A stretch of 64,000 nucleotides of DNA. It comes from Candidatus Gracilibacteria bacterium. Its GTDB lineage: Bacteria; Patescibacteriota; Gracilibacteria; BD1-5; UBA2023. Positions 1 through 64,000 of this stretch are shown one piece after another. The number at the start of each line of letters is the position of its first letter. The stretch's first letter is position 1. The DNA lies in NCBI GenBank assembly GCA_028687475.1, contig JAQUAB010000001.1, positions 248,001 through 312,000 of the forward strand, read 5' to 3'. Below the pieces are notes generated by a model. It had not been told where the DNA came from. It saw nothing but the letters and a program-made list of their open reading frames with translations, and did not search any database. The position numbers and the translations under genes are program-made.

Positions 1-114
1 GAGCTTGAGTTTCTCTCCTTGTGGAAGATTCTTCTTGTTCACAGCATAGACGTAATCACGACGTCCACCTCCAGCAGCCTTACCAACCTGGTATGTACAT
101 TTTCCCTTTGCCAT
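1..114 (-). CDS. Hypothetical protein, N-terminal part only
   Basis: An ATG at 114 reading leftward opens a frame of 38 codons that runs off the window edge. The visible N terminus begins MAKGKCTYQVGKAAGGGRRD and is basic and glycine-rich, which would suit a small nucleic-acid-binding protein, but I do not recognise a family. It is divergent from obgE, with about 165 bp of AT-rich DNA between them. No TGA occurs in the visible part. Confidence 0.55.
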   Translation of the reverse strand, partial: MAKGKCTYQVGKAAGGGRRDYVYAVNKKNLPQGEKLKL

Positions 115-279
115 AATAGATATTTTTAGATGGTAGATTGGAATTTCGAGGTTTTCTCGAAGCCCCAGAATGGACGTATCATATAGAAATATTATATTTT
201 GCAAGTTTTTTCTCGTTCTTTTTGCTTTTTTCTGTTTTTTCCCTATTCTACCAACCAACTAACCTACTAATTTCTACAC

Positions 280-1650
280 ATGTTTATCGACGAAGTCAAG
301 CTGACACTCAAGGCAGGAAAAGGAGGTGATGGCATCATCTCTTGGAGACGAGAAAAATATATCCCAAAAGGTGGTCCTTATGGTGGAGATGGTGGCGATG
401 GTGGAGATATCATCCTTCGTGCCACGACGCACGAGACAACACTCGGGAAATTTCGTCATCTGAAGTCCATCAAGGCGGATGATGGAGAGAAGGGAGGTAC
501 CCAAGAAATGCATGGAGCAAGTGCCGAAGATACGATTCTCGAAGTGCCTGTCGGAACGATTGTGACCGATAATGAAGACGGAAGTATCATCTGTGATCTC
601 ACAAAACCTGGACAAGAATTCACTCTCTGTGAAGGTGGTCGTGGAGGATATGGAAATGCCCACTTCCCTTCCAGTACACGCCAAGCACCGAATTTTGCGG
701 AACTCGGAGACGTCGGTGATGAACGTGATGTGAAGCTCGAACTGAAGCTCGTCGCTGATGTTGGACTTGTCGGACTTCCAAATGCTGGAAAATCTACTGT
801 TATTCAATCTATCACGAATGTGAAGCCAAAAATCGCTGACTATGCCTTCACAACCCTCACGCCAAATCTTGGTGTCATGGAATGGAAAGGACAATCGCTC
901 GTGATCGAAGATATTCCAGGATTGATCGAGGGTGCGAGCGAATGAAAAGGACTCGGATTCCAATTTTTGAAGCACATCGACCGTTGTCGCATCATCATCC
1001 ATCTTCTCGATGCGAGCCAAGGAGAAGAACTCATGATAGAAAACTACCGAACCATCCGTAAGGAACTCGAGAACTGGAGCGAGAAAATGGCAGACAAAGA
1101 AGAGCTCGTTGTTTTCTCAAAAGCTGACCTCATCGACCCAGATCAACTCGAAGAGATGAAGCATATTTTCGAAAAAGAAACGGGAAAGAAAGTGACACTC
1201 ACAATCTCTGCAGGAGCCTATATCCGTATCGATGAACTCCGAGATATTCTCATCGAGAGAATCCCAAAACCAGTAGAATCAGATATGATCACTGACGGAG
1301 AAACTGAAACTCCAGAAGTGAAGATCTATGACCTCAAGACTCGCCAAGCAGATCCAAAACGTTGTCACATCAAGAAACGTGATGATGGAGACTATGAAGT
1401 CACTGGAACTCGTATCGAAGAAATTGCTCGTATGACTGATACTCGCTACACCGATGGAGTGAATCGTATCTATGATGTCATGGAACGTCTCAGTGTCATG
1501 AAGCGACTCAAGCTCCTGATTGCTGATGAGATTTCTCGCGAAGGACAAGGATTCTTCGAAGGTGAAGAGGACTTCGTTGTACCGGGTGTCTGGATTGCTG
1601 GGAAGAAATTCTCACTCGAAGGACTCATATTTATGAGAGAGAAGGAATAA
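280..1650 (+). CDS. obgE: GTPase ObgE/CgtA
   Basis: Obg-family GTPase involved in 50S ribosome assembly and stress control. The N-terminal glycine-rich Obg fold covers about residues 1-157, the P-loop GLPNAGKST lies near 165-173, and a C-terminal OCT domain covers about 330-456. Codon 222 (943-945) is TGA inside the switch region, which reads GLIEGASE-Gly-KGLGFQFL; homologues have Gly here. This is the only TGA in the gene and good evidence for UGA = Gly. The start is the ATG at 280 (MFIDEVKL), preceded by a pyrimidine-rich leader and no Shine-Dalgarno motif. The 456-residue length is normal for the family. Confidence 0.96.
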
Positions 1651-1702
1651 TTCTTCTCTCTTTTTCTTTGCCAAACTCCTCTTTTTGTCTATATTAGACT
1701 CC

Positions 1703-3073
1703 ATGACTCTACACGATATACAAATCCGCGACGGCTTCTGGGAAGAAATCCAAAATAATCCGCACACATACGCGCATATCATAATGATTGCGACCAAGCC
1801 AGATATCATCAAACAAGCACCACTCTACCTCGAACTGAAAAAACGAGGAGAAATGGTAATCCTCGCGCATACGGGTCAACACTACGACTACAATCTCTCC
1901 GAGGGTGTTCTCCAGGAATTTGGCATGACCGTCGATATCCAGCTCAATGTCTCAGGAAAACTCCATGAGAAATTTTCTCAGATTATCGAACGACTCGGGA
2001 ATTTCCTCGTGAAGCTCTCTGGAGAATACGATAAAATCCCCGTTCCATACGTTCACGGAGATACGCTCACAGCTACAACTGCCGACAAGGCTGCATTTCT
2101 GAATAAGTTCGCTGTGGTTCACGTCGAGGCAGGAATCCGTACTTTCACACCGAACGAACATTTCTATCATCGTATCTTCACCGAGTACATGCATGGAGAT
2201 TTCGATTGGGAAATGTACTATTCCTACATGCAGAATCACCGTATCTATGAGCTCGGAAGTATCGAGCCATATCCAGAGCAGTTCGACACACGAGGTGTTG
2301 AGCCTTCGACTGGATATTTTGCTGTACCGCACGAACTCTACAAGAGAACCCTGATCGATGAAGGATTCCAGGATGACCGTATCGAAGTCGTCGGCAATAC
2401 GGTCGCTGATGCTGTACGACTTTCTTGTGAGAAAATCCCAACTTCGAAAGCATTTGACCTCTATCCGAATATGAAGGGGAAAAAACCGATTTTTATCACG
2501 ATTCACCGTCGAGAAAATTGTGAAGTAAGAGAGCGTTTTCTTGCTATCTACAACGGGATAAAGAAACTCATCATCGAATGATATCCTGTCTGTTTTCTCG
2601 GGCTCAATGCCTCAGAAGCAGCAATCGACCGATACGAACTCCGCGCTGATATAGAATCACTTCGAGAAAAATATAAAGAGAACTTTGCCTATGGACCAGC
2701 ATTTGCTCATCATCATGAAGTGATGGATATACTCACCCATGCTGGTTGCGTCATGACAGATTCTGGAAGTATGCAAGAAGAAGCCAATATCGTCGGACTC
2801 CCCTGTGTGACCGTCAGATTCGGGAGCGACCGAACCGAGACACTCCTCGCAGGAGCCAATGTCCTCGCTCCACCAGTCAATGCTCGTCTCATCGCTGACA
2901 TCACCAAGTGAGCCTACGACAATCCGAACATGCGCAAGTGAAACCTCTACGGAGAAAACGTCAGTGAAAAAATCGTCAACTGAGTTCTAAAGCTCCTGAA
3001 GAAGGAATGAAAACTCTTCCGACTGGATCATGAGAGACTCGGAGTGGAAAAGTATTTTGATTGGACAATATAA
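1703..3073 (+). CDS. wecB: UDP-N-acetylglucosamine 2-epimerase (WecB-like)
   Basis: Non-hydrolysing UDP-GlcNAc 2-epimerase fold, interconverting UDP-GlcNAc and UDP-ManNAc for surface polysaccharide. Family signatures seen are HTGQHYDYN near residue 50, the stretch VHVEAGIRT, VVGNTVADAV, ITIHRRENC and the C-terminal TDSGSMQEEA loop. In-frame TGA codons follow LIIE (2579) and DITK (2909), with more in the C-terminal tail; the real stop is TAA at 3071. About 456 residues is longer than the usual ~370, partly from an insert in the middle (about residues 160-210). An in-frame TTG at 1685 is an alternative start. It sits at the edge of the polysaccharide locus and could supply ManNAc to the WecG-type transferase nearby. 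Confidence 0.88.
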
Positions 3074-3115
3074 AAACTCGACGTATATTATTTATAGAAT
3101 TTTACTTACTCACTT

Positions 3116-3400
3116 ATGCCTAAAGAAAAACTTGTGCGACCAGATCTTCCTAGAAATCATGCGAAAAACATATACGATCGAAAACCGATTTCAGAAACTC
3201 TTGTAGGGCAAGTGAGTGCGGCAATTGTTCATAATCATGCAAGAAATAATATTGGAAACCCCATCTTTCGATGACAACTCATGCAAGAAACAGCATGAGC
3301 AGCAGATCATGGACTCCTCAAAAGTTCTAGATCATGAAAAGCAGTACAACTTTTCTCTACTGCCGTTGAAAGAGCCTGGCTCAATGGTGAAGAGAGATAG
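3116..3400 (+). CDS. Small hypothetical protein (94 aa)
   Basis: Open only if TGA is Gly: it has three TGA codons in 94 residues and ends at TAG 3398. It begins MPKEKLVRPDLPRNHAKNIY and contains SETLVGQVSAAIVHNHARNN. It is charged, without a signal peptide or membrane segment. It lies 42 bp after the epimerase and converges with the WecG-type gene. No family recognised; it is probably a real gene because start, frame and spacing fit the neighbours. Confidence 0.5.
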
Positions 3401-3413
3401 AAAATTCCTCCAA

Positions 3414-4259
3414 CTAAAGTTTGGAGGAATTTTTGATAAGTCTCGGAAAATGATACACTGCATCCCAGATTCTTTTTGCTCGGATTTTTGGCTGTGTAAT
3501 AAGGCGATAGAGCCACTCGAGTCCGAGCTTCTGGAATACCATTGGTGCACGCTTCTGAAGTCCGAGGAGAAAATCGATCGATGCACCAACACCCAGTCCA
3601 ACCACTTTCTGTGATTCAGACAAATGTGAGAAAATATCGATAAGGAGTTTCTCTTGAACTTTCATGCCAACACAAGAGAATACATATTCTATAGATTCTG
3701 TTTCGACGAGTTTTGCGATTTCCTCAGGAGTTTTTTCTCCAGAAAATACGACAAAAAGGTCTACACCAGGATATTTTGACTCGATGATATTCTTGAGATC
3801 TTTCTGTACTTCTGCCTTCTTACGCTCGAGATCATTTTTTGGTACGGCATTTTTTCGGTCGATAACCAGAATTCTTCGTTTTTCGAGTTCTCATCTTGAA
3901 TCTTGAATCTTGAATCTTGAATCTTCTAATATATCCCTTACGAGGTCACTTCCCTTCACGAGTTCTCCATAGTCGTTTCTGACACCTCTTTTATCGAAAA
4001 ATGTACGAAACCCAGCAGAAAAAAATCATCTTCCCTCCTGCATCATATATCACACATAGAGCCCGTTACCATCAGGAACATTGTAGGTGGCTTGCTTCAG
4101 TACATCCATGAATTCAGCATCACGATTCGCACGAACAAAAATCTCTGGATTCGGCGTGAACACGAGTATTTTTTTGGTAGGATTCTGAATCGTCGCAAGA
4201 AAATCAGAATACATTCCATTATAGAGCGGGATGTTGAGGAGAGTGGTATTTTTATTCAT
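3414..4259 (-). CDS. WecG/TagA/CpsF-family glycosyltransferase
   Basis: WecG/TagA/CpsF family enzymes transfer N-acetylmannosamine or related sugars from UDP donors to lipid-linked intermediates. The N terminus reads LLNIPLYNGMYSDFLATIQN, then FTPNPEIFVRANRD and VPDGNGLYV near residue 65; the C terminus has GLGVGASIDFLLG and GLEWLYRLITQPK, all typical. The central part (about residues 111-122) is an in-frame cttgaat-type tandem repeat giving DSRFKIQDSRFKM, followed by a Lys/Arg-rich stretch absent from homologues. Several TGA codons are read as Gly. The ATG overlaps the TAA of the upstream GT4 gene, so the two form an operon. Confidence 0.85.
3891..3926. repeat. In-frame cttgaat tandem repeat in the WecG-type gene
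   Basis: The heptamer cttgaat is repeated four to five times in tandem inside the coding region. It is translated as RFKIQDSRF-like residues. The same motif recurs inside two other genes, at 4379-4413 and 4774-4851 (GT4) and 24018-24083 (recJ). Confidence 0.8.
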
Positions 4260-5430
4260 AGATATATTTTTTTAGATTTCCTGCGAAAGCCTCGAGAGAA
4301 AATGCCTGAGCTCGTTCTCTACAATCTTCCTTCATTTCTATCCATTCTTCTTTCGGAGTATTCCGTATCACCTGTTTCAAATTTTGAATTCATAATTTTG
4401 AATCTTGAATTTCTATCAGCTTTCCTGTTTTTCACTCGATCACTGTCTCAAGAAGCCCTCACTCATTCGCACCAATCACTGGAACTCCGCATGCCATCGA
4501 CTCGACGGGCGACATCCCGAAATCCTCATCGACTGGAATATAGATATTCGCGATAGCACTCGATATGAGTGAGATGAATATCTCTTCCTTCGGAGCAGGA
4601 ATCGGGAAAATATTTTTGCATCCAGCTGCAAGCGCGAGAAGTCGTTCTTTCTCAGGATCATTCTGCCCGTAGGTGAAGACGAGATTCTTCTCAGGGAGCT
4701 GTCGGAATGCCTCGATGACGACATCGACACGCTTCGGAGGAGAGAGTCTCGAAGTCGAGAGGAAATATGACTTTGATTCAAGATGCAAGATTCAAGATGC
4801 AAGATTATTCGGAACTGTAATTTCTCATTTTGAATTTTGAATTTTGAATCTCTCAGTATCAGTCGGAGGATAGAGGATCGTCGATTCCGCGTGACAGAAA
4901 TGCAGAAGCCGATCGTGTGTATTCTGTGAGTTCGTGAAAATCGTATCAAATCTCCCAAGTGCCGCAATATACTTCTTCGCTTGTCTATCGAAAATCATCT
5001 TCATAATCGGGCGAATCAGTCAGGGAAATTTCTCCATGTACCGCTCACGGAAATCGAACAGATACCGTGGTGGCGTATGACAGTAATAATGTACCTTCGC
5101 ATCCGTGCGAACATGCCTGAGGGCATCGAGACAATTCCCAGAAAAAATCACGATATCATATTCTCGAAGGATTCTCGTTCCATGACGGAATCGATGCGCC
5201 AACGTGAGATGACGAATCCCCTTCGCGAAAACCGGTTTCCCGAGAGCAATCATCTTCCCTTCGAATCCAAGTTCTCGAGGATCAAAACTCCCTTCTGAGA
5301 AAAACCCAGAAATGAGATCTGCACCGAGTGACTTCGCCATCAGGGTCACGAGCCGTTCTCCTCCTCCACGATAGAGGAATGAATCATGGAGAACAGCGAT
5401 GCGAGGTTTCTTTGTATCAGTATTTTGCAT
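4252..5430 (-). CDS. GT4-family glycosyltransferase (group 1)
   Basis: Retaining GT-B glycosyltransferase acting on an activated sugar donor, presumably in surface-polysaccharide assembly. The N-terminal domain has HDSFLYRGGGERLV near residues 15-28 and YCHTPPRYLFDF. The C-terminal domain has FLSTSRLSPPKRVDVVIEAF and the donor-site E-x7-E motif in DEDFGMSPVESMACG. About 25 extra residues (roughly 193-218) between VIYPP-like DTERF and YFLSTSRLS are encoded by a repeat cluster (4774-4851) that contains two TGA codons. A second small repeat lies near the C terminus. The gene ends at TAA 4252 and overlaps the start of the WecG-type gene. Confidence 0.88.
4774..4851. repeat. cttgaat/cttgcat repeat cluster inside the GT4 gene
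   Basis: Alternating gattcaagatgcaag units are followed by three ttttgaa units. The cluster is in frame and translated. It includes TGA codons, so the gene is open here only under UGA = Gly. A smaller relative lies at 4379-4413 near the 3' end of the same gene. Confidence 0.8.
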
Positions 5431-5558
5431 GCGGAAAGTATAGATTTTTCACTCATGAAATCAATGCAAAGATATGGAAAATAAGAAAAAGTATGATAAT
5501 CCTGCTTGGTGAGAAAAGAAAACTGGAAAAATGGGGGGAAAAAGATAGAATCGAAAGT

Positions 5559-6266
5559 ATGAACCGAACAAGAAATACATTATTCCTCCTCTCAAGTATT
5601 GATGGAAAGATTTCTTTATCAGATACAGATAATCTAGACTATGATAAAGATCTTCCGAACATAAAAACAGTAAAGGAATGATTGTACCAATATTATAATT
5701 TGGAACAACAAACCGACTTATATTCTCTAAATTCAGGAAGAGTACTTGCAAAAATAGGAATAAATAATCCAGTTGAGCATATAGAAGAATTACCTGTTAG
5801 CTTTATTGTAATCGATAATAAACCTCACCTTACTCAACAATGAATAGAGAACCTCATAAGAAAGAGTACAACTCTTTTTATCGTTACAACAAATAAAAAT
5901 CATCCAGCATTTCAACAAAAAACAAAGAACTTGGAAATTATTTATTATGAGGATAGTATTGATTTTAAGGATCTATTTGAGAAATTACATAATGAATTTA
6001 GGATTGATAATATCACAATTCAAAGTGGATGAAACCTCAATAGTGTCTTTTTGAGAAATTGACTCATTGATAAACTATCCTTAGTAATTGCCCCTATTTT
6101 GGTTGGAGGAAATTCTACACCTTGAATAATTTGAGGAAAACCAATCTCATCCATCAATGAACTTTGAGATATCTGAATACTAAAGTTAGATGATGTAAAA
6201 ATCCTAGAAAACTCATACCTTCATCTCAATTATTCAGTAATATCCAATAATGAATCCCAAAAATAA
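5559..6266 (+). CDS. RibD C-terminal/dihydrofolate-reductase-like protein
   Basis: Matches the RibD_C reductase fold (NADPH-dependent, related to the riboflavin pathway reductase and DHFR). Visible features are LFLLSSIDGKISLSDTD at the N terminus, the TVKEGLYQYYNLEQQTD and SLNSGRVLAKIG stretches, and IQSGGNLNSVFLRNGLIDK followed by APILVGGNSTPG. Eight or more TGA codons are read as Gly. The ATG at 5559 places the conserved core at the N terminus, though an in-frame ATG at 5490 is possible. The 3' end overlaps the next GT4 start by 17 nt. The substrate cannot be deduced; a true RibD would carry a deaminase domain, absent here. Confidence 0.8.
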
Positions 6267-7503
6267 ACGTATCGCCATTATCGCCGACTGGCTCATCGAC
6301 TTCTGATGAGCAGAACTCGTTATCTCGCATCTCTTAGAACTTTTTCCTAATGCGGATATCTATACGAGCGTCTGCTTCATGGATCATCCGATGCTCCAGT
6401 GAAGAAATGTATATACGAGTTGGCTCCAGAAAATCCCATTTCTGAACCGCAAACACAAACTCGCAGGAATTCTCAGACCTTGGGCATTTCGGAGTTTTGA
6501 TCTCTCAGGATACGATGTAGTAATCTGTTCGAGTAGTGCGGAGAGTAAACAAGTAGCAATGGGAAAGTGGAAAAATAAAGATAATTTGTCATTCTCCGAA
6601 GGAGAATCTCTTCCTAGAAAAAAAGGGATCCTCGCTACGCAAGGATGACAAAAAGATAACCAAAGACCGAAAGTCATCGTCTACTGCCATACACCGACGC
6701 GCTACTATTGGAGTCATGCGAAAGAATATGAAGATATGATGGAATTCGGATGGATGAATCCTTTTGTGAAGTTCGTATTCCGTCTCGTGAAGAACTGGAT
6801 GCAGAAGGTAGACTTTGCTGCTGCACAACGAGTAGATTACTTTATCGCAAACTCCAAAACTACAGCGGAGAGAATCAAGACGTATTATAATAGAGAAAGT
6901 GAGGTGATATATCCGGGGGCACCTCACCCCAGCCCTCTCCTACAGGAGAGGGGGTTTCAGGTACCGCTTCCCCTCTCTGAAGGAGAGGGGACCGAGGGGT
7001 GAGGTGGATATTATTTCGGCATGAGTCGATGTATCCCTTACAAGAAGCTCGATCTCCTCGTCGATGCATTCAATGCGAATGGGAAGCAGCTCATCCTCGC
7101 CACCAATACAGACAATCTCCTCTACCGTGAGCTCTGTGAGAAGTCGAAGGACAATATCACTTGGGTATTCAATCCTCCGAAGGAAGAAAAGTTGAAACTT
7201 TACACTGAGACAAAAGCATTTCTCTTCCCTCCAGAAGAAGATTTCGGACTGGTACCAGTCGAGGCGATGATGAGCGGAACTCCCGTGATTGCCTATGGTC
7301 GGTGAGGAGGAACTGAATCTGTCATCGACGGCGAGACAGGAATATTTTTCTCACCGCAAACTCCAGAAGCACTCAATGAAGCCATCGAAAGATTCGAAAC
7401 ACTGGAATGGGATACAGAGAAAATCCAAGCCCGAGGAATGGAGTTCTCGAAAGAAAACTTCCAGAAAAAGATACTCACCTTCATAGAAAATCATGCACAA
7501 TAA
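6250..7503 (+). CDS. GT4-family glycosyltransferase with two in-frame repeats
   Basis: GT-B glycosyltransferase of group 1, related to WbaZ-type mannosyltransferases. It has IADWLIDFGGAELVI at the N terminus, YCHTPTRYYW, and the C-terminal PPEEDFGLVPVEAMMSGTPV donor-binding segment, then AYGRGGGTESVIDG. Residues about 112-135 are a translated REP-like repeat (6585-6655) and residues about 224-252 an 87-nt cruciform repeat (6920-7006), both absent from family members. TGA codons recur in normal and repeat parts. It starts inside the preceding gene and its TAA overlaps the next ATG, so all three are co-transcribed. Confidence 0.87.
6585..6655. repeat. In-frame REP-like palindromic repeat in GT4 gene
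   Basis: Outer arms tttgtcat and atgacaaa flank an inner hairpin (ctccgaaggag) and a second imperfect one (gatcctcgctacgcaaggat). It is a short version of the composite element found between genes at 38491-38612, 61016-61131 and 63369-63452. Confidence 0.8.
6920..7006. repeat. 87-nt cruciform repeat, in frame
   Basis: The outer arms cacctcacccc and ggggtgaggtg pair perfectly over 11 bp. Inside are two further hairpins, 6933-6941 with 6944-6952 and 6970-6977 with 6983-6990. The length is a multiple of three and equals that of the copy in recJ (23407-23493). It contains a TGA that is read as Gly. Confidence 0.88.
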
Positions 7504-8332
7504 CCCCCTCGTCTCGATCCTCATCGTCGCCTACAATCCTGGAGAATACCTCAGATATACACTCCAGTCTTGTATCGATCAGACGTATGCGAATACGGAA
7601 ATCCTCATTCTCGACAATGCTTCGAGCGAGGATATTTCGAAGTATTTCCCGAAAAGTGAGAAAATCCGACTCATCAAAAGCGAGAAAAATCTCGGTCCCT
7701 ACAATGGACTCAATCTCCTCCTCGAAAAAGCACAATGAGAATACATCGCTATCCAGGATCATGACGATATCTGGCATCGGGAAAAACTCGAAAAACAGGT
7801 ACATTTTCTCGAATCACATGACGAATACGTCGGATGCGGGACAAAGACCGTGATGTACTATGAAGCGGATAAGAAGTATTTCGAATACATGCTCGGACAT
7901 GCGAATTACTATACGATCCATCCATCATTCGTCTTCCGAAATAATGGAAAATTCCGATATGACACTGCGAATGAATATTTCTGCGACGCGTATTCTGTGA
8001 AGAAACATCTCTGCCACGGAGAAAAACTCATCCACAATCTCGACGAATCGCTCACGCTCCATCTCGTGAAGAAATCTAGCGGGAACTATAGTTATAAATG
8101 GTATACGCTCTCCTGGAAAAATCTCAGACGAGCCTATGAACTCCATTCTGTGAGCTATGCAACCCTCACCACTCTCTGGGAAATCATGCGAAAAATCGTC
8201 TATCCGATTTTGAATTTTTGTAAGCTCGGAAACTGGGTGAACCCGATTGAACGAATCCCCTTCCGACTCTTCGGGAACGAGATAAAAACCACTCAGTGAA
8301 ACGAGTGGTGGAAGAAATATGTGAGAGATTAA
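7493..8332 (+). CDS. GT2-family glycosyltransferase
   Basis: Inverting GT-A glycosyltransferase. It opens with NPLVSILIVAYNPGEYLRYT, then LILDNASSED near residue 40 and the metal/donor motif IQDHDDIWH near residue 90. HPSFVFRN near 145 is the usual acceptor-side segment. TGA codons at about residue 82 (after EKAQ) and near the C terminus are read as Gly; the frame ends at TAA 8330. Its ATG lies inside the preceding GT4 gene. The 3' end overlaps by 4 nt the convergent GT2 gene, the two stop codons sharing a ttaa palindrome. Confidence 0.86.
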
Positions 8333-9300
8333 TCTCCTCTCCGAATCAGTGTTCGGAGAATTTTTTTGCCGAGAAAGGCAGGAATCACAAGGAATCCGAG
8401 GATTCCGATTTTATAGTGCAACTTATAGAATGGATGAAACTTACATGCGTCAAGAAAATATTTCCATGCTTCTTTTTTTTGTCCATGTTCGAGTGCGAAA
8501 ATCGCAAATGTGATGGAAAGCCAAGATTTTTTGGTCTTGTATACAGTTTCAGGAATCTGTCCTTCTCGAAAAACCAGATCAATCCATCGACCCAGATCTC
8601 CTGAAGTGCCACCATTTGCACCGGAGAGATTCCCGCCATGACGTCGATACTGTGTCAATGGTTCATCGATACCATAAACCTGATTTGCAGTTGCCACCTG
8701 AAAATAGAAATCATAATCTGCGATGCTATACCGCTTATCTTCCCAGCGAGCAACGACAGGATATTTCTCTATCATTGTGCGACGAACCATCCCCGTACTC
8801 CACGAAGCAATCGGTCATGCAGGCAACAGGATAAAATCATTCACCGAAATCATCTCATTCTGGAAAAATGGCACGCCACGATAGTGGAAAAAACTCTCGA
8901 GAATCACTGTATCCTGACCATCGATAAAACTCAAGTCACTATACACAAGCTGAACTTCTCTGTATTTCCGGAATACTTCCAATTTTTTCTCGAGATTATC
9001 AGGAGTATAGAGATCATCTCATTCGAGAAAAGCAACGAATTCAGATTCTTCCGAAATATGTTCGAGGAGGAAGTTCGTATTTCCGACGATTCCCTTATTG
9101 GGAGAATGATGCCAAGCGTGGATTTTCTCTGGATATTTTTTCGTGTATTCTGCTATGATCTTCCATGATGCATCACTCGGAGAATCATCCCCAATGAGCA
9201 ATTCCCAGTCAGTGAAAGTCTGTGAAAGAACAGACTCAATGGTCTGTGCGATGAATTTCTCGTGATTGTATGTAGTCGTGATGATGGAGACTTTAGGCAT
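8329..9300 (-). CDS. GT2-family glycosyltransferase, paralogue 1 of 3
   Basis: GT-A glycosyltransferase beginning MPKVSIITTTYNHEKFIAQT, with LLIGDDSPSD and the DxD region FLEGDDLYTPDNLEKK, the Gly of which is encoded by TGA. The C-terminal half has YSIADYDFYFQVA and LTQYRRHGGNLSG, also present in the two following paralogues. The stop is TAA at 8329. The stretch encoding its N terminus is nearly identical to that of paralogue 3 (10288-11187). Together the three genes probably add successive sugars to one glycan. Confidence 0.86.
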
Positions 9301-9305
9301 ATTGT

Positions 9306-10295
9306 TTAGTTATCACTTCGTTTGATTATTTGCTTCAGGATGTATTTCCCTATTCGTGATGGAATGCATAAAAATATTCCGATAGCTATTTTGTAATGGA
9401 ATCCATACCAGAAATCTTCTCGAAAAGCGAGACGGAGATTATCCCAAGCATCCTTCTTCAGTCCATGTTCGAGAGAAAAAATCGCAAAAGATATGTAGAT
9501 GTATGCTGTCTTTTGGCGAGCGGTTTTCGCTCCGATAAATCCTTGTCGAATATATTCTGCTGTTCTATCTCTCATATAGAGAATATTTGCGTCTCGCTGA
9601 GAACGAAGAGTTTCTCTTCCTACACGAGAAACATTATTGGAATGGCGACGATAGAGTGTGAGTGGTGTACGAATTCCGTATATAGGAAATCGTACAGAAA
9701 TATTGAAATAGAAATCACAATCTCCTGCATCCATAGGAAAGATTTCATTAATCTGAACCGTCTGAAATATTCATTTTCGCACCATTCCTGTACTCCACGA
9801 CACAATCGGACCTGCAACCTGTCTGAAATATTCATCTCCAGATACTCGAGTATCCTGATAAAAAGGACAACCTCGATGATTCAGATAACCCTCTACAAGA
9901 ATCTTTCCTCGAATATCAATATAACTCAGATCGCTATATACGAGTTGTACTTCTCTATATTTTCAGAATATTTCGAGTTTTTTCTCGAGGTTATCTGGTG
10001 TATACATATCATCCCCTTCGAGAAAAGCGATGAATTCGGATTGAGGATGCGCATTCTCGATGAGAAAATTCATATTCCCTACAATTCCTTTATTTAGACT
10101 ATGATGCCATGCCTTTATTTTTTCTGGATATTTCTCGGTGTAATTCTGGATAATATTCCATGTCGCATCATCGGGAGAATCATCGCCAATCAGAAGTTCC
10201 CAGTCAGTGAAAGATTGAGACAAAACGCTTTCGATAGTTTGTGAAATAAAATCCTGATGCTTGTATGTAGTAGTGATGATGGAGACCTTAGGCAT
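9306..10295 (-). CDS. GT2-family glycosyltransferase, paralogue 2 of 3
   Basis: Begins MPKVSIITTTYKHQDFISQT and continues with LLIGDDSPDDATWNI and FLEGDDMYTPDNLEKKLEIF. The C-terminal half has DAGDCDFYFNISVR and LTLYRRHSNNVS, then YISFAIFSLEHGLKKDAW. The ATG at 10295 overlaps the stop of paralogue 3, and its TAA lies 6 nt before the start of paralogue 1, so the three are one transcript. TGA is read as Gly after LEIF and in VAGPIVSWSTG. About 130 bp at 10081-10205 is almost identical to paralogue 3. Confidence 0.86.
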
Positions 10296-11187
10296 TGTAC
10301 TTTTTTCAGAATAAGAAATAGGCAATCTTGAAGATATATAAAACTATCGGCATTGGCAAGAAAATAACGAGAAGGATCTTTGCTCGTAGTATGAAGCGTA
10401 CAGATATGTATGGGTTCAGGCAATATATGAGAGTTTTTCATTTTTGCAAAATCCCCATCCGAAAATATGCATCGATGAGTTGGAGATAATCCGTTCCAAT
10501 ATTGGTTGTACCACGAGAGAGATTGGTGCTATGCTGACGATAATGTACGAGACTCTCATCGAGATAATACACGAGATAGCGTGTCACACATTGGAAATAA
10601 AAATCCCAATCTGACACAGAATAATTCTTCTCATCTCCGAGATTCCGTATCCTACATTCATTGAGGATATTTCTTCGCACCATTCCACTGCTGTAGGAGA
10701 ATATCATAGATCCGTTCTCGAAACAAGTGAAATATACTCACTGAATCTCACACGATGGAATCGGAGGCTTCGGATACAGGTTTTTCTGCGTGATGTTTCC
10801 TCACGCATCGATGAGACTCACTTGTGGATAGACGAGCATCACTTCAGGCATTTCTCTGAAAATCGCCAACCTCTTCTCGAGGTTATCTGGTGTATACATA
10901 TCATCCCCTTCGAGAAAAGCTATATATTCGCTCTCAAGACTTACTTTTTCAAGTAGAAAATTCATATTTCCAACAATTCCTTTATTTGGACTATGATGCC
11001 ATGCCTTTATTTTTTCTGGATATTTCTCGGTGTAATTCTGGATAATATTCCATGTCGCATCATCGGGAGAATCATCGCCAATCAGAAGTTCCCAGTCAGT
11101 GAAAGTCTGTGAAAGAACAGACTCAATGGTCTGTGCAATGAATTTCTCGTGCCTGTATGTAGTGGTGATGATGGAAATTTTTGGCAT
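10288..11187 (-). CDS. GT2-family glycosyltransferase, paralogue 3 of 3 (mosaic)
   Basis: Begins MPKISIITTTYRHEKFIAQT, with LLIGDDSPDD, FLEGDDMYTPDNLEKRLAIF and the C-terminal SVSDWDFYFQCVTRY and LVHYRQHSTNLSRG. TGA codons give Gly at four or more places, including LQKGKTL just before a hydrophobic C-terminal tail (ILLVIFLPMPIVLYIF) that could be a membrane anchor. It ends at TAA 10288, overlapping the start of paralogue 2. The first ~60 nt match paralogue 1 and the next ~130 nt match paralogue 2, suggesting gene conversion. Confidence 0.85.
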
Positions 11188-11188
11188 A

Positions 11189-11920
11189 TTATTTTCTCGC
11201 TATAGTAACAATCTCGAATGTTGTGATAGCATCATTCAGATATCCAAGTGATCGGAGCAATAATCGAGCAAGAAAACGCACGACTCTCTGATAATATTCA
11301 AAGAATATATAGGGAAAAGTCGAATTATAGTGACTGATATTTTCTTTCTGGAATCCAACACTCAATAACTGCTGACTCATCGATCCAGAAGAATAAAGCG
11401 TCTTGTGAGTCAGGTCAGCATATCGCCCAAATGCAGAAGAAAACAGGGAGCCCGCATTGGGCATAATATTCAACCATATGCCTTGTGTTTTGAGCGCGTG
11501 ATAAATTTTTTCTGCCATTTCTCGTCCATCTTCTGGTGTCAAATGTTCATATACATGAGACATGAATATGAGATCGAAAGTATCTCCATTATTCTGTAAG
11601 AATTCTAATACATCTCCGTCAGAAAACTGGTACCCTGGAAATGTATTTTTATTGGAGTCTATGGCTACAGAATCAAAATCAAATCACGTATAGTCTGTAA
11701 ATCATTCTCTCCGAAGATATTCTGCGAATGTTCATTGTCCACATCCAATTTCGAGAATTCGTATATTTCGATCGAGGGGATTGATAAGTTTCTGGAAATT
11801 AGCTCGGAGAGATCGTATGCGGATTTCGAGAGCGCGATCACTTGCTTTTTCAGAATTCTGATATCCTCCATGATTTTTATAATAATTGGTATAGTCATTT
11901 TTGTTCATATGTGTAGCCAT
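11189..11920 (-). CDS. Class I SAM-dependent methyltransferase
   Basis: Methyltransferase fold with motif I RILEIGCGQG near residues 53-62 (the last Gly is TGA), the acidic end of strand 2 in YTGFDFDSVAID, and DLIFMSHVYEHLTPEDG as the post-motif segment. Such proteins in glycan clusters methylate sugars or act as WbqC/UbiE-like enzymes; the substrate is unknown. The ATG at 11920 gives MATHMNKNDYTNYYKNHGGY; a second ATG follows at 11908. It is 2 nt upstream of GT2 paralogue 3 on the same strand and so in the same operon. Confidence 0.82.
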
Positions 11921-11931
11921 AAATAATAAAT

Positions 11932-12105
11932 TTAGGAATTACGAAGATATTTTTTTAATCCTTCTTTCCAATCAGGAAGAAGAACGACTGAATCATTCTT
12001 CAGGATACTCCACGATGGTCGTTTTGCTTTCGTCGGATATTCTGAAGAGGTACAATTAAGAACAGGAACTTCCTTTTCAGGGAACTGAGAGATCTTTTTT
12101 GAAAA
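11932..12105 (-). pseudogene. rmlD 3'-end fragment (duplicate)
   Basis: The reading frame gives CTSSEYPTKAKRPSWSILKN followed by DSVVLLPDWKEGLKKYL and a TAA at 11932. This is the C terminus of RmlD, and the DNA matches the 3' end of the intact rmlD at about 13785-13905 with scattered differences. The 5' part of the gene is missing. The AbiE toxin-antitoxin genes lie between the two copies, in the order intact rmlD, AbiEi, AbiEii, fragment. About 155 bp between this fragment and AbiEii (12106-12262) hold nothing I recognise. Confidence 0.82.
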
Positions 12106-12262
12106 TCTACATTTGCAAAAAGTTTACGTGCATTTCATTTTTCCCGTTATCTTAAGCCCTCAGCCCCCAAAGTCAAACTAAATACTCTACTACCCCTTCC
12201 AACTCAGACATTTCTGTTTGATGTTGATATAGGCAAATCCATCGGAGAGAATCCCTTCTTTT

Positions 12263-13033
12263 CTATAGTCCTTCTACAAATTCCTTAAACCCTAGTACTC
12301 TTCGTACTTCATCCGGATTTATCAGAAAAGGACTGACATCATCCGCCATCTCCGGGAGAGATATCGTTTTGCAGAAATCAAGTAACGTCTTTTTGAGCTC
12401 AATAGTATTTTTTATTCCGGTTTTGGCTCACAAATAATCAAAATCAGGGAGAGTGAATCTATAGAGAAAAACTATATCGAATATATCTCTTCATTTTGTT
12501 CTCTTTCTGTCTATGAGAGCATGGATTTTCTTCGAGAGAATGATATCCACAGGACATACATTGATCAGCTTATAGACATCGAATTTATCGATGATTTTTT
12601 TATCAGATGCATATTGATAATCTTGTTTTACTGTATCTATTTGTATGAGTATTTTCTCGTCATCGAGTTCAGAGAATCCGAGTTCTCTGAGTATTTTCGG
12701 GAGTCGTATATAGCATCTGTAAGCTCATTTGTAGACATTCTTGATCTCCACTTCGTATCAGAGTTTCTGGAGTTCTCATTTCACGACCCGAGAGAGTCAT
12801 TCGAAATCTTCCTCGGACAGAGAGAAATTATCAAAATCCAAATCTTCGGAAAATCTCGTAGAGTGGTGAATGAGTCGAATGGCGGTTCATCCGAGAAAAG
12901 AGAGATGCGCAGCATATTTCGAGGAAAAAATAATATCCAATATCGTGTATTGGAGATATTCCTTGAGAATAAATTGTTCAAATATTTTTTCTTTACCCGA
13001 GTAAAAAGAGGTAATATATTCCAGATTTATCAT
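12263..13033 (-). CDS. abiEii: AbiEii-type nucleotidyltransferase toxin
   Basis: Type IV toxin-antitoxin nucleotidyltransferase (AbiEii/AbiGii family, related to MenT toxins that modify tRNA). The catalytic signature LGGTAIRLIHHSTRFSEDLD lies at about residues 47-66, and ILSKKIHALIDRKRTKGRDI near 175-195 is the second conserved block. Seven TGA codons in 256 residues, including the first Gly-Gly context, must be Gly for the fold to be intact. It ends at TAG 12263. Its ATG (13033) overlaps the end of the antitoxin gene, as in canonical AbiE operons. The use of TGA shows it has long been in a table-25 genome or came from one. Confidence 0.9.
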
Positions 13034-13641
13034 GCTATGAATTTTAGGAGAAGATGTGCCATTTCTATTACTGTCTTTTTACCGAACATATTAGCGTATT
13101 TTATGAGCTTTTCTTGGTCTATTTTTTCTCTGAGAACTGCTTCATTGAGGCGTAATCCCTCGAAATCTTCCGTGCATTTTATGTGAGTATTGAGATATAG
13201 ATAATCGATGATTGCTTTTTCTCGTTCAGCTATGAGAAATTTTGTCTGATCGATAGTGATTATTTGATATCACCAAAACAGAGTAGGATTGATTTTCTTG
13301 TAAGTAAAATGAGAAAAGTCTGTGTCAAAATGAGCAGTTTTATTCGTGGAAACAGCAGTGATACTGAAAGTTTGCTCAGGAATAAATCAATAATAGGAAA
13401 ATGCGCTTTCGAGCGATATATAACTCGGAGCATATATCGTATTCGATGTTTTGAACAACAAATTCTGATTTATTTTCGTATTTCCATAGAGATAAAATCC
13501 TCGAATAATCTGCTTGATGTATCCAGATTTTTTCCAGTCTGAGAGTTTTGATTTGTTGAACTTATCATCCAGCATCTTCAAGTCACTGATCCCAAAAACC
13601 TGGAGTGTTGCAAGATTGTGTTGAATTTCTGTATATTTCAT
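13027..13641 (-). CDS. abiEi: AbiEi-type antitoxin/transcriptional regulator
   Basis: Matches AbiEi antitoxins with an N-terminal winged-helix domain. It starts MKYTEIQHNLATLQVFGISD, followed by DDKFNKSKLSDWKKSGYIKQ and GFYLYGNTK, then SNTIYAPSYISLESAFSYYG. The C-terminal part has REKAIIDYLYLN and ALREKID-like helices typical of the family. Three TGA codons are read as Gly, one just before the TAA stop. An upstream in-frame codon could extend the start by 20 residues, but the ATG at 13641 fits the family. AbiEi proteins repress their own promoter, so the ~130 bp upstream probably hold the operator. Confidence 0.85.
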
Positions 13642-13769
13642 TTCTCTTAGATATAGAAAAGTATAACTAATAGAATTATAAAAAAATATTATAGAAGTCA
13701 AGATATAAGTATAATTCGAACTCTATTTCTCGTATCACTCCCAAGTAGACTCCTATTGTTTGATGACTA

Positions 13770-14789
13770 TTACTGTTTTAGATACATTCTCAACCCCTCC
13801 TTCCAATCCTGAAGTCGAATTTCTGAATCATTCTTCAGAATACTCCACGATGGTCGTTTCGCTTTCGTCGGATATTCTGAAGAAGTACAATCAATCACAT
13901 TTGTATCTTTTCAGGTCAATTGGAATATTTCTCTCGCGAAATCTGCCCAGGTAATAGAATTCGTTTTTTGTGATTCGTTTTTTGTAGATTCATCACAAGA
14001 ATTCGAAAAATGGAAAATTTTTCCTTCATATTCTCGTTCTTCGATATTCTCAATCACTTCTACAAGAGCTTGAGATAGATCCACACACGAAGTCGGAATC
14101 CCATGCTGATCAGAAACTACTCTGAGCTCAGACTTGCTTTCCGAGAGCCGAAGCATTGTATTCACGAAGTTTTTAAAAATTCGTTTTTGGTTTTTTGCCT
14201 CCATCTTATCACTCATATCTCATCACTCATATCTCATCACTCATATCTCTCATCCATAGAGCCAACTCGTTCGCACGATGATTGTTCTCGGATTTTCTGA
14301 TAGTGCGAGTTTCTCACCGAGATATTTGCTCATCCCATACGCTCCGATTGGACTACATTCATCGGATGGTAGATATCCTTCTGATTTCTCTCCGTCGAAG
14401 ACATAATCCGTCGAAATCGTGATGAATTCGGTTCCGAATGCGGAAGTCGCACGAGCGAGGTTATGAACACCAAGAGCATTCACTTCATAACACATTTTCA
14501 TACCAATACCCTCCGCATCATCGACCGCCGTATAAGCAGCACAATTCAGGAGAATGTCAGGCTCATGAAGTGCGAGACACTGAATCACCGACTCGAAAGA
14601 TGTGATATCACACTCCGATCTATCCACAGCAACGATATCGAACTTTTCTGATTGGGTTCGGATAAAATCATATGCAAGCATTCCATTTCCTCCCGTGAGA
14701 AGGATTTTGATTTTGGGAACCTCCTTTTGAATTGAAGTATCAATGATAGATTGTCTTGACGCTTGTTTTTGTAAATTCTGTTCTTTCAT
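13770..14789 (-). CDS. rmlD: dTDP-4-dehydrorhamnose reductase RmlD
   Basis: Last step of dTDP-L-rhamnose synthesis, NADPH reduction of dTDP-4-dehydro-rhamnose. Rossmann motif ILLTGGNGMLAYD near residues 29-41, ISTDYVFDGEKSEGYLP, and the catalytic YGMSKYLGEK near 150-160. A 14-nt unit repeated three times (14217-14259) adds about 14-20 residues after TSWLYGG; under the standard code it would stop translation. The C terminus CTSSEYPTKAKRPSWSILKN is duplicated at 11932-12105. A 28-residue N-terminal extension precedes the fold because no closer ATG exists. Confidence 0.92.
14217..14259. repeat. 14-nt unit repeated three times in rmlD
   Basis: The unit atatctcatcactc occurs three times in a row within the rmlD frame. 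Three units of 14 nt make 42 nt, so the frame is kept although one unit is not a multiple of three. The translation includes TGA codons. Confidence 0.85.
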
Positions 14790-14885
14790 AAAAAGTTTTG
14801 ATTTTTGAAATATTACTAATATAATTTCTATACATTTTGGGACTTTCCCACAACGCCTTATATCGAAAGATATGAGGCAGATTTT

Positions 14886-15839
14886 TTATATATACAGATT
14901 TTGGAATGATTGTTTGAGAAGAGTAAAGTCCTGAAAATCCAGAGATCCTTGAGGATTTAGGAGACGCCGAGTATCAAAAACGCGCGCTTGATGCAATGCA
15001 CAATAAATATTTTTTCCTCGATGCCGTAGTCATAAATACCATGTTCAGCTATGTTCTTGCGTCGTTGTGGGAATACCAAGAAATTGATGTTTTGAGAGTT
15101 TTTTATAAACAATTACTGGTCGAAGAAACCTATCTCATTTTCCATTCAATTCTGATCCAATATTCTCCCCCATATGACACCACCAAATCTGTCATTCTTT
15201 GATTGTAGGAGCTGATTGGATAGCATGCAGTTGTGGTTTTATAGAAAACCATTCTTTCCAATTTTTCTGGAATTCTGAGATAAAAATCTCCGTATTTTGC
15301 AATGCTTGGAATGTGGGATTTTCCTGATCTTTCTTCGAAATTTCCAGTTCCTCTATGCCAAACTTTTCCCAATCAATCTGGAGATCTGCATCATTCCAGA
15401 TAATTCCCCCCTCATATCCTGGGTCATAGATATCATCACACTTGTAGAGAAATTCTGTGTCGTCCTCGAGCGTGAGAAATCCATGAGCAAAACCACGAGG
15501 TACATAGAGCATTTTCTTATTCTCTTCTGAAAGGAGAAATCCTTCCCATTTCCCATATGTGGGAGAATCATGACGTAAATCTACAACGACATCATACACT
15601 GAACCTGAAACAACACGCACCAACTTTGCCTGAGGTTTTCGAGTCTGAAAATGAAGCCCGCGAAGCACTCATTTCTTCGATTTCGAATGATTATCTTGCA
15701 CAAAATTCGCAGTGATTCCGATTTTCTCAAATTCGACCGAAGAATACGTCTCCATGAAAAATCCTCTCGAATCTCAAAAAACTTGAGGTTCAATAATGTA
15801 ACAATCTTGAAGTGATGTTTCTATTTTCTTGAATGCCAT
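14886..15839 (-). CDS. rmlC: RmlC epimerase fused to PemK/MazF-like domain
   Basis: Residues 1 to about 190 are dTDP-4-dehydrorhamnose 3,5-epimerase: [13 protein letters not shown], the catalytic MLRGLHFQ (written with a TTG/TGA context), [20 protein letters not shown] and [13 protein letters not shown]. The TGA at 15192, which would be the stop in the standard code, is read through as Gly ([11 protein letters not shown]) and 102 further residues follow to TAA 14886. These match PemK/MazF-type toxins of candidate-phyla bacteria: [32 protein letters not shown] and [14 protein letters not shown]. An internal TTG near 15300 could start a separate toxin, but no ribosome site is seen. No antitoxin lies nearby. 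Confidence 0.82.
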
Positions 15840-15842
15840 AAT

Positions 15843-16715
15843 TTATTTTACAAGTTTCATAAGGTATTTCCCGTATTCGTTTTTCATCATCAGTTTTGCA
15901 AGAGCTGCCACTTGATCCCTATCAATCCAGAGCATACGGTAGGCAACTTCTTCTGGTGAGCCAACCTGAAGTCCTTGGCGTTTCTGGATAATCGAGATAA
16001 AATTCGCCGCATCCATCATACTCTCATGCGTCCCCGTATCGAGCCATGCATATCCACGATTCATGATCTCCACCTTCAGCTGTCCACGACTCAGATACTC
16101 CGCATTCACGGATGTGATCTCGAGCTCTCCGCGATTACTTGGCTTCACATTTTTCGCAATCTGTATGACATCATTGGTATAAAAATAGAGTCCTACAACC
16201 GCAAAATTCGACTTCGGTTCTACGGGTTTTTCTTCGATGGAAATCGCATTGTGTCCACGATCAAACTCGACGACACCATAACGTTCTGGATCAGATACTT
16301 CGTATCCGAATACCACTGACTTCCGTTCTTGTGTGACGATGCGAACACTCTCGCGAAGGAGGATAGAAAATCCATCACCATGAAAAAGATTATCTCAGAG
16401 TACAAGACAGACATCATCTTCACCAATAAACTCTTCACCAATAATAAACGCCTGAGCAAGTCCATCTGGAGAAGGTTGTACCGCATATTCGAGTGAGATT
16501 CCCCACTGAGATCCATCACCAAGAAGCCGCTTGAAACCAGGCTGATCTTCGGGTGTGGTGATGATGAGAATCTCTCGAATCCCTGCGAGCATGAGGGTCG
16601 TGAGAGGATAGTAGATCATCGGCTTATCATAGATAGGCATGAGCTGCTTCGAGATAGCCATCGTGATCGGATAGAGGCGAGTTCCTGAGCCGCCTGCGAG
16701 GATTATTCCTTTCAT
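15843..16715 (-). CDS. rmlA: Glucose-1-phosphate thymidylyltransferase RmlA
   Basis: First step of dTDP-rhamnose synthesis, joining dTTP and glucose-1-phosphate. N-terminal [32 protein letters not shown], then [12 protein letters not shown] in which the Gly of VLGDN is a TGA codon, a position fixed as Gly in the family. [10 protein letters not shown] and [16 protein letters not shown] follow. The 290-residue length is exactly typical. It lies 3 nt upstream of the rmlC fusion on the same strand. Confidence 0.96.
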
Positions 16716-16737
16716 AAGACTGAAAAATAAATATATA

Positions 16738-17457
16738 TTAAGACTTAAATCTCCATTTTACGATTGCCACCAAAGCTTTGACTCCATCGATCCATTTTAT
16801 TTTCTTTCATTCGATTGTTTTTCTCGGTGAGTATTGTATTCAGATTTCTCCATAACGAAATCATTTTCGGAGCAAAAGTGTCGTAATCGCTGGCTCCCAT
16901 TCGAATCCGTTTTCTTCTGGTAAGAGCAAATCTTCTCGCAAATGGGATCGAAACATCTTGTAACACGTTGGTTCATCCGTCACCATTCTTCCAGTAAAAA
17001 TCGAGGTTACAAATGACACGAAAAGTCCTCCGAGCAAGAAGCTCACGTACGAATAATGAAATCCATTTTCTACGAATCATCGATTGCGAGATCCATAAAT
17101 CATATCCAGATTTTTCTCCTCGAGAGTCTGAAGCATTTTCGCATAATCATCAGGATTGTATTCGAGATCTGCATCTTGGATGATGAATACATCTCCAGTC
17201 GCATGTCGAATTCCTTCTTTGCATGAGAATCATTTTCCTTGATTTTTCGTATTTTTGAGAAGTACGAAACTCGTATGCGGATATTCCTGTCAGATAAATT
17301 CTTGGATAATTGGTTCACTTGTATCAGAAGAACCATCATTGATGAGAATAATCTCTTTATGATAATTGAGATTCTGCAATGCAACAATCCTCATCAAAAT
17401 AGTGTGTATTGTTTTTTCTTCATTGAGAAATGGAATAATGATCGAGAGCTTCTGCAT
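16738..17457 (-). CDS. GT2 glycosyltransferase, DPM1/ArnC-like
   Basis: Polyprenyl-phosphate sugar transferase-like GT2. [45 protein letters not shown] (Gly encoded by TGA), the DxD motif [17 protein letters not shown], then DMIYGSRNR and [11 protein letters not shown]. It ends at TAA 16738 after about 239 residues, lacking the membrane tail of some homologues. Its ATG directly follows the GtrA stop (TAAATG), and GtrA plus a DPM1-like enzyme commonly act together in sugar-lipid formation and flipping. Confidence 0.88.
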
Positions 17458-17853
17458 TTATTTGAAATTAAAAAAGTGATTCATCGTGAAATTCCATATG
17501 AAGATAATTCACTTGCTCACTATCGCAACATACATGTAGTAAAAGCCGAAATAGCCAACAAAAATGGAAAGAATAATGAGATTGAGTCAGAGTCCAACGA
17601 GCTGAAACAAGAGAAATATCATGCCTTGTTTCAGATGATTGCCTCACGGTGCAGAAAAAGTAATGAATTTCTGGAAGAGAAAACCAAATAGAAAGGAAAT
17701 CACGAACGCACAAACCGCACCAAGAATATAGTGAAAATGAAGTAAATCAACAAAAAAATACAGTGCCGCAAGATCAACTCACGCTGCCAATCATCATCCG
17801 ATGAAATAACGAAAAATTTTATAAGAGAGAACCTTTTTTGTGATTTTTATCAT
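17458..17853 (-). CDS. GtrA-family membrane protein
   Basis: Small four-helix GtrA-like protein thought to flip or present polyprenyl-linked sugars. It reads KIFRYFIGGGLAAGVDLAAL at the N terminus, followed by FLFGFLFQKFITF and a C-terminal IIFIWNFTMNHFFNFK, all hallmarks. Seven TGA codons give Gly, so it is invisible under the standard code. The ATG is at 17853, 34 nt inside the end of the upstream membrane gene, and its stop abuts the GT2 start. Confidence 0.88.
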
Positions 17854-19285
17854 ATAAGAGAATACCGGAAAAAGAAAAAAGAAGAACAAATACCATGGTA
17901 AAAACTCGATTCACGGTGGTCTGATTCATGACCCAGAGATAGTTCTCCGTGAAAAGAAAAACCGCAATCAATATACAGAATACAAAAATCGAAGCCAATA
18001 CGAGGAATAATTTCGGATATATATCTGTGCGCTTTTTCCAGAATGGAACGAAGAGCAAAAACACGACAAATACGAGTGCAATATTGTAATTATCTTCTCA
18101 GAAGAAAATCGTCGGAAATACTGAGAATATCTCAGAATGAATGGTATCTGAAAGTCCGATTCCTGTTGTCTGTCCAGCAGCCTGATTGAATCACAATCCA
18201 TAATAATACTTCAGAAACATCGCTGGTGCTATGAACCAAGCGATAGAACCAAGAAGCGAGAAGAGAGTTTTCTTCTGTGTCAGAACAGAGCGAAAAAATG
18301 ATATTGCTTGTTTTCTCAGCAATACAATCACGAAGAATGCCAGAAATATCCCGATAAAATATACAACCAATCCATCATTTTTGATATTCGTGAGTATACA
18401 TCCGAAAAGAAAAGCAAGAAGCAGATTCTTCTCATCTCATTCTTCGAGGAATCTATAGAGAAAATAGACAGTAAATGTGGAGTATAGAGCACATGCAAGA
18501 TCATAGTATCACTCTACACTATGAAAAAATATCAATGGCAATCCTGTCACGAGAATCGCTGGCAAGAGTGAGAGAAGTAGATTCTGTGTCCTTTCGAAAG
18601 TGACGGATACGATAAAAATGAGGAAAAACAGAAAGCCAAAATATTGCCAGAAATTGATGTATATATCATTGAAACTGCCGAGAGAATCAGAAATGAGCGC
18701 CTTGTAGATAGGCATGAATATAGGATATCCTTCTCTTCATCGTCCCAATCGTTCCTCCGCTGTCCCGAATATTTCTACTCATCCATCATAATAGATATTG
18801 ATCGCTGGCTTGTTCCAGTTGCCGAACGAGTCGTCAGCATATGTCGGAAAGTGTGAGGCAAACACAAACCCTACAACCGAAAAAGATACTACAAAAAAGA
18901 ATCACCAAATAATTATGATTTTCTGAATGAATGACGATTCGCGAAAAGCTCCAAGAAGCGTTTTCCCTGAAAAAGAAATCCTGAGAGTATTCCAATAATT
19001 TCGGAATTTTTCTTTTCGGAAATAGAGTTTCGCTATCAGCATACAGGAGAGAATCGCTACCAATACGAGATATTCCATCATTCCTACTCCAAAATAGAGA
19101 AACTGAAGATTGAACAATGAATATGCGATTACTCCCGTGCCGATAAAAAATGCAATACTATATAATGCCATTCCTCTGATCCAAGTTCCGAAAAATATCC
19201 AGAGAAAAAGTATCCCAGCAATCAGAGGAACAAAAATATTGATACCGATCGCCTCCAGAAGGAGAAGTGATGACGTAGAAAACAT
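17819..19285 (-). CDS. Polytopic membrane protein, GT-C-like
   Basis: About 488 residues with ten or more hydrophobic segments, beginning MFSTSSLLLLEAIGINIFVP. A loop after helix 4 or 5 reads GYPIFMPIYKALISDSLG, and PFWKKRTDIYPKLFL occurs late. The pattern resembles integral glycosyltransferases (GT39/GT83-like) or O-antigen ligase-type proteins, but I cannot name the family. Several TGA codons are read as Gly; the stop is TAA 17819. Located between glycosyltransferase genes, it probably transfers or polymerises glycan at the membrane. Confidence 0.7.
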
Positions 19286-19290
19286 AGGAA

Positions 19291-20292
19291 TTATTTATGA
19301 TTTTTGAGTAGAAAATTCTGATTGTATTGCAAGAGAATGGTACCACTTCCATCTTGTACCAATGGCTTGTGATAGAAAATAGAATAATCAGCCATATTCT
19401 TGTCCTCTACCACATGACATGGTCGCAGATATTGGGAATCCCAATGTGGTTTGAACGGCCAATCTTGAATGCTATCGACAAATATAGTGCAATCCTTTTT
19501 TTCAGTTCGTGTATCGAGCTCAAGCGCCGTGCGAATCTTGTCTGTGAAAACAATATAATCTCACAAATCGAAAAATGTTTTCTGGTCAGCTTCAGCATAT
19601 GTATAGCTCTGGAGTCAGGACTTGACGATTCATGTGTACGTATAGAGATTGCGGGTTCCGATGATGAGAAATAGGATAATTCCAAGAGAAATGAAATATT
19701 CTTTTTTTCTGAATCTCGGAATAAGAAGGAGAAAGAGTGCAAAAAGTACGAATATCCAATACGCTATGGTAATAATCGATACTCACAAAATCTTGACTCA
19801 GTAGCGAAAATTGATGCTATACGGAGTCAAACTCTCACTCTTCCAGAAGTCATTCCATCCGGTTGCAATCCGATCAGCGAAAGAACTTTTCTCGAGTCAG
19901 AAGCTCGCATGATTCCCCTGTACTGTTCATTCGACAAACAGTAATACGGGAATACTTTCTGGAATCTGATCGTAATATGTGAGGTCACGGAGAGAAAAAA
20001 CAAAATCGTCCGAATGCGTTCCATTTATTTTCTGGACTGCTCATGGTATTACTTCCTGATTATTGAGAAGTCCATAACCGATCAATCCGCTTCCCGTCAG
20101 ATTCCCAGCAAAATGAATCGTATCAAAATTCTTTTTTGTTCCGAGGAGAATGATACATTCTTTCTCACATTGGAAATCCACTACTCATCCCGCTTGTTCC
20201 GTATAATTCACGAAACCTTGTTGTTCATATGCATACACTCAAGAGCACCAAGCAAAGAGGAGAAATGCAAGAAATATTCTACGAAAAGACAT
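19291..20292 (-). CDS. Exported membrane protein of the polysaccharide locus
   Basis: A 333-residue frame with about ten TGA codons. The N terminus MSFRRIFLAFLLFAWCSGVY is a signal peptide. An extracellular domain of about 150 residues with YEQQGFVNYTEQAGGVV follows, then two hydrophobic helices (IITIAYWIFVLFALFLLLIP and ISLGIILFLIIGTR) and a second soluble part with Cys pairs. No family recognised. It ends at TAA 19291, 5 nt before the start of the polytopic membrane protein, so the two are likely partners. Confidence 0.72.
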
Positions 20293-20309
20293 ACTCAAAT
20301 AAACAAAAA

Positions 20310-21263
20310 TTAAATAATCGATTGATACCAATTCAGCGTTCTCTGAATCCCTTCTTCGAACTTCACCTTCGGCGCCCATCCGAGTTCATTTTTGATTTTC
20401 GTCGCATCGATCGCATAGCGTTTATCATGTCCCGGTCTATCAGGAACAAAACTAATCAAATCTTCAGATTTTCCCATCGCACCCAAGAGGATTTTTGTAA
20501 TCTCGAGATTCGTGTATTCATTATTTCCTCCGACATTGTAGATAGAACTTCGTTCTGCACGAGTGAATACTTCCCAGATAGCATCACAGTGATCCTCTAC
20601 ATAGAGCCAATCACGAATATTCGAACCATCACCATAGAGTGGTACTTTCTCATTTTTCGCCATTTTCGAGATAAAAAGCGGAATGAGGGAAATAAAGTTC
20701 TGATTGCGACCATAATTATTCGAACAGCGCGTAATCGTATAATCCACTCAGAAAGTCCGACCATATGCCTGTGTGAGCATATCGCCAGCAGCCTTCGAAG
20801 CGGAATATGGAGAAGAGGGTTCGAGATGTGTCTCCTCAGTGAAGAATCCAGATTCAGGAATATCTCCATACACTTCATCCGTCGAAATATAGTGAAATCG
20901 CTTGAGTCCAAATTCACGATGCAAATCCAGAAGATTCTGTGTCCCGAGGGCATTGACTTCGGTAAAAAGACGAGGATTACGAATGGAGTTATCTACATGC
21001 GACTCAGCAGCAAAATGAATAATATCAGTTGGCTGATATTTCTGATATACCGCGCGGAGCTCATCAATATCACGAATATCCACATGTTCGAAAGCATAGT
21101 TCGGAGCATTACGAGCTTCAGGAGTGATTTTCTCGATATTTCCTGCATAGGTCAGTGCATCCACATTCACAAAGCGAATTTCTGGAAATGCGAGAACATA
21201 TTTCGAGAGAAAATTGGAACCGATGAATCCAGCGCCACCAGTGATGATAATTATTTGAGACAT
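20310..21263 (-). CDS. rmlB: dTDP-glucose 4,6-dehydratase RmlB
   Basis: Second step of dTDP-rhamnose synthesis. NAD-binding ITGGAGFIGSNFLSKY at the N terminus, HFAAESHVDNSI near residue 85, STDEVYGD near 125 and the catalytic YSASKAAGDML near 150. The frame crosses a TGA at residue 172, giving YGRTFGMDYTITRCSNNYG, where homologues have Gly. 317 residues, slightly short of the usual 330-360. The other rml genes are about 4 kb away on the same strand, separated by membrane and glycosyltransferase genes. Confidence 0.95.
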
Positions 21264-21269
21264 AAAAGT

Positions 21270-21980
21270 TTAGAAAAATTTCTTGTAAATCATGCGAAGT
21301 ACTATACGAACTGGTCAACCAAATCGTTGTCATTTCCCGAGAGTATATTCATCATAGTGAATATTCACAGGAACCTCTGTGAATCTCAGATGATATTTCC
21401 CCACCTGATCGATAAATTCGCTCGCGTATTCCATACCATCCATGGTGAGATTCATCTTCTGAAGGGCTGGAACTCGAACCATACGATACCCATTGTGAGC
21501 ATCGGTGAGATGAACTCCAGAAATCAGGGAAGTGAATATCTTTCCTCACCAGAGTGTCAGTCGTCGCATAACTGGAACATTGGAATCAGTCTTCACGATA
21601 AATCGAGACCCAAAAATAAGATCCAATTCTGGCTGTTTTCGGAATGTTTCGAGAAACTCAGACATATCTTCAATTCGGTGCTGTCCATCCGCATCGAACG
21701 TCACAACATACTCCCAATCCTGTTCACTTGCATTTCGTCGAATGTATTCGAAACCGGTCTCGAGCGCAGCACCTCCACCACGATTAATCACATGACGCAG
21801 ATAGTGAATTTTTCCAGAGTCGATATATTCCTGCAGAATCTCAGGCGTATCATCCGATGAACCATCATCAACTACGAGAATCTGATGATATCCAGCCTGA
21901 AAAATCTCATCGATCACCGTGAGAATCCGAGTGGCTTCATTGTAGGCACGGATGAGAAAAATGATGTTATTTTTTTGCAT
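21270..21980 (-). CDS. GT2 glycosyltransferase, dolichyl-phosphate-type
   Basis: Short GT2 enzyme of about 236 residues: IIFLIRAYNEATRILTVIDE, LVVDDGSSDDTPEILQEY, NRGGGAALETGFEYIRRNA and the DxD motif VTFDADGQHRIEDM. DAHNGYRMVRVPALQKM follows. TGA is read as Gly after RLTLW and near the C terminus. The ATG at 21980 overlaps the DUF2304 gene by 14 nt; this pair occurs widely in polysaccharide clusters. Confidence 0.88.
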
Positions 21981-22296
21981 TCTGGATGGCGATTTCACGA
22001 ACAAGACGAGTGACTTCCTCACGAGTATTTTCTATTTTGCGTAGAAGTAAGAGAACAAAATAAAACAGAAAAATGATACTCACATACACGAGAACATCCG
22101 CACCACGTGCAATACCGAATATCTTCCCAATATAATCCAGCACTTCTGGAACGAATGTGAAAATCAGAAGTCCGCTTCCGACACCAAGAAACACGAGAAA
22201 ATGCAACGCATTGAAACGTTCACGTTTCGCGATATCATACGCAACGAGAAAAATAATAATTCCCGAAATAATGAAAAATATTTGCAAAAGATTCAT
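21967..22296 (-). CDS. DUF2304 membrane protein
   Basis: About 109 residues with three hydrophobic segments (IFFIISGIIIFLVAYDIA, FHLVFLGVGSGLLIF-like, VLVYVSIIFLFYFVLLLLRK) and a charged C-terminal helix with KIENTREEVTRLVRE. This arrangement and its coupling to a downstream GT2 gene are typical of DUF2304. The ATG at 22296 is preferred over one at 22356 because a transcription terminator sits at 22332-22363, between this gene and the lipoprotein gene. Confidence 0.82.
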   Translation of the reverse strand: MNLLQIFFIISGIIIFLVAYDIAKRERFNALHFLVFLGVGSGLLIFTFVPEVLDYIGKIFGIARGADVLVYVSIIFLFYFVLLLLRKIENTREEVTRLVREIAIQNAKK

Positions 22297-22331
22297 GCAC
22301 GAGATTGTAAGGAAAACAGGAAGAAAGACAA

Positions 22332-22363
22332 GAAAAAAACCAACCATGATTTTCATGATTGGT
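22332..22363 (-). terminator. Rho-independent terminator
   Basis: On the minus strand an ACCAATCATG / CATGGTTGGT stem with an AAAAT loop is followed by TTTTTTT. It lies just after the lipoprotein gene. Confidence 0.75.
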
Positions 22364-22375
22364 AGGTGATATTTT

Positions 22376-22684
22376 TTATGGCGTATTCTTCGATGTCTCT
22401 GTATTCATATATTGCCATGCGTCAACCTTCGTTCCATCCGTGAGTGTACAATATGCCATATCTACACCGCCGGAAGATTCGATAGAAACTGAACCTCATT
22501 TCGAGGTACAGAACTTCGTTGCTAGTGAATCAGACTGAGAAGTCGGATAAGTCACATCGGGAATTGACGCGCCAGATGGAGCTGTCGGCATCGGAGGATT
22601 CGCTGGTGGAACTTTCTGTGAGCCAAGCGTACAAGAAGCGAGGATGAAGAGAGTAGCAATTCCGAGGAGAATTCGTGTTTTCAT
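22376..22684 (-). CDS. DUF333-type lipoprotein
   Basis: 102 residues. The signal peptide MKTRILLGIATLFILASC ends in a lipobox (LAS-Cys). After a Pro/Ser-rich linker the domain reads ATKFCTSKGGSVSIESSGGV and CTLTDGTKVDAWQYMN, resembling DUF333, often annotated as putative hemolysin without proof. The central GG uses one TGA. It is followed by a terminator and looks like a single-gene unit. Confidence 0.75.
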
Positions 22685-22830
22685 AGGATGATGAAGTGAG
22701 AAAATAAAAATAGTTTTATTTGGAAAGATATACATCTACAAAAACAAAGTTCTTATAGAGAAAAAGTTTATTTTTGGAGCTCGTTCAGTATACTCGTCGA
22801 TATCCCAAAGTCAAAAAAGCTCCAAAATTT

Positions 22831-24657
22831 ATGAATATTCATCTCCAACACAATCCGAGTACCAACATAGCAGAAATCCTCAGGAAGAATCGAAATATCG
22901 ATGCCAATGATACTGCATTTTTTTCGCCGAAAATATCTGACCTTCATGACCCGTTTCTCATGCCAGACATGGAGAAGGCTGTAAACCGGATTCTCATCGC
23001 GCGAGAAAATCAAGAACGAATCGTGATTTTTGGAGACTATGATGTCGACGGAGTATCGAGTACTGCGATTCTTGTGAAGTTCCTGACAGAAATCGGATGT
23101 CTCGTCTCCTATCGTCTTCCCCACCGCGTTCATGATGGATATGGACTCAAGTCATATTTCTTCGATGAGCTGGCGCCTAAAAATGTGAAGCTCGTCATCA
23201 CAGTCGACTGTGGAACGCGCGATATCGAACCAATTCGTCATGCGAAATCGCTCGGAATCGACGTGATCGTGACCGACCACCATGCGGTTCCTGAAGAAAT
23301 CCCAACCGAAGTTGTCGCTATATTGAATCCGAAGCGAAAAGATAGCAATTATCCATTTCCGAATCTCGCTGGTGCTGGTGTGGCTTTCAAGCTTCTTCAT
23401 GGAATCCACCTCACCCTTAATCCCTCTCCTAAAAGAGAGGGAAATAATACCAATTCCCCTTCTCTGAAGGAGAAGGGGTCAGGGGATGAGGTGCTTGCTC
23501 GATACATCGATCTCGCAAGTCTCTGAACTGTCGCTGACTGTATGCCACTCATGTGAGAAAACCGGACTATCACAACTCTTGGACTGCGCCAGATGAAAAA
23601 CTCTGAATCTGCAGGACTCAGGAAATTCCTCGAAGGAAACGATAAAGTCGAAGGAAATGCTGATATTATCGGATTCCAAATCGGCCCGCGTATCAATGCG
23701 AGTGGAAGAATGGATACGCCGCTCACAGCACTTCGTTGGCTCCTCGCAAGTGAGGATCGGTGCGATGAATTCCTCGAAGAGATCGAAGAACTCAATAGTC
23801 GTCGTCAAGAAGTCGTGAAACAATTCTCAGAAAAAGCACTCATGGAAGCGAATCCTGATGATGCGATTTTGTTTTTTGTAGATGAAAAACTGGAACACTG
23901 ACTCATAGGACTGGTTGCTGGAAAACTCACCGAAGCCTACGATCGACCATCTATCGTACTTTGCTCACAGCATGAAGGAAAAAGTGAAGAAACGAAAAAA
24001 CGGGAATACGAAAGTGAAATGCAAAATGCAAAATGCAAAATTCAAAATCATAGTATTAGCAATCTTGAATCTTGAATCTTGTCCACAGGATACTCTTCGA
24101 TAAATCTTGAATCCGCCACTTTAGTAGCGAGCTGTCGTTCCCCAGAATGGTGCAATCTCGTCGAATTGCTCGATGAATGCAAGGATTTCTTCGTCAGATA
24201 TGGAGGACATCGTCAGGCAGCAGGATTCACCATCGAAGCATCGAAATTCACCGATTTCCAAAAAGCCATCAATGAAGCATTCGCGAAACGGTACAATCTC
24301 GCAGAAATCCCAGAAAAAACACTTAAAATCGAAAGCATCCTCGATCCCCGGCTTGCGAATCTTGCTACCCTCAGAATCATCGATACTTTCAAACCATTCG
24401 GCATCGGGAATCCGAAACCGCTCTGGATGCTCGAAAACGTGACTATCACCGAACAACGAACACTCGGCGCAGAGGGAAAACATATTTCTCTCCGAATCGC
24501 CGAAAATCCAGATATCAAATTCATCCTCTGGAATGCGGAAGACAAGAAATCAGCACTCATGGTTGGAAATATCGTCTCGCTCGTCATCGAACTCGAAGAA
24601 AATATCTGGAATGGAAAATCGAGTGTACAAGGGATGATACGGGAGGTGGCTAGCTAA
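22831..24657 (+). CDS. recJ: Single-stranded-DNA exonuclease RecJ
   Basis: 5'-3' exonuclease for mismatch repair and recombination. DHH motif IFGDYDVDGVSSTAILVKFL, VITVDCGTRD, VIVTDHHAVPEE and NLAGAGVAFKLLHG; DHHA1 part with RYGGHRQAAGFTIEA and the C-terminal GIGNPKPLW OB fold. Two repeats are translated inside: residues about 193-221 (87-nt cruciform, 23407-23493), just before DLASLGTVADCMPLM, and about 396-417 (24018-24083), just before the DHHA1 SCRSPEW segment. Four TGA codons are read as Gly. An in-frame TTG at 22774 is an alternative start. It ends at TAA 24657, overlapping the convergent gene by 4 nt. Confidence 0.93.
23407..23493. repeat. 87-nt cruciform repeat in recJ
   Basis: The outer arms cacctcaccc and ggatgaggtg pair with one mismatch and enclose two hairpins (ccctctcct/agagaggga and ccccttctc/gagaagggg). 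Same length and architecture as 6920-7006, but read in another codon phase. Confidence 0.88.
24018..24083. repeat. aatgcaa/cttgaat repeat in recJ
   Basis: Three aatgcaa units, an ttcaaaat unit and three cttgaat units surround a short unique spacer. It forms an imperfect inverted repeat (caaaattcaaaat against atcttgaatcttg). Translated in frame, with one TGA. Confidence 0.8.
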
Positions 24658-26702
24658 TCTATATACAACTTCCCATCCGCCACATACGGTTTTCCATCAT
24701 TGAAAATGATAGGATTGATATCGATTTCTCGGATTTCTGGATGCTCGAAGAAGAGTCGAGAAAGATTCTCGAGGAGTACAATAAGGCCATCTATATCAGC
24801 GAGTTGCTGTCCACGATATCCTGTCATGAGCGGATACGAGCGAAGTGATGCGAGAATATCAGCAATCTCTTCTCGAGTCCACTGTCCGATATGCAGTCTG
24901 GTATCATCGAGAATCGTGAGAAATATTCCCCCTGCCCCGACGATGAATGTCTCACCAAAATTCGCGTCGCGTTTCGCACCGAAAAAGAGTTCGAGTTTTG
25001 GTGACGGAGTGAGGAATTTCCCTATTGCTACTCATTCCATTTCCCCATTTTTGCAGTATATTTCTCCATTTTTCTGGAGCGTCTCATAGACAGTAGTCAC
25101 TTCTTCTCGAGATGAAACTGGACCAACAATTCCACCGATTTCCGTCTTGTGGATGATACGTTTTCCTGCCATTTTCATCACGAACGGTCAGGTGTTTTTT
25201 GTTGTATGGTCTAGGATTTCTTCGAGTGTTGTATATTCTCGCGTGTTCGTCGATGCGATACTATAAGACTGGAAGAGTTCTTCCGTCTGATTCTGATCGA
25301 GAAGGAGAGATTCTTTCTTTTCTCCGTGTGGAATAGTGGCGATTTCTGACGGTTGCTTCTGATTCACGCTCCTCTGATTCGCAAGCTTCGCATAGCTTCC
25401 GATGAGTGACTCCGTACTGAGTGTGACGAATATTCCCGCCTGAGCGAATTTCTCGCGCGCACGAAGAATCGTCTCCCCACCAATAAGCCCGATGAAAATA
25501 TGATACGAAGGATTTTCTCTCGAGAATTCTACGATTTTTTCTGCAATGGCATCGATATCTGTCGTCGCCTGCACCGTGAAGAGAAAAAGAATATCGGCAC
25601 TGGGACGAACCATCACGATATTCGTAAGTATCTGTGCAACACGTTCACTATCCGCATCGCCGATGATATCGATCGGATTTTTCGTACTCATCATCGTCGG
25701 CATATTGACGCGAAGTTTCACATCTTCATCTGGCGTGATAGTTGCCAATTCGAGATGATGGAATTCTGACTGATCTGTCGCGAGCACACCTGGTCATCCT
25801 GCATTCGTGATGATATACGGATTCCCGACGATGTCGCGACGAGCCGCACGAGAGAATATTTGAAGCAAATCGAAAAACTCTGCAAGCGAGTATGTGAGCA
25901 TCGCACCTCATTCGCGAATCGCTGCCTCATACATAACTCGGTCGCCAGAAAGCGAACCTGTATGCGAAGCAGTTGCTTTCTTCCCATGATCAGAAACACC
26001 ACCGATCATGACAATGACTGGTTTTTTTGGAGTGACTTTTTTGAGCATTTCGAGAAAAACTTTTCCACGAGCAATGCTCTCGAGATACACGGCAATCACC
26101 TCAGTATGAGTATCATCAGCAAGCTCTTCGAGAATATCCGATTCATCGATATCTGCCTTGTTCCCGAGTGAGAAAAACGCGGAAAATCCAAGACGACGCT
26201 CAGAAAGCACATCGGTAATCGCAACCGCCATGGCACCCGACTGGGAAATAATCCCGATATTTCCCGACTCGAAAAAATTCCCACCAAAAGAGAGATTGAG
26301 TCATTTCGCAGTATCGCCATATCCGAGACAATTCGGCCCGAGGATTCGAATTCCATATTTTAGAGCGATTTCTTGGAGTCGTTTTTCTCACTCCTTATTT
26401 CCTACTTCCTTGAATCCTGCAGTGATGATGATTGCTTTCTGGATACCGAACGCACCTGCCTCTTCGAGTGAGTCATAGATAAAAGCCTCTGGAATCGCGA
26501 AAATGGCAATATCTGGAACTTCAGGAAGCGCCGAGATATTCGGGAAAAAATCTTTCCCATACGCATTTCCTCATCGCGGATTGACTCCGTATACGCGACC
26601 GGAGAAATCCTGATTCTTCGCAAGAAGGATGTTCCCGATTTTTCGAGTATCTTCGGATGCACCGATGACGACGACACTTTCGATTTTTTTGAATCCAATC
26701 AT
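24654..26702 (-). CDS. Acetyl-CoA synthetase (ADP-forming), fused subunits
   Basis: Nucleoside-diphosphate-forming acyl-CoA synthetase, making ATP from acetyl- or other acyl-CoA in fermentation. The N-terminal CoA-binding domain starts VVVIGASEDTRKIGNILLAK and ends near LGPNCLGYGDTA. The ligase domain has ISQSGAMAVAITD and the phospho-His region ATASHTGSLSGD near residue 245. A C-terminal ATP-grasp domain starts near residue 470 with VMKMAGKRIIHKTEIGGIVG and ends EIDINPIIFNDGK. TGA codons at conserved Gly positions (VNPRGNAYG, ITAGFKEVG nearby). 682 residues is a normal length for the fused form. TAG stop 24654 overlaps recJ. Confidence 0.9.
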
Positions 26703-26719
26703 AAGAATTTTGTTATTGG

Positions 26720-27841
26720 TTATTTTTGTTTTTTCGGAATAGATGGAACTTCGACGAAACGATAGAGCAAAAACGCTGCGAGATATGAGAACGCTATTGT
26801 CATCATCACGAACGCTCCCCACTCTTGGACAGAGAGCGGATTTCGAAATACAAACGCAAGCAAAAATGCAATGATAACTCCATGAATCAGATAGAGACTA
26901 TAGGATATTTTCGCCGTGAAGAGAGCGAAGCGATTATCGAGCCAAGTTCCGATATATCGAGTGAATGGCAATATGCTACATCCGAGTGCGATGAGAATCT
27001 GAATCCATGGGAAATAGTACGGTCACTTCGGATAAGAATACGCGAAATCATCCCAGACATCGCGAATGAACCAGATGAAGACAGAAAAAACAATACCGAT
27101 AATTATTACTCCAATATCGAAAAACACGTGAGGTTGTACTTTTCGCTTCTGCAAAGTGTAAACAATACCGGAAGCAATAATCCCGAACAAGAAGTGGAGA
27201 AAAAAGAGAAACGGATTGTAAAGTGGAAACCAGTAATTCGCTGGAAACTGACTCGTCTGATGCCATGGAAGCGATATCCAGAGTTCATGAAGAGCGAATG
27301 TCGCGAGAATGACCGTGAGAAAATACGGAATCATATATCTCCGACCGACACGAAAAAGTCCCATCATCACGAGCGAAGTCAGGATCCAACCGAGCATATC
27401 GAACGACACGAACCAGAGTGGACCATTCAGAATCACTGGAAAAAGTGTATCTGGATTCATCCATGTCGTGAAGGAAAATCCTGCGAGAATCGCCGACATA
27501 TTGAGAGAATTTGTATTCCCAATCAGTACCGTTGCGATGATACTCAGAACAAGCGCTACATAATATGCGGGTGCGATGCGGAAGAATCGATCCTTCAGTG
27601 ACGACCAGAAATCTGGTATTTTCTCGGGAGTATCGAGTACCTTCCAGTAGGATAGAGCTCGGAAAAACCCAGAGAGAAAAAAGAAAACACTCACGACGAG
27701 CGAGAGTCGAGCAATGAAATTGTGTCCAGCCAATACTGAGACTGAAAGTCAGTCTGTCGGAAGTTGTTGATTCAAGTGATAGACCACCACGATGATGGCC
27801 GCAAGAGCTCGGAGTCCATTCATTCCAGAAAGGAGATTCAT
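26720..27841 (-). CDS. Acyltransferase 3 family membrane protein
   Basis: Integral membrane O-acyltransferase (OatA/WecH type), acetylating glycan or peptidoglycan. N-terminal MNGLRALAAIIVVVYHLNQQ carries the conserved R-A..H signature; VFFFLSGFF and DRFFRIAPAYYVALVLSIIA follow. About ten hydrophobic segments, ending with SYLAAFLLYRFVEVPSI, where RFVE is typical. The TGA in PTDGLSVSV is read as Gly. 373 residues, ending TAA 26720, 18 nt upstream of the synthetase start. Confidence 0.88.
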
Positions 27842-28024
27842 GAGAAGAAGGAAAAAGTAATAACTACCTTGAGTATATCGGAAAGTCCGAAAAAATGGAA
27901 ATTCTTTCGCGATATTTTGCGATGATTACACACTTTCATTATTGCTTTTTCATACGAAGCAGTATAATTCAACGAGTTTTTTCCTGAACAAGACAGCAAG
28001 GTATTCTGAAGGAATTTCGAAAAT

Positions 28025-28795
28025 ATGCAAAAATACCCACTCTTCTCATTCCAATGACTCAAGCATCTCATTTTCGCTGTTAGTTTTCTCTTTGCGATAC
28101 AGCTTATTGATTACGGATATTTTACCTTTCTCCATCCATGACTCAAGTTCCCAGATTATTTTCCTATCATGCTCCTTTCCATATTTCTCGGTTGGAAATA
28201 TGTCATCAGGAGACCATTCTCAGAACTCATAGGCATAGGAATCACAGACAAAAAGCTATTGCTTCAAGAATTCTTCCGCGGAGGACTCTATGGATTACTT
28301 CTTGTTTTTATTGTTGTGTGAATTGGGGTCGTTTTTCATTCGATACCGTATGCATTCAATCCTGAATTCTGAAAGAATATTTTATTCATGATTCTGGGAT
28401 ATCTCTTCTTCATCCCACTTTCTGCATTCTATGAAGAATTGCACTATCGATGACTCTATATCAGTCTCTTCGATGGAAAATATGCCCGATTGATAGCGAT
28501 ACTCATCTCAGCAATCATCTTCTCATACGTACATATCCAGCTTCAGGATAACTATACGATATATTATCTGATCAATATGTTTCTGTTTGCATTGATTTTA
28601 TCACTGCTTCGATTACGATACCAGAATATTATCTTTCTCGTCGGAGTACATGCTGCTTGGAATTTTTTCCTCATTCTTCTATCTCCTCTCTTCGGTGCTG
28701 AATCAGAGAGATATGCAGAGTTCACTCTCACAACTACTTTTGTATTGGTATGCACTCTCTTAGTGGAACTCTATTTATCTATCAGGAAGAAATAA
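28025..28795 (+). CDS. CPBP-family intramembrane metalloprotease
   Basis: Membrane protein of 256 residues with the CAAX/Abi protease motifs in order: AFYEELHYRG (EExxxR, last Gly by TGA), IFSYVH and GVHAAWNF. Family members cleave prenylated or bacteriocin-related substrates or give immunity. Six TGA codons precede or lie in the core. Begins MQKYPLFSFQGLKHLIFAVS at 28025. Stands alone, divergent from the acyltransferase gene. Confidence 0.87.
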
Positions 28796-28950
28796 TTCTG
28801 AGTATATAGATACTGGTTCCCCCCAACAAGCCATAGATGAACTTGCAAAAGGGAAAATGATGGAGAAGGTGTTGAGAAGTTAAAAAGTCTTGAAAAACAT
28901 AAGAAAAAGGTACAATAGAAATCTATATATTTTTATAATTTTTATTTACT

Positions 28951-29148
28951 ATGGAGTGAACAAATATTCTAAAACCCTTTTTTATAACAAGTATATTAAA
29001 TATTATTGTAACTTTTACTAGTTACAATATTTGGTGATTTGAGATAGCATTATTAATTACACTTATTTTATCAACAGGATTTATTATTATGGGAATTACA
29101 TGACTTGAAAATACAATAGCTCAAACTCATAATAAGAATCACAAATAA
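28951..29148 (+). CDS. Small membrane protein (65 aa)
   Basis: A 65-residue frame with three TGA codons and two hydrophobic stretches, ILKPFFITSILNIIVTFTSY and FEIALLITLILSTGFIIMGI. It is followed after 2 nt by the next ATG, so the pair is likely co-transcribed. No family recognised. The region 28800-30000 is more AT-rich than its surroundings, suggesting acquired DNA. Confidence 0.55.
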
Positions 29149-29150
29149 TA

Positions 29151-29963
29151 ATGTCTGATGATACACCTACTCATATTCTTTTCGATGAAATCAACTGAAA
29201 TATAATTTTATCACCAAATCTTACACCAATATTTGAATTTTTAATGAATATAGAAAAAGATATTGAATTTTTATTAAAGCAGGAAGAGCGTATCAGTATT
29301 ATAAAAGATGAGCTAAATAAACTACTTAACTATACTAGAACTATTGCAAAAAAGGCTGAAGATAGTGGAATCAATCTACCTTCTCCAAAAGAGATTGATT
29401 TTGATTTACTCATAAGTCAATTTGAGTACAGAAAGCCCGCTATAGTATGAGAAATGCTAAGTTTATTTGCATTTCTTGAAACTATATATTGTCTACATAT
29501 CGCATATAACTTGGAACTAGGTAGTAAGGAAGAACTCTTAGAACATACATTGAATACAAAAGAAAAAGAAAAGTTTATTGCGAAATTTTTACTCTCAACT
29601 GAAAATTGATACTTTAAGAAAAATAGTAAATTTCTCTGAAAAATTACACCGAAAAAGATGCGAAATTTTAGAAACTATTTAGTACATTTTTATTCTGTTT
29701 CTGAATGAATAGGAATAGTTCATAGAAATAATGCAAAGAGTGCAAGAAAAATCGAAGACAAGCTAAAATGAAGTCTTACTGTATTTATTTCTTCTCTTGA
29801 TCTACAATCTTTATTAATTGAAGCCGTAAAAATACTGCTTAGAAATTGGAGTAAAGATTATTTAACTGATAGTAAGCTATTTAAAAAAAGGATTTACTTT
29901 GTCTCTAAAATTGTAGAAGAGAATGCATGAAAACAAATAATGGATAATCAAATAAACTTATAA
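29151..29963 (+). CDS. Hypothetical protein (270 aa), AT-rich
   Basis: Soluble, charged and mainly helical by eye. It begins MSDDTPTHILFDEINGNIIL and has FLMNIEKDIEFLLKQEERIS (coiled-coil-like), RNFRNYLVHFYSV and GSLTVFISSLDLQS. Five or more TGA codons. The RNYLVHFYS segment recalls HEPN-type RNase motifs (R-x4-6-H), but this is only a hint. Ends TAA 29961, two bases before the MFS start. Confidence 0.6.
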
Positions 29964-29964
29964 A

Positions 29965-31269
29965 ATGCATAACTCTCGCCTCTTCCCCCACATCCTCATC
30001 AACACCGCAATCGCTGGATTCACGAATATGCTGATCTGGTTTGCGATTACTTTCTGGCTCTATCTCGAGACACACTCGGTCTTCATTACAGGGATGCTTG
30101 GAGGGATATATCTAGTCCTCAATCTCTTCGGAGGTATCTGGTTCGGATCTCTCGTCGATCATCATCGCAAGAAGCCGATTATGCTCGTATCATCAGTCAC
30201 TTCCCTCCTTTTCTATTCACTCGCATTCGGTATGCTCGCATATTTTCCTGAATCTGCATGGACTGATATGTGGAATCCTTGGCTGTGGCTCTTCATCTTC
30301 GTGACGATGCTCGGAGTGGTGGTGGGTAATATCCGTATGATAGCACTCTCGACTCTCGTGACCATCCTCATTCCAGAAGAGTGACGAGACAAGGCAAATG
30401 GGCAGATTGGAGCAGTGAATGGACTCGTATTCACGGTAGTATCGGTTTTCTCGGGACTGATTATCGGACGACTTGGGATGGATTGGGCAGTAGGCATTAG
30501 TATGACAGTGACACTCCTCGTGATACTCCATCTTCTCTCACTCTCATTTCCTCCTGAGTCATACCTCGATGATCGACATGAAGATGATAAGAAGATCGAT
30601 CTGATAGGAACAATACGGATTATCGCAGGAATTTCTGGACTTTTTGCGATGATATTCTTTGCGATGTTCAACAACTTTCTCGGAGGAGTATTCATGTCAC
30701 TGATGGACGCATACGGACTTTCTCTCGTATCGGTAGAAATCTGGGGAACGGTTCTTGCGATTACAAGTATCGGATTCATCGCCTGAGGAATGATCGTCGG
30801 AAAATACGGACTCGGAAGAAATCCCGTCAAAACCCTTCTCTTCGTCAACGCCATTATGTGGACTATCTGCATACTTTTCCCTGTTGTATCTTCTATCTGG
30901 CTCGTTGGAATCGGATTTTTCGGATTCATGATGCTCGGCCCTATCGCAGAATCTTCAGAACAAACTATTATGCAAAAGGTGGTTCCTCTCGAACGCCAGT
31001 GAAGAGTCTTTGGATTTGGACAATCGATGGAAAATATTGCTTCTCCTCTTACTGCATTTTTTGTTGGACCGCTCACACAATTCCTCGTGATTCCTTGGCT
31101 TGCCAGTCCTGTCGGAGATGAGATATTCGGTGGATGGTGGGGTACAACTCCCGATCGAGCAATGGCTCTTGTATTCGTTCTTGCAGGACTCGTTGGGCTC
31201 ATTGTCACGATGATTGCATTTGGTACAAAAAGTTACAAAAACCTCTCGGAAACATTCGTGAAGTGATAA
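29965..31269 (+). CDS. MFS transporter
   Basis: Major facilitator superfamily protein, 434 residues, 12 hydrophobic segments. The loop 2-3 signature reads WFGSLVDHHRKKPIMLVSS near residues 58-76, and the MFS repeat in the second half has GMIVGKYGLGRNP. Resembles drug- or macrolide-efflux-type MFS proteins; substrate unknown. Three internal TGA codons are read as Gly and a fourth precedes the TAA stop (VKG-stop). It lies upstream of the cytochrome bd operon and could export or import a tetrapyrrole, but that is a guess from position only. Confidence 0.82.
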
Positions 31270-31372
31270 AAGAAACAGATGGGTAAAGTATTTCTTTGTA
31301 TACATTTTTAGTACAAAAATTTGCTTTTGAAAAAAATCCTTTATACTGGTAGCAGTACATAAAAAAGCATTC

Positions 31373-31588
31373 ATGTCCTTTCTTCGCTCTGTTTTCTTCT
31401 TCTACTACAATGGACTCAGAAACATGACCATCTTCGGAAGGAATTTGTGGAAGCTCGTGATTGTGAAGGTGATATTCCTCGTGATTATCGCCAATTTTTT
31501 GTTTCCTGATATTCTCAATGAACAATTCGATAATGACACAGATCGAGCAAATCATGTAGCTGAGAATCTTCTCAATCTCGGGAAGTAG
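31373..31588 (+). CDS. DUF4492 small protein linked to cytochrome bd
   Basis: 71 residues with one transmembrane helix: [20 protein letters not shown] followed by [16 protein letters not shown]. This matches DUF4492, a small protein found directly upstream of cydA in Bacteroidetes and Campylobacterota. It probably assists or forms part of the bd oxidase. Here it precedes cydA by 41 nt. No TGA codons. Confidence 0.85.
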
Positions 31589-31629
31589 CACCAAAATGTT
31601 TTTATTTCTTTTTTCTAACCTTTTTCCCT

Positions 31630-33348
31630 ATGTTCGAATTCTTGAGTCTCGTCGACTGGTCTCGTGCGCAATTCGCACTGACCGCTGGATTCCATTGGAT
31701 TTTTGTTCCGTTCACGCTCGGTATTACGTATATCATCGCCACTATGGAGACGATATATTTCGTCACTGGAAGTGAGATGTGGAAAAAAATCACTCAGTTC
31801 TGGACAAAAATTTTTGCCGTCAACTTCGCTGTCGGAGTTGCAACGGGAATCATCCTTGAGTTCGAATTTGGAACGAACTGGTCGAACTATTCTTGGTTCG
31901 TCTGAGATATATTTGGTGCACCACTCGTGATCGAAGGACTCGCTGCCTTCTTCCTCGAGACCACATTTCTCGCAGTGATGCTCCTCGGATGGGATAAAGT
32001 GAGTAAGAGATTCCATCTCGCATCTGCATGGATTGTTGCTTTCGGTGGATCATTCTCAGCCGTATGGATTCTCATCGCGAATGGTTGGATGCAGCATCCA
32101 ACAGGAATGGTATTCAATCCTGACACGCTCCGAAATGAGATGATCAATATGTGGGGGGTAGTATCCAACCCTGTTGCACTCACGAAGCTTTTCCATGCCC
32201 TTTCTTCTGCCATCACTCTCTCAAGTGTCGTTGTCATTGGTATTAGTTCATGGTATCTCCTCAAGGGAAGAGAAAAAGAGTTCGCATACAAAACAATTGC
32301 TCTTGTTTCGATTTTTGGAGCTGTCGCTTCTATCATGAATATTATCGCTGGTGATCTCGCTGGAAAGGATATGGCAAAATACCAGCCAATGAAAGTGGCA
32401 GCTGTGGAAGGTCTCTATGAATGAGGAACTCATGCGGGATTTGCTCCATTTGCATTCTTCGGTGAACAGAAAGCCGACGGAACTCGCGATGTTCTCTGGG
32501 AAATGAAATTTCCTGGAGTTCTCTCTTGGCTTCTTTTTGGTGACACTAATGCCTATGTTCCTGGTATCAAAAATCTCCTAGAATGAGATCCTGCACATGG
32601 AATCGTCTCAGCTCCAGAGCGTATCCGCAATGGAAAAATCGCTATCGAAGCACTCAAACAGTATAAAGAATATAGCAAAAATGGAGATACTATCAGCGCA
32701 CAAATAGCACTCAATGAATACAAGAAATATGAGAAAGATTTCGGATATGGCTATTTCGATGAGAATAATCTCGGGGAACTCGTACCAAATGTTCCATTCC
32801 TCTTCTGGTCGTTCCGTTATATGGTCGGGCTCGGATTCTTCATTGCCCTCTTCTTCCCTCTCATGTGGTGGCTTGCACACAAGAGAACGCTTGAGAAATA
32901 TCGTTTCCTTCTTCTTTTTGCGATTATTCTTATTCCATTCGTCTATATCTCTTCTGAACTCGGCTGGGCTGTCGCAGAAGTCGGACGTCAACCATGGATT
33001 GTCTATGAAGTTCTCCCTACCAAGGCAGCCATATCTGCAACAAGCACGACGAATGTTGCACTTATATTTATCGGATTCTTCCTCATATTCACAACACTCT
33101 TCATTGCTGCATTCCGCATTGCTCTGAATCAGATAAAAGTTGGACCAAAAATCGCAGAAAAAGCAACAAAAGATGACAATGAAGATGAAGATGAAACAGC
33201 TCAAAAAGAATCTATTCAACCTGCTCCAGCCAAAAGAAAAGCTCCAGTCAAAAAACCTGTTCCAAGAAAGCCAGCAGTAAAAAAAGTCGAGGAAACAACA
33301 GAAAAACCAGCTCCAAGAAAAAGAGCACCGAAGAAACAAGCAGAATAA
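31630..33348 (+). CDS. cydA: Cytochrome bd ubiquinol oxidase subunit I
   Basis: Quinol-oxidising, heme-carrying subunit of bd oxidase, reducing O2 to water. His in [14 protein letters not shown] near residue 22 (heme b595 ligand region), EFEFGTNW, His in [10 protein letters not shown] near 190 (b558 ligand), Q-loop start [17 protein letters not shown] near 255, Met in [10 protein letters not shown] (b558 ligand) and [13 protein letters not shown]. Three TGA codons, at Gly positions (WFVGDIFG, LYEGGTH, LLEGDPAH). An unusual ~60-residue Lys/Pro/Ala/Glu-rich C-terminal tail, probably cytoplasmic, is not part of the catalytic core. The leader before the ATG is pyrimidine-rich. Confidence 0.95.
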
Positions 33349-33391
33349 TCATGATTCCTTTCTTTTCATATAATTCCTAATTTTCTTCACT

Positions 33392-34561
33392 ATGTTCGAA
33401 ACGCTTTCCACTCTGGAACTCCAACAATATCTCTGGTTCATTATCTCATTCATCGGTGCAGGACTCGTATTCATGCTCTATGTCCAGTGAGGCCAGACGC
33501 TCGCGATTCTCCTCGCGAAGTCAGAAGCAGAAAAAACCGAAATGCTCAATACCGTCGGAAAACGCTATGAGATCACCTTCACTTCTCTCGTGACATTCGG
33601 TGGTGCATTCTTCGCAGTATTTCCACTTTTCTATTCGACTTCATTCGGTGGTGCATTCTTCGTTTGGTTCGCGATTCTTTTTCTCTTCATCATCGAAGGT
33701 GTCTCATTCAAGTACAGGAAAAAGGTAGGAAATTTTCTCGGAAAAAAGACATACGAAGTATTCCTTCTCTTGAATGGAATAGGTGTCCCTCTCCTTATTG
33801 GTGTCGCGGTCGCCACATTCTTCACAGGTGCGAACTTCCATGTCGAGAAAACAAGTCTTCTCTCAGGTGATACCGTATCTGTATGGGATAGTGCATGGCA
33901 TGGACTCGAAGCTCTTTGGAATCCACTCCAGGGTGCATGGCTCACGAATATTTCTTTTGGTGTTGCGATTGTCCTCCTGACAACGATTCTTGCGAGTCTC
34001 AATATCATCAAGAATATCAACGATAACGAACTCGTCGCAAGAGCCCGAAAATATCTCCTTCCATCAACACTCTTTTTTCTCGTATTTTTCCTCTTCTTCC
34101 TCTACAAGATTCTCACAATAGACGGATTCGGTTATGATCCACTCACAGGGGTTGTTTCTATGAAAGAATTCAAGTACCTGCATAATCTTCTCGAAATGCC
34201 ATTCGTCACAGCAGGATTCGTCTATGGAGTTCTCATGGTGGTTCTCGGAATCGTTCTCGGATATTTCACGAAGTTCCGTCGAGCATTCTGGTTCTCGGCA
34301 CTCGGAACATTCTTCGTAGCACTCACACTCCTTCTCTTCGTCGGATGGAACAATACTGTTTTTTATCCTTCTCTCACTGATCTTCAGAGTTCACTCACGA
34401 TAGAAAATGCTTCATCAAGCCGCTACACGCTCATAGCAATTTCTTATGCATCACTCCTTGCGCCTGTGGTTCTCGCATATATCTCATGGGTATGGAACAA
34501 GCTACGAGATGACGGCATTGGGAAAGATATCATGAATGAAAAATCCGGAAGCACCTACTAA
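33392..34561 (+). CDS. cydB: Cytochrome bd ubiquinol oxidase subunit II
   Basis: Second membrane subunit of bd oxidase. It begins FETLSTLELQQYLWFIISFI, followed by MLYVQGGQTLAILLAKSEAE with the Gly of the conserved GGQ encoded by TGA, then NTVGKRYEITFTSLVTFGGA. Nine or so transmembrane segments, SFKYRKKVGNF and WHGLEALWNPLQGAWLT, then a late SLTIENASSSRYTL loop. 389 residues, normal. Lies 43 nt after cydA and ends just before a terminator. Confidence 0.93.
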
Positions 34562-34575
34562 TCATATAATTCTCA

Positions 34576-34602
34576 AGAAACTCCTTCGGGAGTTTTCTTT
34601 CT
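34576..34602 (+). terminator. Terminator after cydB
   Basis: Stem GAAACTCC / GGAGTTTTC with a TTCG tetraloop followed by a T/C-rich tract. It ends the DUF4492-cydA-cydB unit a few bases before hemG. Confidence 0.85.
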
Positions 34603-34611
34603 CTTATTTCT

Positions 34612-35139
34612 ATGTCTACCCCAACACTCATCATCTACGCCACCACCGACGGTCACACTCAGAAGATTGCAGGTGTCATCCGTGACACGCTCGAATCCAT
34701 GGATCACGAGGTTGATGTACGAAATGTTCTCGAAGAGCCTGTTGACCTCACGGGATATGACAAAATCATTGTCGGCTCCTCTATCCGCTACGGCTACCAC
34801 CACAAATCGATAGTGAAGTGGATTGATGCTCATGCGGAGGAACTATCACAGCGAAAGAATGCCTTCTTCTCCGTGAATCTCGTCGCACGAAAATCCGAGA
34901 AATGCACCCCCGAAACCAATCCCTACGTGCGGAAATTCCTCGCGAAAATCAAGTGGAAGCCACAACTCTCTGCCGTGTTCGCGGGCAAGCTCGACTACAA
35001 TATCTACAATTGGTTCGATGCGTTCATGATCCGCCTCATCATGCGAATGACAGGATGACCTCTCGAAACTCCAGAACCCATCGAGTTCACCGATTGGGAA
35101 CAAGTGAAGAAGTTCGCAGAGGAGGTGGGGAGACTCTAA
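34612..35139 (+). CDS. hemG: Protoporphyrinogen IX dehydrogenase (menaquinone) HemG
   Basis: Flavodoxin-like, quinone-dependent oxidase of protoporphyrinogen IX. It aligns end to end with E. coli HemG: LIIYATTDGHTQKIAGVI, VGSSIRYGYHHKSIVKWI, FFSVNLVARKSEKCTPETNP, YVRKFLAKIKWKP and FMIRLIMRMTGG, where the second Gly of GG is TGA. 175 residues. It depends on a quinone pool that CydAB would reoxidise, linking heme synthesis to O2 reduction. The stop overlaps the convergent gene by 4 nt. Confidence 0.94.
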
Positions 35140-35861
35140 GATTCAACTGCTCGAATTCCCTCTACAAGATTTCTAAATTCCTGAAGGAGTAAGCTAATAT
35201 ATAGTCCTCATAAGGTATCAGCAATAGGAATAATGTATTCCTCTGTCTCTTGTACTTGTCACCTTGCATTTTTGATCCATCTTTCTATTTGCTCTTTTGA
35301 AGCACTTGATGATTGTATAAAACCATCAAGTAGTAACCGAATCTCATGGGTTCGAAGATTCCCGATTCTATCGGGAACTTTTATTTTTCCTGCTTCAGGA
35401 TCTCATTTTATACTAGCATAATGAACTTTCTTTCTCTCTTTATCAAGAATAGCATCTCCTGTCTTTTTTGGATTCGAAACAGATGCTACTCGATGAGCAA
35501 CCTCTTTTCCAATAAGATACTGAAGACTCTCCACTCCGATTCGCGTATCTTCATCATTATCATGGAGAAGACGAGCATGAGAGTTCACGAGACTTTTGTC
35601 TCGACATTCTACTGCACCAATGAGAGCAATAGCTTTTGGATGTTCGAAATATCTATCTCCTGAGCGACGAGTTACTACTAACTTGTATCCAAAACTTACT
35701 TTTGCGAGATCATAAGTTGCCATGAGTTTTCATAAATCATCTCAGCCGATATCAAGACAACTTGCCATAATCTTCCTAAACTGTTCGCGTGAGATATCTG
35801 TTGGGGACAAATAATTTCCACCAATATATACTGAAGGAGGTGCTTTTATAATTTCTGACAT
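35136..35861 (-). CDS. Hypothetical protein (241 aa)
   Basis: Soluble protein beginning MSEIIKAPPSVYIGGNYLSP with YDLAKVSFGYKLVVTRRSGD, IALIGAVECRDKSLVNSHAR and a C-terminal helix ending LVEGIRAVES. Five TGA codons are Gly. Near residue 158 a palindrome ttcccgattctatcgggaa (35358-35377) is translated, perhaps another repeat. No family recognised; tail to tail with hemG. Confidence 0.6.
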
Positions 35862-35870
35862 ACAAAGAAG

Positions 35871-36518
35871 TTATTTGATTTGTATTTTAGATTTTCTATC
35901 CATGTTGTCAACTAACTTTTGTACTACCTTCGAATACACCCACTTCCCTTCTGTATAAGCAAAATTGATTAAAGAAAGTGCGAGAGTTCGGGGAGGAATT
36001 AATTCTTGGATTTTTCTACCCAAAATAAAGGGCCATCCGAAGACAGCCCCTGTAAACACCTTTGGAAATGAGTATCACCACCACTTCCAGAAAGGAAAGA
36101 GAACACCAATACCGAAGTTGCCCAACTTCAACCCACCACCACCTGCCAGACAGCCGAAACCACCTAAGCAAGCACCAGCAGTGAAGTAGAGGAAACCAAC
36201 ATCGATTACGGGACCGATGTAGAAGGCGAAGTTGTGGTACCACGCCTTGCTTCCAGTCTTTTCTGCGGCAAGGGCGAGGGATGGAACAAAAAAAGGAAGC
36301 ATCCGAAAGTTTTTTATTGCTTTCGGGATGTTTCTGAAAGGCACCTGAATCATCCTCCTTTCATCAACAACACCGCCAACCATATCAGCAACATCAGAGA
36401 GAAAATCCCCTCCTCCGTCACCTCCACCCGTTTCGGTACTGCCACCACTTGCCCCCTCTCCTTGACCAAGGAGACCTCCTAGGTCAATTACTAAACCAAT
36501 TGCAAGTCCAATACTCAT
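35871..36518 (-). CDS. Gly-rich hypothetical carrying a copy of the hemN 3' end
   Basis: 215 residues. Starts MSIGLAIGLVIDLGGLLGQG with a good ribosome site (AGGAGA), unlike most neighbours. A Gly/Ser-rich segment, LAAEKTGSKAWYHNFAF, a hydrophobic glycine-rich stretch (FTAGACLGGFGCLAGGGGLK) and GWPFILGRKIQELIPP follow. The C terminus AYTEGKWVYSKVV copies the HemN C terminus AYTEGKGVYSKLV; the DNA is nearly identical over about 36 bp (35925-35960 against 36640-36675). Possibly a two-helix membrane or exported protein; function unknown. Confidence 0.6.
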
Positions 36519-36631
36519 GGCATTCTCCTATGAGTTTTTCCTCCAAGATTATCCAATAAAGCACAATGCAGTATAGACTCCTGTGAGTTATTTATTACAA
36601 TAGTAAATATATATATATTGTCAAATAGTTT

Positions 36632-38011
36632 TTACACCAACTTCGAATACACCCCCTTCCCTTCCGTGTAGGCAGGATTAAGTGTAGTGGCGATGTTGCG
36701 GATGAAGAACATACCGAGTTCCGTGACAGAGATAATATCATTTTCATATTCCATGAGTCCGTCCGCGACAAACTCGTCGAACATATTCGGCGAAAATTTG
36801 GTGAGTTTTTTTATGTCTTCTGTACTTTGGTTGTATCGATTCGCGATGATAGAGAAATCCAGATATCCATTGCACATGAGTTCCGTGATGATGTCGCGGA
36901 TGACTATCTCATCCTGATTCAGAACGTATCCCTTCTCTATCGGGAGTTGTCCTGCTTCCAGTGTAGCAGTATACGTCTCGATATCTTTCACATTCTGGAT
37001 GTAGCTGCCGGTGAGTTGAGTGATAGCCGACGTCCCGAAGGCATAGACCTGACCCGTCGTATCACGCGTCGCATACCCCTGGAAGTTGCGATGAAGTGTG
37101 TGGTTTTGGAGTGCTACTTCGAGTTCATCTCACGGCAGAACATAGTGATCCATTCCGATTTCGATATACCCAGATTCCCTGAGAAAAGCACGAGAACGCG
37201 CAAACATCTCCATCTTGTCCTCGGCGGTTGGGAGCCCGATTTTCTCGAGCGCGAGTTGGTATTTTTTTACCCAGGGCACATGCGCGTAGGAGAACGTCAC
37301 GAGTCGGTCAGGGCGAATCTGGATTGCTCGTTCGATAGTCGCGAGAAAACTCTCTGTTGTCTGACCAGGAAGTCCGTAGATGAAGTCAAGATTCACTCCG
37401 AGTTCTGGATGTTTTTCTCGGATATAGGTGACGAGGTCTTCGATAGGAAGTCGGGATGGCAGTCGGTGAACGTTGGCGAGGATGCGTTCATCAAAGTCCT
37501 GTACACCGATACTGATGCGATTGAATCCTGCATTCACCAAGCCATCAATATATGCAAAGTCCAAGTGTGCAGGATGACATTCGATCGCGATTTCTGGATT
37601 CTCAGTAAACTCGAATTGACTGTGGAAAATGTCGTTGATTGCTCAGAGTTGGTCAGTCGTGAGAATATTGGGCGTTCCACCGCCGTAGTGAATCTGAGAA
37701 ACTTTTCGGTTCTTATCGAGATGGGCGGTGATAGTTTGGATTTCTTTTTTGAGTGCTTCGAGATAGATATCGACAGCGCTCTTTTCTCCGAGTTTTATCT
37801 GATTGCACCCGCAGTAGAGGCATATCTGCGCACAGAACGGAATATGCACATAAAAGGAAATATTGCTCGGTTCATCGTGATTGGATGACTCGATGAGTTC
37901 GAGATACTGCTCGCTCGTAACACCAGCGTGAAAATAATTCGCGGGCGGATAGCTCGTGTATCTCGGAACGGGAGTGTTATACTTGTCGAGGAGGGGTTTT
38001 GGGATGTGCAT
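36632..38011 (-). CDS. hemN: Oxygen-independent coproporphyrinogen III oxidase HemN
   Basis: Radical-SAM enzyme converting coproporphyrinogen III to protoporphyrinogen IX without O2. The N-terminal PVPRYTSYPPANYFHAGV, the [4Fe-4S] motif HIPFCAQICLYCGCNQ near residues 57-72, GGGTPNILTTDQL, IGVQDFDERILANVHR and DFIYGLPGQTTESF are all diagnostic. TGA codons at three Gly positions. 459 residues matches E. coli HemN. The conserved C-terminal wing domain ends RNIATTLNPAYTEGKGVYSK. It is transcribed away from the hemCDE operon. Confidence 0.95.
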
Positions 38012-38716
38012 GAAGGTGAGTTTTTAGTATGTAGTTTTTAGTTTTTAGGATGGATTCTTGTCTTCTTGTTTCTGATTTTGCTTCTTTATTTTTGTGAGTT
38101 TTGATTTCTTATTCTATCGTCTCTGTGGTTTTCTTCCTTATGCGAATTTTACGTATTTGTCAGTGAAGATTTCTGTATGAAATCACAAACTGTTTGAGGA
38201 GTGAAGCGACGAGTTTTTGTGATTTAGGAAATCAAACTGGTAACAAATACCAAAATGAAGCATGGAAGACCTCTGAAAGACTTTTGGTACTTTTGGTCTC
38301 GCAAAAGTACATTTGGACTCTGAAAAATTAAATGGAAGATTTCTCGCTACACTCGAAATGACAATTTTAGTGGTTGGATTGCTTCGTTCCTCGAGAGTGA
38401 CGGAGCAAAAGTAGATTCTTCATTACACTCAGAATGACGGAAACACGAGTAAGTATACAGAGAACTCGTATCCTTTCAAATATTCTTCCATTTTGTCATT
38501 CCACCATGAAGCGGAGCGAAATAGAGGAATCTCTTTCCGGCTCACCTTAAGAGATTTTGATAAATCTTTTCTCATAAGTACAAGAAAAAGGGATCCCTAC
38601 GGGATGACAAAAGAAAAAAACCTTTCTTAGACTTTTTCCTTAGTCTTAAGCCTTTTATCTTGCTTTCTGCCCACTTTTTCATATCCTAAAAGAACTCAAT
38701 CTATACACCAAAAGGT
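38012..38716. repeat. Repeat-rich intergenic region between hemN and hemC
   Basis: No gene is visible in 705 bp. It holds a hairpin gtacttttg / caaaagtac (about 38287-38310), a run of REP-like halves (38331-38450, units ending in aatgac) and a full composite element at 38491-38612 with outer arms ttttgtcat and atgacaaaa and a central ttaagagatttt. A possible promoter for hemC (TTGCTT 38660-38665, TATCCT 38682-38687, 16-bp spacing) lies just downstream. Confidence 0.7.
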
Positions 38717-39625
38717 ATGCAAACTATCCGCATCGGAACCCGCGAAAGCAAGCTCGCCATCTGGCAAGCAGAATACGTCCAAAAAGAAATCGAAAAACTC
38801 GGCATCAAAACAGAACTCGTTTTTATCAAGAGTGATGGAGAAAAAGATCTTGTTTCGCCACTGTATGAGATGGGGGTTCAGGGAATTTTCACCAAGACGC
38901 TCGATATCGCCCTCCTCGATGGTCGCATCGATATCGCGGTACATTCGCTCAAGGATGTCCCAACCAAATTGCCAGAAGGAATAATTCTCGCGAGTGTGCC
39001 GAAGCGCGGGAATTATGGAGATATACTCATTCATAAAGGAACTCTTCCAGAAGAAAGTCTCGAATATGTGATTGGAACGAGTAGTTTACGACGTCGAGCC
39101 CAATGGCTCAATCGGTATCCAACTCATGCGACCGAACCGCTTCGTGGAAATATCCAGGCTCGTCTCGAGAAGCTCGAGAAAAATACTCACTGGAGTGGAG
39201 CAATTTTCGCTGCGGCAGCGATAGAAAGACTTGGACTCGAAATAGAAAATACTGTTGCTCTGGACTGGTTATTACCAGCTCCCGCCCAATGAGCTCTCGG
39301 AATTACTTGCCTGGAAAAAAATAAAGAAGTTATCGAACTCTGTCGTGCATTCAATGACCGTGACACAGAACTTGCGACGTATATCGAGCGCCAATTCCTT
39401 CGCACGCTTTTCGGTGGATGTTCGATGCCGATTGCTGCGCTCGCCGAGTTCGATGGTGACTATTGTGATTTCCGTGGAAATATCCTCACGACCGATGGAC
39501 GTGAAAAAGTCGAAGTCGAGCTTCGAGTTCCTCGTGATGAAGCCATGACTCTCGGAGAACGCGCAGCCGAGGAAGTGATACGAAATGGCGGTGAAGCGAT
39601 ACTGAAAACATTTAATCGAATGTAA
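38717..39625 (+). CDS. hemC: Hydroxymethylbilane synthase HemC
   Basis: Polymerises four porphobilinogens. MQTIRIGTRESKLAIWQAEY at the start, VHSLKDVPTKLPEG near residue 75, GTSSLRRRAQW near 115, and the dipyrromethane-cofactor Cys in FGGCSMPIAA near 235. One TGA gives Gly in APAQGALGI, invariantly Gly in the family. 302 residues. First gene of hemC-hemD-hemE, all on the plus strand. Confidence 0.96.
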
Positions 39626-39650
39626 TTCTTTTATTCTTTATTTTTCTTCT

Positions 39651-40331
39651 ATGAATCAACCCATTCATCTCATCAGTACGCGAAGGCTGAAACCAGAAAA
39701 CAAAGAAAAACTCGAGAAACTCGGATTTTCTATCGAAGATTATGATTTTGTCGAGATTCAGCATACGCTCGATGCGCACAAGACAGAAATCCTGAAGAAA
39801 AATATTTCTCCTCTCGTATTCACGAGTCAGAATGCCGTGCGATCAATCGAAGGAATTATTCCAGAACTTTCACAGAAACAAGCTTTCGCAATCGAAGGAA
39901 TAACCGCAGATGAAGCGAAAAAAGCATGACTCGACGTGGTCGGAACTGCACGCGATGCGAGCAATCTCGGAATCATCATTATCGATTCGGCGCCAGAATC
40001 TGTCCTCCATGTGACGAGCAATATCCGCAGAAATGAGCTCGAAAGAGAACTCTCAGAAGCACATATTGCAATACAAATTCTCGAAGTCTATGAGAAAATC
40101 CCAAAACCAAGAAAAGTAGAAACACTCGATGCAATGCTTTTCTGGAGTCCATCCCAAGTAGATGCATTTCTCGTTGAGAACTCACTTGATCCTGAGGCCC
40201 TGATTTTCTCGATCGGCAATACCACAACTATTCATCTTCGCAGACTTTTTTTCGAGAATGTCATCACTATAGCGGAATCGAGTGAAGAAAATATGCTAGA
40301 AACTGTTATAGCCCATTTTGCTCAACCATAA
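39651..40331 (+). CDS. hemD: Uroporphyrinogen-III synthase HemD
   Basis: Cyclises hydroxymethylbilane to uroporphyrinogen III. Sequence is divergent as usual for this family; it reads IHLISTRRLKPENKEKLEKL, SPLVFTSQNAVRSIEGI, LHVTSNIRRNELERELSEA, VYEKIPKPRKVETLDAMLFW-like SPSQVDAF and IFSIGNTTTIHLRR. Position between hemC and hemE supports the call. TAA overlaps the hemE start codon (TAATG). Confidence 0.9.
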
Positions 40332-41356
40332 TGAATACAAAACCACTCCTTCTTCAAGCCCTCAATTGAGAATCAGTAATACGTCCACCCGTCTGGTGCA
40401 TGCGCCAAGCGGGACGATTTCTTCCTGAATATCGCGAACTCCGAGACAAGTATGATTTCTTCACTCGAGTTCAGACTCCAGAACTCGCAACTGCCATCAC
40501 ACTTCAGCCCGTCGATATCCTCGGAGTAGATGCGGCGATTCTTTTTTCTGATATTCTCGTCGTACCACAAGCGATGGGACTCACGGTTGAACTCATCGAA
40601 AACAAATGACCATTTCTCCCGAATACTATCCGAACGAAAGAAGACATCGAGAAACTCTCATCGAATGCAGCGGATAATCTCAGATATGTCTATGATGCTA
40701 TTCGTCTGACGAAATGAGAACTAGAAAAAAGATGAATCCCACTTATCTGATTCGCGGGTGCACCGTTCACCCTTCTCTGTTACATGGTCGAGGGAAAAGG
40801 AAGCAAGACGTTCGATAAAGCGAAGAAGTTCTGTCTCACAGAACCAGCACTCGCTCATGCACTTCTCGAGAAAATCACTGATATCACAATTGCATATCTG
40901 AAAAATCAGGTAACGGCTGGAGTGGATGTGGTACAGGTTTTCGATAGCTGGAGCGGACTTCTCTCTCCTGAGGATTTCCGACTTTTCGCACTTCCCTATC
41001 TGACTCGGATTGCTGATGAATTGGCAGATATCATCCCTGTTATTCTCTTCCCAAAAGGCAGCAACTACGCGCTTACAGAACTCTCCCGAACTCGCGCGAA
41101 TGGAATCGGGATTGACTGGACTATCACACCAGAAGAAGCAAGGAAAATGACAGGAGGAAATATCACTCTTCAATGAAACTTCGACCCAAGTCATCTCTAT
41201 CTCCCACCAGAACAAATCGAGCAAGAAGTCCACGAGATGATTCGCCGATTTGGCACTGACCGATACATCGTCAATCTCGGTCATGGTATACTCCCAGATA
41301 TCCCGGTAGAGCATGCGAAAGCATTTGTGAATGCGGTGAAGAGTTATCGAGGATAA
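40331..41356 (+). CDS. hemE: Uroporphyrinogen decarboxylase HemE
   Basis: Converts uroporphyrinogen III to coproporphyrinogen III. The signature [20 protein letters not shown] is near residues 18-37, [12 protein letters not shown] near 75, [17 protein letters not shown] near 135, [10 protein letters not shown] near 200 and [15 protein letters not shown] near the end. Six or more TGA codons at Gly positions, e.g. ALNGES, IENKGPFLP and LIGFAGAPF. 341 residues, typical. Last gene of hemCDE. Confidence 0.96.
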
Positions 41357-41381
41357 AAAAACCACCAAAGCAAGTTGGTGG
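41354..41381 (-). terminator. Terminator of the TPR gene
   Basis: Stem CCACCAA / TTGGTGG; on the minus strand it is followed by TTTTTTT, the complement of the A-run at the end of hemE. Confidence 0.75.
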
Positions 41382-41400
41382 AAGATGTTAACAATACGAG

Positions 41401-42009
41401 CTATTCGTCACCTGTAGTGATATGCCGTCCTGCTGCAAGGCAGGATCCTACCAACATTATATGAACAAGAGGGCTTTGGTTTTCTGGAAAGTAAGGATCA
41501 TTAAGTGCTTCAGTAAAGAAAGTTATAGCTTTTTCATATTCTCAAAGATGAAGATAAGCTAATCAAAGATTACTATAACATACCCACTTAGCTTCCTCTG
41601 GGATATAAGGACTCTCTATGGCCTGTATCAACAAGTTTACAGATTGTTGATACTCTTTGGATTCGATACAAGCAACACCCCCATTCATTAATCATCTATA
41701 ATCGGGATTCAGTCACTTCTGACGATATGATAGCACCGATAGATCATAGAATGAGATTGCATCTTCATATTGTCATTGTTTACTAAGCTGATGTCAAATA
41801 ATATCGAGAAATCTTCCTCCAAGATTCATGTGATGCAATACAAGTTCAGTTAGTTCACGATTATCATATTGATCGTCCTGTTGTTCCATAGATATAATTT
41901 CTCTCATTCTATCATTTGCTCACTTCTGTATCAATGCAAAGGGGATATAAGGAAGATTGTATTCTGCTACCGCGTCGTAGCATCATCCTAAGTCTGGAGT
42001 ATCGTTCAT
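41401..42009 (-). CDS. TPR-repeat protein (202 aa)
   Basis: Found only with TGA = Gly; eight TGA codons in 202 residues. Tetratricopeptide-like helices: GQYEDAISFYDLSVLSYRQ, KEYQQSVNLLIQAIESPYI and GLAYLHLGEYEKAITFFTEA, typical TPR A/B helix pairs. N terminus MNDTPDLGGCYDAVAEYNLP. Probably a protein-protein adaptor. It sits in opposite orientation between hemE and hemH and has its own terminator. Confidence 0.75.
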
Positions 42010-42118
42010 ATAATAAAATTATAGAAATATATGTTATTTATATACAATTATAATTATCTGTCAATACTTTTATCTGTTGTAAAGTTTCAGATAGAGTAAA
42101 AAACTCTACAATCTCTCC

Positions 42119-43135
42119 ATGCCCAACAAATCCCTCATCCTCATGAATATGGGTGGTGCCACCACCAAGACAGAACTCGAAATGTTTCTCCTGAATATGT
42201 TCCGCGATCCGAATATCCTCACGATTCGGAGTGATTTTTTCCGTGGACTTCTCGCGCGATTCATCACGAAAAAGCGCCTCGATGCCTCATGGGCGAACTA
42301 TGAGAAAATCGGTGGTTCTCCCCTTCCTGCCATCACCGATGAACTCGTGAAGAATCTCCAGAATCAACACGAAGATATATTGGTGCGTTCGGTGATGACT
42401 TATACTCACCCGACGAATAATGAAGTCATCGAAGAACTCCGAGAAAAGTGAATCCAGGAAATTACTCTTTTTCCGCTCTATCCTCACTATTCCACCACGA
42501 CAGTGAAGTCGAGTGTTGATTCATTTCTCGATACAATGAGAAAAGCGAGACTCGTTCCTGTTATTCTGAATGAAGCAGAGCGAAGTGAAGCATCCAGAGT
42601 ATCTGAGAACACAATCGCCGTTCGTATCATCGAACCTTTTTATAGAAACGAAAGATACAACAATATTATCATTGAAATTATCAGGGGAATATTATCTCAG
42701 ACAGAAAGAGATTCTCCAAAGGAGAATGACAAAAACGAATACGAACTCGTTTTCTCAGCGCACGGACTTCCAGAGAAAATCGTGAAAAAATGAGATCCTT
42801 ACCAATCCCAGATCGAAGATCATGTAGCAATCCTCACGAGAAATCTCAGAGAAAGAAACATACATTTCTCAGGAATCCATCTCGCCTATCAGTCACGCGT
42901 GGGCCCGATGAAGTGGATATGACCTTCACTTCATGAGAAACTCGGAGAACTCTCTGGGAAAAAAGTAATCATCTTCCCACTCTCGTTCACCATCGACAAC
43001 AGCGAGACGAAATTCGAGCTCGACATCGAATATCGAGAAATCGCTGCTGAACACGATATATCAGAATATCATGTCTGTCCTTGTCCGAACGCTCGATGAG
43101 AATTCCAAGATTTCTTGAGTTCATTTCTCGAGTAA
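42119..43135 (+). CDS. hemH: Ferrochelatase HemH with two in-frame repeats
   Basis: Inserts Fe2+ into protoporphyrin IX. LILMNMGGATTKTELEMFLL, NMFRDPNIL, GGSPLPAITDELVKNL, LFPLYPHYSTTTVKSSVD, and the metal-site segment FSAHGLPEKIVKKGDPY. SRVGPMKWIGPS and SFTIDNSETKFELDIEYREI follow. Residues about 148-160 (NEAERSEAS) and 197-206 (DSPKENDKN) are translated repeats, located before and after EPFYRNERY where homologues have short loops. TGA codons at EKGIQE, KKGDPY, WIGPS and NARGEF. Stop TAA 43133, followed by a terminator. Confidence 0.94.
42561..42597. repeat. REP-like half-unit in hemH
   Basis: ttattctgaatgaagcagag continuing to agtgaagcatccag is the half-palindrome type seen between genes, here in frame. 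A second unit, gattctccaaaggagaatgac, lies at 42709-42736. Confidence 0.75.
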
Positions 43136-43140
43136 AGTCT

Positions 43141-43170
43141 AATACCCTATAATCCATGGGGTATTTTTAT
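43141..43170 (+). terminator. Terminator after hemH
   Basis: Stem AATACCC / GGGTATT with an 11-nt loop, followed by TTTTT. Confidence 0.75.
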
Positions 43171-43288
43171 TTAGAATGGAGAAAGATTTTTTCTCAAGGG
43201 AAAATATACAAAAAGACAAGAGAATGTTTGCTTTTTCTCATGAAATGCGACAATATATATGTACTTTATTTTTTACTCCTCTCTCATT

Positions 43289-44527
43289 ATGAACAAGGAA
43301 AAAGTTGTCATTCTCGGTTCTGGTTTTGCAGGAATTCGTACTTTTCGGAATCTCGCGTGCAAAAAACAATTCGAAATCACAGTGGTCGATAAACGAAGTT
43401 CTATGCTCCTCAAACCTGTACTTCCTGAGATTGCTTACGATGGAAAAGATATTGCGGAAGCAAGTTTCGAACTCAAAGGCGTTATCGAAAAAAATGGTCA
43501 TACATTCATACAATCTGCTGTAAAACTCATCGATCCGAAAGCTCAAACAGTCGCACTCGAAAATGGCGAAACTCTCAGTTATGATTATCTTTTTGTCACC
43601 ATGGGTGCACATAAGGATTTCAACGCTATTCCTGGTCACGAAGAATTCGGATATTCTGTCTGTGACGATGTTCATGCAGAGAAGCTCGCCAAAGCCGTAG
43701 AAAACTTCCAAGGTGGAAAAATCGTCATCGGTTCTGCCCAGTCAAAATGGGGAACTCGCGTGTCTTGTCCTCCGTTCCAGGCTCCATGTGAAGGACCAAT
43801 CGGTGAATCTATGTTCATGTTGCATCATCTTCTCTCTGAGAAAGGACTCCGCGAGAAGACAACTATCGACGTCTTCACGCCAGGAGAGATTTTCTTCGAA
43901 GATATCGGAAATGATGTTCGTGGTGCTGTCGGTGGACTCATGAGCATGAAGAATATTCCTCTACACCTCTCGAAAGTAGCCAAAGAAATCACAAAAGAAG
44001 GAATCAAATTCGAAGACGGAACAGAACTTCCTGCGGATATGGTGATCATGATTCCTGTCTACAAGGGACACCAGGTTCTTATCGATTCTGGTCTTGGTGA
44101 TGAGAAATGATTCATGCCAACCAATGAAGAGATGCGTCATCTCGACTATCCAAATATCTTCGCGGCTGGTGATCTCAATGCGATGACTCAGCCAAAACTC
44201 GGTCACCTCGCGATGATGCAAGCTGATATTGCCACTTCCGCTCTCATGAAGGAAGTAACTGGAACGGGCGAAGTTCTCAAATACACTCCAGAAGTCTATT
44301 GTATCATGAATATGGGTGGCGGTGAAGCAGGATGTGTCTACTCAAACATCTACTTCAAACCAGAAAATGGTACTGATATCGTATGGCACAATAGATACAA
44401 TGCATACTGGAAAAAAATTCTCGATAGTTATATGCTCTATGGAAAAGGTCGTATTCCTCCACGTTGGGCTGAACACATGTTCAAGATGATGATGGTCAAG
44501 CTCGGATTCGGGAAGAAAGGAAAATAA
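43289..44527 (+). CDS. NDH-2/SQR-type FAD-dependent oxidoreductase
   Basis: Two-dinucleotide-binding-domain flavoprotein of 412 residues that would pass electrons to quinone. N-terminal FAD motif VVILGSGFAGIRTFRNLA, TVVDKRSSMLLKPVLPEIAY, LFVTMGAHKDF and the second FAD motif FAAGDLNAMTQPKLGHLAMM. Cys at RVSCPPFQAPCEGPIGESMF near 160-175 and Cys in GGGEAGCVYSN recall sulfide:quinone oxidoreductases rather than plain NADH dehydrogenases, so both remain possible. A Lys-rich amphipathic C terminus (MMMVKLGFGKKGK) would bind the membrane. One TGA, in DEKGFMP. Followed by a terminator and by ApbE and FMN lipoproteins on the other strand. Confidence 0.83.
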
Positions 44528-44611
44528 TATCTTTCCCCAAGAGTACGAAGTACGATTGGTGAAGAAAGATATTATCCTGAGGTGAAACCGAAGGATCTCT
44601 CCAGATAATAT
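44528..44611. repeat. Two palindromic repeats after the flavoprotein gene
   Basis: The first has arms tatctttc / gaaagata (44528-44571) and the second arms tattatc / gataata (about 44569-44610) enclosing cctgaggtgaaaccgaagga. They separate the flavoprotein gene from its terminator. Confidence 0.6.
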
Positions 44612-44640
44612 AAATCGCTCATTCTATGGGCGATTTTCTA
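44612..44640 (+). terminator. Terminator between convergent flavin genes
   Basis: Stem AAATCGC / GCGATTT with a short T-run; it serves the plus strand and possibly apbE on the minus strand. Confidence 0.7.
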
Positions 44641-44641
44641 T

Positions 44642-45532
44642 TTATAAGAATAATTCCGATTTGCTCATCTTCGACTGATAAAAAGTACCATCATATCGCA
44701 CCAAAACGCCTTCAATCTCAGGAATATTCTCGAGCATCTCACATGCCATTTCCCATGGCATCACAGAAAGTGCGGTCGCATAACTATCTACACAGATTCC
44801 AGAAGTTCCTTCGATATAAGTCGCAACGACATCCTTCGCAGATTCTCCAGTCTTTGGATTGACAAGATGATGACTATTCCCCCATTTTCGCTTCGTACCA
44901 GCGCTACAAGCCAAGAAGCTCTCATCCAATATATATGTTCCGACAATCTCCTCACTCGAAAATGGACTCTCCAATCCTACTTTCCAACCACCTCGACCAA
45001 AAAGATCACCTCAAAAGTTGATGAGAAATCGTGGATATTTTTCGAGGATTTCTTTCAGAACATCGATCAAGTATCCCTTCCCTACTCCACCAAATTCGAG
45101 CTCAATATCTTTTCCGAGAGTGATACTTTTCTCCTGCAGAAAAATATCGCGATAATCTCCTCCACCTTTCGTCTCTGAACTTGAGAGAATATCATCAAAA
45201 ATATTTTCACTTTTCCGAATTTCCGTTTCTCGATTCCCATAACCAAGATCTCGTAGTCTTTTCCCAATCGTCGGATCGAAATATCCATCCGTTTTCTGCG
45301 CTACTTTGAGTGCGAATGAAAGCATACGGACAGCATCTTCATCGAGAATTCCTTTTCGAGAAATGTTGAGATTATGGAGCCAATTCCCGGGAATAAAACG
45401 AGAAAAATTCTGTTCAAAATCTTTTAATCGTTTTTCTATCAGTAAAAAATCTTCATCCACCGAAGTCGGCGAAGAAGACTCCAATCGAATCAAAAGATGC
45501 GTCCCAATAATATCAAGATCAAAACAATACAT
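44642..45532 (-). CDS. apbE: FAD:protein FMN transferase ApbE
   Basis: Attaches FMN covalently to Thr of exported proteins. It shows FSRFIPGNWLHNLN, GYFDPTIGKRLRDLGYG, the key EFGGVGKGYLIDVLKEILEK, LINFGGDLFGRGGWKVG with Gly by TGA, and SAGTKRKWGNSHHLVNPKTG near the C-terminal. SGICVDSYATALSVMPWE follows. 296 residues, TAA 44642. There is no signal peptide, unlike many periplasmic ApbE proteins. It is 3 nt downstream of an FMN-binding lipoprotein, its obvious substrate. Confidence 0.92.
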
Positions 45533-45535
45533 ACA

Positions 45536-45979
45536 CTAGAGTGATTGAATGAATTTCTCGAAGGCGGCAGTCGTGAGAGAGGCCCCGCCAATCGTATCTA
45601 TAGAAAAATCTTTCACTGATTTTCCGACGACTTTTCCAGAAACTCCTGATGCAAAATTATCTTGGTTATATTTGGAACCATCATTGGTAGCAAGTGTCCG
45701 AGAAGATGCTGCTGTGATGATGCCATTCTCAACGGTCACAGAAAACTCTACGTCGTCCATGCCCGCTGGAGATCGATATTGCACCACACGAGTCGTGGTC
45801 ATTGCCGTTGCAGACGAGGTAGATTCTGAACCTGAAAGCATATCAGGAGACGAAGTTCACGTCGAGATGGGAATATTTCTTTCTCCTGAAATAGAAGACA
45901 TCTCATTCGGATGAGTACAAGATGCAAGTGTAGAGATTGATGCCAAGAGAACTAGTGGAAGGAGAGCCGATGATTTCAT
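45536..45979 (-). CDS. FMN-binding lipoprotein 1
   Basis: 147 residues. The signal peptide MKSSALLPLVLLASISTLAS ends at a lipobox Cys. A Ser/Thr-rich linker is followed by an FMN_bind domain: VEFSVTVENGIITAASSRTL and the flavinylation motif DTIGGASLTTAAFEKF at the C terminus, the Thr being the expected ApbE target. One TGA in the linker. Ends TAG 45536 just before the apbE start, so the two are one operon. Likely a surface-anchored one- or two-electron carrier. Confidence 0.88.
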
Positions 45980-46055
45980 AAAATGGGTGTTAAAAAATAC
46001 TCACAAACGCGAGTATAAAGACTTTATAAAATAAATCAATTTTTATTCTGAGTTT

Positions 46056-46565
46056 TTAGATGCCGTTCACGAACTGTTCGAAAGCGGCAGTCGTGAGAGA
46101 GGCTCACCCAACAACATCGAGATTCAGTTCACTTGTCTTTTTTCCTACAACCGCAGAAGCAATACTTCGAGAAAAAGCACTCTGATATTTCTGATCATCA
46201 TGATCTCCTGACTGGAATGTGGCACTTGCAGCGGTGATAACTCCATCCTGAGTCGTCACAGAAAATTGTGTAGTTGTACTTCCATGATGAGATGGACTTG
46301 CATATGAAACCGTTTTTGTAGTTGTTGTTGGGGTGGTAGAACTCTCTACAGAAGAAGATGTTGTGATGGAACTCTCTACAGGAGTAGCTTGAATCTCCAC
46401 TGAAGAAGTCGAAGAATCTGTGACAGAGGAATCTGAAGAAGTAGTCTGATCTCACCCTTGTGGTCCACCAAAAGTACAAGAAGCAAGAAATGAGAGACAT
46501 ACAAGTCCGATAACAATAGTGAATATGAAGGTTTTGACAACAAGTGAATATGAAGGTTTTGACAT
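46056..46565 (-). CDS. FMN-binding lipoprotein 2
   Basis: 169 residues. Membrane leader and lipobox VIGLVCLSFLASC, a long Ser/Thr/Val linker (about 60 residues) and an FMN_bind domain TTTQFSVTTQDGVITAASAT ending VVGGASLTTAAFEQFVNGI, with the motif Gly encoded by TGA. Paralogous to lipoprotein 1. The first codons come from a 20-nt direct duplication (gaatatgaaggttttgac twice, 46521-46563) that lengthens the N terminus. Confidence 0.87.
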
Positions 46566-46629
46566 AATGAAGAAATTTATAATATAACGAAATGTGACTA
46601 TATAGAATATAGTTTAAATGAAATTAAAA

Positions 46630-46650
46630 AAGTCCGAATATTGCGGATTT
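46630..46650 (-). terminator. Hairpin before FMN lipoprotein 2
   Basis: Stem AAATCCG / CGGACTT followed on the minus strand by TTTTTAATTT. A second hairpin with arms aagagc and gctctt sits at 46662-46692 with a T-run on the minus strand; together they end the tRNA cluster transcript. Confidence 0.65.
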
Positions 46651-46661
46651 CTCAGGACAAC

Positions 46662-46692
46662 AAAAAAGAGCCTATTGAGAATAAGCTCTTTC
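46662..46692 (-). terminator. Terminator of the tRNA cluster
   Basis: Stem AAGAGCTTAT / ATAGGCTCTT followed by TTTTTTG on the minus strand, directly after tRNA-Glu. Confidence 0.75.
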
Positions 46693-46722
46693 TAAAAAGT
46701 ATATTTGTCCCTCACGAGATGA

Positions 46723-46797
46723 TGGTAGCGATACGGAGAATCGAACTCCGGTTTACGGGATGAAAACCCGCTGTCCTAACCACTAGACGATATCGCC
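46723..46797 (-). tRNA. tRNA-Glu (anticodon UUC)
   Basis: Cloverleaf on the minus strand: acceptor GGCGATA with TATCGCT (first pair G-U), D arm GTCTAGTGGTTAGGAC, anticodon loop TTTTCAT with stem GCGGG / CCCGT, T loop TTCGATT. CCA is encoded. First-distal gene of a four-tRNA run. Confidence 0.95.
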
Positions 46798-46869
46798 ATG
46801 CTCGAATGAGAATCCTTTCGGACGCGATCTAGTGAGGGACAAATGTACTTTAACTTTTCTGAACTGAAA

Positions 46870-46946
46870 TGGTCGGAGACGCGAGACTCGAACTCGCAAC
46901 CCCATGCTCCCAAAGCATGTGCGCTAGCCAATTGCGCCAGTCTCCG
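46870..46946 (-). tRNA. tRNA-Pro (anticodon UGG)
   Basis: Acceptor CGGAGAC / GTCTCCG, anticodon stem CATGC / GCATG around TTTGGGA, T loop TTCGAGT, CCA encoded. Confidence 0.95.
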
Positions 46947-46971
46947 AAAATTATGCTTCTGAAACGATAGA

Positions 46972-47048
46972 TGGTGGGCGTACCTGGACTTGAACCAGGG
47001 ACCTCGACATTATCAGTGTCGCGCTCTAACCAGCTGAGCTATACGCCC
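46972..47048 (-). tRNA. tRNA-Ile (anticodon GAU)
   Basis: Acceptor GGGCGTA / TACGCCC, anticodon stem CGACA / TGTCG around CTGATAA, T loop TTCAAGT, CCA encoded. It is not linked to rRNA genes here. Confidence 0.95.
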
Positions 47049-47133
47049 TTAAAAAAAGGAATTAGAATTCAGAATCTAGAAATGTTTTGTTTTCTAAGAA
47101 TCCAAACACTAACTCTGGTTGATTCAGAAAAAA

Positions 47134-47209
47134 TGGAGCGGGCGATGGGACTCGAACCCACAACAGTCTGCTTGGAAGGCAGAGACTCTAGCCATTGAGC
47201 TACACCCGC
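47134..47209 (-). tRNA. tRNA-Gly (anticodon UCC)
   Basis: Acceptor GCGGGTG / CGCCCGC, anticodon stem TCTGC / GCAGA around CTTCCAA, T loop TTCGAGT, discriminator U and CCA encoded. It reads GGA/GGG, not UGA, so the expected tRNA-Gly(UCA) of a table-25 genome must lie elsewhere. Confidence 0.95.
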
Positions 47210-47333
47210 ACGTGTCTTCGATGAACGAAGCTCACGCATTCTATAAAAACGTCTTCACTTGTCAAAAGTTTTTTAGAAAAATCATTTATTCTGCTCAATA
47301 ATATTTATAATCATTTTTTGATGGTACTGAGAT

Positions 47334-47365
47334 AGAAAAATCTCCCATGACCAGTGGGAGATTTT
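47334..47365 (-). terminator. Bidirectional terminator
   Basis: Stem AATCTCCCA / TGGGAGATT followed by T-runs on both strands; it ends the minus-strand gene at 47406-47810. Confidence 0.8.
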
Positions 47366-47405
47366 CGGAATTATAGATTTTTTTTAAAGCTTTATTTGGA
47401 ATCTA

Positions 47406-47810
47406 TTATTTTTTGGTTGGTTCTGTAGCCCCCGAAGCGGAATTCATATTTTTCTGGAGACAATCTACACTCACGATACCTACAGATCCAGTTCCAATAG
47501 TGACAGGAACTGCTTCTGTACAACCATCTTGGTATTGTTTCTCGAGAGCCTGAGCAAGTTGCGTAACAGCTGTTCCATATCCATTGTTGTAACCATTCTG
47601 GAGAACGTTACCACTGAATGAAGACATTGCCATATTCACCGCTGCACCATATCCATTGTTGTAACCAGCTTGTGCCGCTGCATCGAGCTTGGATCTCTCG
47701 ATGAGAGGATATGAAACAAAGTACAAGAAAAAGAGAGAAGTAAAGAGAACCCATGCAACTGCAAGAGTTTTTCCTACAGGAATATCTTGGAACAAATTGT
47801 TGGAAGCCAT
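47406..47810 (-). CDS. Small membrane protein with GYNNGYG repeats
   Basis: About 134 residues. One transmembrane helix (TLAVAWVLFTSLFFLYFVSY) after MASNNLFQDIPVGK, then two copies of QxGYNNGYGxAV separated by 18 residues, and a C-terminal domain with two Cys (DGCTEAV, VDCLQKN). I start at 47810; an ATG at 47867 would add 19 hydrophobic residues. No TGA. Family not recognised; the Cys pair and Gly/Asn repeat suggest an exported domain. Confidence 0.65.
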   Translation of the reverse strand: MASNNLFQDIPVGKTLAVAWVLFTSLFFLYFVSYPLIERSKLDAAAQAGYNNGYGAAVNMAMSSFSGNVLQNGYNNGYGTAVTQLAQALEKQYQDGCTEAVPVTIGTGSVGIVSVDCLQKNMNSASGATEPTKK

Positions 47811-47948
47811 AAATAGAAAAAGGTAAATGCTAAATACTCGGTTGAGTATATAAAAAACCGTTTTCATTTCAAGAAAAGATGACTTCCAAATCCATAAAAA
47901 TAATGTCTAATCTAAAAGAGTTCTCTGGAATATGAAAAAACGGAAAAC

Positions 47949-47970
47949 AAAAAAATCTCCTTTCGGAGAT
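47949..47970 (-). terminator. Terminator
   Basis: Stem ATCTCC / GGAGAT with a four-base loop, followed by TTTTTT on the minus strand; ends the 40-residue gene. Confidence 0.75.
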
Positions 47971-47999
47971 AATTCTTGAATTCTTTAGTTTATGAATTT

Positions 48000-48122
48000 T
48001 TAGAATTGAATGAGGCTTGCAGCTGCAAGAGCATTATTGGTAACCGCAAGAAGTCCGAGAAGAATCAGAGTATATGGACGGACGTTGTGTTTCGCATGGA
48101 ACTGTTCAATATGTTGTTTCAT
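48000..48122 (-). CDS. Small membrane protein (40 aa)
   Basis: Forty residues: basic N terminus KQHIEQFHAKHNVRPYT and one hydrophobic helix LILLGLLAVTNNALAAASLI ending QF. It has its own terminator. Too short for a family call. Confidence 0.5.
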   Translation of the reverse strand: MKQHIEQFHAKHNVRPYTLILLGLLAVTNNALAAASLIQF

Positions 48123-48197
48123 ATGAATAATTATTAGAGATAAAATGTAAAATTATCCTAACACATATTTTTTTATTTTGCAAATATTGGAGGTCTT

Positions 48198-48578
48198 TTA
48201 TTCTGATTTTTTCAGGAAATCAGGAAGCTCTTCTATTGAAGTGAGAAAATATCTCAATGCAAACATTACCAAACGCCTCTCAGCGTCAAGAGTATTATTT
48301 AGTCCTGTGCTTTTATTTCTCGGTGAATCAAGCTCCGAGAGTAATTCTTGGACTTGTTCTCGAGTGAGTCTCTCGATATGAAATCGATACATATAAGGAA
48401 CATCACCGATGGAAAACATCCTCTTCTGATCTAGTAACTTCGAGAACCGACTATTCGTATTCGCATTTCGCTCATCGAGAATACGATCGACAATATATCG
48501 AACAAATGGATATCATTGGAATTGTTGTGAATCTGTATATTTCCTAAATCATCGAAAAAAATCTTGGTATGTTTCCAT
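48198..48578 (-). CDS. Hypothetical protein (126 aa)
   Basis: Charged helical protein, METYQDFFRGFRKYTDSQQF at the start and LTREQVQELLSELDSPRN then DAERRLVMFALRYFLTSIEE. Two TGA codons, early. Lies just downstream of rsmG in the same orientation, 39 nt away. No family recognised. Confidence 0.6.
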
Positions 48579-48617
48579 GCTACAAATTAAATAGAAAGAG
48601 TTATAAATCTGGATCGG

Positions 48618-49244
48618 TTATTTTCTCGAAAATACGTAAATAATCCGCTCCTTACCAGCAAGTTCATATTCCATTTCCCCTTCCAATACAAGATTCAGTC
48701 GCTTAGTCACTTTGAGAATATCCTTTTTCTCATCTTCCGATGGCATCTTGTAGAGGATGATTTTCCCTGATTTCGCGAGAAATGGTTCCGCCCACGTGAG
48801 AATCTCTGTCATATATGCTGTCGCACGCGAGACGACAAAATCATACTGAGCCTTGTGTTCTGGATTTTTCGCGAGCACTTCTGCACGTTCTTGGATAGCG
48901 GTGATTCCTGTGAGACCGAGATTCTCTACGAAATGATTCATTGCCTTCACCTTTTTTCCTACAGAATCGAGTAAAGTAATCCGTAAATCAGGTGCAATAA
49001 TCTTCAATGGAATCCCTGGAAAACCTCATCCAGAACCGATGTCGAGAATCCGACCATGAAGTTCCACTGCTGCTGCGCCATAGAGCGAATCGACGAAATG
49101 TTTCTCTATAATTCCTGCTTCATCGCGAATCGCAGAGAGATTGGTATGAGAATTATACTCCATAAAAAGCGAGAGAAACTTCTGGAATTGTTCGAGTTCT
49201 TCATGGGAAAGATCGAAGTTATGTTGGAGAAATATGTTTTTCAT
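48618..49244 (-). CDS. rsmG: 16S rRNA (guanine527-N7)-methyltransferase RsmG
   Basis: Methylates G527 of 16S rRNA. Near residues 20-40 it has FQKFLSLFMEYNSHTNLSAI; then HFVDSL, the SAM motif LDIGSGGGFPGIPLKI with the middle Gly by TGA, and ITLLDSVGKKVKAMNHFVEN, FVVSRATAYM. 208 residues, normal. Start ATG 49244 (MKNIFLQHNFDLS). Confidence 0.95.
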
Positions 49245-49396
49245 ACCGAAAATGTATAGAAAAAACAGGAAAAAGCAAAAGGAGAAAAATATCAATACAA
49301 AATATTATTGTTTTCTCACAGATTCATTATAGTACAACAATAATACAAATGGAGACTTTTAGTTGCAAAATTCATGGAACATCTATAATTGAAGCA

Positions 49397-49533
49397 CCAC
49401 AACACATTCTCGACACTCTTTTTTGTATCAGACGGTATAAATGGGTAAACTATTTGCCTGCTCTTTGTATCTTTTTGGTACAAAAGTGTCGTGTGTTGTG
49501 GTAAACATCGTGGCAGTAGTTTACCCTTTTTTG
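49397..49533 (+). ncRNA. Structured RNA/attenuator candidate upstream of pilin gene
   Basis: Two interleaved stems. Stem A pairs 49397-49406 with 49492-49501 (10 bp), 49411-49416 with 49486-49491 (6 bp) and 49421-49427 with 49479-49485 (7 bp). Stem B pairs 49443-49452 (gggtaaacta) with 49517-49526 (tagtttaccc) plus tgcc 49454-49457 with ggca 49512-49515. Order A, B, A', B' is that of a pseudoknot or two exclusive folds. Stem B is followed by TTTTTT and ends 11 nt before the pilin ATG, so it could be a transcription attenuator. No known family matched from memory. Confidence 0.5.
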
Positions 49534-49543
49534 TTCGTCTAAT

Positions 49544-50050
49544 ATGATTCGAAAAAAATGATTCACTCTCGTAGAACTCATGATAGTCATCGCTATCATA
49601 GGTATTCTTGCATGAGTACTCTTCCCATCAGTTACTGGATATATTAAGAGGGCGCACGACGCTACGCGTTTTACTTGAGCAAAAACTATCAATACAGCCA
49701 TATTAACATACTCTACTGATCATGGAGATTATCCTCAATTTTCTCCATTACTTCTAAACACACAAGGGTTTACTCATGAATGTAAAGATTATCCAAACGG
49801 TTTTACTTGGGATCAAACTATGGAACCTATTATAAAACAATATGCGGGCACTTCTCCAAAAGACCGCATAGGAATATGGCCACTTTGTTATATGTACAAA
49901 TACTGAAGTTATTTTGCGTGTCCTAACTCTCAATGATACGTATTTATTTTCGCGACGGAATGAGTACGAGTCGACCTCGAACAGAACTACGCAATCCAGT
50001 GAGAAAACGGATCAGCTCATCGATATTGTTTCACTGTAGGACCGCAATAA
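49544..50050 (+). CDS. Type IV prepilin-like protein
   Basis: MIRKK-Gly-FTLVELMIVIAIIGI is the class III signal: prepilin peptidase cuts after Gly(-1), and Glu+5 is present. Gly(-1) is encoded by TGA at 49559, proof of the code. The mature part has the long hydrophobic helix, SVTGYIKRAHDATRF, TAILTYSTDHGDYPQFSPLL and three or more Cys. 168 residues ending TAA 50048. Probably a major or minor pseudopilin (GspG/PilA-like). Confidence 0.86.
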
Positions 50051-50184
50051 TAGAATCGACATCTCCGAAACCGAATCCAAAGCCATTTGTTCCTGTGGCA
50101 CCGAAGAGAATATTTCCTAAGACAAAAAGTGAGTAATTTTCTTGAGCCAATTTTCATAAAATAAATTTTCTATATACTCATGCT

Positions 50185-50958
50185 ATGGAAATTAAAAAGA
50201 ATTTAGTTCAACTACGAACTCAGATAAGAAAAAATTCTCAGAAAATCACTAATTTTATTGATGTAAATCATATTAATCTCTATAAAAAAGCTGGGCGCAA
50301 AGAAATCTGTATGTTTTGTGGAACTGATGATAATCTAAGTAAGGAACACGTTTTACCAAAGTGGGTATTCGAATGATGTTCAAAGAAATTCTTTATTACA
50401 ACCATAAATAATTCCGAACAGACATACAATAAAACAACCATAAAAGCCTGTAAATATTGCAATTCGGAAATTTTAAGTTCTCTCGAAAGGTATATAAAAA
50501 GGTTATTTGAGAAATATAAAGATATTGCATTTGATTTAAATGACGAAGAAATTGGTGATATAATTTGTTGGCTAGAAGTTATCGAATATAAGTTCCAGAT
50601 TCTCGATATGCGAAGAAAATTTCTTAAATATTCTTGAAGTGACTTTATACCATATTTAAGAAATCTCCCTATTGCCATAATGGCAAGCGAAGATTCCCCA
50701 TCAAAAATACTCACATTATTTCGGAAGGCTCTAAAAAATATTTCAGTAAAAAATAAAACTTCCAAGATTAATTCCTTAGTTTTATTTAAAACAAAGAATC
50801 AATGATTTCATTTCTTTCATAAAACGAATGACTTTATATTTTTAGAATTACCAAAATATAAAATAGCATTATTTTATTTCTTTGATAGGAAGTTCATAAC
50901 TAACAGAGAAGCTTATGAGGAAGCTATAAAGATTATTAAGAAGCAATATTCTTCCTAG
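50185..50958 (+). CDS. HNH-type nuclease-like protein
   Basis: 257 residues, AT-rich. Zinc-binding CMFCGTDDNLSKEHVLPKWV followed later by ACKYCNSEILSSLERY, an HNH-type arrangement with two CxxC pairs and a His. The rest is Lys-rich and helical. TGA at WVFEGCS and two other sites. Plausibly a restriction or defence nuclease, but no partner gene is adjacent. Ends TAG 50956. Confidence 0.7.
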
Positions 50959-50963
50959 TAAAA

Positions 50964-51974
50964 CTATACACCCACCCCCCACCAGAAATCCATATTCTCC
51001 CCTACCCCAAGCGATATGATTCCCAGTTTTTCCGAGAGGATTCCTGTAGCATCAACACTATCCGCGTATCATTGCCATGGCTCGAGACAGAGGAACGGAG
51101 CATTCGGTTGTTTCCAGAGAGCGAAGTGTGGGAAATTCCCTCGATCGAATTCGAGGGTTTTTTGGTTCTTTTTCTGAAGTGTGATTCTCTGAGAATGGAG
51201 TTCACGGAATATCATCGCATCTTTTTCGAAGAATGATTCCGAGAGTAGAAGACTATATTCATGTTTTTTTGTCATCTCGTCAGAGATCTCTTCCAGATTC
51301 ACTTTTTGAGAACCAGATATATTTTCACTCATAATTTGAGGAGAAAGGGATTCCTCCTTCGTCGGAATGACAAAAGAAGAAGCCAGAAGTCATTTCTCGA
51401 GACGATCCACGATGAGTGTATCTTTCTCTCCTTCGAATCTGATACTACACTCATCGATACTCTCTATCACAAACGCTGGATGTCAGCCGATCGAGAACAG
51501 AAGTGGTTCATTTCCCGTATTTCTGACTGAATATTCGACACGAAGTCAGGATTCGTTCAATATATAGGTAATCGTCAATGCGAAATCGAATGGATATTTC
51601 GATCGTGTTTGCTCATCGGAAACGAGTTGGAAAGTGAGAGAATTTCCTGGAAGATGGATTGTTTTGCTTTCACTCGCAATGACAGGGATATTACTGTCTT
51701 CATTTTGCATCTTGCATCTTGCATCTTGAATCAATGTGAATTCCCTATCCCGTGCGAATCCATGCTGGGAAAGTATATATTCTTTGTTATTATGCATATA
51801 TTTCCCATCACGAAGTCACCCAACAATCGGAAAAAGAACAGGAGATTGTCGCTGCCAGAATCCTTCTTTTTTCTGGTAGAGGTATTCCGTTCATCATCTC
51901 TGGAGGGATTGGAGCTCTGCTCCGAGAGAGGACACGGTGATCGATGAGTCCGCATAAGTAAGAGTATATTGCAT
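50964..51974 (-). CDS. Aldose 1-epimerase family protein with repeat inserts
   Basis: Galactose-mutarotase-like fold. TVSSLGAELQSLQRGGTEYL at residues 12-31, FPIVGGLRDGKYMHNNKEY, LSQHGFARDREFTL with the catalytic His, FSIGWHPAFVIE and C-terminal APFLCLEPWQGYADSVDATG. Three translated repeats: residues about 81-92 (IQDARCKMQNED), 97-107 (VIASESKTIH) and 200-212 (FVIPTKEESLSP). Homologues run on without these. TGA codons supply several conserved Gly. 336 residues. Confidence 0.86.
51339..51376. repeat. REP-like repeat in aldose epimerase gene
   Basis: gaggagaaagggattcctcc continuing to cgtcggaatgacaaaag is the palindromic aatgacaaaa-ending unit, in frame. Confidence 0.75.
51653..51733. repeat. 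Two adjacent repeats in aldose epimerase gene
   Basis: A unit gatggattgttttgctttc ending in cgcaatgaca (51653-51684) is followed by three cttgcat units and one cttgaat (51700-51733). Both are in frame with the gene. Confidence 0.75.
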
Positions 51975-52057
51975 AGGATAAGAAAAATGGATTGTCGAAA
52001 AAGTCTACAGAAAAAGCAGAAAAAAACAAAAATAGAGCATCTCTGTAACAGAATTTT

Positions 52058-52321
52058 CTATGGATAGTTGCGATAGATGTCCTTCCTATGGAGAACTCGA
52101 TCAACAATGATAATCTCATCGAGATATCGGAAACCAATACGATAATCTCCGATTCTGGCACGATAAAATCCTTTGAATCCAACAAGTTTCTTGATATCGT
52201 ATATTTCTTGGATATGAGAAGCTTCAGAAATCTGTAGTAAAAATTCCGTTACTTTTGGTCTAACGGAATGGGGAATTCGAGCAAAATCTTTTTCGAATGT
52301 TCTTTTGATCTCTACTCTCAT
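52058..52321 (-). CDS. RelE/ParE-family toxin
   Basis: 87 residues: VEIKRTFEKDFARIPHSVRP, KLVGFKGFYRARIGDYRIGF and VDRVLHRKDIYRNYP, the RelE core (K..L.G....R.R.GDYR..Y). RelE proteins cut mRNA at the ribosome. The ATG lies inside the upstream antitoxin gene. No TGA codons. Confidence 0.9.
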   Translation of the reverse strand: MRVEIKRTFEKDFARIPHSVRPKVTEFLLQISEASHIQEIYDIKKLVGFKGFYRARIGDYRIGFRYLDEIIIVDRVLHRKDIYRNYP

Positions 52322-52518
52322 GATGAACGAAGAAAATCTGCAAGACTGATAGTAGGCTCATCATCGGTCTCTCGCATACGCATACCAAGGATGATATCCT
52401 CCATCTCCTCGGGATGAGAATGAGAAAATCGCACAAAATATGGAAGTGCATCTTGAATATCCTTTGCATGTGGTGATTGTGGAATGTCAAGCGATATAGT
52501 AGTAGTCATGTTTTTCAT
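52312..52518 (-). CDS. Antitoxin of the RelE pair
   Basis: 68 residues, MKNMTTTISLDIPQSPHAKD to ISLADFLRSSGE. The codon after RSS is TGA, so the frame continues two more codons to TAG 52312, enlarging the overlap with the toxin. An ATG at 52509 gives a shorter form. N terminus likely forms the DNA-binding part; unlike classic AbrB or RHH sequences I cannot place it. Confidence 0.7.
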
Positions 52519-52572
52519 TATATATTGATTTTCTTGATTGCAAATTTTTTTCTTTTCTTATAATGTCGGCCA

Positions 52573-54042
52573 ATGCGCAAGTACCTCAATCTCACATATT
52601 GGCTCCCAAAAATTCCCCTTCTTTCCCTGATTGGAATCTTTCTCCTTCCACTCATTCTGATGGAAGTCCACTATCAGACAGGACTCTTCTTTATCGCACT
52701 CTATATTTCGTATTGGACCGTGAAGGTGTTCGAGTCGTATTTCTACGTGTTGAAGTCGTATCTCAGGCTCCTGAAGATCGAGAAAGAATGCTACAAAAGC
52801 AATCCTATCATCCGAAAGTGAGGAAAACACCTCCGACATATCGTCATTGTTCCCATATATACAGAACCATACGATGTCATCGAAGAAAATGTGTTGGCAC
52901 TCCTCGCGAACGAATACATGTATCCGAGAAATGTTACTATCCTTCTCGCGACAGAATCTCGCGTTCCAACTGCCACGGAATATGCAGAACGAATCATTCG
53001 AGAACACGGGAATAAGGGAATGAAGATAGTAAATATTGTGCATCCTGATGGACTTCCTGATGAATGACGAGTGAAGTGAGCGAATATCACCTATGCGATC
53101 CAGACGTATGAATCCATGGTGCAACTCGATCCAGCACATACTTTTGTCTCGACGATTGATACGGATACGATTGTTGAAGATCGGTTTTTCTCGATTGTGA
53201 CCTATACATTTCTCACGACCGATTGTCGCGATCACGCCATATACCAATATATGCCTGTCTATTCGAACAACTGGCGTGAAGGACGATTTTTCACGCGAAT
53301 TATTGGCTTCGGGACAACGATGTGGCAGTTCTTCGAATCTCAGAATCCAGAATTCTATCGCAACTTCGCGGTCTATGGACAGTCTCTCCTCTGTCTCAAG
53401 CAAGCGAATTATTGGTCGAAAACTTCTATCGTGGAAGATGGAATGCAATACTGGAGAAGTTATTTCGGATGGCATGGAATTTTTCGTACCGTGAATACAC
53501 CAGCAATATGCAAAATGGATCTCGTCGATGAGACGAATCTCTATCGTACGGTTCGCTCCCAATACAAGCAACTTCGTCGTTGGTCGTGGGGTTGTAGTGA
53601 TGTAGAATATGTGATTCCTGCATTTTTCGATGATCCGAAGATTCCTCGTGCTGAGAAAATCCGAAAGACGATTTATCTGGTGTATAATCATCTTTTCTGG
53701 GCTGGTGGACCATTCATGCTCTTCTTCATCGGATATGTTCCAGGGATTTTCTATACTATCGATCATTCACTCGCTGCATTCACTGTTCCGATTGCCACAT
53801 CGATCATATTCACTGTACTGTTTGCGACGGTCGTATTTCCGAGTATTCTCTCGATCCATATTATGCGCCGATATACGCATTTTCGTTTTTGGGATTATCT
53901 CTATAATCTCGTCCAGTGGATAGCGGTTCCTATTCTCACGCTTACTCTTTTTTCTATTCCTGCTATCGAGAGTCAAGTTCGACTTTTCTTCGGAAAACGC
54001 ATCGATAACTTCGATACCACTCAGAAAATGACACGAAAATAA
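52573..54042 (+). CDS. Integral membrane GT2 glycosyltransferase
   Basis: 489 residues: two N-terminal helices (KIPLLSLIGIFLLPLILMEV, FFIALYISYWTVKVF), a GT-A domain with IVIVPIYTEPYDV, STIDTDTIVEDRF (DxD), EDGMQYWRSYFGW, and QYKQLRRWSWGCSDVEY, the Q-x-x-R-W motif of cellulose-synthase-like enzymes, then four C-terminal helices. Several TGA codons. Probably processive or polysaccharide chain-forming. First gene of a two- or three-gene run. Confidence 0.85.
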
Positions 54043-54044
54043 TT

Positions 54045-55334
54045 ATGATCCAATCCTATCAAGAAGAAATCCGTGCGAAACGAGTCGCTGCCAGAATATT
54101 TTGGCTCGTTGTTTTTGTATTTGCGGGATTTTTGTATTTCTTTTTTCAGGGATATTATCCGAGTGTTGACTTCCGATTGACGCATATTCTCGGAACAGAG
54201 AGCGTGAGTGGTGAAGAATGAGGCGTGACGATTCGCTCCTTCGGCATCGTGAATGTGAAGAGTATTCCCAATACGAGTTCACTCGTTCTCAACAACAATC
54301 CTTATGGAAATGATGAGAAAAAAATGGTCGATTATGGTGATTATACGCTCACCATTAGTGGCGAATGATATCTTCCTGGAGTTTTTCATTTCGCCATCAA
54401 TCGAGAAAAACCATACTACATCGATGCGATCAATCTGATGCCAACGCCAAGGTATGCTCTCTACAAAAAGGAGCTCACTCAAATATCCAAGATTGACACC
54501 AATACATGGACAGCCAATAGTGCGAGCGGAATTCTTCTTTTTGAATGAGATTTCTCCACAGGAATCCTGATCGGATCATGAAACACAACTCCAATCGGAG
54601 AATGACGTTTTCTCTCTGGGAATACGATTGTTTCGTATGATCTTTTGACACGATCTTGGGTCACAGAAGAGAATGATTCTTGGGAATCTTTCGTGAAGAA
54701 ATGTAATAATACCGTGCTCGTGAAGCATCTGATTCTTTTGTGTCCGAAAAAAGCAGAAGCCATATCGTCCGAGGGCAAACTCTTCACGGGCGTGCTCGAT
54801 ATCGAAAAACAATACATACGCACAAAACTCGGAATTATTCCATATGAAAACATGAAATTCAAGAAAAATATTTCTCTGAGTGGAATCACGATCGATCAGA
54901 ATTCTCAGTTCATCTCTATAGAAAACCAATGGTACTATACTCAGAGTGGGATACTCATATCACTCACAGGAGAAAAGAATCATATCAGAACTCCCCTAGA
55001 TACCATACGACATGTTGAACAAACCGACACCAATCTCCTTGTTTTTGGGAAAAGGTGAATCAATACTTTTCTCACATTTCTCGATGTGAATAATCCTCTA
55101 CGAACACGGACGATTCCATTTCCTGATATATCGCTCGATGAGATTAGAATCATGGAGAATCAAGGAAACCTTCTCATAAAAACACAATCTGCTCTGCTTC
55201 TTATTTATCATGGAAGTGATGAGATTCATTGGATCGTAGATGGAGAGATTCTCGCTCTCTGAGAAGATTTCACACTCTATAGAAAAGATGGAGAAATCTG
55301 GTGAGCTACATGGAAAAATCAGAAACTCAGATAA
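54045..55334 (+). CDS. Membrane-anchored exported protein, PEGA-like
   Basis: 429 residues. One N-terminal helix (RIFWLVVFVFAGFLYFFFQG), then extracellular beta-rich sequence: a PEGA-like segment VTIRSFGIVNVKSIPNTSSL, DYGDYTLTISGEGYLPGVFH, and later blade-like stretches ENQWYYTQSGILISLTGE and HVEQTDTNLLVFGKRG. Nine or so TGA codons. It starts 2 nt after the glycosyltransferase and may be its surface partner. Confidence 0.72.
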
Positions 55335-55336
55335 CT

Positions 55337-55843
55337 ATGCAACTTTTCTCTCAGACCATACCGAGTCCTATCGGAAATCTCTTTGCCATCGCGAAAGACG
55401 ATGCACTCATATTGCTCGATTTCTGTGACTCTCACGAACTCGAAGAGAAAAAACGAAATATCCAGAAATCTTTCAGTTCCACGATCCAAGAATGAGAAAA
55501 TCTGATACTTACACAAACGAAGAAAGAACTTTCAGAGTATTTCGCAGGCATTCGGAAGACTTTCTCTATTCCTCTAGAATTCTATGGAACTGATTTCCAG
55601 GAAAAATCCTGGCAAGCGCTTCGGATGATTCCCTACGGAGAAACTCGAAACTATCTCGAACAAGCAACTATGATCGGAAATCCGAAAGCCGTGCGAGCTA
55701 TCGGTGGAGCGAATCATAGAAATCCGATTATTATCATCATTCCCTGCCATCGCGTCATCGGCAAAAACAAATCCCTCACGGGATATGCATGAGGGATCGA
55801 GAGAAAAAAGTGGCTATTGGAACATGAGAGAAAATATAACTAA
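55337..55843 (+). CDS. ogt: Methylated-DNA-protein-cysteine methyltransferase
   Basis: DNA repair enzyme taking methyl groups from O6-methylguanine. MQLFSQTIPSPIGNLFAIAK, then FQEKSWQALRMIPYGETRNY, AVRAIGGANHRNP and the active-site PCHRVIGKNKSLTGYAGGIE, where the last-but-one Gly is TGA. 168 residues. ATG 55337 preferred; an in-frame ATG at 55310 exists. The end overlaps the convergent phosphatase by 4 nt. Confidence 0.94.
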
Positions 55844-56517
55844 ACATACCCTATCTTCCCTTTCCAATCGGCTGGAATCTTGTAGATGTGATGCGCATGC
55901 ACTTGCCAATACTCTTCTGATTCGAGACAATATGCGGTGAGATGCCCGCCGAAAACACATCCAGAATCGAGTCCGATAGTATTCTTTCGTATTCTGAGCC
56001 CATCGACCGCCCAATGTCCATAGATGATTTTCTTCGTTCCTGTATAGAAATCATACCACGGCTTCTCTTCGTGAAGTCGAATCAGTGTCGCAATCTCGAT
56101 CGGTGTATCGATACCATGATCTGGATGGAACCCACCATGCACAAGGATAAAATCATCCGTCTCAATAATTTTTGGAAGTGAAAGGATCCACTCACGATGT
56201 TCTGCAAGTTCTATCTGGAGATCAGAGAATTTCGGTAATGAATTCTTGATCCAAGTCTTATGTCCAGATTCGAGATGAAGCATCGCGTCTACATCGACCG
56301 CATCAGCGAATGCGAAATATTCATGATTCCCGATCACGCTCCACGTATTCGGACGATTTCTGACGAATTCCACAACTTCCCGTGACTTCGGTCACTTGTT
56401 GATAATATCCCCCGTGAAATACAGATGATCTTCATCTTGAAGTCAGATCTTCTCACAGAGTTCGAGAAGCTCATCATAACATCCATGAACATCACCGATA
56501 AAAAACGTACGTTGCAT
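55840..56517 (-). CDS. Metallophosphatase, ApaH/PrpE-like
   Basis: Calcineurin-like phosphoesterase of 225 residues: FFIGDVHGCYDELLELCEKI, FTGDIINKGPKSREVV (GD..NKGP, Gly by TGA), WSVIGNHEYFAFAD, ILVHGGFHPDH and YGHWAVDGL, IGLDSGCVFGGHLTAY. This matches symmetric Ap4A hydrolases and PP1-like phosphatases (ApaH/PrpE). Stop TAG 55840. Confidence 0.9.
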
Positions 56518-56603
56518 ATTCTTTCAGATAATGGATGAATTGTAGAATTATTTGTATTTTTTGCAAATCGGTTATACTCAAAAACATATTCTTAATACCA
56601 TAT

Positions 56604-56996
56604 ATGCCTGAAATAATTGACCGAACGCATGAAGAATCTGATTGATGGATCCAAAGCTGGGATGAATACTCAAGGCTCCTGAATCTCCATAGAGATGGAA
56701 TAACTCCACTTGCTTTCTCAGATATAAAAACTGGAGCATACCAGCTCTATGATGAAGATGGGAAGCTCTGGAAAATCCCTGAATGAATGGATCGACGTCG
56801 CTCGGATCTAGAATCACCTATTCTTGGAAAAAAATTAGCAGAAAGGGCATACTGAATTGTAGTTCATCCTCATTCTCTTGATTCTAATCTCTCAACTCTC
56901 GGGAGAATAGATACAATGAGCTTCGTTCATGAGACTCCCGAAGATGCGATGGCAGCATATGCTTTTTCACGACATTGGGTCGGTCGAGTGTGGTAA
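56604..56996 (+). CDS. Hypothetical protein (130 aa)
   Basis: Begins MPEIIDRTHEESDGWIQSWD, with DIKTGAYQLYDEDGKLWKI, SPILGKKLAERAYGIVVHPH and a C-terminal EDAMAAYAFSRHWVGRVW. Three TGA codons. Acidic, no membrane segment. No family recognised. Transcribed with the PhnA-like gene 27 nt on. Confidence 0.6.
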
Positions 56997-57023
56997 ATTA
57001 TTTTTATTATCTATTTTTATTTT

Positions 57024-57248
57024 ATGTCAGAAAATCTCGAAGTCAAAGACGCATTCGGAAACATACTCGCCTCTGGTGACACTATCCAGCTCACGAAGGA
57101 GCTCGCTGTGAAGTGAACAAAAGTCACGCTCAAAAAAGGAACGAAAGTTAAAAATATTCGTCTTACGGATGATCCAGAGGAGATCACGGCGAATATTCCT
57201 GAAGTAAAAGGACTCGTTCTCAGAACAGAATTCGTGAAAAAAGTATAA
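57024..57248 (+). CDS. PhnA/YjdM C-terminal-like protein
   Basis: 74 residues: EVKDAFGNILASGDTIQLTK, ELAVKGTKVTLKKGTKVKNI and IPEVKGLVLRTEFVKKV. This is the PhnA domain (barrel of YjdM, annotated as alkylphosphonate utilisation protein but not a phosphonate enzyme); the N-terminal zinc ribbon is lacking. The Gly of VKG is TGA. Ends before a strong terminator. Confidence 0.88.
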
Positions 57249-57257
57249 TTACTCTTC

Positions 57258-57292
57258 AAAAAAACCTCCAAATTTGGAGGTTTTTTGTTTTT
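57258..57292 (+). terminator. Terminator after PhnA-like gene
   Basis: Perfect 12-bp palindrome AAAACCTCCAAA / TTTGGAGGTTTT then TTGTTTTT. The following 277 bp (57293-57569) are AT-rich with no gene I would defend. Confidence 0.9.
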
Positions 57293-57569
57293 GGAACAAG
57301 AATTCGATATAGAAATAATCTTATAGAGACCATTTTCAGACAAAAAAAGAGAAAACAACCATATCATGATATCTTTGGAAATGAATAATTACTATAAAAT
57401 TATTTCTGTTATTTGTCATCTATTTTTTCTTGATTTTATAATTAGCACATATATAATATACGTGCTAATTCAGGAAGAAATACACTTGCCAACGGAACAA
57501 TATTTTCCACAGATTTGGTCTCAAGAACTTCTTCCGAAAATCAGCATTTATTCTCTAACTTTCCTCACT

Positions 57570-57992
57570 ATGTTCAAATGAAGAATTATTTCCCGTTCGA
57601 ATGTAAACGGGAAAGTCCACACTTTCCAGAAGGATTTTGATGACTACGATGCCTATCAAGAATTCGTCACCAAAAATCCTGAATACGACACAAACAGTCT
57701 CTTTCGGAATGCCTGGAATCCTTGGTCGACGTGGGATCGGTTTTTCACACCGACATATGCGCCAGAAAATATCCTCCCCGCCAATACCAAACATCTTCCC
57801 GAATGAATCGATCTCGAGAAATATGAAAAACGACGTGTCGAAAAGCGTCAATCAGAAGCAGAAAAGGCAGAAAAACGACATACGCTCGAACAAACAAAAT
57901 CCTATCTCGAGAGCTATCTCGCGGAAAATCCTGATGACAAAGAAGCGAAAGATGATCTCGCAAAAGTCGAAAAAGAACTCGCATCGCTTTAG
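57570..57992 (+). CDS. Charged coiled-coil hypothetical protein (140 aa)
   Basis: ATG 57570 after a pyrimidine-rich leader like those of cydB and serS. MFKGRIISRSNVNGKVHTFQ, WNPWSTWDRFFTPTYAPENI, and a C-terminal Glu/Lys coiled coil YEKRRVEKRQSEAEKAEKRH. Two TGA. The frame is open further upstream, but that part is AT-rich and untypical. Ends TAG 57990 inside a terminator stem. Confidence 0.65.
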
Positions 57993-58004
57993 TGCGAGTT
58001 TTTC
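57976..58004 (+). terminator. Terminator overlapping a stop codon
   Basis: Stem AACTCGCA / TGCGAGTT with TCGCTTTAG loop, then TTTT; the loop contains the TAG stop of the preceding gene. Confidence 0.8.
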
Positions 58005-58061
58005 AAGTTCTCTTAAACTCAGTAAAATATATTCTGAACATTATTTCTTAATTTCTTTTTT

Positions 58062-58682
58062 ATGACTACAGAAAATACATCTCCAGAAGAAGTACAGGAG
58101 AAACCAGAAACCCCCACTGCAAATACAAAAAAATGGTACCATACATCATGGAAATCCGTATCTTCGCTCCATCCTGCTTGGTATATCTCCATCGGACTTA
58201 CACTCCTTCTCGCGAGTCTCATAGTACATTACGAATACCGAGAATATCGTACCAGCTCTTTTGGCTGATTCGCGAACTATGGGCGATATGATCACTCTAT
58301 GAATCATTCGAATCGCTTCGAAAATACTGATAATTATGAGAGATATCCTTGGGATATGTTCGATCGACAGATGGAATATATGGAACGCCGACACAATCGG
58401 ATGATGCGACAGATGGGTGATATGATGCAAAATATTCCTCCTCAAGGCAATGGACAATACACTGGATTCCGTAGTGTGAACAATTCCAATATGAACTATT
58501 CATTCAACTCCAATAATGGAAAAGTGAATGGAACTATCACCACGACTGGAAGTGGTGGATTCGGGAATATGAGACCTTCTATCGAAAAACTCGGATACAG
58601 TGTCACTGGAAATACTGGCGCACTCACTATCAGCGGCACAACCGATAAACTTCCTGAACTCATGAATCTCATCGAGAAATAA
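58062..58682 (+). CDS. Membrane protein with Met/Asn-rich region (206 aa)
   Basis: One helix (WYISIGLTLLLASLIVHY) after an acidic N terminus, then a Met/Arg-rich segment (MEYMERRHNRMMRQMGDMMQ) and a Gly/Asn/Ser-rich part with SGGFGNMRPS and a C-terminal domain ALTISGTTDKLPELMNLIEK. One TGA. No family recognised; possibly a metal-handling exported domain given the Met/His content. Confidence 0.65.
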
Positions 58683-58684
58683 CA

Positions 58685-58717
58685 AATAATCCTCTCAATT
58701 TTGGGAGGATTATTTTT
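58685..58717. terminator. Bidirectional terminator
   Basis: Stem AATAATCCTC / GAGGATTATT with 10-nt loop and T-run; lies between convergent genes. Confidence 0.85.
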
Positions 58718-59254
58718 GGTTCTGCAGTAGAATATGGTAAATCTCACTTCCTTTTCATCCGTCTCATCTTGGAGTATACCACCGAACTTCAGTGCGAGTT
58801 TTCGACTCGCTTCATTCCTCGGATCGAGTGCATGCCTGAGAAATCGATATCTGATATTCTCTTGTGCCCAATTAATCAAGGCTACATATACTTCTGTAGC
58901 ATATCATTTCCCGTGCTCATCGGTACGAATCCAGAGTCAGATATTCATCCGATGTTCTTCCATGCGATTGAGTCCCACACACCCAATAAATCGATTGGTA
59001 TTTTTTTCGAGAATAAATAACTCCAACACTTTCTTTTCCTCTATATCTTGCATAACTTTCTGAAGGAATTTAATTTCCTGTTCATAATTCGGGAGAAACG
59101 GGCTCACAAAAAAATCCTTATTCACCTTGCAAAACTCTTCTGTGAGTTCATGAATATCCACTCTTCCATCGAGCGAGAATGGAACAAGTACATATCTCTT
59201 AGTTTCGATGCGGACAGTGGTGAGGTTGAGATGGGGATTGAGGAGGAAGGACAT
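58710..59254 (-). pseudogene. GNAT acetyltransferase with a frameshift
   Basis: RimJ/RimL-type GNAT: VRIETKRYVLVPFSLDGRVD, NRFIGCVGLNRMEEHRMNIG with Gly by TGA, and NEASRKLALKFGGILQDETD. After DETDEK the frame runs without a stop through the terminator and antisense into the neighbour. One base inserted in the A4 run (58753-58756) gives DETDEKGSEIYHILLQNQK and TAA 58710, ending in the terminator stem like other genes here. So a single-base deletion or an assembly error; an 181-residue protein otherwise. Confidence 0.75.
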
Positions 59255-59263
59255 TATTTTCGA

Positions 59264-59461
59264 TTACAAACCACAAGCCTCCTGATGCATTTGTTTTTGA
59301 CGGTTAATTTGAATAGAAGACATGAGCATGTTATAAGCCCTTCTTCATGTGGATGTACAAAGAGGCTTAACACATCACTCTCATCTCGATCCTATATTAT
59401 CTCAGAGATGTTTGAATTCAGCATCTTGCAACCATGCAGCTTTTATATCAGAGAAAGGCAT
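59264..59461 (-). CDS. Possible small ORF in a gene-poor stretch
   Basis: With TGA = Gly a 65-codon frame runs from MPFSDIKAAWLQDAEFKHLG to MHQEACGL and TAA, with four TGA codons. A degraded second copy of its ends lies at 59508-59545 (accacaagctcgcag..catttgttttt) and 59660-59690 (gcagcttgtaata). I see no family. The remainder of 59462-59704 holds nothing else. Likely relict. Confidence 0.3.
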
Positions 59462-59704
59462 AAAAAAAGTTATAAAGTAATTGGTTTTGTATAATGGTAG
59501 ATTTATTAAGAAAATTATAAACCACAAGCTCGCAGTACCATTTGTTTTTTTGTGTCCAATATAATCAGAGAACCTGGTATTGATTCTAATTATGTATATC
59601 TAGGGATATAGTATCAATCTTCGGTCATAAAACTTCGAATCCTGAGTGTGGAACCCATGCATCCAATGCAGCTTGTAATATTTCCATAATTATAGTACTA
59701 AAAA

Positions 59705-60967
59705 TTAAATTGTTTCTCTTCCTCCCATAAACGGTCTGAGCACTTCTGGAATCGTCACAGTCATATCCTCATTCTGATAGTTCTCGATGATGGCGATGAG
59801 ACAGCGAGAGAACGCAATCACGGTACCATTGAGTGTGTGGACGTAGTCGAGATTACCTTCGGCGTTGCGGTAGCGGATACCGAGACGGCGAGACTGGAAC
59901 GAACCAACATTGGAACAGCTCGTCACCTCACGGAACTTGTCCTGCGCTGGCATCCATGCCTCGAGGTCGTACTTTTTCATGGCAGGATTTCCGAGGTCTC
60001 CAGAACACACATTGAGCTTCTGGTATGGGATACCGAGAGATTGCCAGATGGATTCCTCCAGAGCCACCATCTCATTGTGAACACTCGCAGAATCCTCAGG
60101 TTTTGCGAAACAGACCATCTCGATCTTGTCGAACTGGTGTCCGCGGAGGATACCTTTCATATCCTTCCCGTACGTTCCTGCCTCGCGACGGAAACATGCA
60201 GAATATCCGACGTATTTGATAGTGTTTTCTACATCGATAATCTCATTCCCATGATAGCTCGTGAGAGGAACTTCGCTCGTTCCGATGAGGAAGAGGTCGT
60301 CTTCACCTGGATTCACCTCATATATCTGTGATCGGTCAGCCGGGAAGAATCCTGTTCCATACATGGCAGGTTCGCGCACGAGATATGGAGGGATAACTGG
60401 CATGAATCCCTTTTTTACCATCTCGTTCATGACATATTGCATGATAGCGAACTGGAGGAGAACGAGATCACCCTTGAGGTACCAAAAACGTGCACCAGAG
60501 ACTTCGGCACCCTTTTCGATATCAATCCATTCGCGAGCTTCTCCGATCTCATAATGAGCCTTCGGTGCGAAGTCGAACTTGCGTGGAGTTCCGAAAGTTG
60601 ACTCAACCACGTTTCCAGAATCATCTGGACCGATGGCAGCCGTCGGATCGAGGAAGTTCGGAAGTGATGCAAGCATGAGCTTGTATTCCTCTTCTGTCTC
60701 AGCGAGATTCGTTTCCATTTCTTTGATTTTGTCGCCTACTTCTTTCATCTCAGCGATTTTTTCCTGTTTCTCGGTTGCATCCTTGAGAGCGGAGATTTCT
60801 TTCGATACCTTGTTGCGAACCGCTTGAAGGGTCTCGACTTCTTGTTGCTTGGCAAGTCGCTCCTCGTCTACAGCGATGAGACGGTCGAGGTCGAACTTGA
60901 GATTGCGATTCGCGATACTATCACGGATAAGTTCAGGATTGGTGCGGAGGATTTTGATGTCGATCAT
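59705..60967 (-). CDS. serS: Seryl-tRNA synthetase
   Basis: Charges tRNA-Ser. Coiled-coil arm at residues 30-100 (ERLAKQQEVETLQAVRNKVS), class II motif 2 ACFRREAGTYGKDMKGILRG near 265 with HQFDKIEMVCF, and motif 3 LNGTVIAFSRCLIAIIENYQ near 385. 420 residues and no TGA at all, in contrast to accessory genes. ATG 60967. Confidence 0.96.
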   Translation of the reverse strand: MIDIKILRTNPELIRDSIANRNLKFDLDRLIAVDEERLAKQQEVETLQAVRNKVSKEISALKDATEKQEKIAEMKEVGDKIKEMETNLAETEEEYKLMLASLPNFLDPTAAIGPDDSGNVVESTFGTPRKFDFAPKAHYEIGEAREWIDIEKGAEVSGARFWYLKGDLVLLQFAIMQYVMNEMVKKGFMPVIPPYLVREPAMYGTGFFPADRSQIYEVNPGEDDLFLIGTSEVPLTSYHGNEIIDVENTIKYVGYSACFRREAGTYGKDMKGILRGHQFDKIEMVCFAKPEDSASVHNEMVALEESIWQSLGIPYQKLNVCSGDLGNPAMKKYDLEAWMPAQDKFREVTSCSNVGSFQSRRLGIRYRNAEGNLDYVHTLNGTVIAFSRCLIAIIENYQNEDMTVTIPEVLRPFMGGRETI

Positions 60968-61015
60968 TGGATGAGAATTTAGAGATTATTTATGAGGGAT
61001 TACAAGGAATTCTTT

Positions 61016-61131
61016 GTTTTGTCATACCGCAGGTATCCCTTCCAAAAAATCTTAAGAGATTTTGGTTGTATATCTCTCATAAATTGCAGGAAAAAGGAAT
61101 TCCTCCATTGCATTACGGAATGACAAAAAAG
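61016..61131. repeat. Composite REP element between serS and next gene
   Basis: Outer arms ttttgtcat and atgacaaaa, inner hairpins, a central aatcttaagagattttgg and a gaaaaaggaattcc unit. Same layout as 38491-38612 and 63369-63452. The stretch 60968-61241 holds no gene. Confidence 0.82.
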
Positions 61132-61241
61132 AAAACTGCTCTGTAACTTGATGCTGATTATAGAAAGAAGCCAAGAAAATTCAATTTTTTCGGTATATTT
61201 CGTTTTTTGCATTTCTTGTATCAATATGCTAGTATTATTCT

Positions 61242-61505
61242 ATGATTCTCCACCGACTCTTTCATCACAAACCAACTCCTCGTGATATCTGGCGCCAACG
61301 ACTGGAAGCATTTTTCGTTGGTGCAGCAGTGATTCTTTTCTGGCGAGGCGTATGGAATCTCGCAGATCACTATCTTTTTCCGAGTAATCCGAATATTTCT
61401 GCATTCGCATCACTCGTTATCGGGATGGGCATTCTCATACTATCGCGTCGATTCGTGAATGAATTCATCGATGATGCCGTCGAGGAAGCTGAGAGATTTG
61501 AATAA
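61242..61505 (+). CDS. Small membrane protein (87 aa)
   Basis: MILHRLFHHKPTPRDIWRQR, helix AFFVGAAVILFWRGVWNLAD, second helix FASLVIGMGILILSRRFV and an acidic tail. No TGA. Two-helix inner membrane protein; family not recognised. Followed by a terminator. Confidence 0.7.
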   Translation: MILHRLFHHKPTPRDIWRQRLEAFFVGAAVILFWRGVWNLADHYLFPSNPNISAFASLVIGMGILILSRRFVNEFIDDAVEEAERFE

Positions 61506-61518
61506 TTTTCTATAACGC

Positions 61519-61550
61519 AAAATCTCCTGAATTGTCAGGGGATTTTTTTG
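61519..61550 (+). terminator. Terminator
   Basis: Stem AATCTCCTGA / TCAGGGGATT (one G-U pair) then TTTTTTT. Confidence 0.85.
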
Positions 61551-61667
61551 TTTTTTCCCACATTTTTCATATAGTAGCACTCGTAATAGAATGAAAAGCG
61601 TAAATTCCCATTTTTTGGATTTCTGTGATTTTTCATTATTCATTTTTAATTATTAATTTGCGAAGCA

Positions 61668-63347
61668 TTGTCTCTCTATACGAAATATCGTCCCCGAGAT
61701 TGGGATTCTGTCATCTCACAGGACTATATCACTACCATTCTCAGAAATAGCCTGAAGAGTGACCGCGTCGGCCATGCATACCTTTTTCATGGATCTCGTG
61801 GAACTGGGAAGACAACGAGCGCGCGCATCCTTGCAAAATGAGTCAACTGCACGAATCTCTGTGATGGGAATCCGTGTCATGAATGTGAGAATTGCCATGC
61901 CTTCGATAATGGAACAATGCTCGACTGTATCGAGATCGATGGAGCGAGCAATAACGGTGTCGAGAACGTCCGTGACCTCATCGAGAAAGCACGTTTCGAG
62001 CCGAACCAAGGAAAATACAAAGTCTATATTATCGATGAGGTTCATATGCTCTCAACGGGTGCATTCAATGCACTTCTCAAGACACTCGAAGAACCACCAG
62101 TTCATGTGAAGTTCATCCTCGCAACAACAGAAATAGAAAAAGTCCCAGAGACGATCCGTTCCCGTACACTGAGGTTCGACTTCCGAAAAATCACCACAGA
62201 AAACATCATCGCTCGACTCAAATTCGTCTGCCAGTCAGAGAATATCACCGCCGAAAAAGAAGCCATCGAACTCATCGCACGCGTGGCGCGTGGTGGACTC
62301 CGTGATGCTCTCACACTCCTTGAGCAGAATACGATTGATTGAGAAGTTCATGCGGAACATATCCGCTACACACTCGCACTGATTGAGGATTCTTTTATCG
62401 ATGATATTATCGAGAAACTCCGAATCTCTGATATTGCAGGAATCCTCTCGGTTATCGAAAACCTCCGAACTGGACATATTGATGCGCGCGGACTCTTCGA
62501 ACAGCTCCTCTATCGTCTTCGAGATTTGATGTTTGAGCATATTTCTGATGCCCACTTTTTCGAATACGAAGCCATATTCACGCTTCTCATGGAATGACAT
62601 TCGAAAATCAAACTCATTCCTGATGGCATGATGCTGATCGAGATTACATTCCTCAAAATCGTGAAAAGAGGAGAAAGAATCGTAAATGAAAATTCAAACG
62701 TAGAATCTCCTAAAAAATCTACAGTTCCGCCTGTTCCTGAAGGACGGGGGTTCGGGGGTGGCAATCGTCCCCAGAAAGAAGATTGAGAAGAAACTGTACA
62801 AAATCGAGTTGACACCCCCGAGACCTTTGTTACTTTCGGTCACGAAAGTAAGGGGAATGTATCAAGAGATTCCTCGACTTCGCTCGGAATGACAAAAACA
62901 CTGGATTCCTGAACGAGTCAGGAATGACAGGAACAAAGGGATTCTACCCACAAGGGGTATACTGACTATCTCCGAGAATGACAGAAACTATGAGACACTG
63001 GATTGCTTCGTTCCACTCGCAATGACACAAGCAAAAATCAACCTACCAACCCACCATCTGACCAACCCACTATTTCATCATTCTCCTTCCCTGCCCTCAT
63101 TGCTCATTTCCGCACGGAGAATGCGGCACTCATGACCGACCTCAAAACCGCTCGATTCCAACTCCAGGATAATAATACACTTGTCCTGATTTTCTCGAAA
63201 TCATGGAATCATGGACGCGTCGATACTCCGAAGACCAAAAATGCTATCACTGAAGCACTCGAGAAGCTTTTCGGATGAAAGTGGAAAGTGGAAACTCGAC
63301 TCGAAGAATGAGGAACAGCGAATCTGAACGTCGATGATGTATTCTAA
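61668..63347 (+). CDS. dnaX: DNA polymerase III gamma/tau subunit with repeat-built linker
   Basis: Clamp-loader ATPase. MSLYTKYRPRDWDSVI, Walker A HGSRGTGKTTSARILAKG (Gly by TGA), the zinc-site Cys run NCTNLCDGNPCHECENCHAF, YIIDEVHMLSTGAFNALLK, TLEEPPVHVKFILATT and TIRSRTLRFDF. Start is TTG 61668; no ATG or GTG is in frame between the upstream TAA and the core. Residues about 391-455 (62840-63032) are a linker made of translated REP-like units with four or more TGA. A tau-like C-terminal domain (ALIAHFRTENAALMTDLKTA) follows to TAA 63345. 559 residues. Confidence 0.93.
62840..63032. repeat. Tandem REP-like units inside dnaX
   Basis: At least four units each end in aatgac: a cgaaagt hairpin (62832-62848), cctcgacttcgctcggaatgac, ggattcctgaacgagtcagg, one with cccacaaggggt, and attgcttcgttccactcgca. 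All are in frame and several carry TGA. Confidence 0.85.
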
Positions 63348-63368
63348 AAATGTTCATAAATACACCTT

Positions 63369-63452
63369 TTTGTCATTTCGACCGAAGTGAAACGGAGCGG
63401 AGAAATCCCTTTTTCTTGCAATTATAAGAAGAAACCTGCCAAAATCTCTTAA
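63369..63452. repeat. Composite REP element after dnaX
   Basis: Begins ttttgtcatttcgaccgaag, contains aaatccctttttcttgcaat and ends near aaaatctcttaaag; an inverted, partly degraded copy of the element at 61016-61131. No gene in 63348-63545. Confidence 0.75.
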
Positions 63453-63545
63453 AGTGTATTTAAATCTCTTTTTGGGATTTTTTGCGTTTAGAAAGGTTTT
63501 CTATAGAATGTATCTATTCCTCTTCATCTTTACCTAAAAAGAAAT

Positions 63546-64000
63546 ATGATTCGCACACTTCTTCCTATTATATTTTCCGAGAAATTTTTCGAGAAAGTCA
63601 TTGCCTATGCTCTTCTTGGACTCATCGCCTGGTCACTCTCAGACTTCCTTGCCCTGTTTTTCATCATATTTATCTGTGCGTATATATTTCTCGAAGCTGC
63701 AGAAAGTATCGCATCCCATATCCATGACTGGGGCGAAAAAGGGAAAAATGATACACGACATAAAATCGCTGCAAAATACGCTACTACCAATATCGTCGTA
63801 AGCATTCTCTATGTGATTTTTATCACTATGGTTACCTTTATCTTCATCAATATTGTTCCGAAAATTGCTGAAGATGTTCGAGAATTTGTATGAAAAGCTC
63901 CAATTATTGCGAGCCAATGACAAGAAATTATCAACAAAATCCAAGAAAGTACGACGATCGATCTCGGACTAGAAGAACTCACGCAGAATATTTTCAGCTC
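63546..64000 (+). CDS. AI-2E family transporter, N-terminal part
   Basis: Begins MIRTLLPIIFSEKFFEKVIA with helices LGLIAWSLSDFLALFFIIFI and VVSILYVIFITMVTFIFINI, then VPKIAEDVREFVGKAPIIAS with Gly by TGA; the pattern fits AI-2E/PerM permeases. The frame is open at the window end (151 codons visible). PerM-like proteins export unknown small molecules or, in some, act as Na+/H+ antiporters. Confidence 0.78.

Follow-up and report, generated by a model that had tools for sequence, protein, structure and literature searches.

Do a quinone-type flavoprotein gene, apbE and two lipoprotein genes that lie side by side in a member of the Gracilibacteria form a single electron-transfer module, or do they belong to separate systems? 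The window analysed here is a stretch of 64,000 nucleotides (C1:248001-312000) from a genome of 1.06 Mb, assembled in five contigs and 96% complete. A preliminary description had proposed a minimal flavin-based module resembling the extracellular electron transfer (EET) locus of Listeria, and its account of the gene order holds, i.e. the flavoprotein, ApbE and two lipoproteins ending in GGASLTTAAFE are indeed encoded next to each other at 43289-46565. We read the locus as two independent redox units that meet tail to tail, lipB-lipA-apbE on one side and sqr with cydAB on the other, and give this reading as a whole a probability of about 0.72.

Genetic code and gene layout

Each of the four genes holds in-frame TGA, and none reads through unless TGA encodes glycine, as in NCBI table 25, which SR1 and Gracilibacteria use. 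This usage points to a code-25 member of the candidate phyla radiation; the standard genetic code was rejected because TGA interrupts every gene. The one in-frame TGA of sqr corresponds to Gly284, which aligns with a glycine of the solved homologue 3h8i. The gene sqr (43289..44527, + strand; 412 amino acids) and apbE (44642..45532, - strand) are convergent, with about 110 bp between gene ends, an interval that holds an inverted repeat (44612..44636) which is terminator-like on the + strand and of a kind equally frequent in shuffled sequence. On the - strand, transcription runs from lipB (46056..46565) through lipA (45536..45979) to apbE, with a gap of 3 nt between the lipA stop and the apbE start. 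Because sqr lies on the opposite strand and tail to tail with apbE, we place it outside the apbE operon.

The flavoprotein is a sulfide:quinone oxidoreductase

Of the two identities originally offered for the flavoprotein, NDH-2 or sulfide:quinone oxidoreductase (SQR), only the latter stands. Its best match of solved structure is 3h8i (5e-54), whose Cys129, Cys178 and Cys350 align with Cys125, Cys167 and Cys338 of the query (positions hand-counted from the printed alignment). Entry 3h8i was deposited as an NADH oxidase and is, we assume, the SQR of Acidianus ambivalens, the three cysteines presumably being those of its active site. All three are invariant across the four Gracilibacteria-type orthologues, and an extra cysteine within VSCPP is not. 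The second dinucleotide-binding (Rossmann) stretch reads GGKIVIGSAQS and lacks GxGxxG, and a search of the genome with Escherichia coli ndh gave the sqr gene as its sole match (5.6e-7); an NDH-2 identity was ruled out by the match to 3h8i together with the SQR cysteines. The nearest NCBIfam model is that of type III SQR (SQR_III; 134 bits, under its cut-off of 525), and the A. ambivalens enzyme is of type V (PMC9666304). With these type III/V enzymes (3h8i) the protein shares the fold, the FAD motif and three conserved cysteines, but it differs in its sub-threshold SQR_III score, in its linkage to cydAB and in belonging to a cell in which no quinone synthesis was detected. The protein is, from its sequence, an SQR with a predicted sulfide to quinone activity.

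SQR accompanies cytochrome bd and late haem synthesis

Within the window, sqr is the last gene of an island whose first genes are cydA and cydB (31630..33348 and 33392..34561, both +; 9 kb upstream of sqr), which encode subunits I and II of the cytochrome bd oxidase. These are followed by hemG (menaquinone-dependent protoporphyrinogen IX dehydrogenase; 34612..35139, +; 219.9 bits, cut-off 142), hemN (oxygen-independent coproporphyrinogen III oxidase; 36632..38011, -), hemC (hydroxymethylbilane synthase; 38717..39625, +), hemD (uroporphyrinogen-III synthase; 39651..40331, +), hemE (uroporphyrinogen decarboxylase; 40331..41356, +) and hemH (ferrochelatase; 42119..43135, +), the last of which we count with this respiration island and not with the ApbE operon.

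A clear SQR orthologue is encoded in four of the 99 genomes of the relatives set, i.e. the genome studied here, G411, G451 and G437; four further matches among those listed are weak (24-29% identity). In the three relatives, which belong to the same order, the SQR gene shares its strand with cydB-cydA close by, and no ApbE is encoded in the vicinity: the genes adjoin in G451, are separated by two small ORFs in G411 and by four genes in G437. Seven of the 99 genomes encode cydA, among them all four with SQR (Fisher p = 9e-6, phylogeny ignored), whereas ApbE is associated with neither SQR (p = 0.41) nor cydA (p = 0.65; phylogeny again ignored in both). G451 has SQR with no detected ApbE. Only two of the 99 genomes, our own and that of G451, encode hemC, and each of them also has SQR and cydA. 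The flavoprotein had been taken for a member of the ApbE module, a view we abandon, since it tracks cydAB and not ApbE; SQR and ApbE as one system were rejected on strand, on the neighbours in relatives and on co-occurrence.

Queries with hemA and hemB had no match in the genome, and the haem pathway present is, judging from its genes, one that begins at porphobilinogen. A hemL query did find a match, which may be another aminotransferase. A genome search for PF01040 returned no UbiA-family quinone prenyltransferase, ubi queries had no match and men queries none except a weak one for menF; a host or prey is therefore the probable source of the quinone. The lack of a UbiA homologue would itself imply either an external quinone or an SQR with another acceptor. 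In the proposed chain, SQR would oxidise sulfide and reduce a presumably imported quinone, and cytochrome bd, its haem supplied by the intervening hem genes, would re-oxidise the quinol with O2; cytochrome bd, the late haem genes and SQR would together couple sulfide oxidation to oxygen reduction.

A probable, conserved flavinylation unit

The identity of ApbE, as first described, is borne out by a PF02424 match well above the cut-off (127.6 bits against 25.6; 8e-37). Its Ser210, His222 and Asp249, conserved in 56-58 of 58 ApbE sequences, were equated by order and context with the catalytic Ser-His-Asp of the Vc enzyme (241/257/285; PMC12052999), and the protein is a predicted flavin transferase.

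Both LipA and LipB carry a signal sequence with a LASC lipobox, and in the whole 1.06 Mb genome lipA and lipB are the only ORFs with GGASLTT, a confinement that argues against chance. LipA matched PF04205 (FMN_bind) below threshold (17.4 bits against 22; E = 0.007) and LipB, in which the putative domain is C-terminal, had no match. As a PF04205 search of the genome at 1e-3 returned nothing, a family profile was built from relatives, comprising 34 lipoprotein sequences from ApbE neighbourhoods in many families. Gly132, Ser134 and Phe140 (LipA alignment) are invariant among them, FMN_bind was matched by 16 of the 34 homologues at 0.01, and the best PDB match of the profile was the FMN-binding domain 8p2a (0.005). 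The AlphaFold (AF2) model of LipA comprises three strands and two helices, with a pLDDT of 96-98 over residues 60-147, and Foldseek ranked 8p2a first for it (probability 1.00, TMt 0.64, E-value 0.017); the fold match of LipB is weaker, with 8p2a at rank 3 (probability 0.90). The claim of FMN-binding lipoproteins draws its support from the family profile, from the FMN_bind matches among the homologues and from the fold of LipA, and is less secure for LipB.

ApbE modifies Thr or Ser of the motif D-x-x-[S/T]-G-A-[S/T] (PMC12052999). The corresponding stretch here is D-x-x-G-G-A-S (DTIGGAS in LipA, DVVGGAS in LipB, each continuing as LTT), with Gly at position 4, the canonical Ser/Thr position, and its first Asp is absent in many homologues. 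The threonine of the motif had been suggested as the flavinylated residue; the sole position that fits is instead the serine of GGAS, which is invariant and is the presumed acceptor (Ser134 in LipA, Ser156 in LipB) of a predicted covalent FMN.

ApbE occurs in 83 of the 380 phylum genomes and in 56 of the 99 near relatives, and a scan of genome contigs with ApbE matched only distant Bacteroidota. Among 40 ApbE neighbourhoods, 26 contained a homologue of the lipoproteins, which ApbE directly adjoins in most loci, and 32 a protein of a membrane-reductase type, a group that is a single-linkage cluster of mixed make-up. Ten representatives of the latter were, according to Pfam, NqrB/RnfD-like (three above and one below cut-off), MsrQ-like with an FNR domain (three), NAD-binding only (two) or without any match (one). 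Loci L107 and L109 combine a GGASLTT lipoprotein, ApbE and an MsrQ-like+FNR protein. It had been stated beforehand that conserved neighbours pointing to Na+-NQR or another use would count against an EET module, and the NqrB/RnfD-like and MsrQ-like NAD(P)H-linked membrane proteins found come close to that. In the genome studied here, Na+-NQR/Rnf was rejected, with no matches to rsxA-E and no PF03116 (NqrB/RnfD), nor any protein combining PF03116 and PF00175.

The genome does encode one MsrQ-like-rubredoxin-FNR fusion (PF01794; C1:33271-34722) with two invariant histidines and four rubredoxin cysteines, away from any flavinylation gene; MsrQ-like proteins with PF01794 are thus clustered with the unit in relatives but not here. 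We regard this fusion, with moderate confidence, as the likely electron donor. Co-occurrence of ApbE and MsrQ-like proteins was significant in the family (18/4 versus 1/4, p = 0.017) but not over the whole order (p = 0.11), phylogeny being ignored in both. The assignment is weakened because, in code-25 relatives, the MsrQ-rubredoxin gene mostly neighbours an ApbE of another subfamily and not the orthologue of this apbE.

Taken together, lipB-lipA-apbE is probably a conserved unit for flavinylation, and probably serves extracytosolic electron transfer. A cytosolic ApbE would move FMN from cytosolic FAD onto the conserved serine in the C-terminal FMN-binding domain of LipA and LipB, presumably before export; Sec would then carry the two proteins out of the cytosol, to be held by their lipid anchors on the outside of the membrane as one-FMN electron carriers, which NAD(P)H would most likely reduce via the MsrQ-like (haem b)-rubredoxin-FNR membrane protein and which would hand the electrons to an extracytosolic acceptor.

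ApbE without a signal peptide

In this ApbE the GT motif begins at residue 10, compared with residue 43 in E. coli ApbE, and in 48 of the 57 ApbE sequences drawn from neighbourhoods throughout the phylum it is preceded by fewer than 25 residues. N-terminal hydrophobicity is at most 2.0 in 56 of the 57 (E. coli, 2.7), the start codon being ambiguous in the exception and in several other ApbE sequences; signal peptides were called by inspection of the sequence and by hydrophobicity, not with a trained predictor. Nearly all of the paired substrates have a lipobox or are anchored by a hydrophobic N terminus, and essentially every related locus checked combines a signal-less ApbE with exported, anchored substrates. 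Since no tatC was found in the genome, Sec is the likely export route; to our knowledge, Sec export of a protein that already bears FMN has not been established. With ApbE in the cytosol, the FAD exporter EetB/FmnA would not be needed, which would fit the missing PF12822 subunit. A phylum-wide route in which ApbE acts inside the cell and the FMN-loaded lipoprotein or membrane-anchored protein is exported afterwards, without an FAD exporter, is a tentative proposal that we hold to be somewhat short of an even chance; it would run opposite to the accepted sequence of steps in Listeria and Vibrio. Among open-licence papers, and so as weak evidence, we found no description of a signal-less ApbE with exported anchored substrates; searches of such papers returned nothing on Patescibacteria and flavinylation and, for EET and FMN-binding in the candidate phyla radiation, only a 2021 survey.

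Alternative readings

The genes could still constitute one module, in which the flavoprotein reduces quinone and the lipoproteins pass the electrons of the quinone to an outside acceptor or a partner cell in the manner of EET. Their adjacency, the flavin redox character of both parts and the ability of an SQR to feed a quinone pool all speak for it, but the genes are convergent, SQR accompanies cydAB in three relatives (and is found in G451 with no detected ApbE), its occurrence is unrelated to that of ApbE, and neither UbiA, a PF12822 ECF subunit nor NDH-2 was found in the genome; we consider it improbable. On the passage of electrons to a partner cell as such, the results speak neither for nor against. 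No better placed than the single module is the view that the lipoproteins are degenerate FMN_bind relics which stand beside ApbE and carry no covalent flavin. Such decay would account for the sub-cut-off FMN_bind score of LipA, for the unmatched LipB and for GGAS in place of [S/T]GA[S/T], but it sits poorly with a motif whose Gly, Ser and Phe do not vary across 34 sequences of many families, with the direct adjacency of ApbE in most loci and with the high-confidence fold of the LipA domain.

Compatible with our reading of two units, from which it differs in the acceptor alone, is a role of the lipoproteins in assimilatory ferric-iron reduction, with the MsrQ-like protein as NAD(P)H-linked reductase and the nearby haem genes as the demand. 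In some bacteria VIT1 iron transporters are associated with flavinylation clusters of the MsrQ-like or NQR/RNF-like kind (PMC8238504), and genes for making haem do lie nearby. The operon, however, holds no recognised iron transporter gene, and elsewhere in the genome only a weak FeoB-like match was found (1.7e-5); we hold iron uptake to be rather unlikely, though likelier than either of the former readings.

Comparison with known systems and implications

Resemblance to the EET locus of Listeria is limited to an ApbE that adjoins FMN-binding lipoproteins. Listeria FmnB, an extracytosolic ApbE, depends on FAD export by EetB/FmnA (PMC9973259), whereas the ApbE described here lacks the export signal of FmnB, and Ndh2, UbiA and a PF12822 subunit are missing; the proposed likeness to Listeria-type EET accordingly falls away. 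The RibU-like gene for which a search had been suggested was not found either, the genome having no match to PF12822 (RibU-type ECF substrate subunit), a family that may not cover EetB. The cytosolic ApbE of Klebsiella likewise has no signal peptide, but its substrate is a soluble, cytosolic fumarate reductase (PMC12052999) and not, as here, exported lipoproteins.

Close parallels are also the MsrQ-like and NQR/RNF-like flavinylation systems surveyed in 2021 (Meheust et al., PMC8238504), which share with this unit and its relatives ApbE, a small extracytosolic FMN-binding protein and, in the relatives, an NAD(P)H-linked membrane protein of the MsrQ-like or NqrB/RnfD-like type. The unit described here differs in a reductase that is encoded outside the operon and has a rubredoxin domain, in an ApbE without an export signal, in FMN_bind domains mostly below the Pfam cut-off and in an invariant serine as presumed acceptor. 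The parts are of known kinds and the topology is unusual. NQR/RNF-like clusters of the candidate phyla radiation figure in the same survey, which described flavinylation as strikingly underrepresented in that group (PMC8238504); given a signal-less ApbE and mostly sub-threshold FMN_bind domains, some of the shortfall may be an artefact of detection. If ApbE does act before export, the supply of extracellular FAD, an open question elsewhere, would be no issue in these bacteria. The second unit, a predicted chain from sulfide through quinone to cytochrome bd in a cell that apparently makes neither its own quinone nor the first haem precursors, would make the dependence of this organism on a host directly testable.

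The SQR gene and the lipB-lipA-apbE operon form separable units, since the order relative G451 (genome 98% complete, 7% contamination) encodes SQR, cydA and hemC with no ApbE being detected. Positions 31630–43135 of the window hold the genes for cytochrome bd and, after them, hemG, hemN, hemC, hemD, hemE and hemH; as neither hemA nor hemB was found in this genome, porphobilinogen is apparently imported and haem made from there on. In-frame TGA is rare in this genome and frequent in the relatives' SQR genes. The SQR gene contains one such codon versus 11–12 in its orthologues from G411, G451 and G437, indicating a wide spread of TGA-glycine usage inside one order.

One fused protein comprising an MsrQ-like ferric-reductase membrane domain, a rubredoxin and an FNR domain is encoded on the window's contig (C1:33271–34722; locus L003:13271–14722), and in code-25 relatives homologues of its gene adjoin a second ApbE subfamily. 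Large secreted-looking proteins (454–646 amino acids) lie beside ApbE and MsrQ-rubredoxin genes at three loci (L172:6523–8142; L175:8792–10729; and L179:9071–10432). All three weakly match the lipoprotein profile and are possibly multi-flavinylated.
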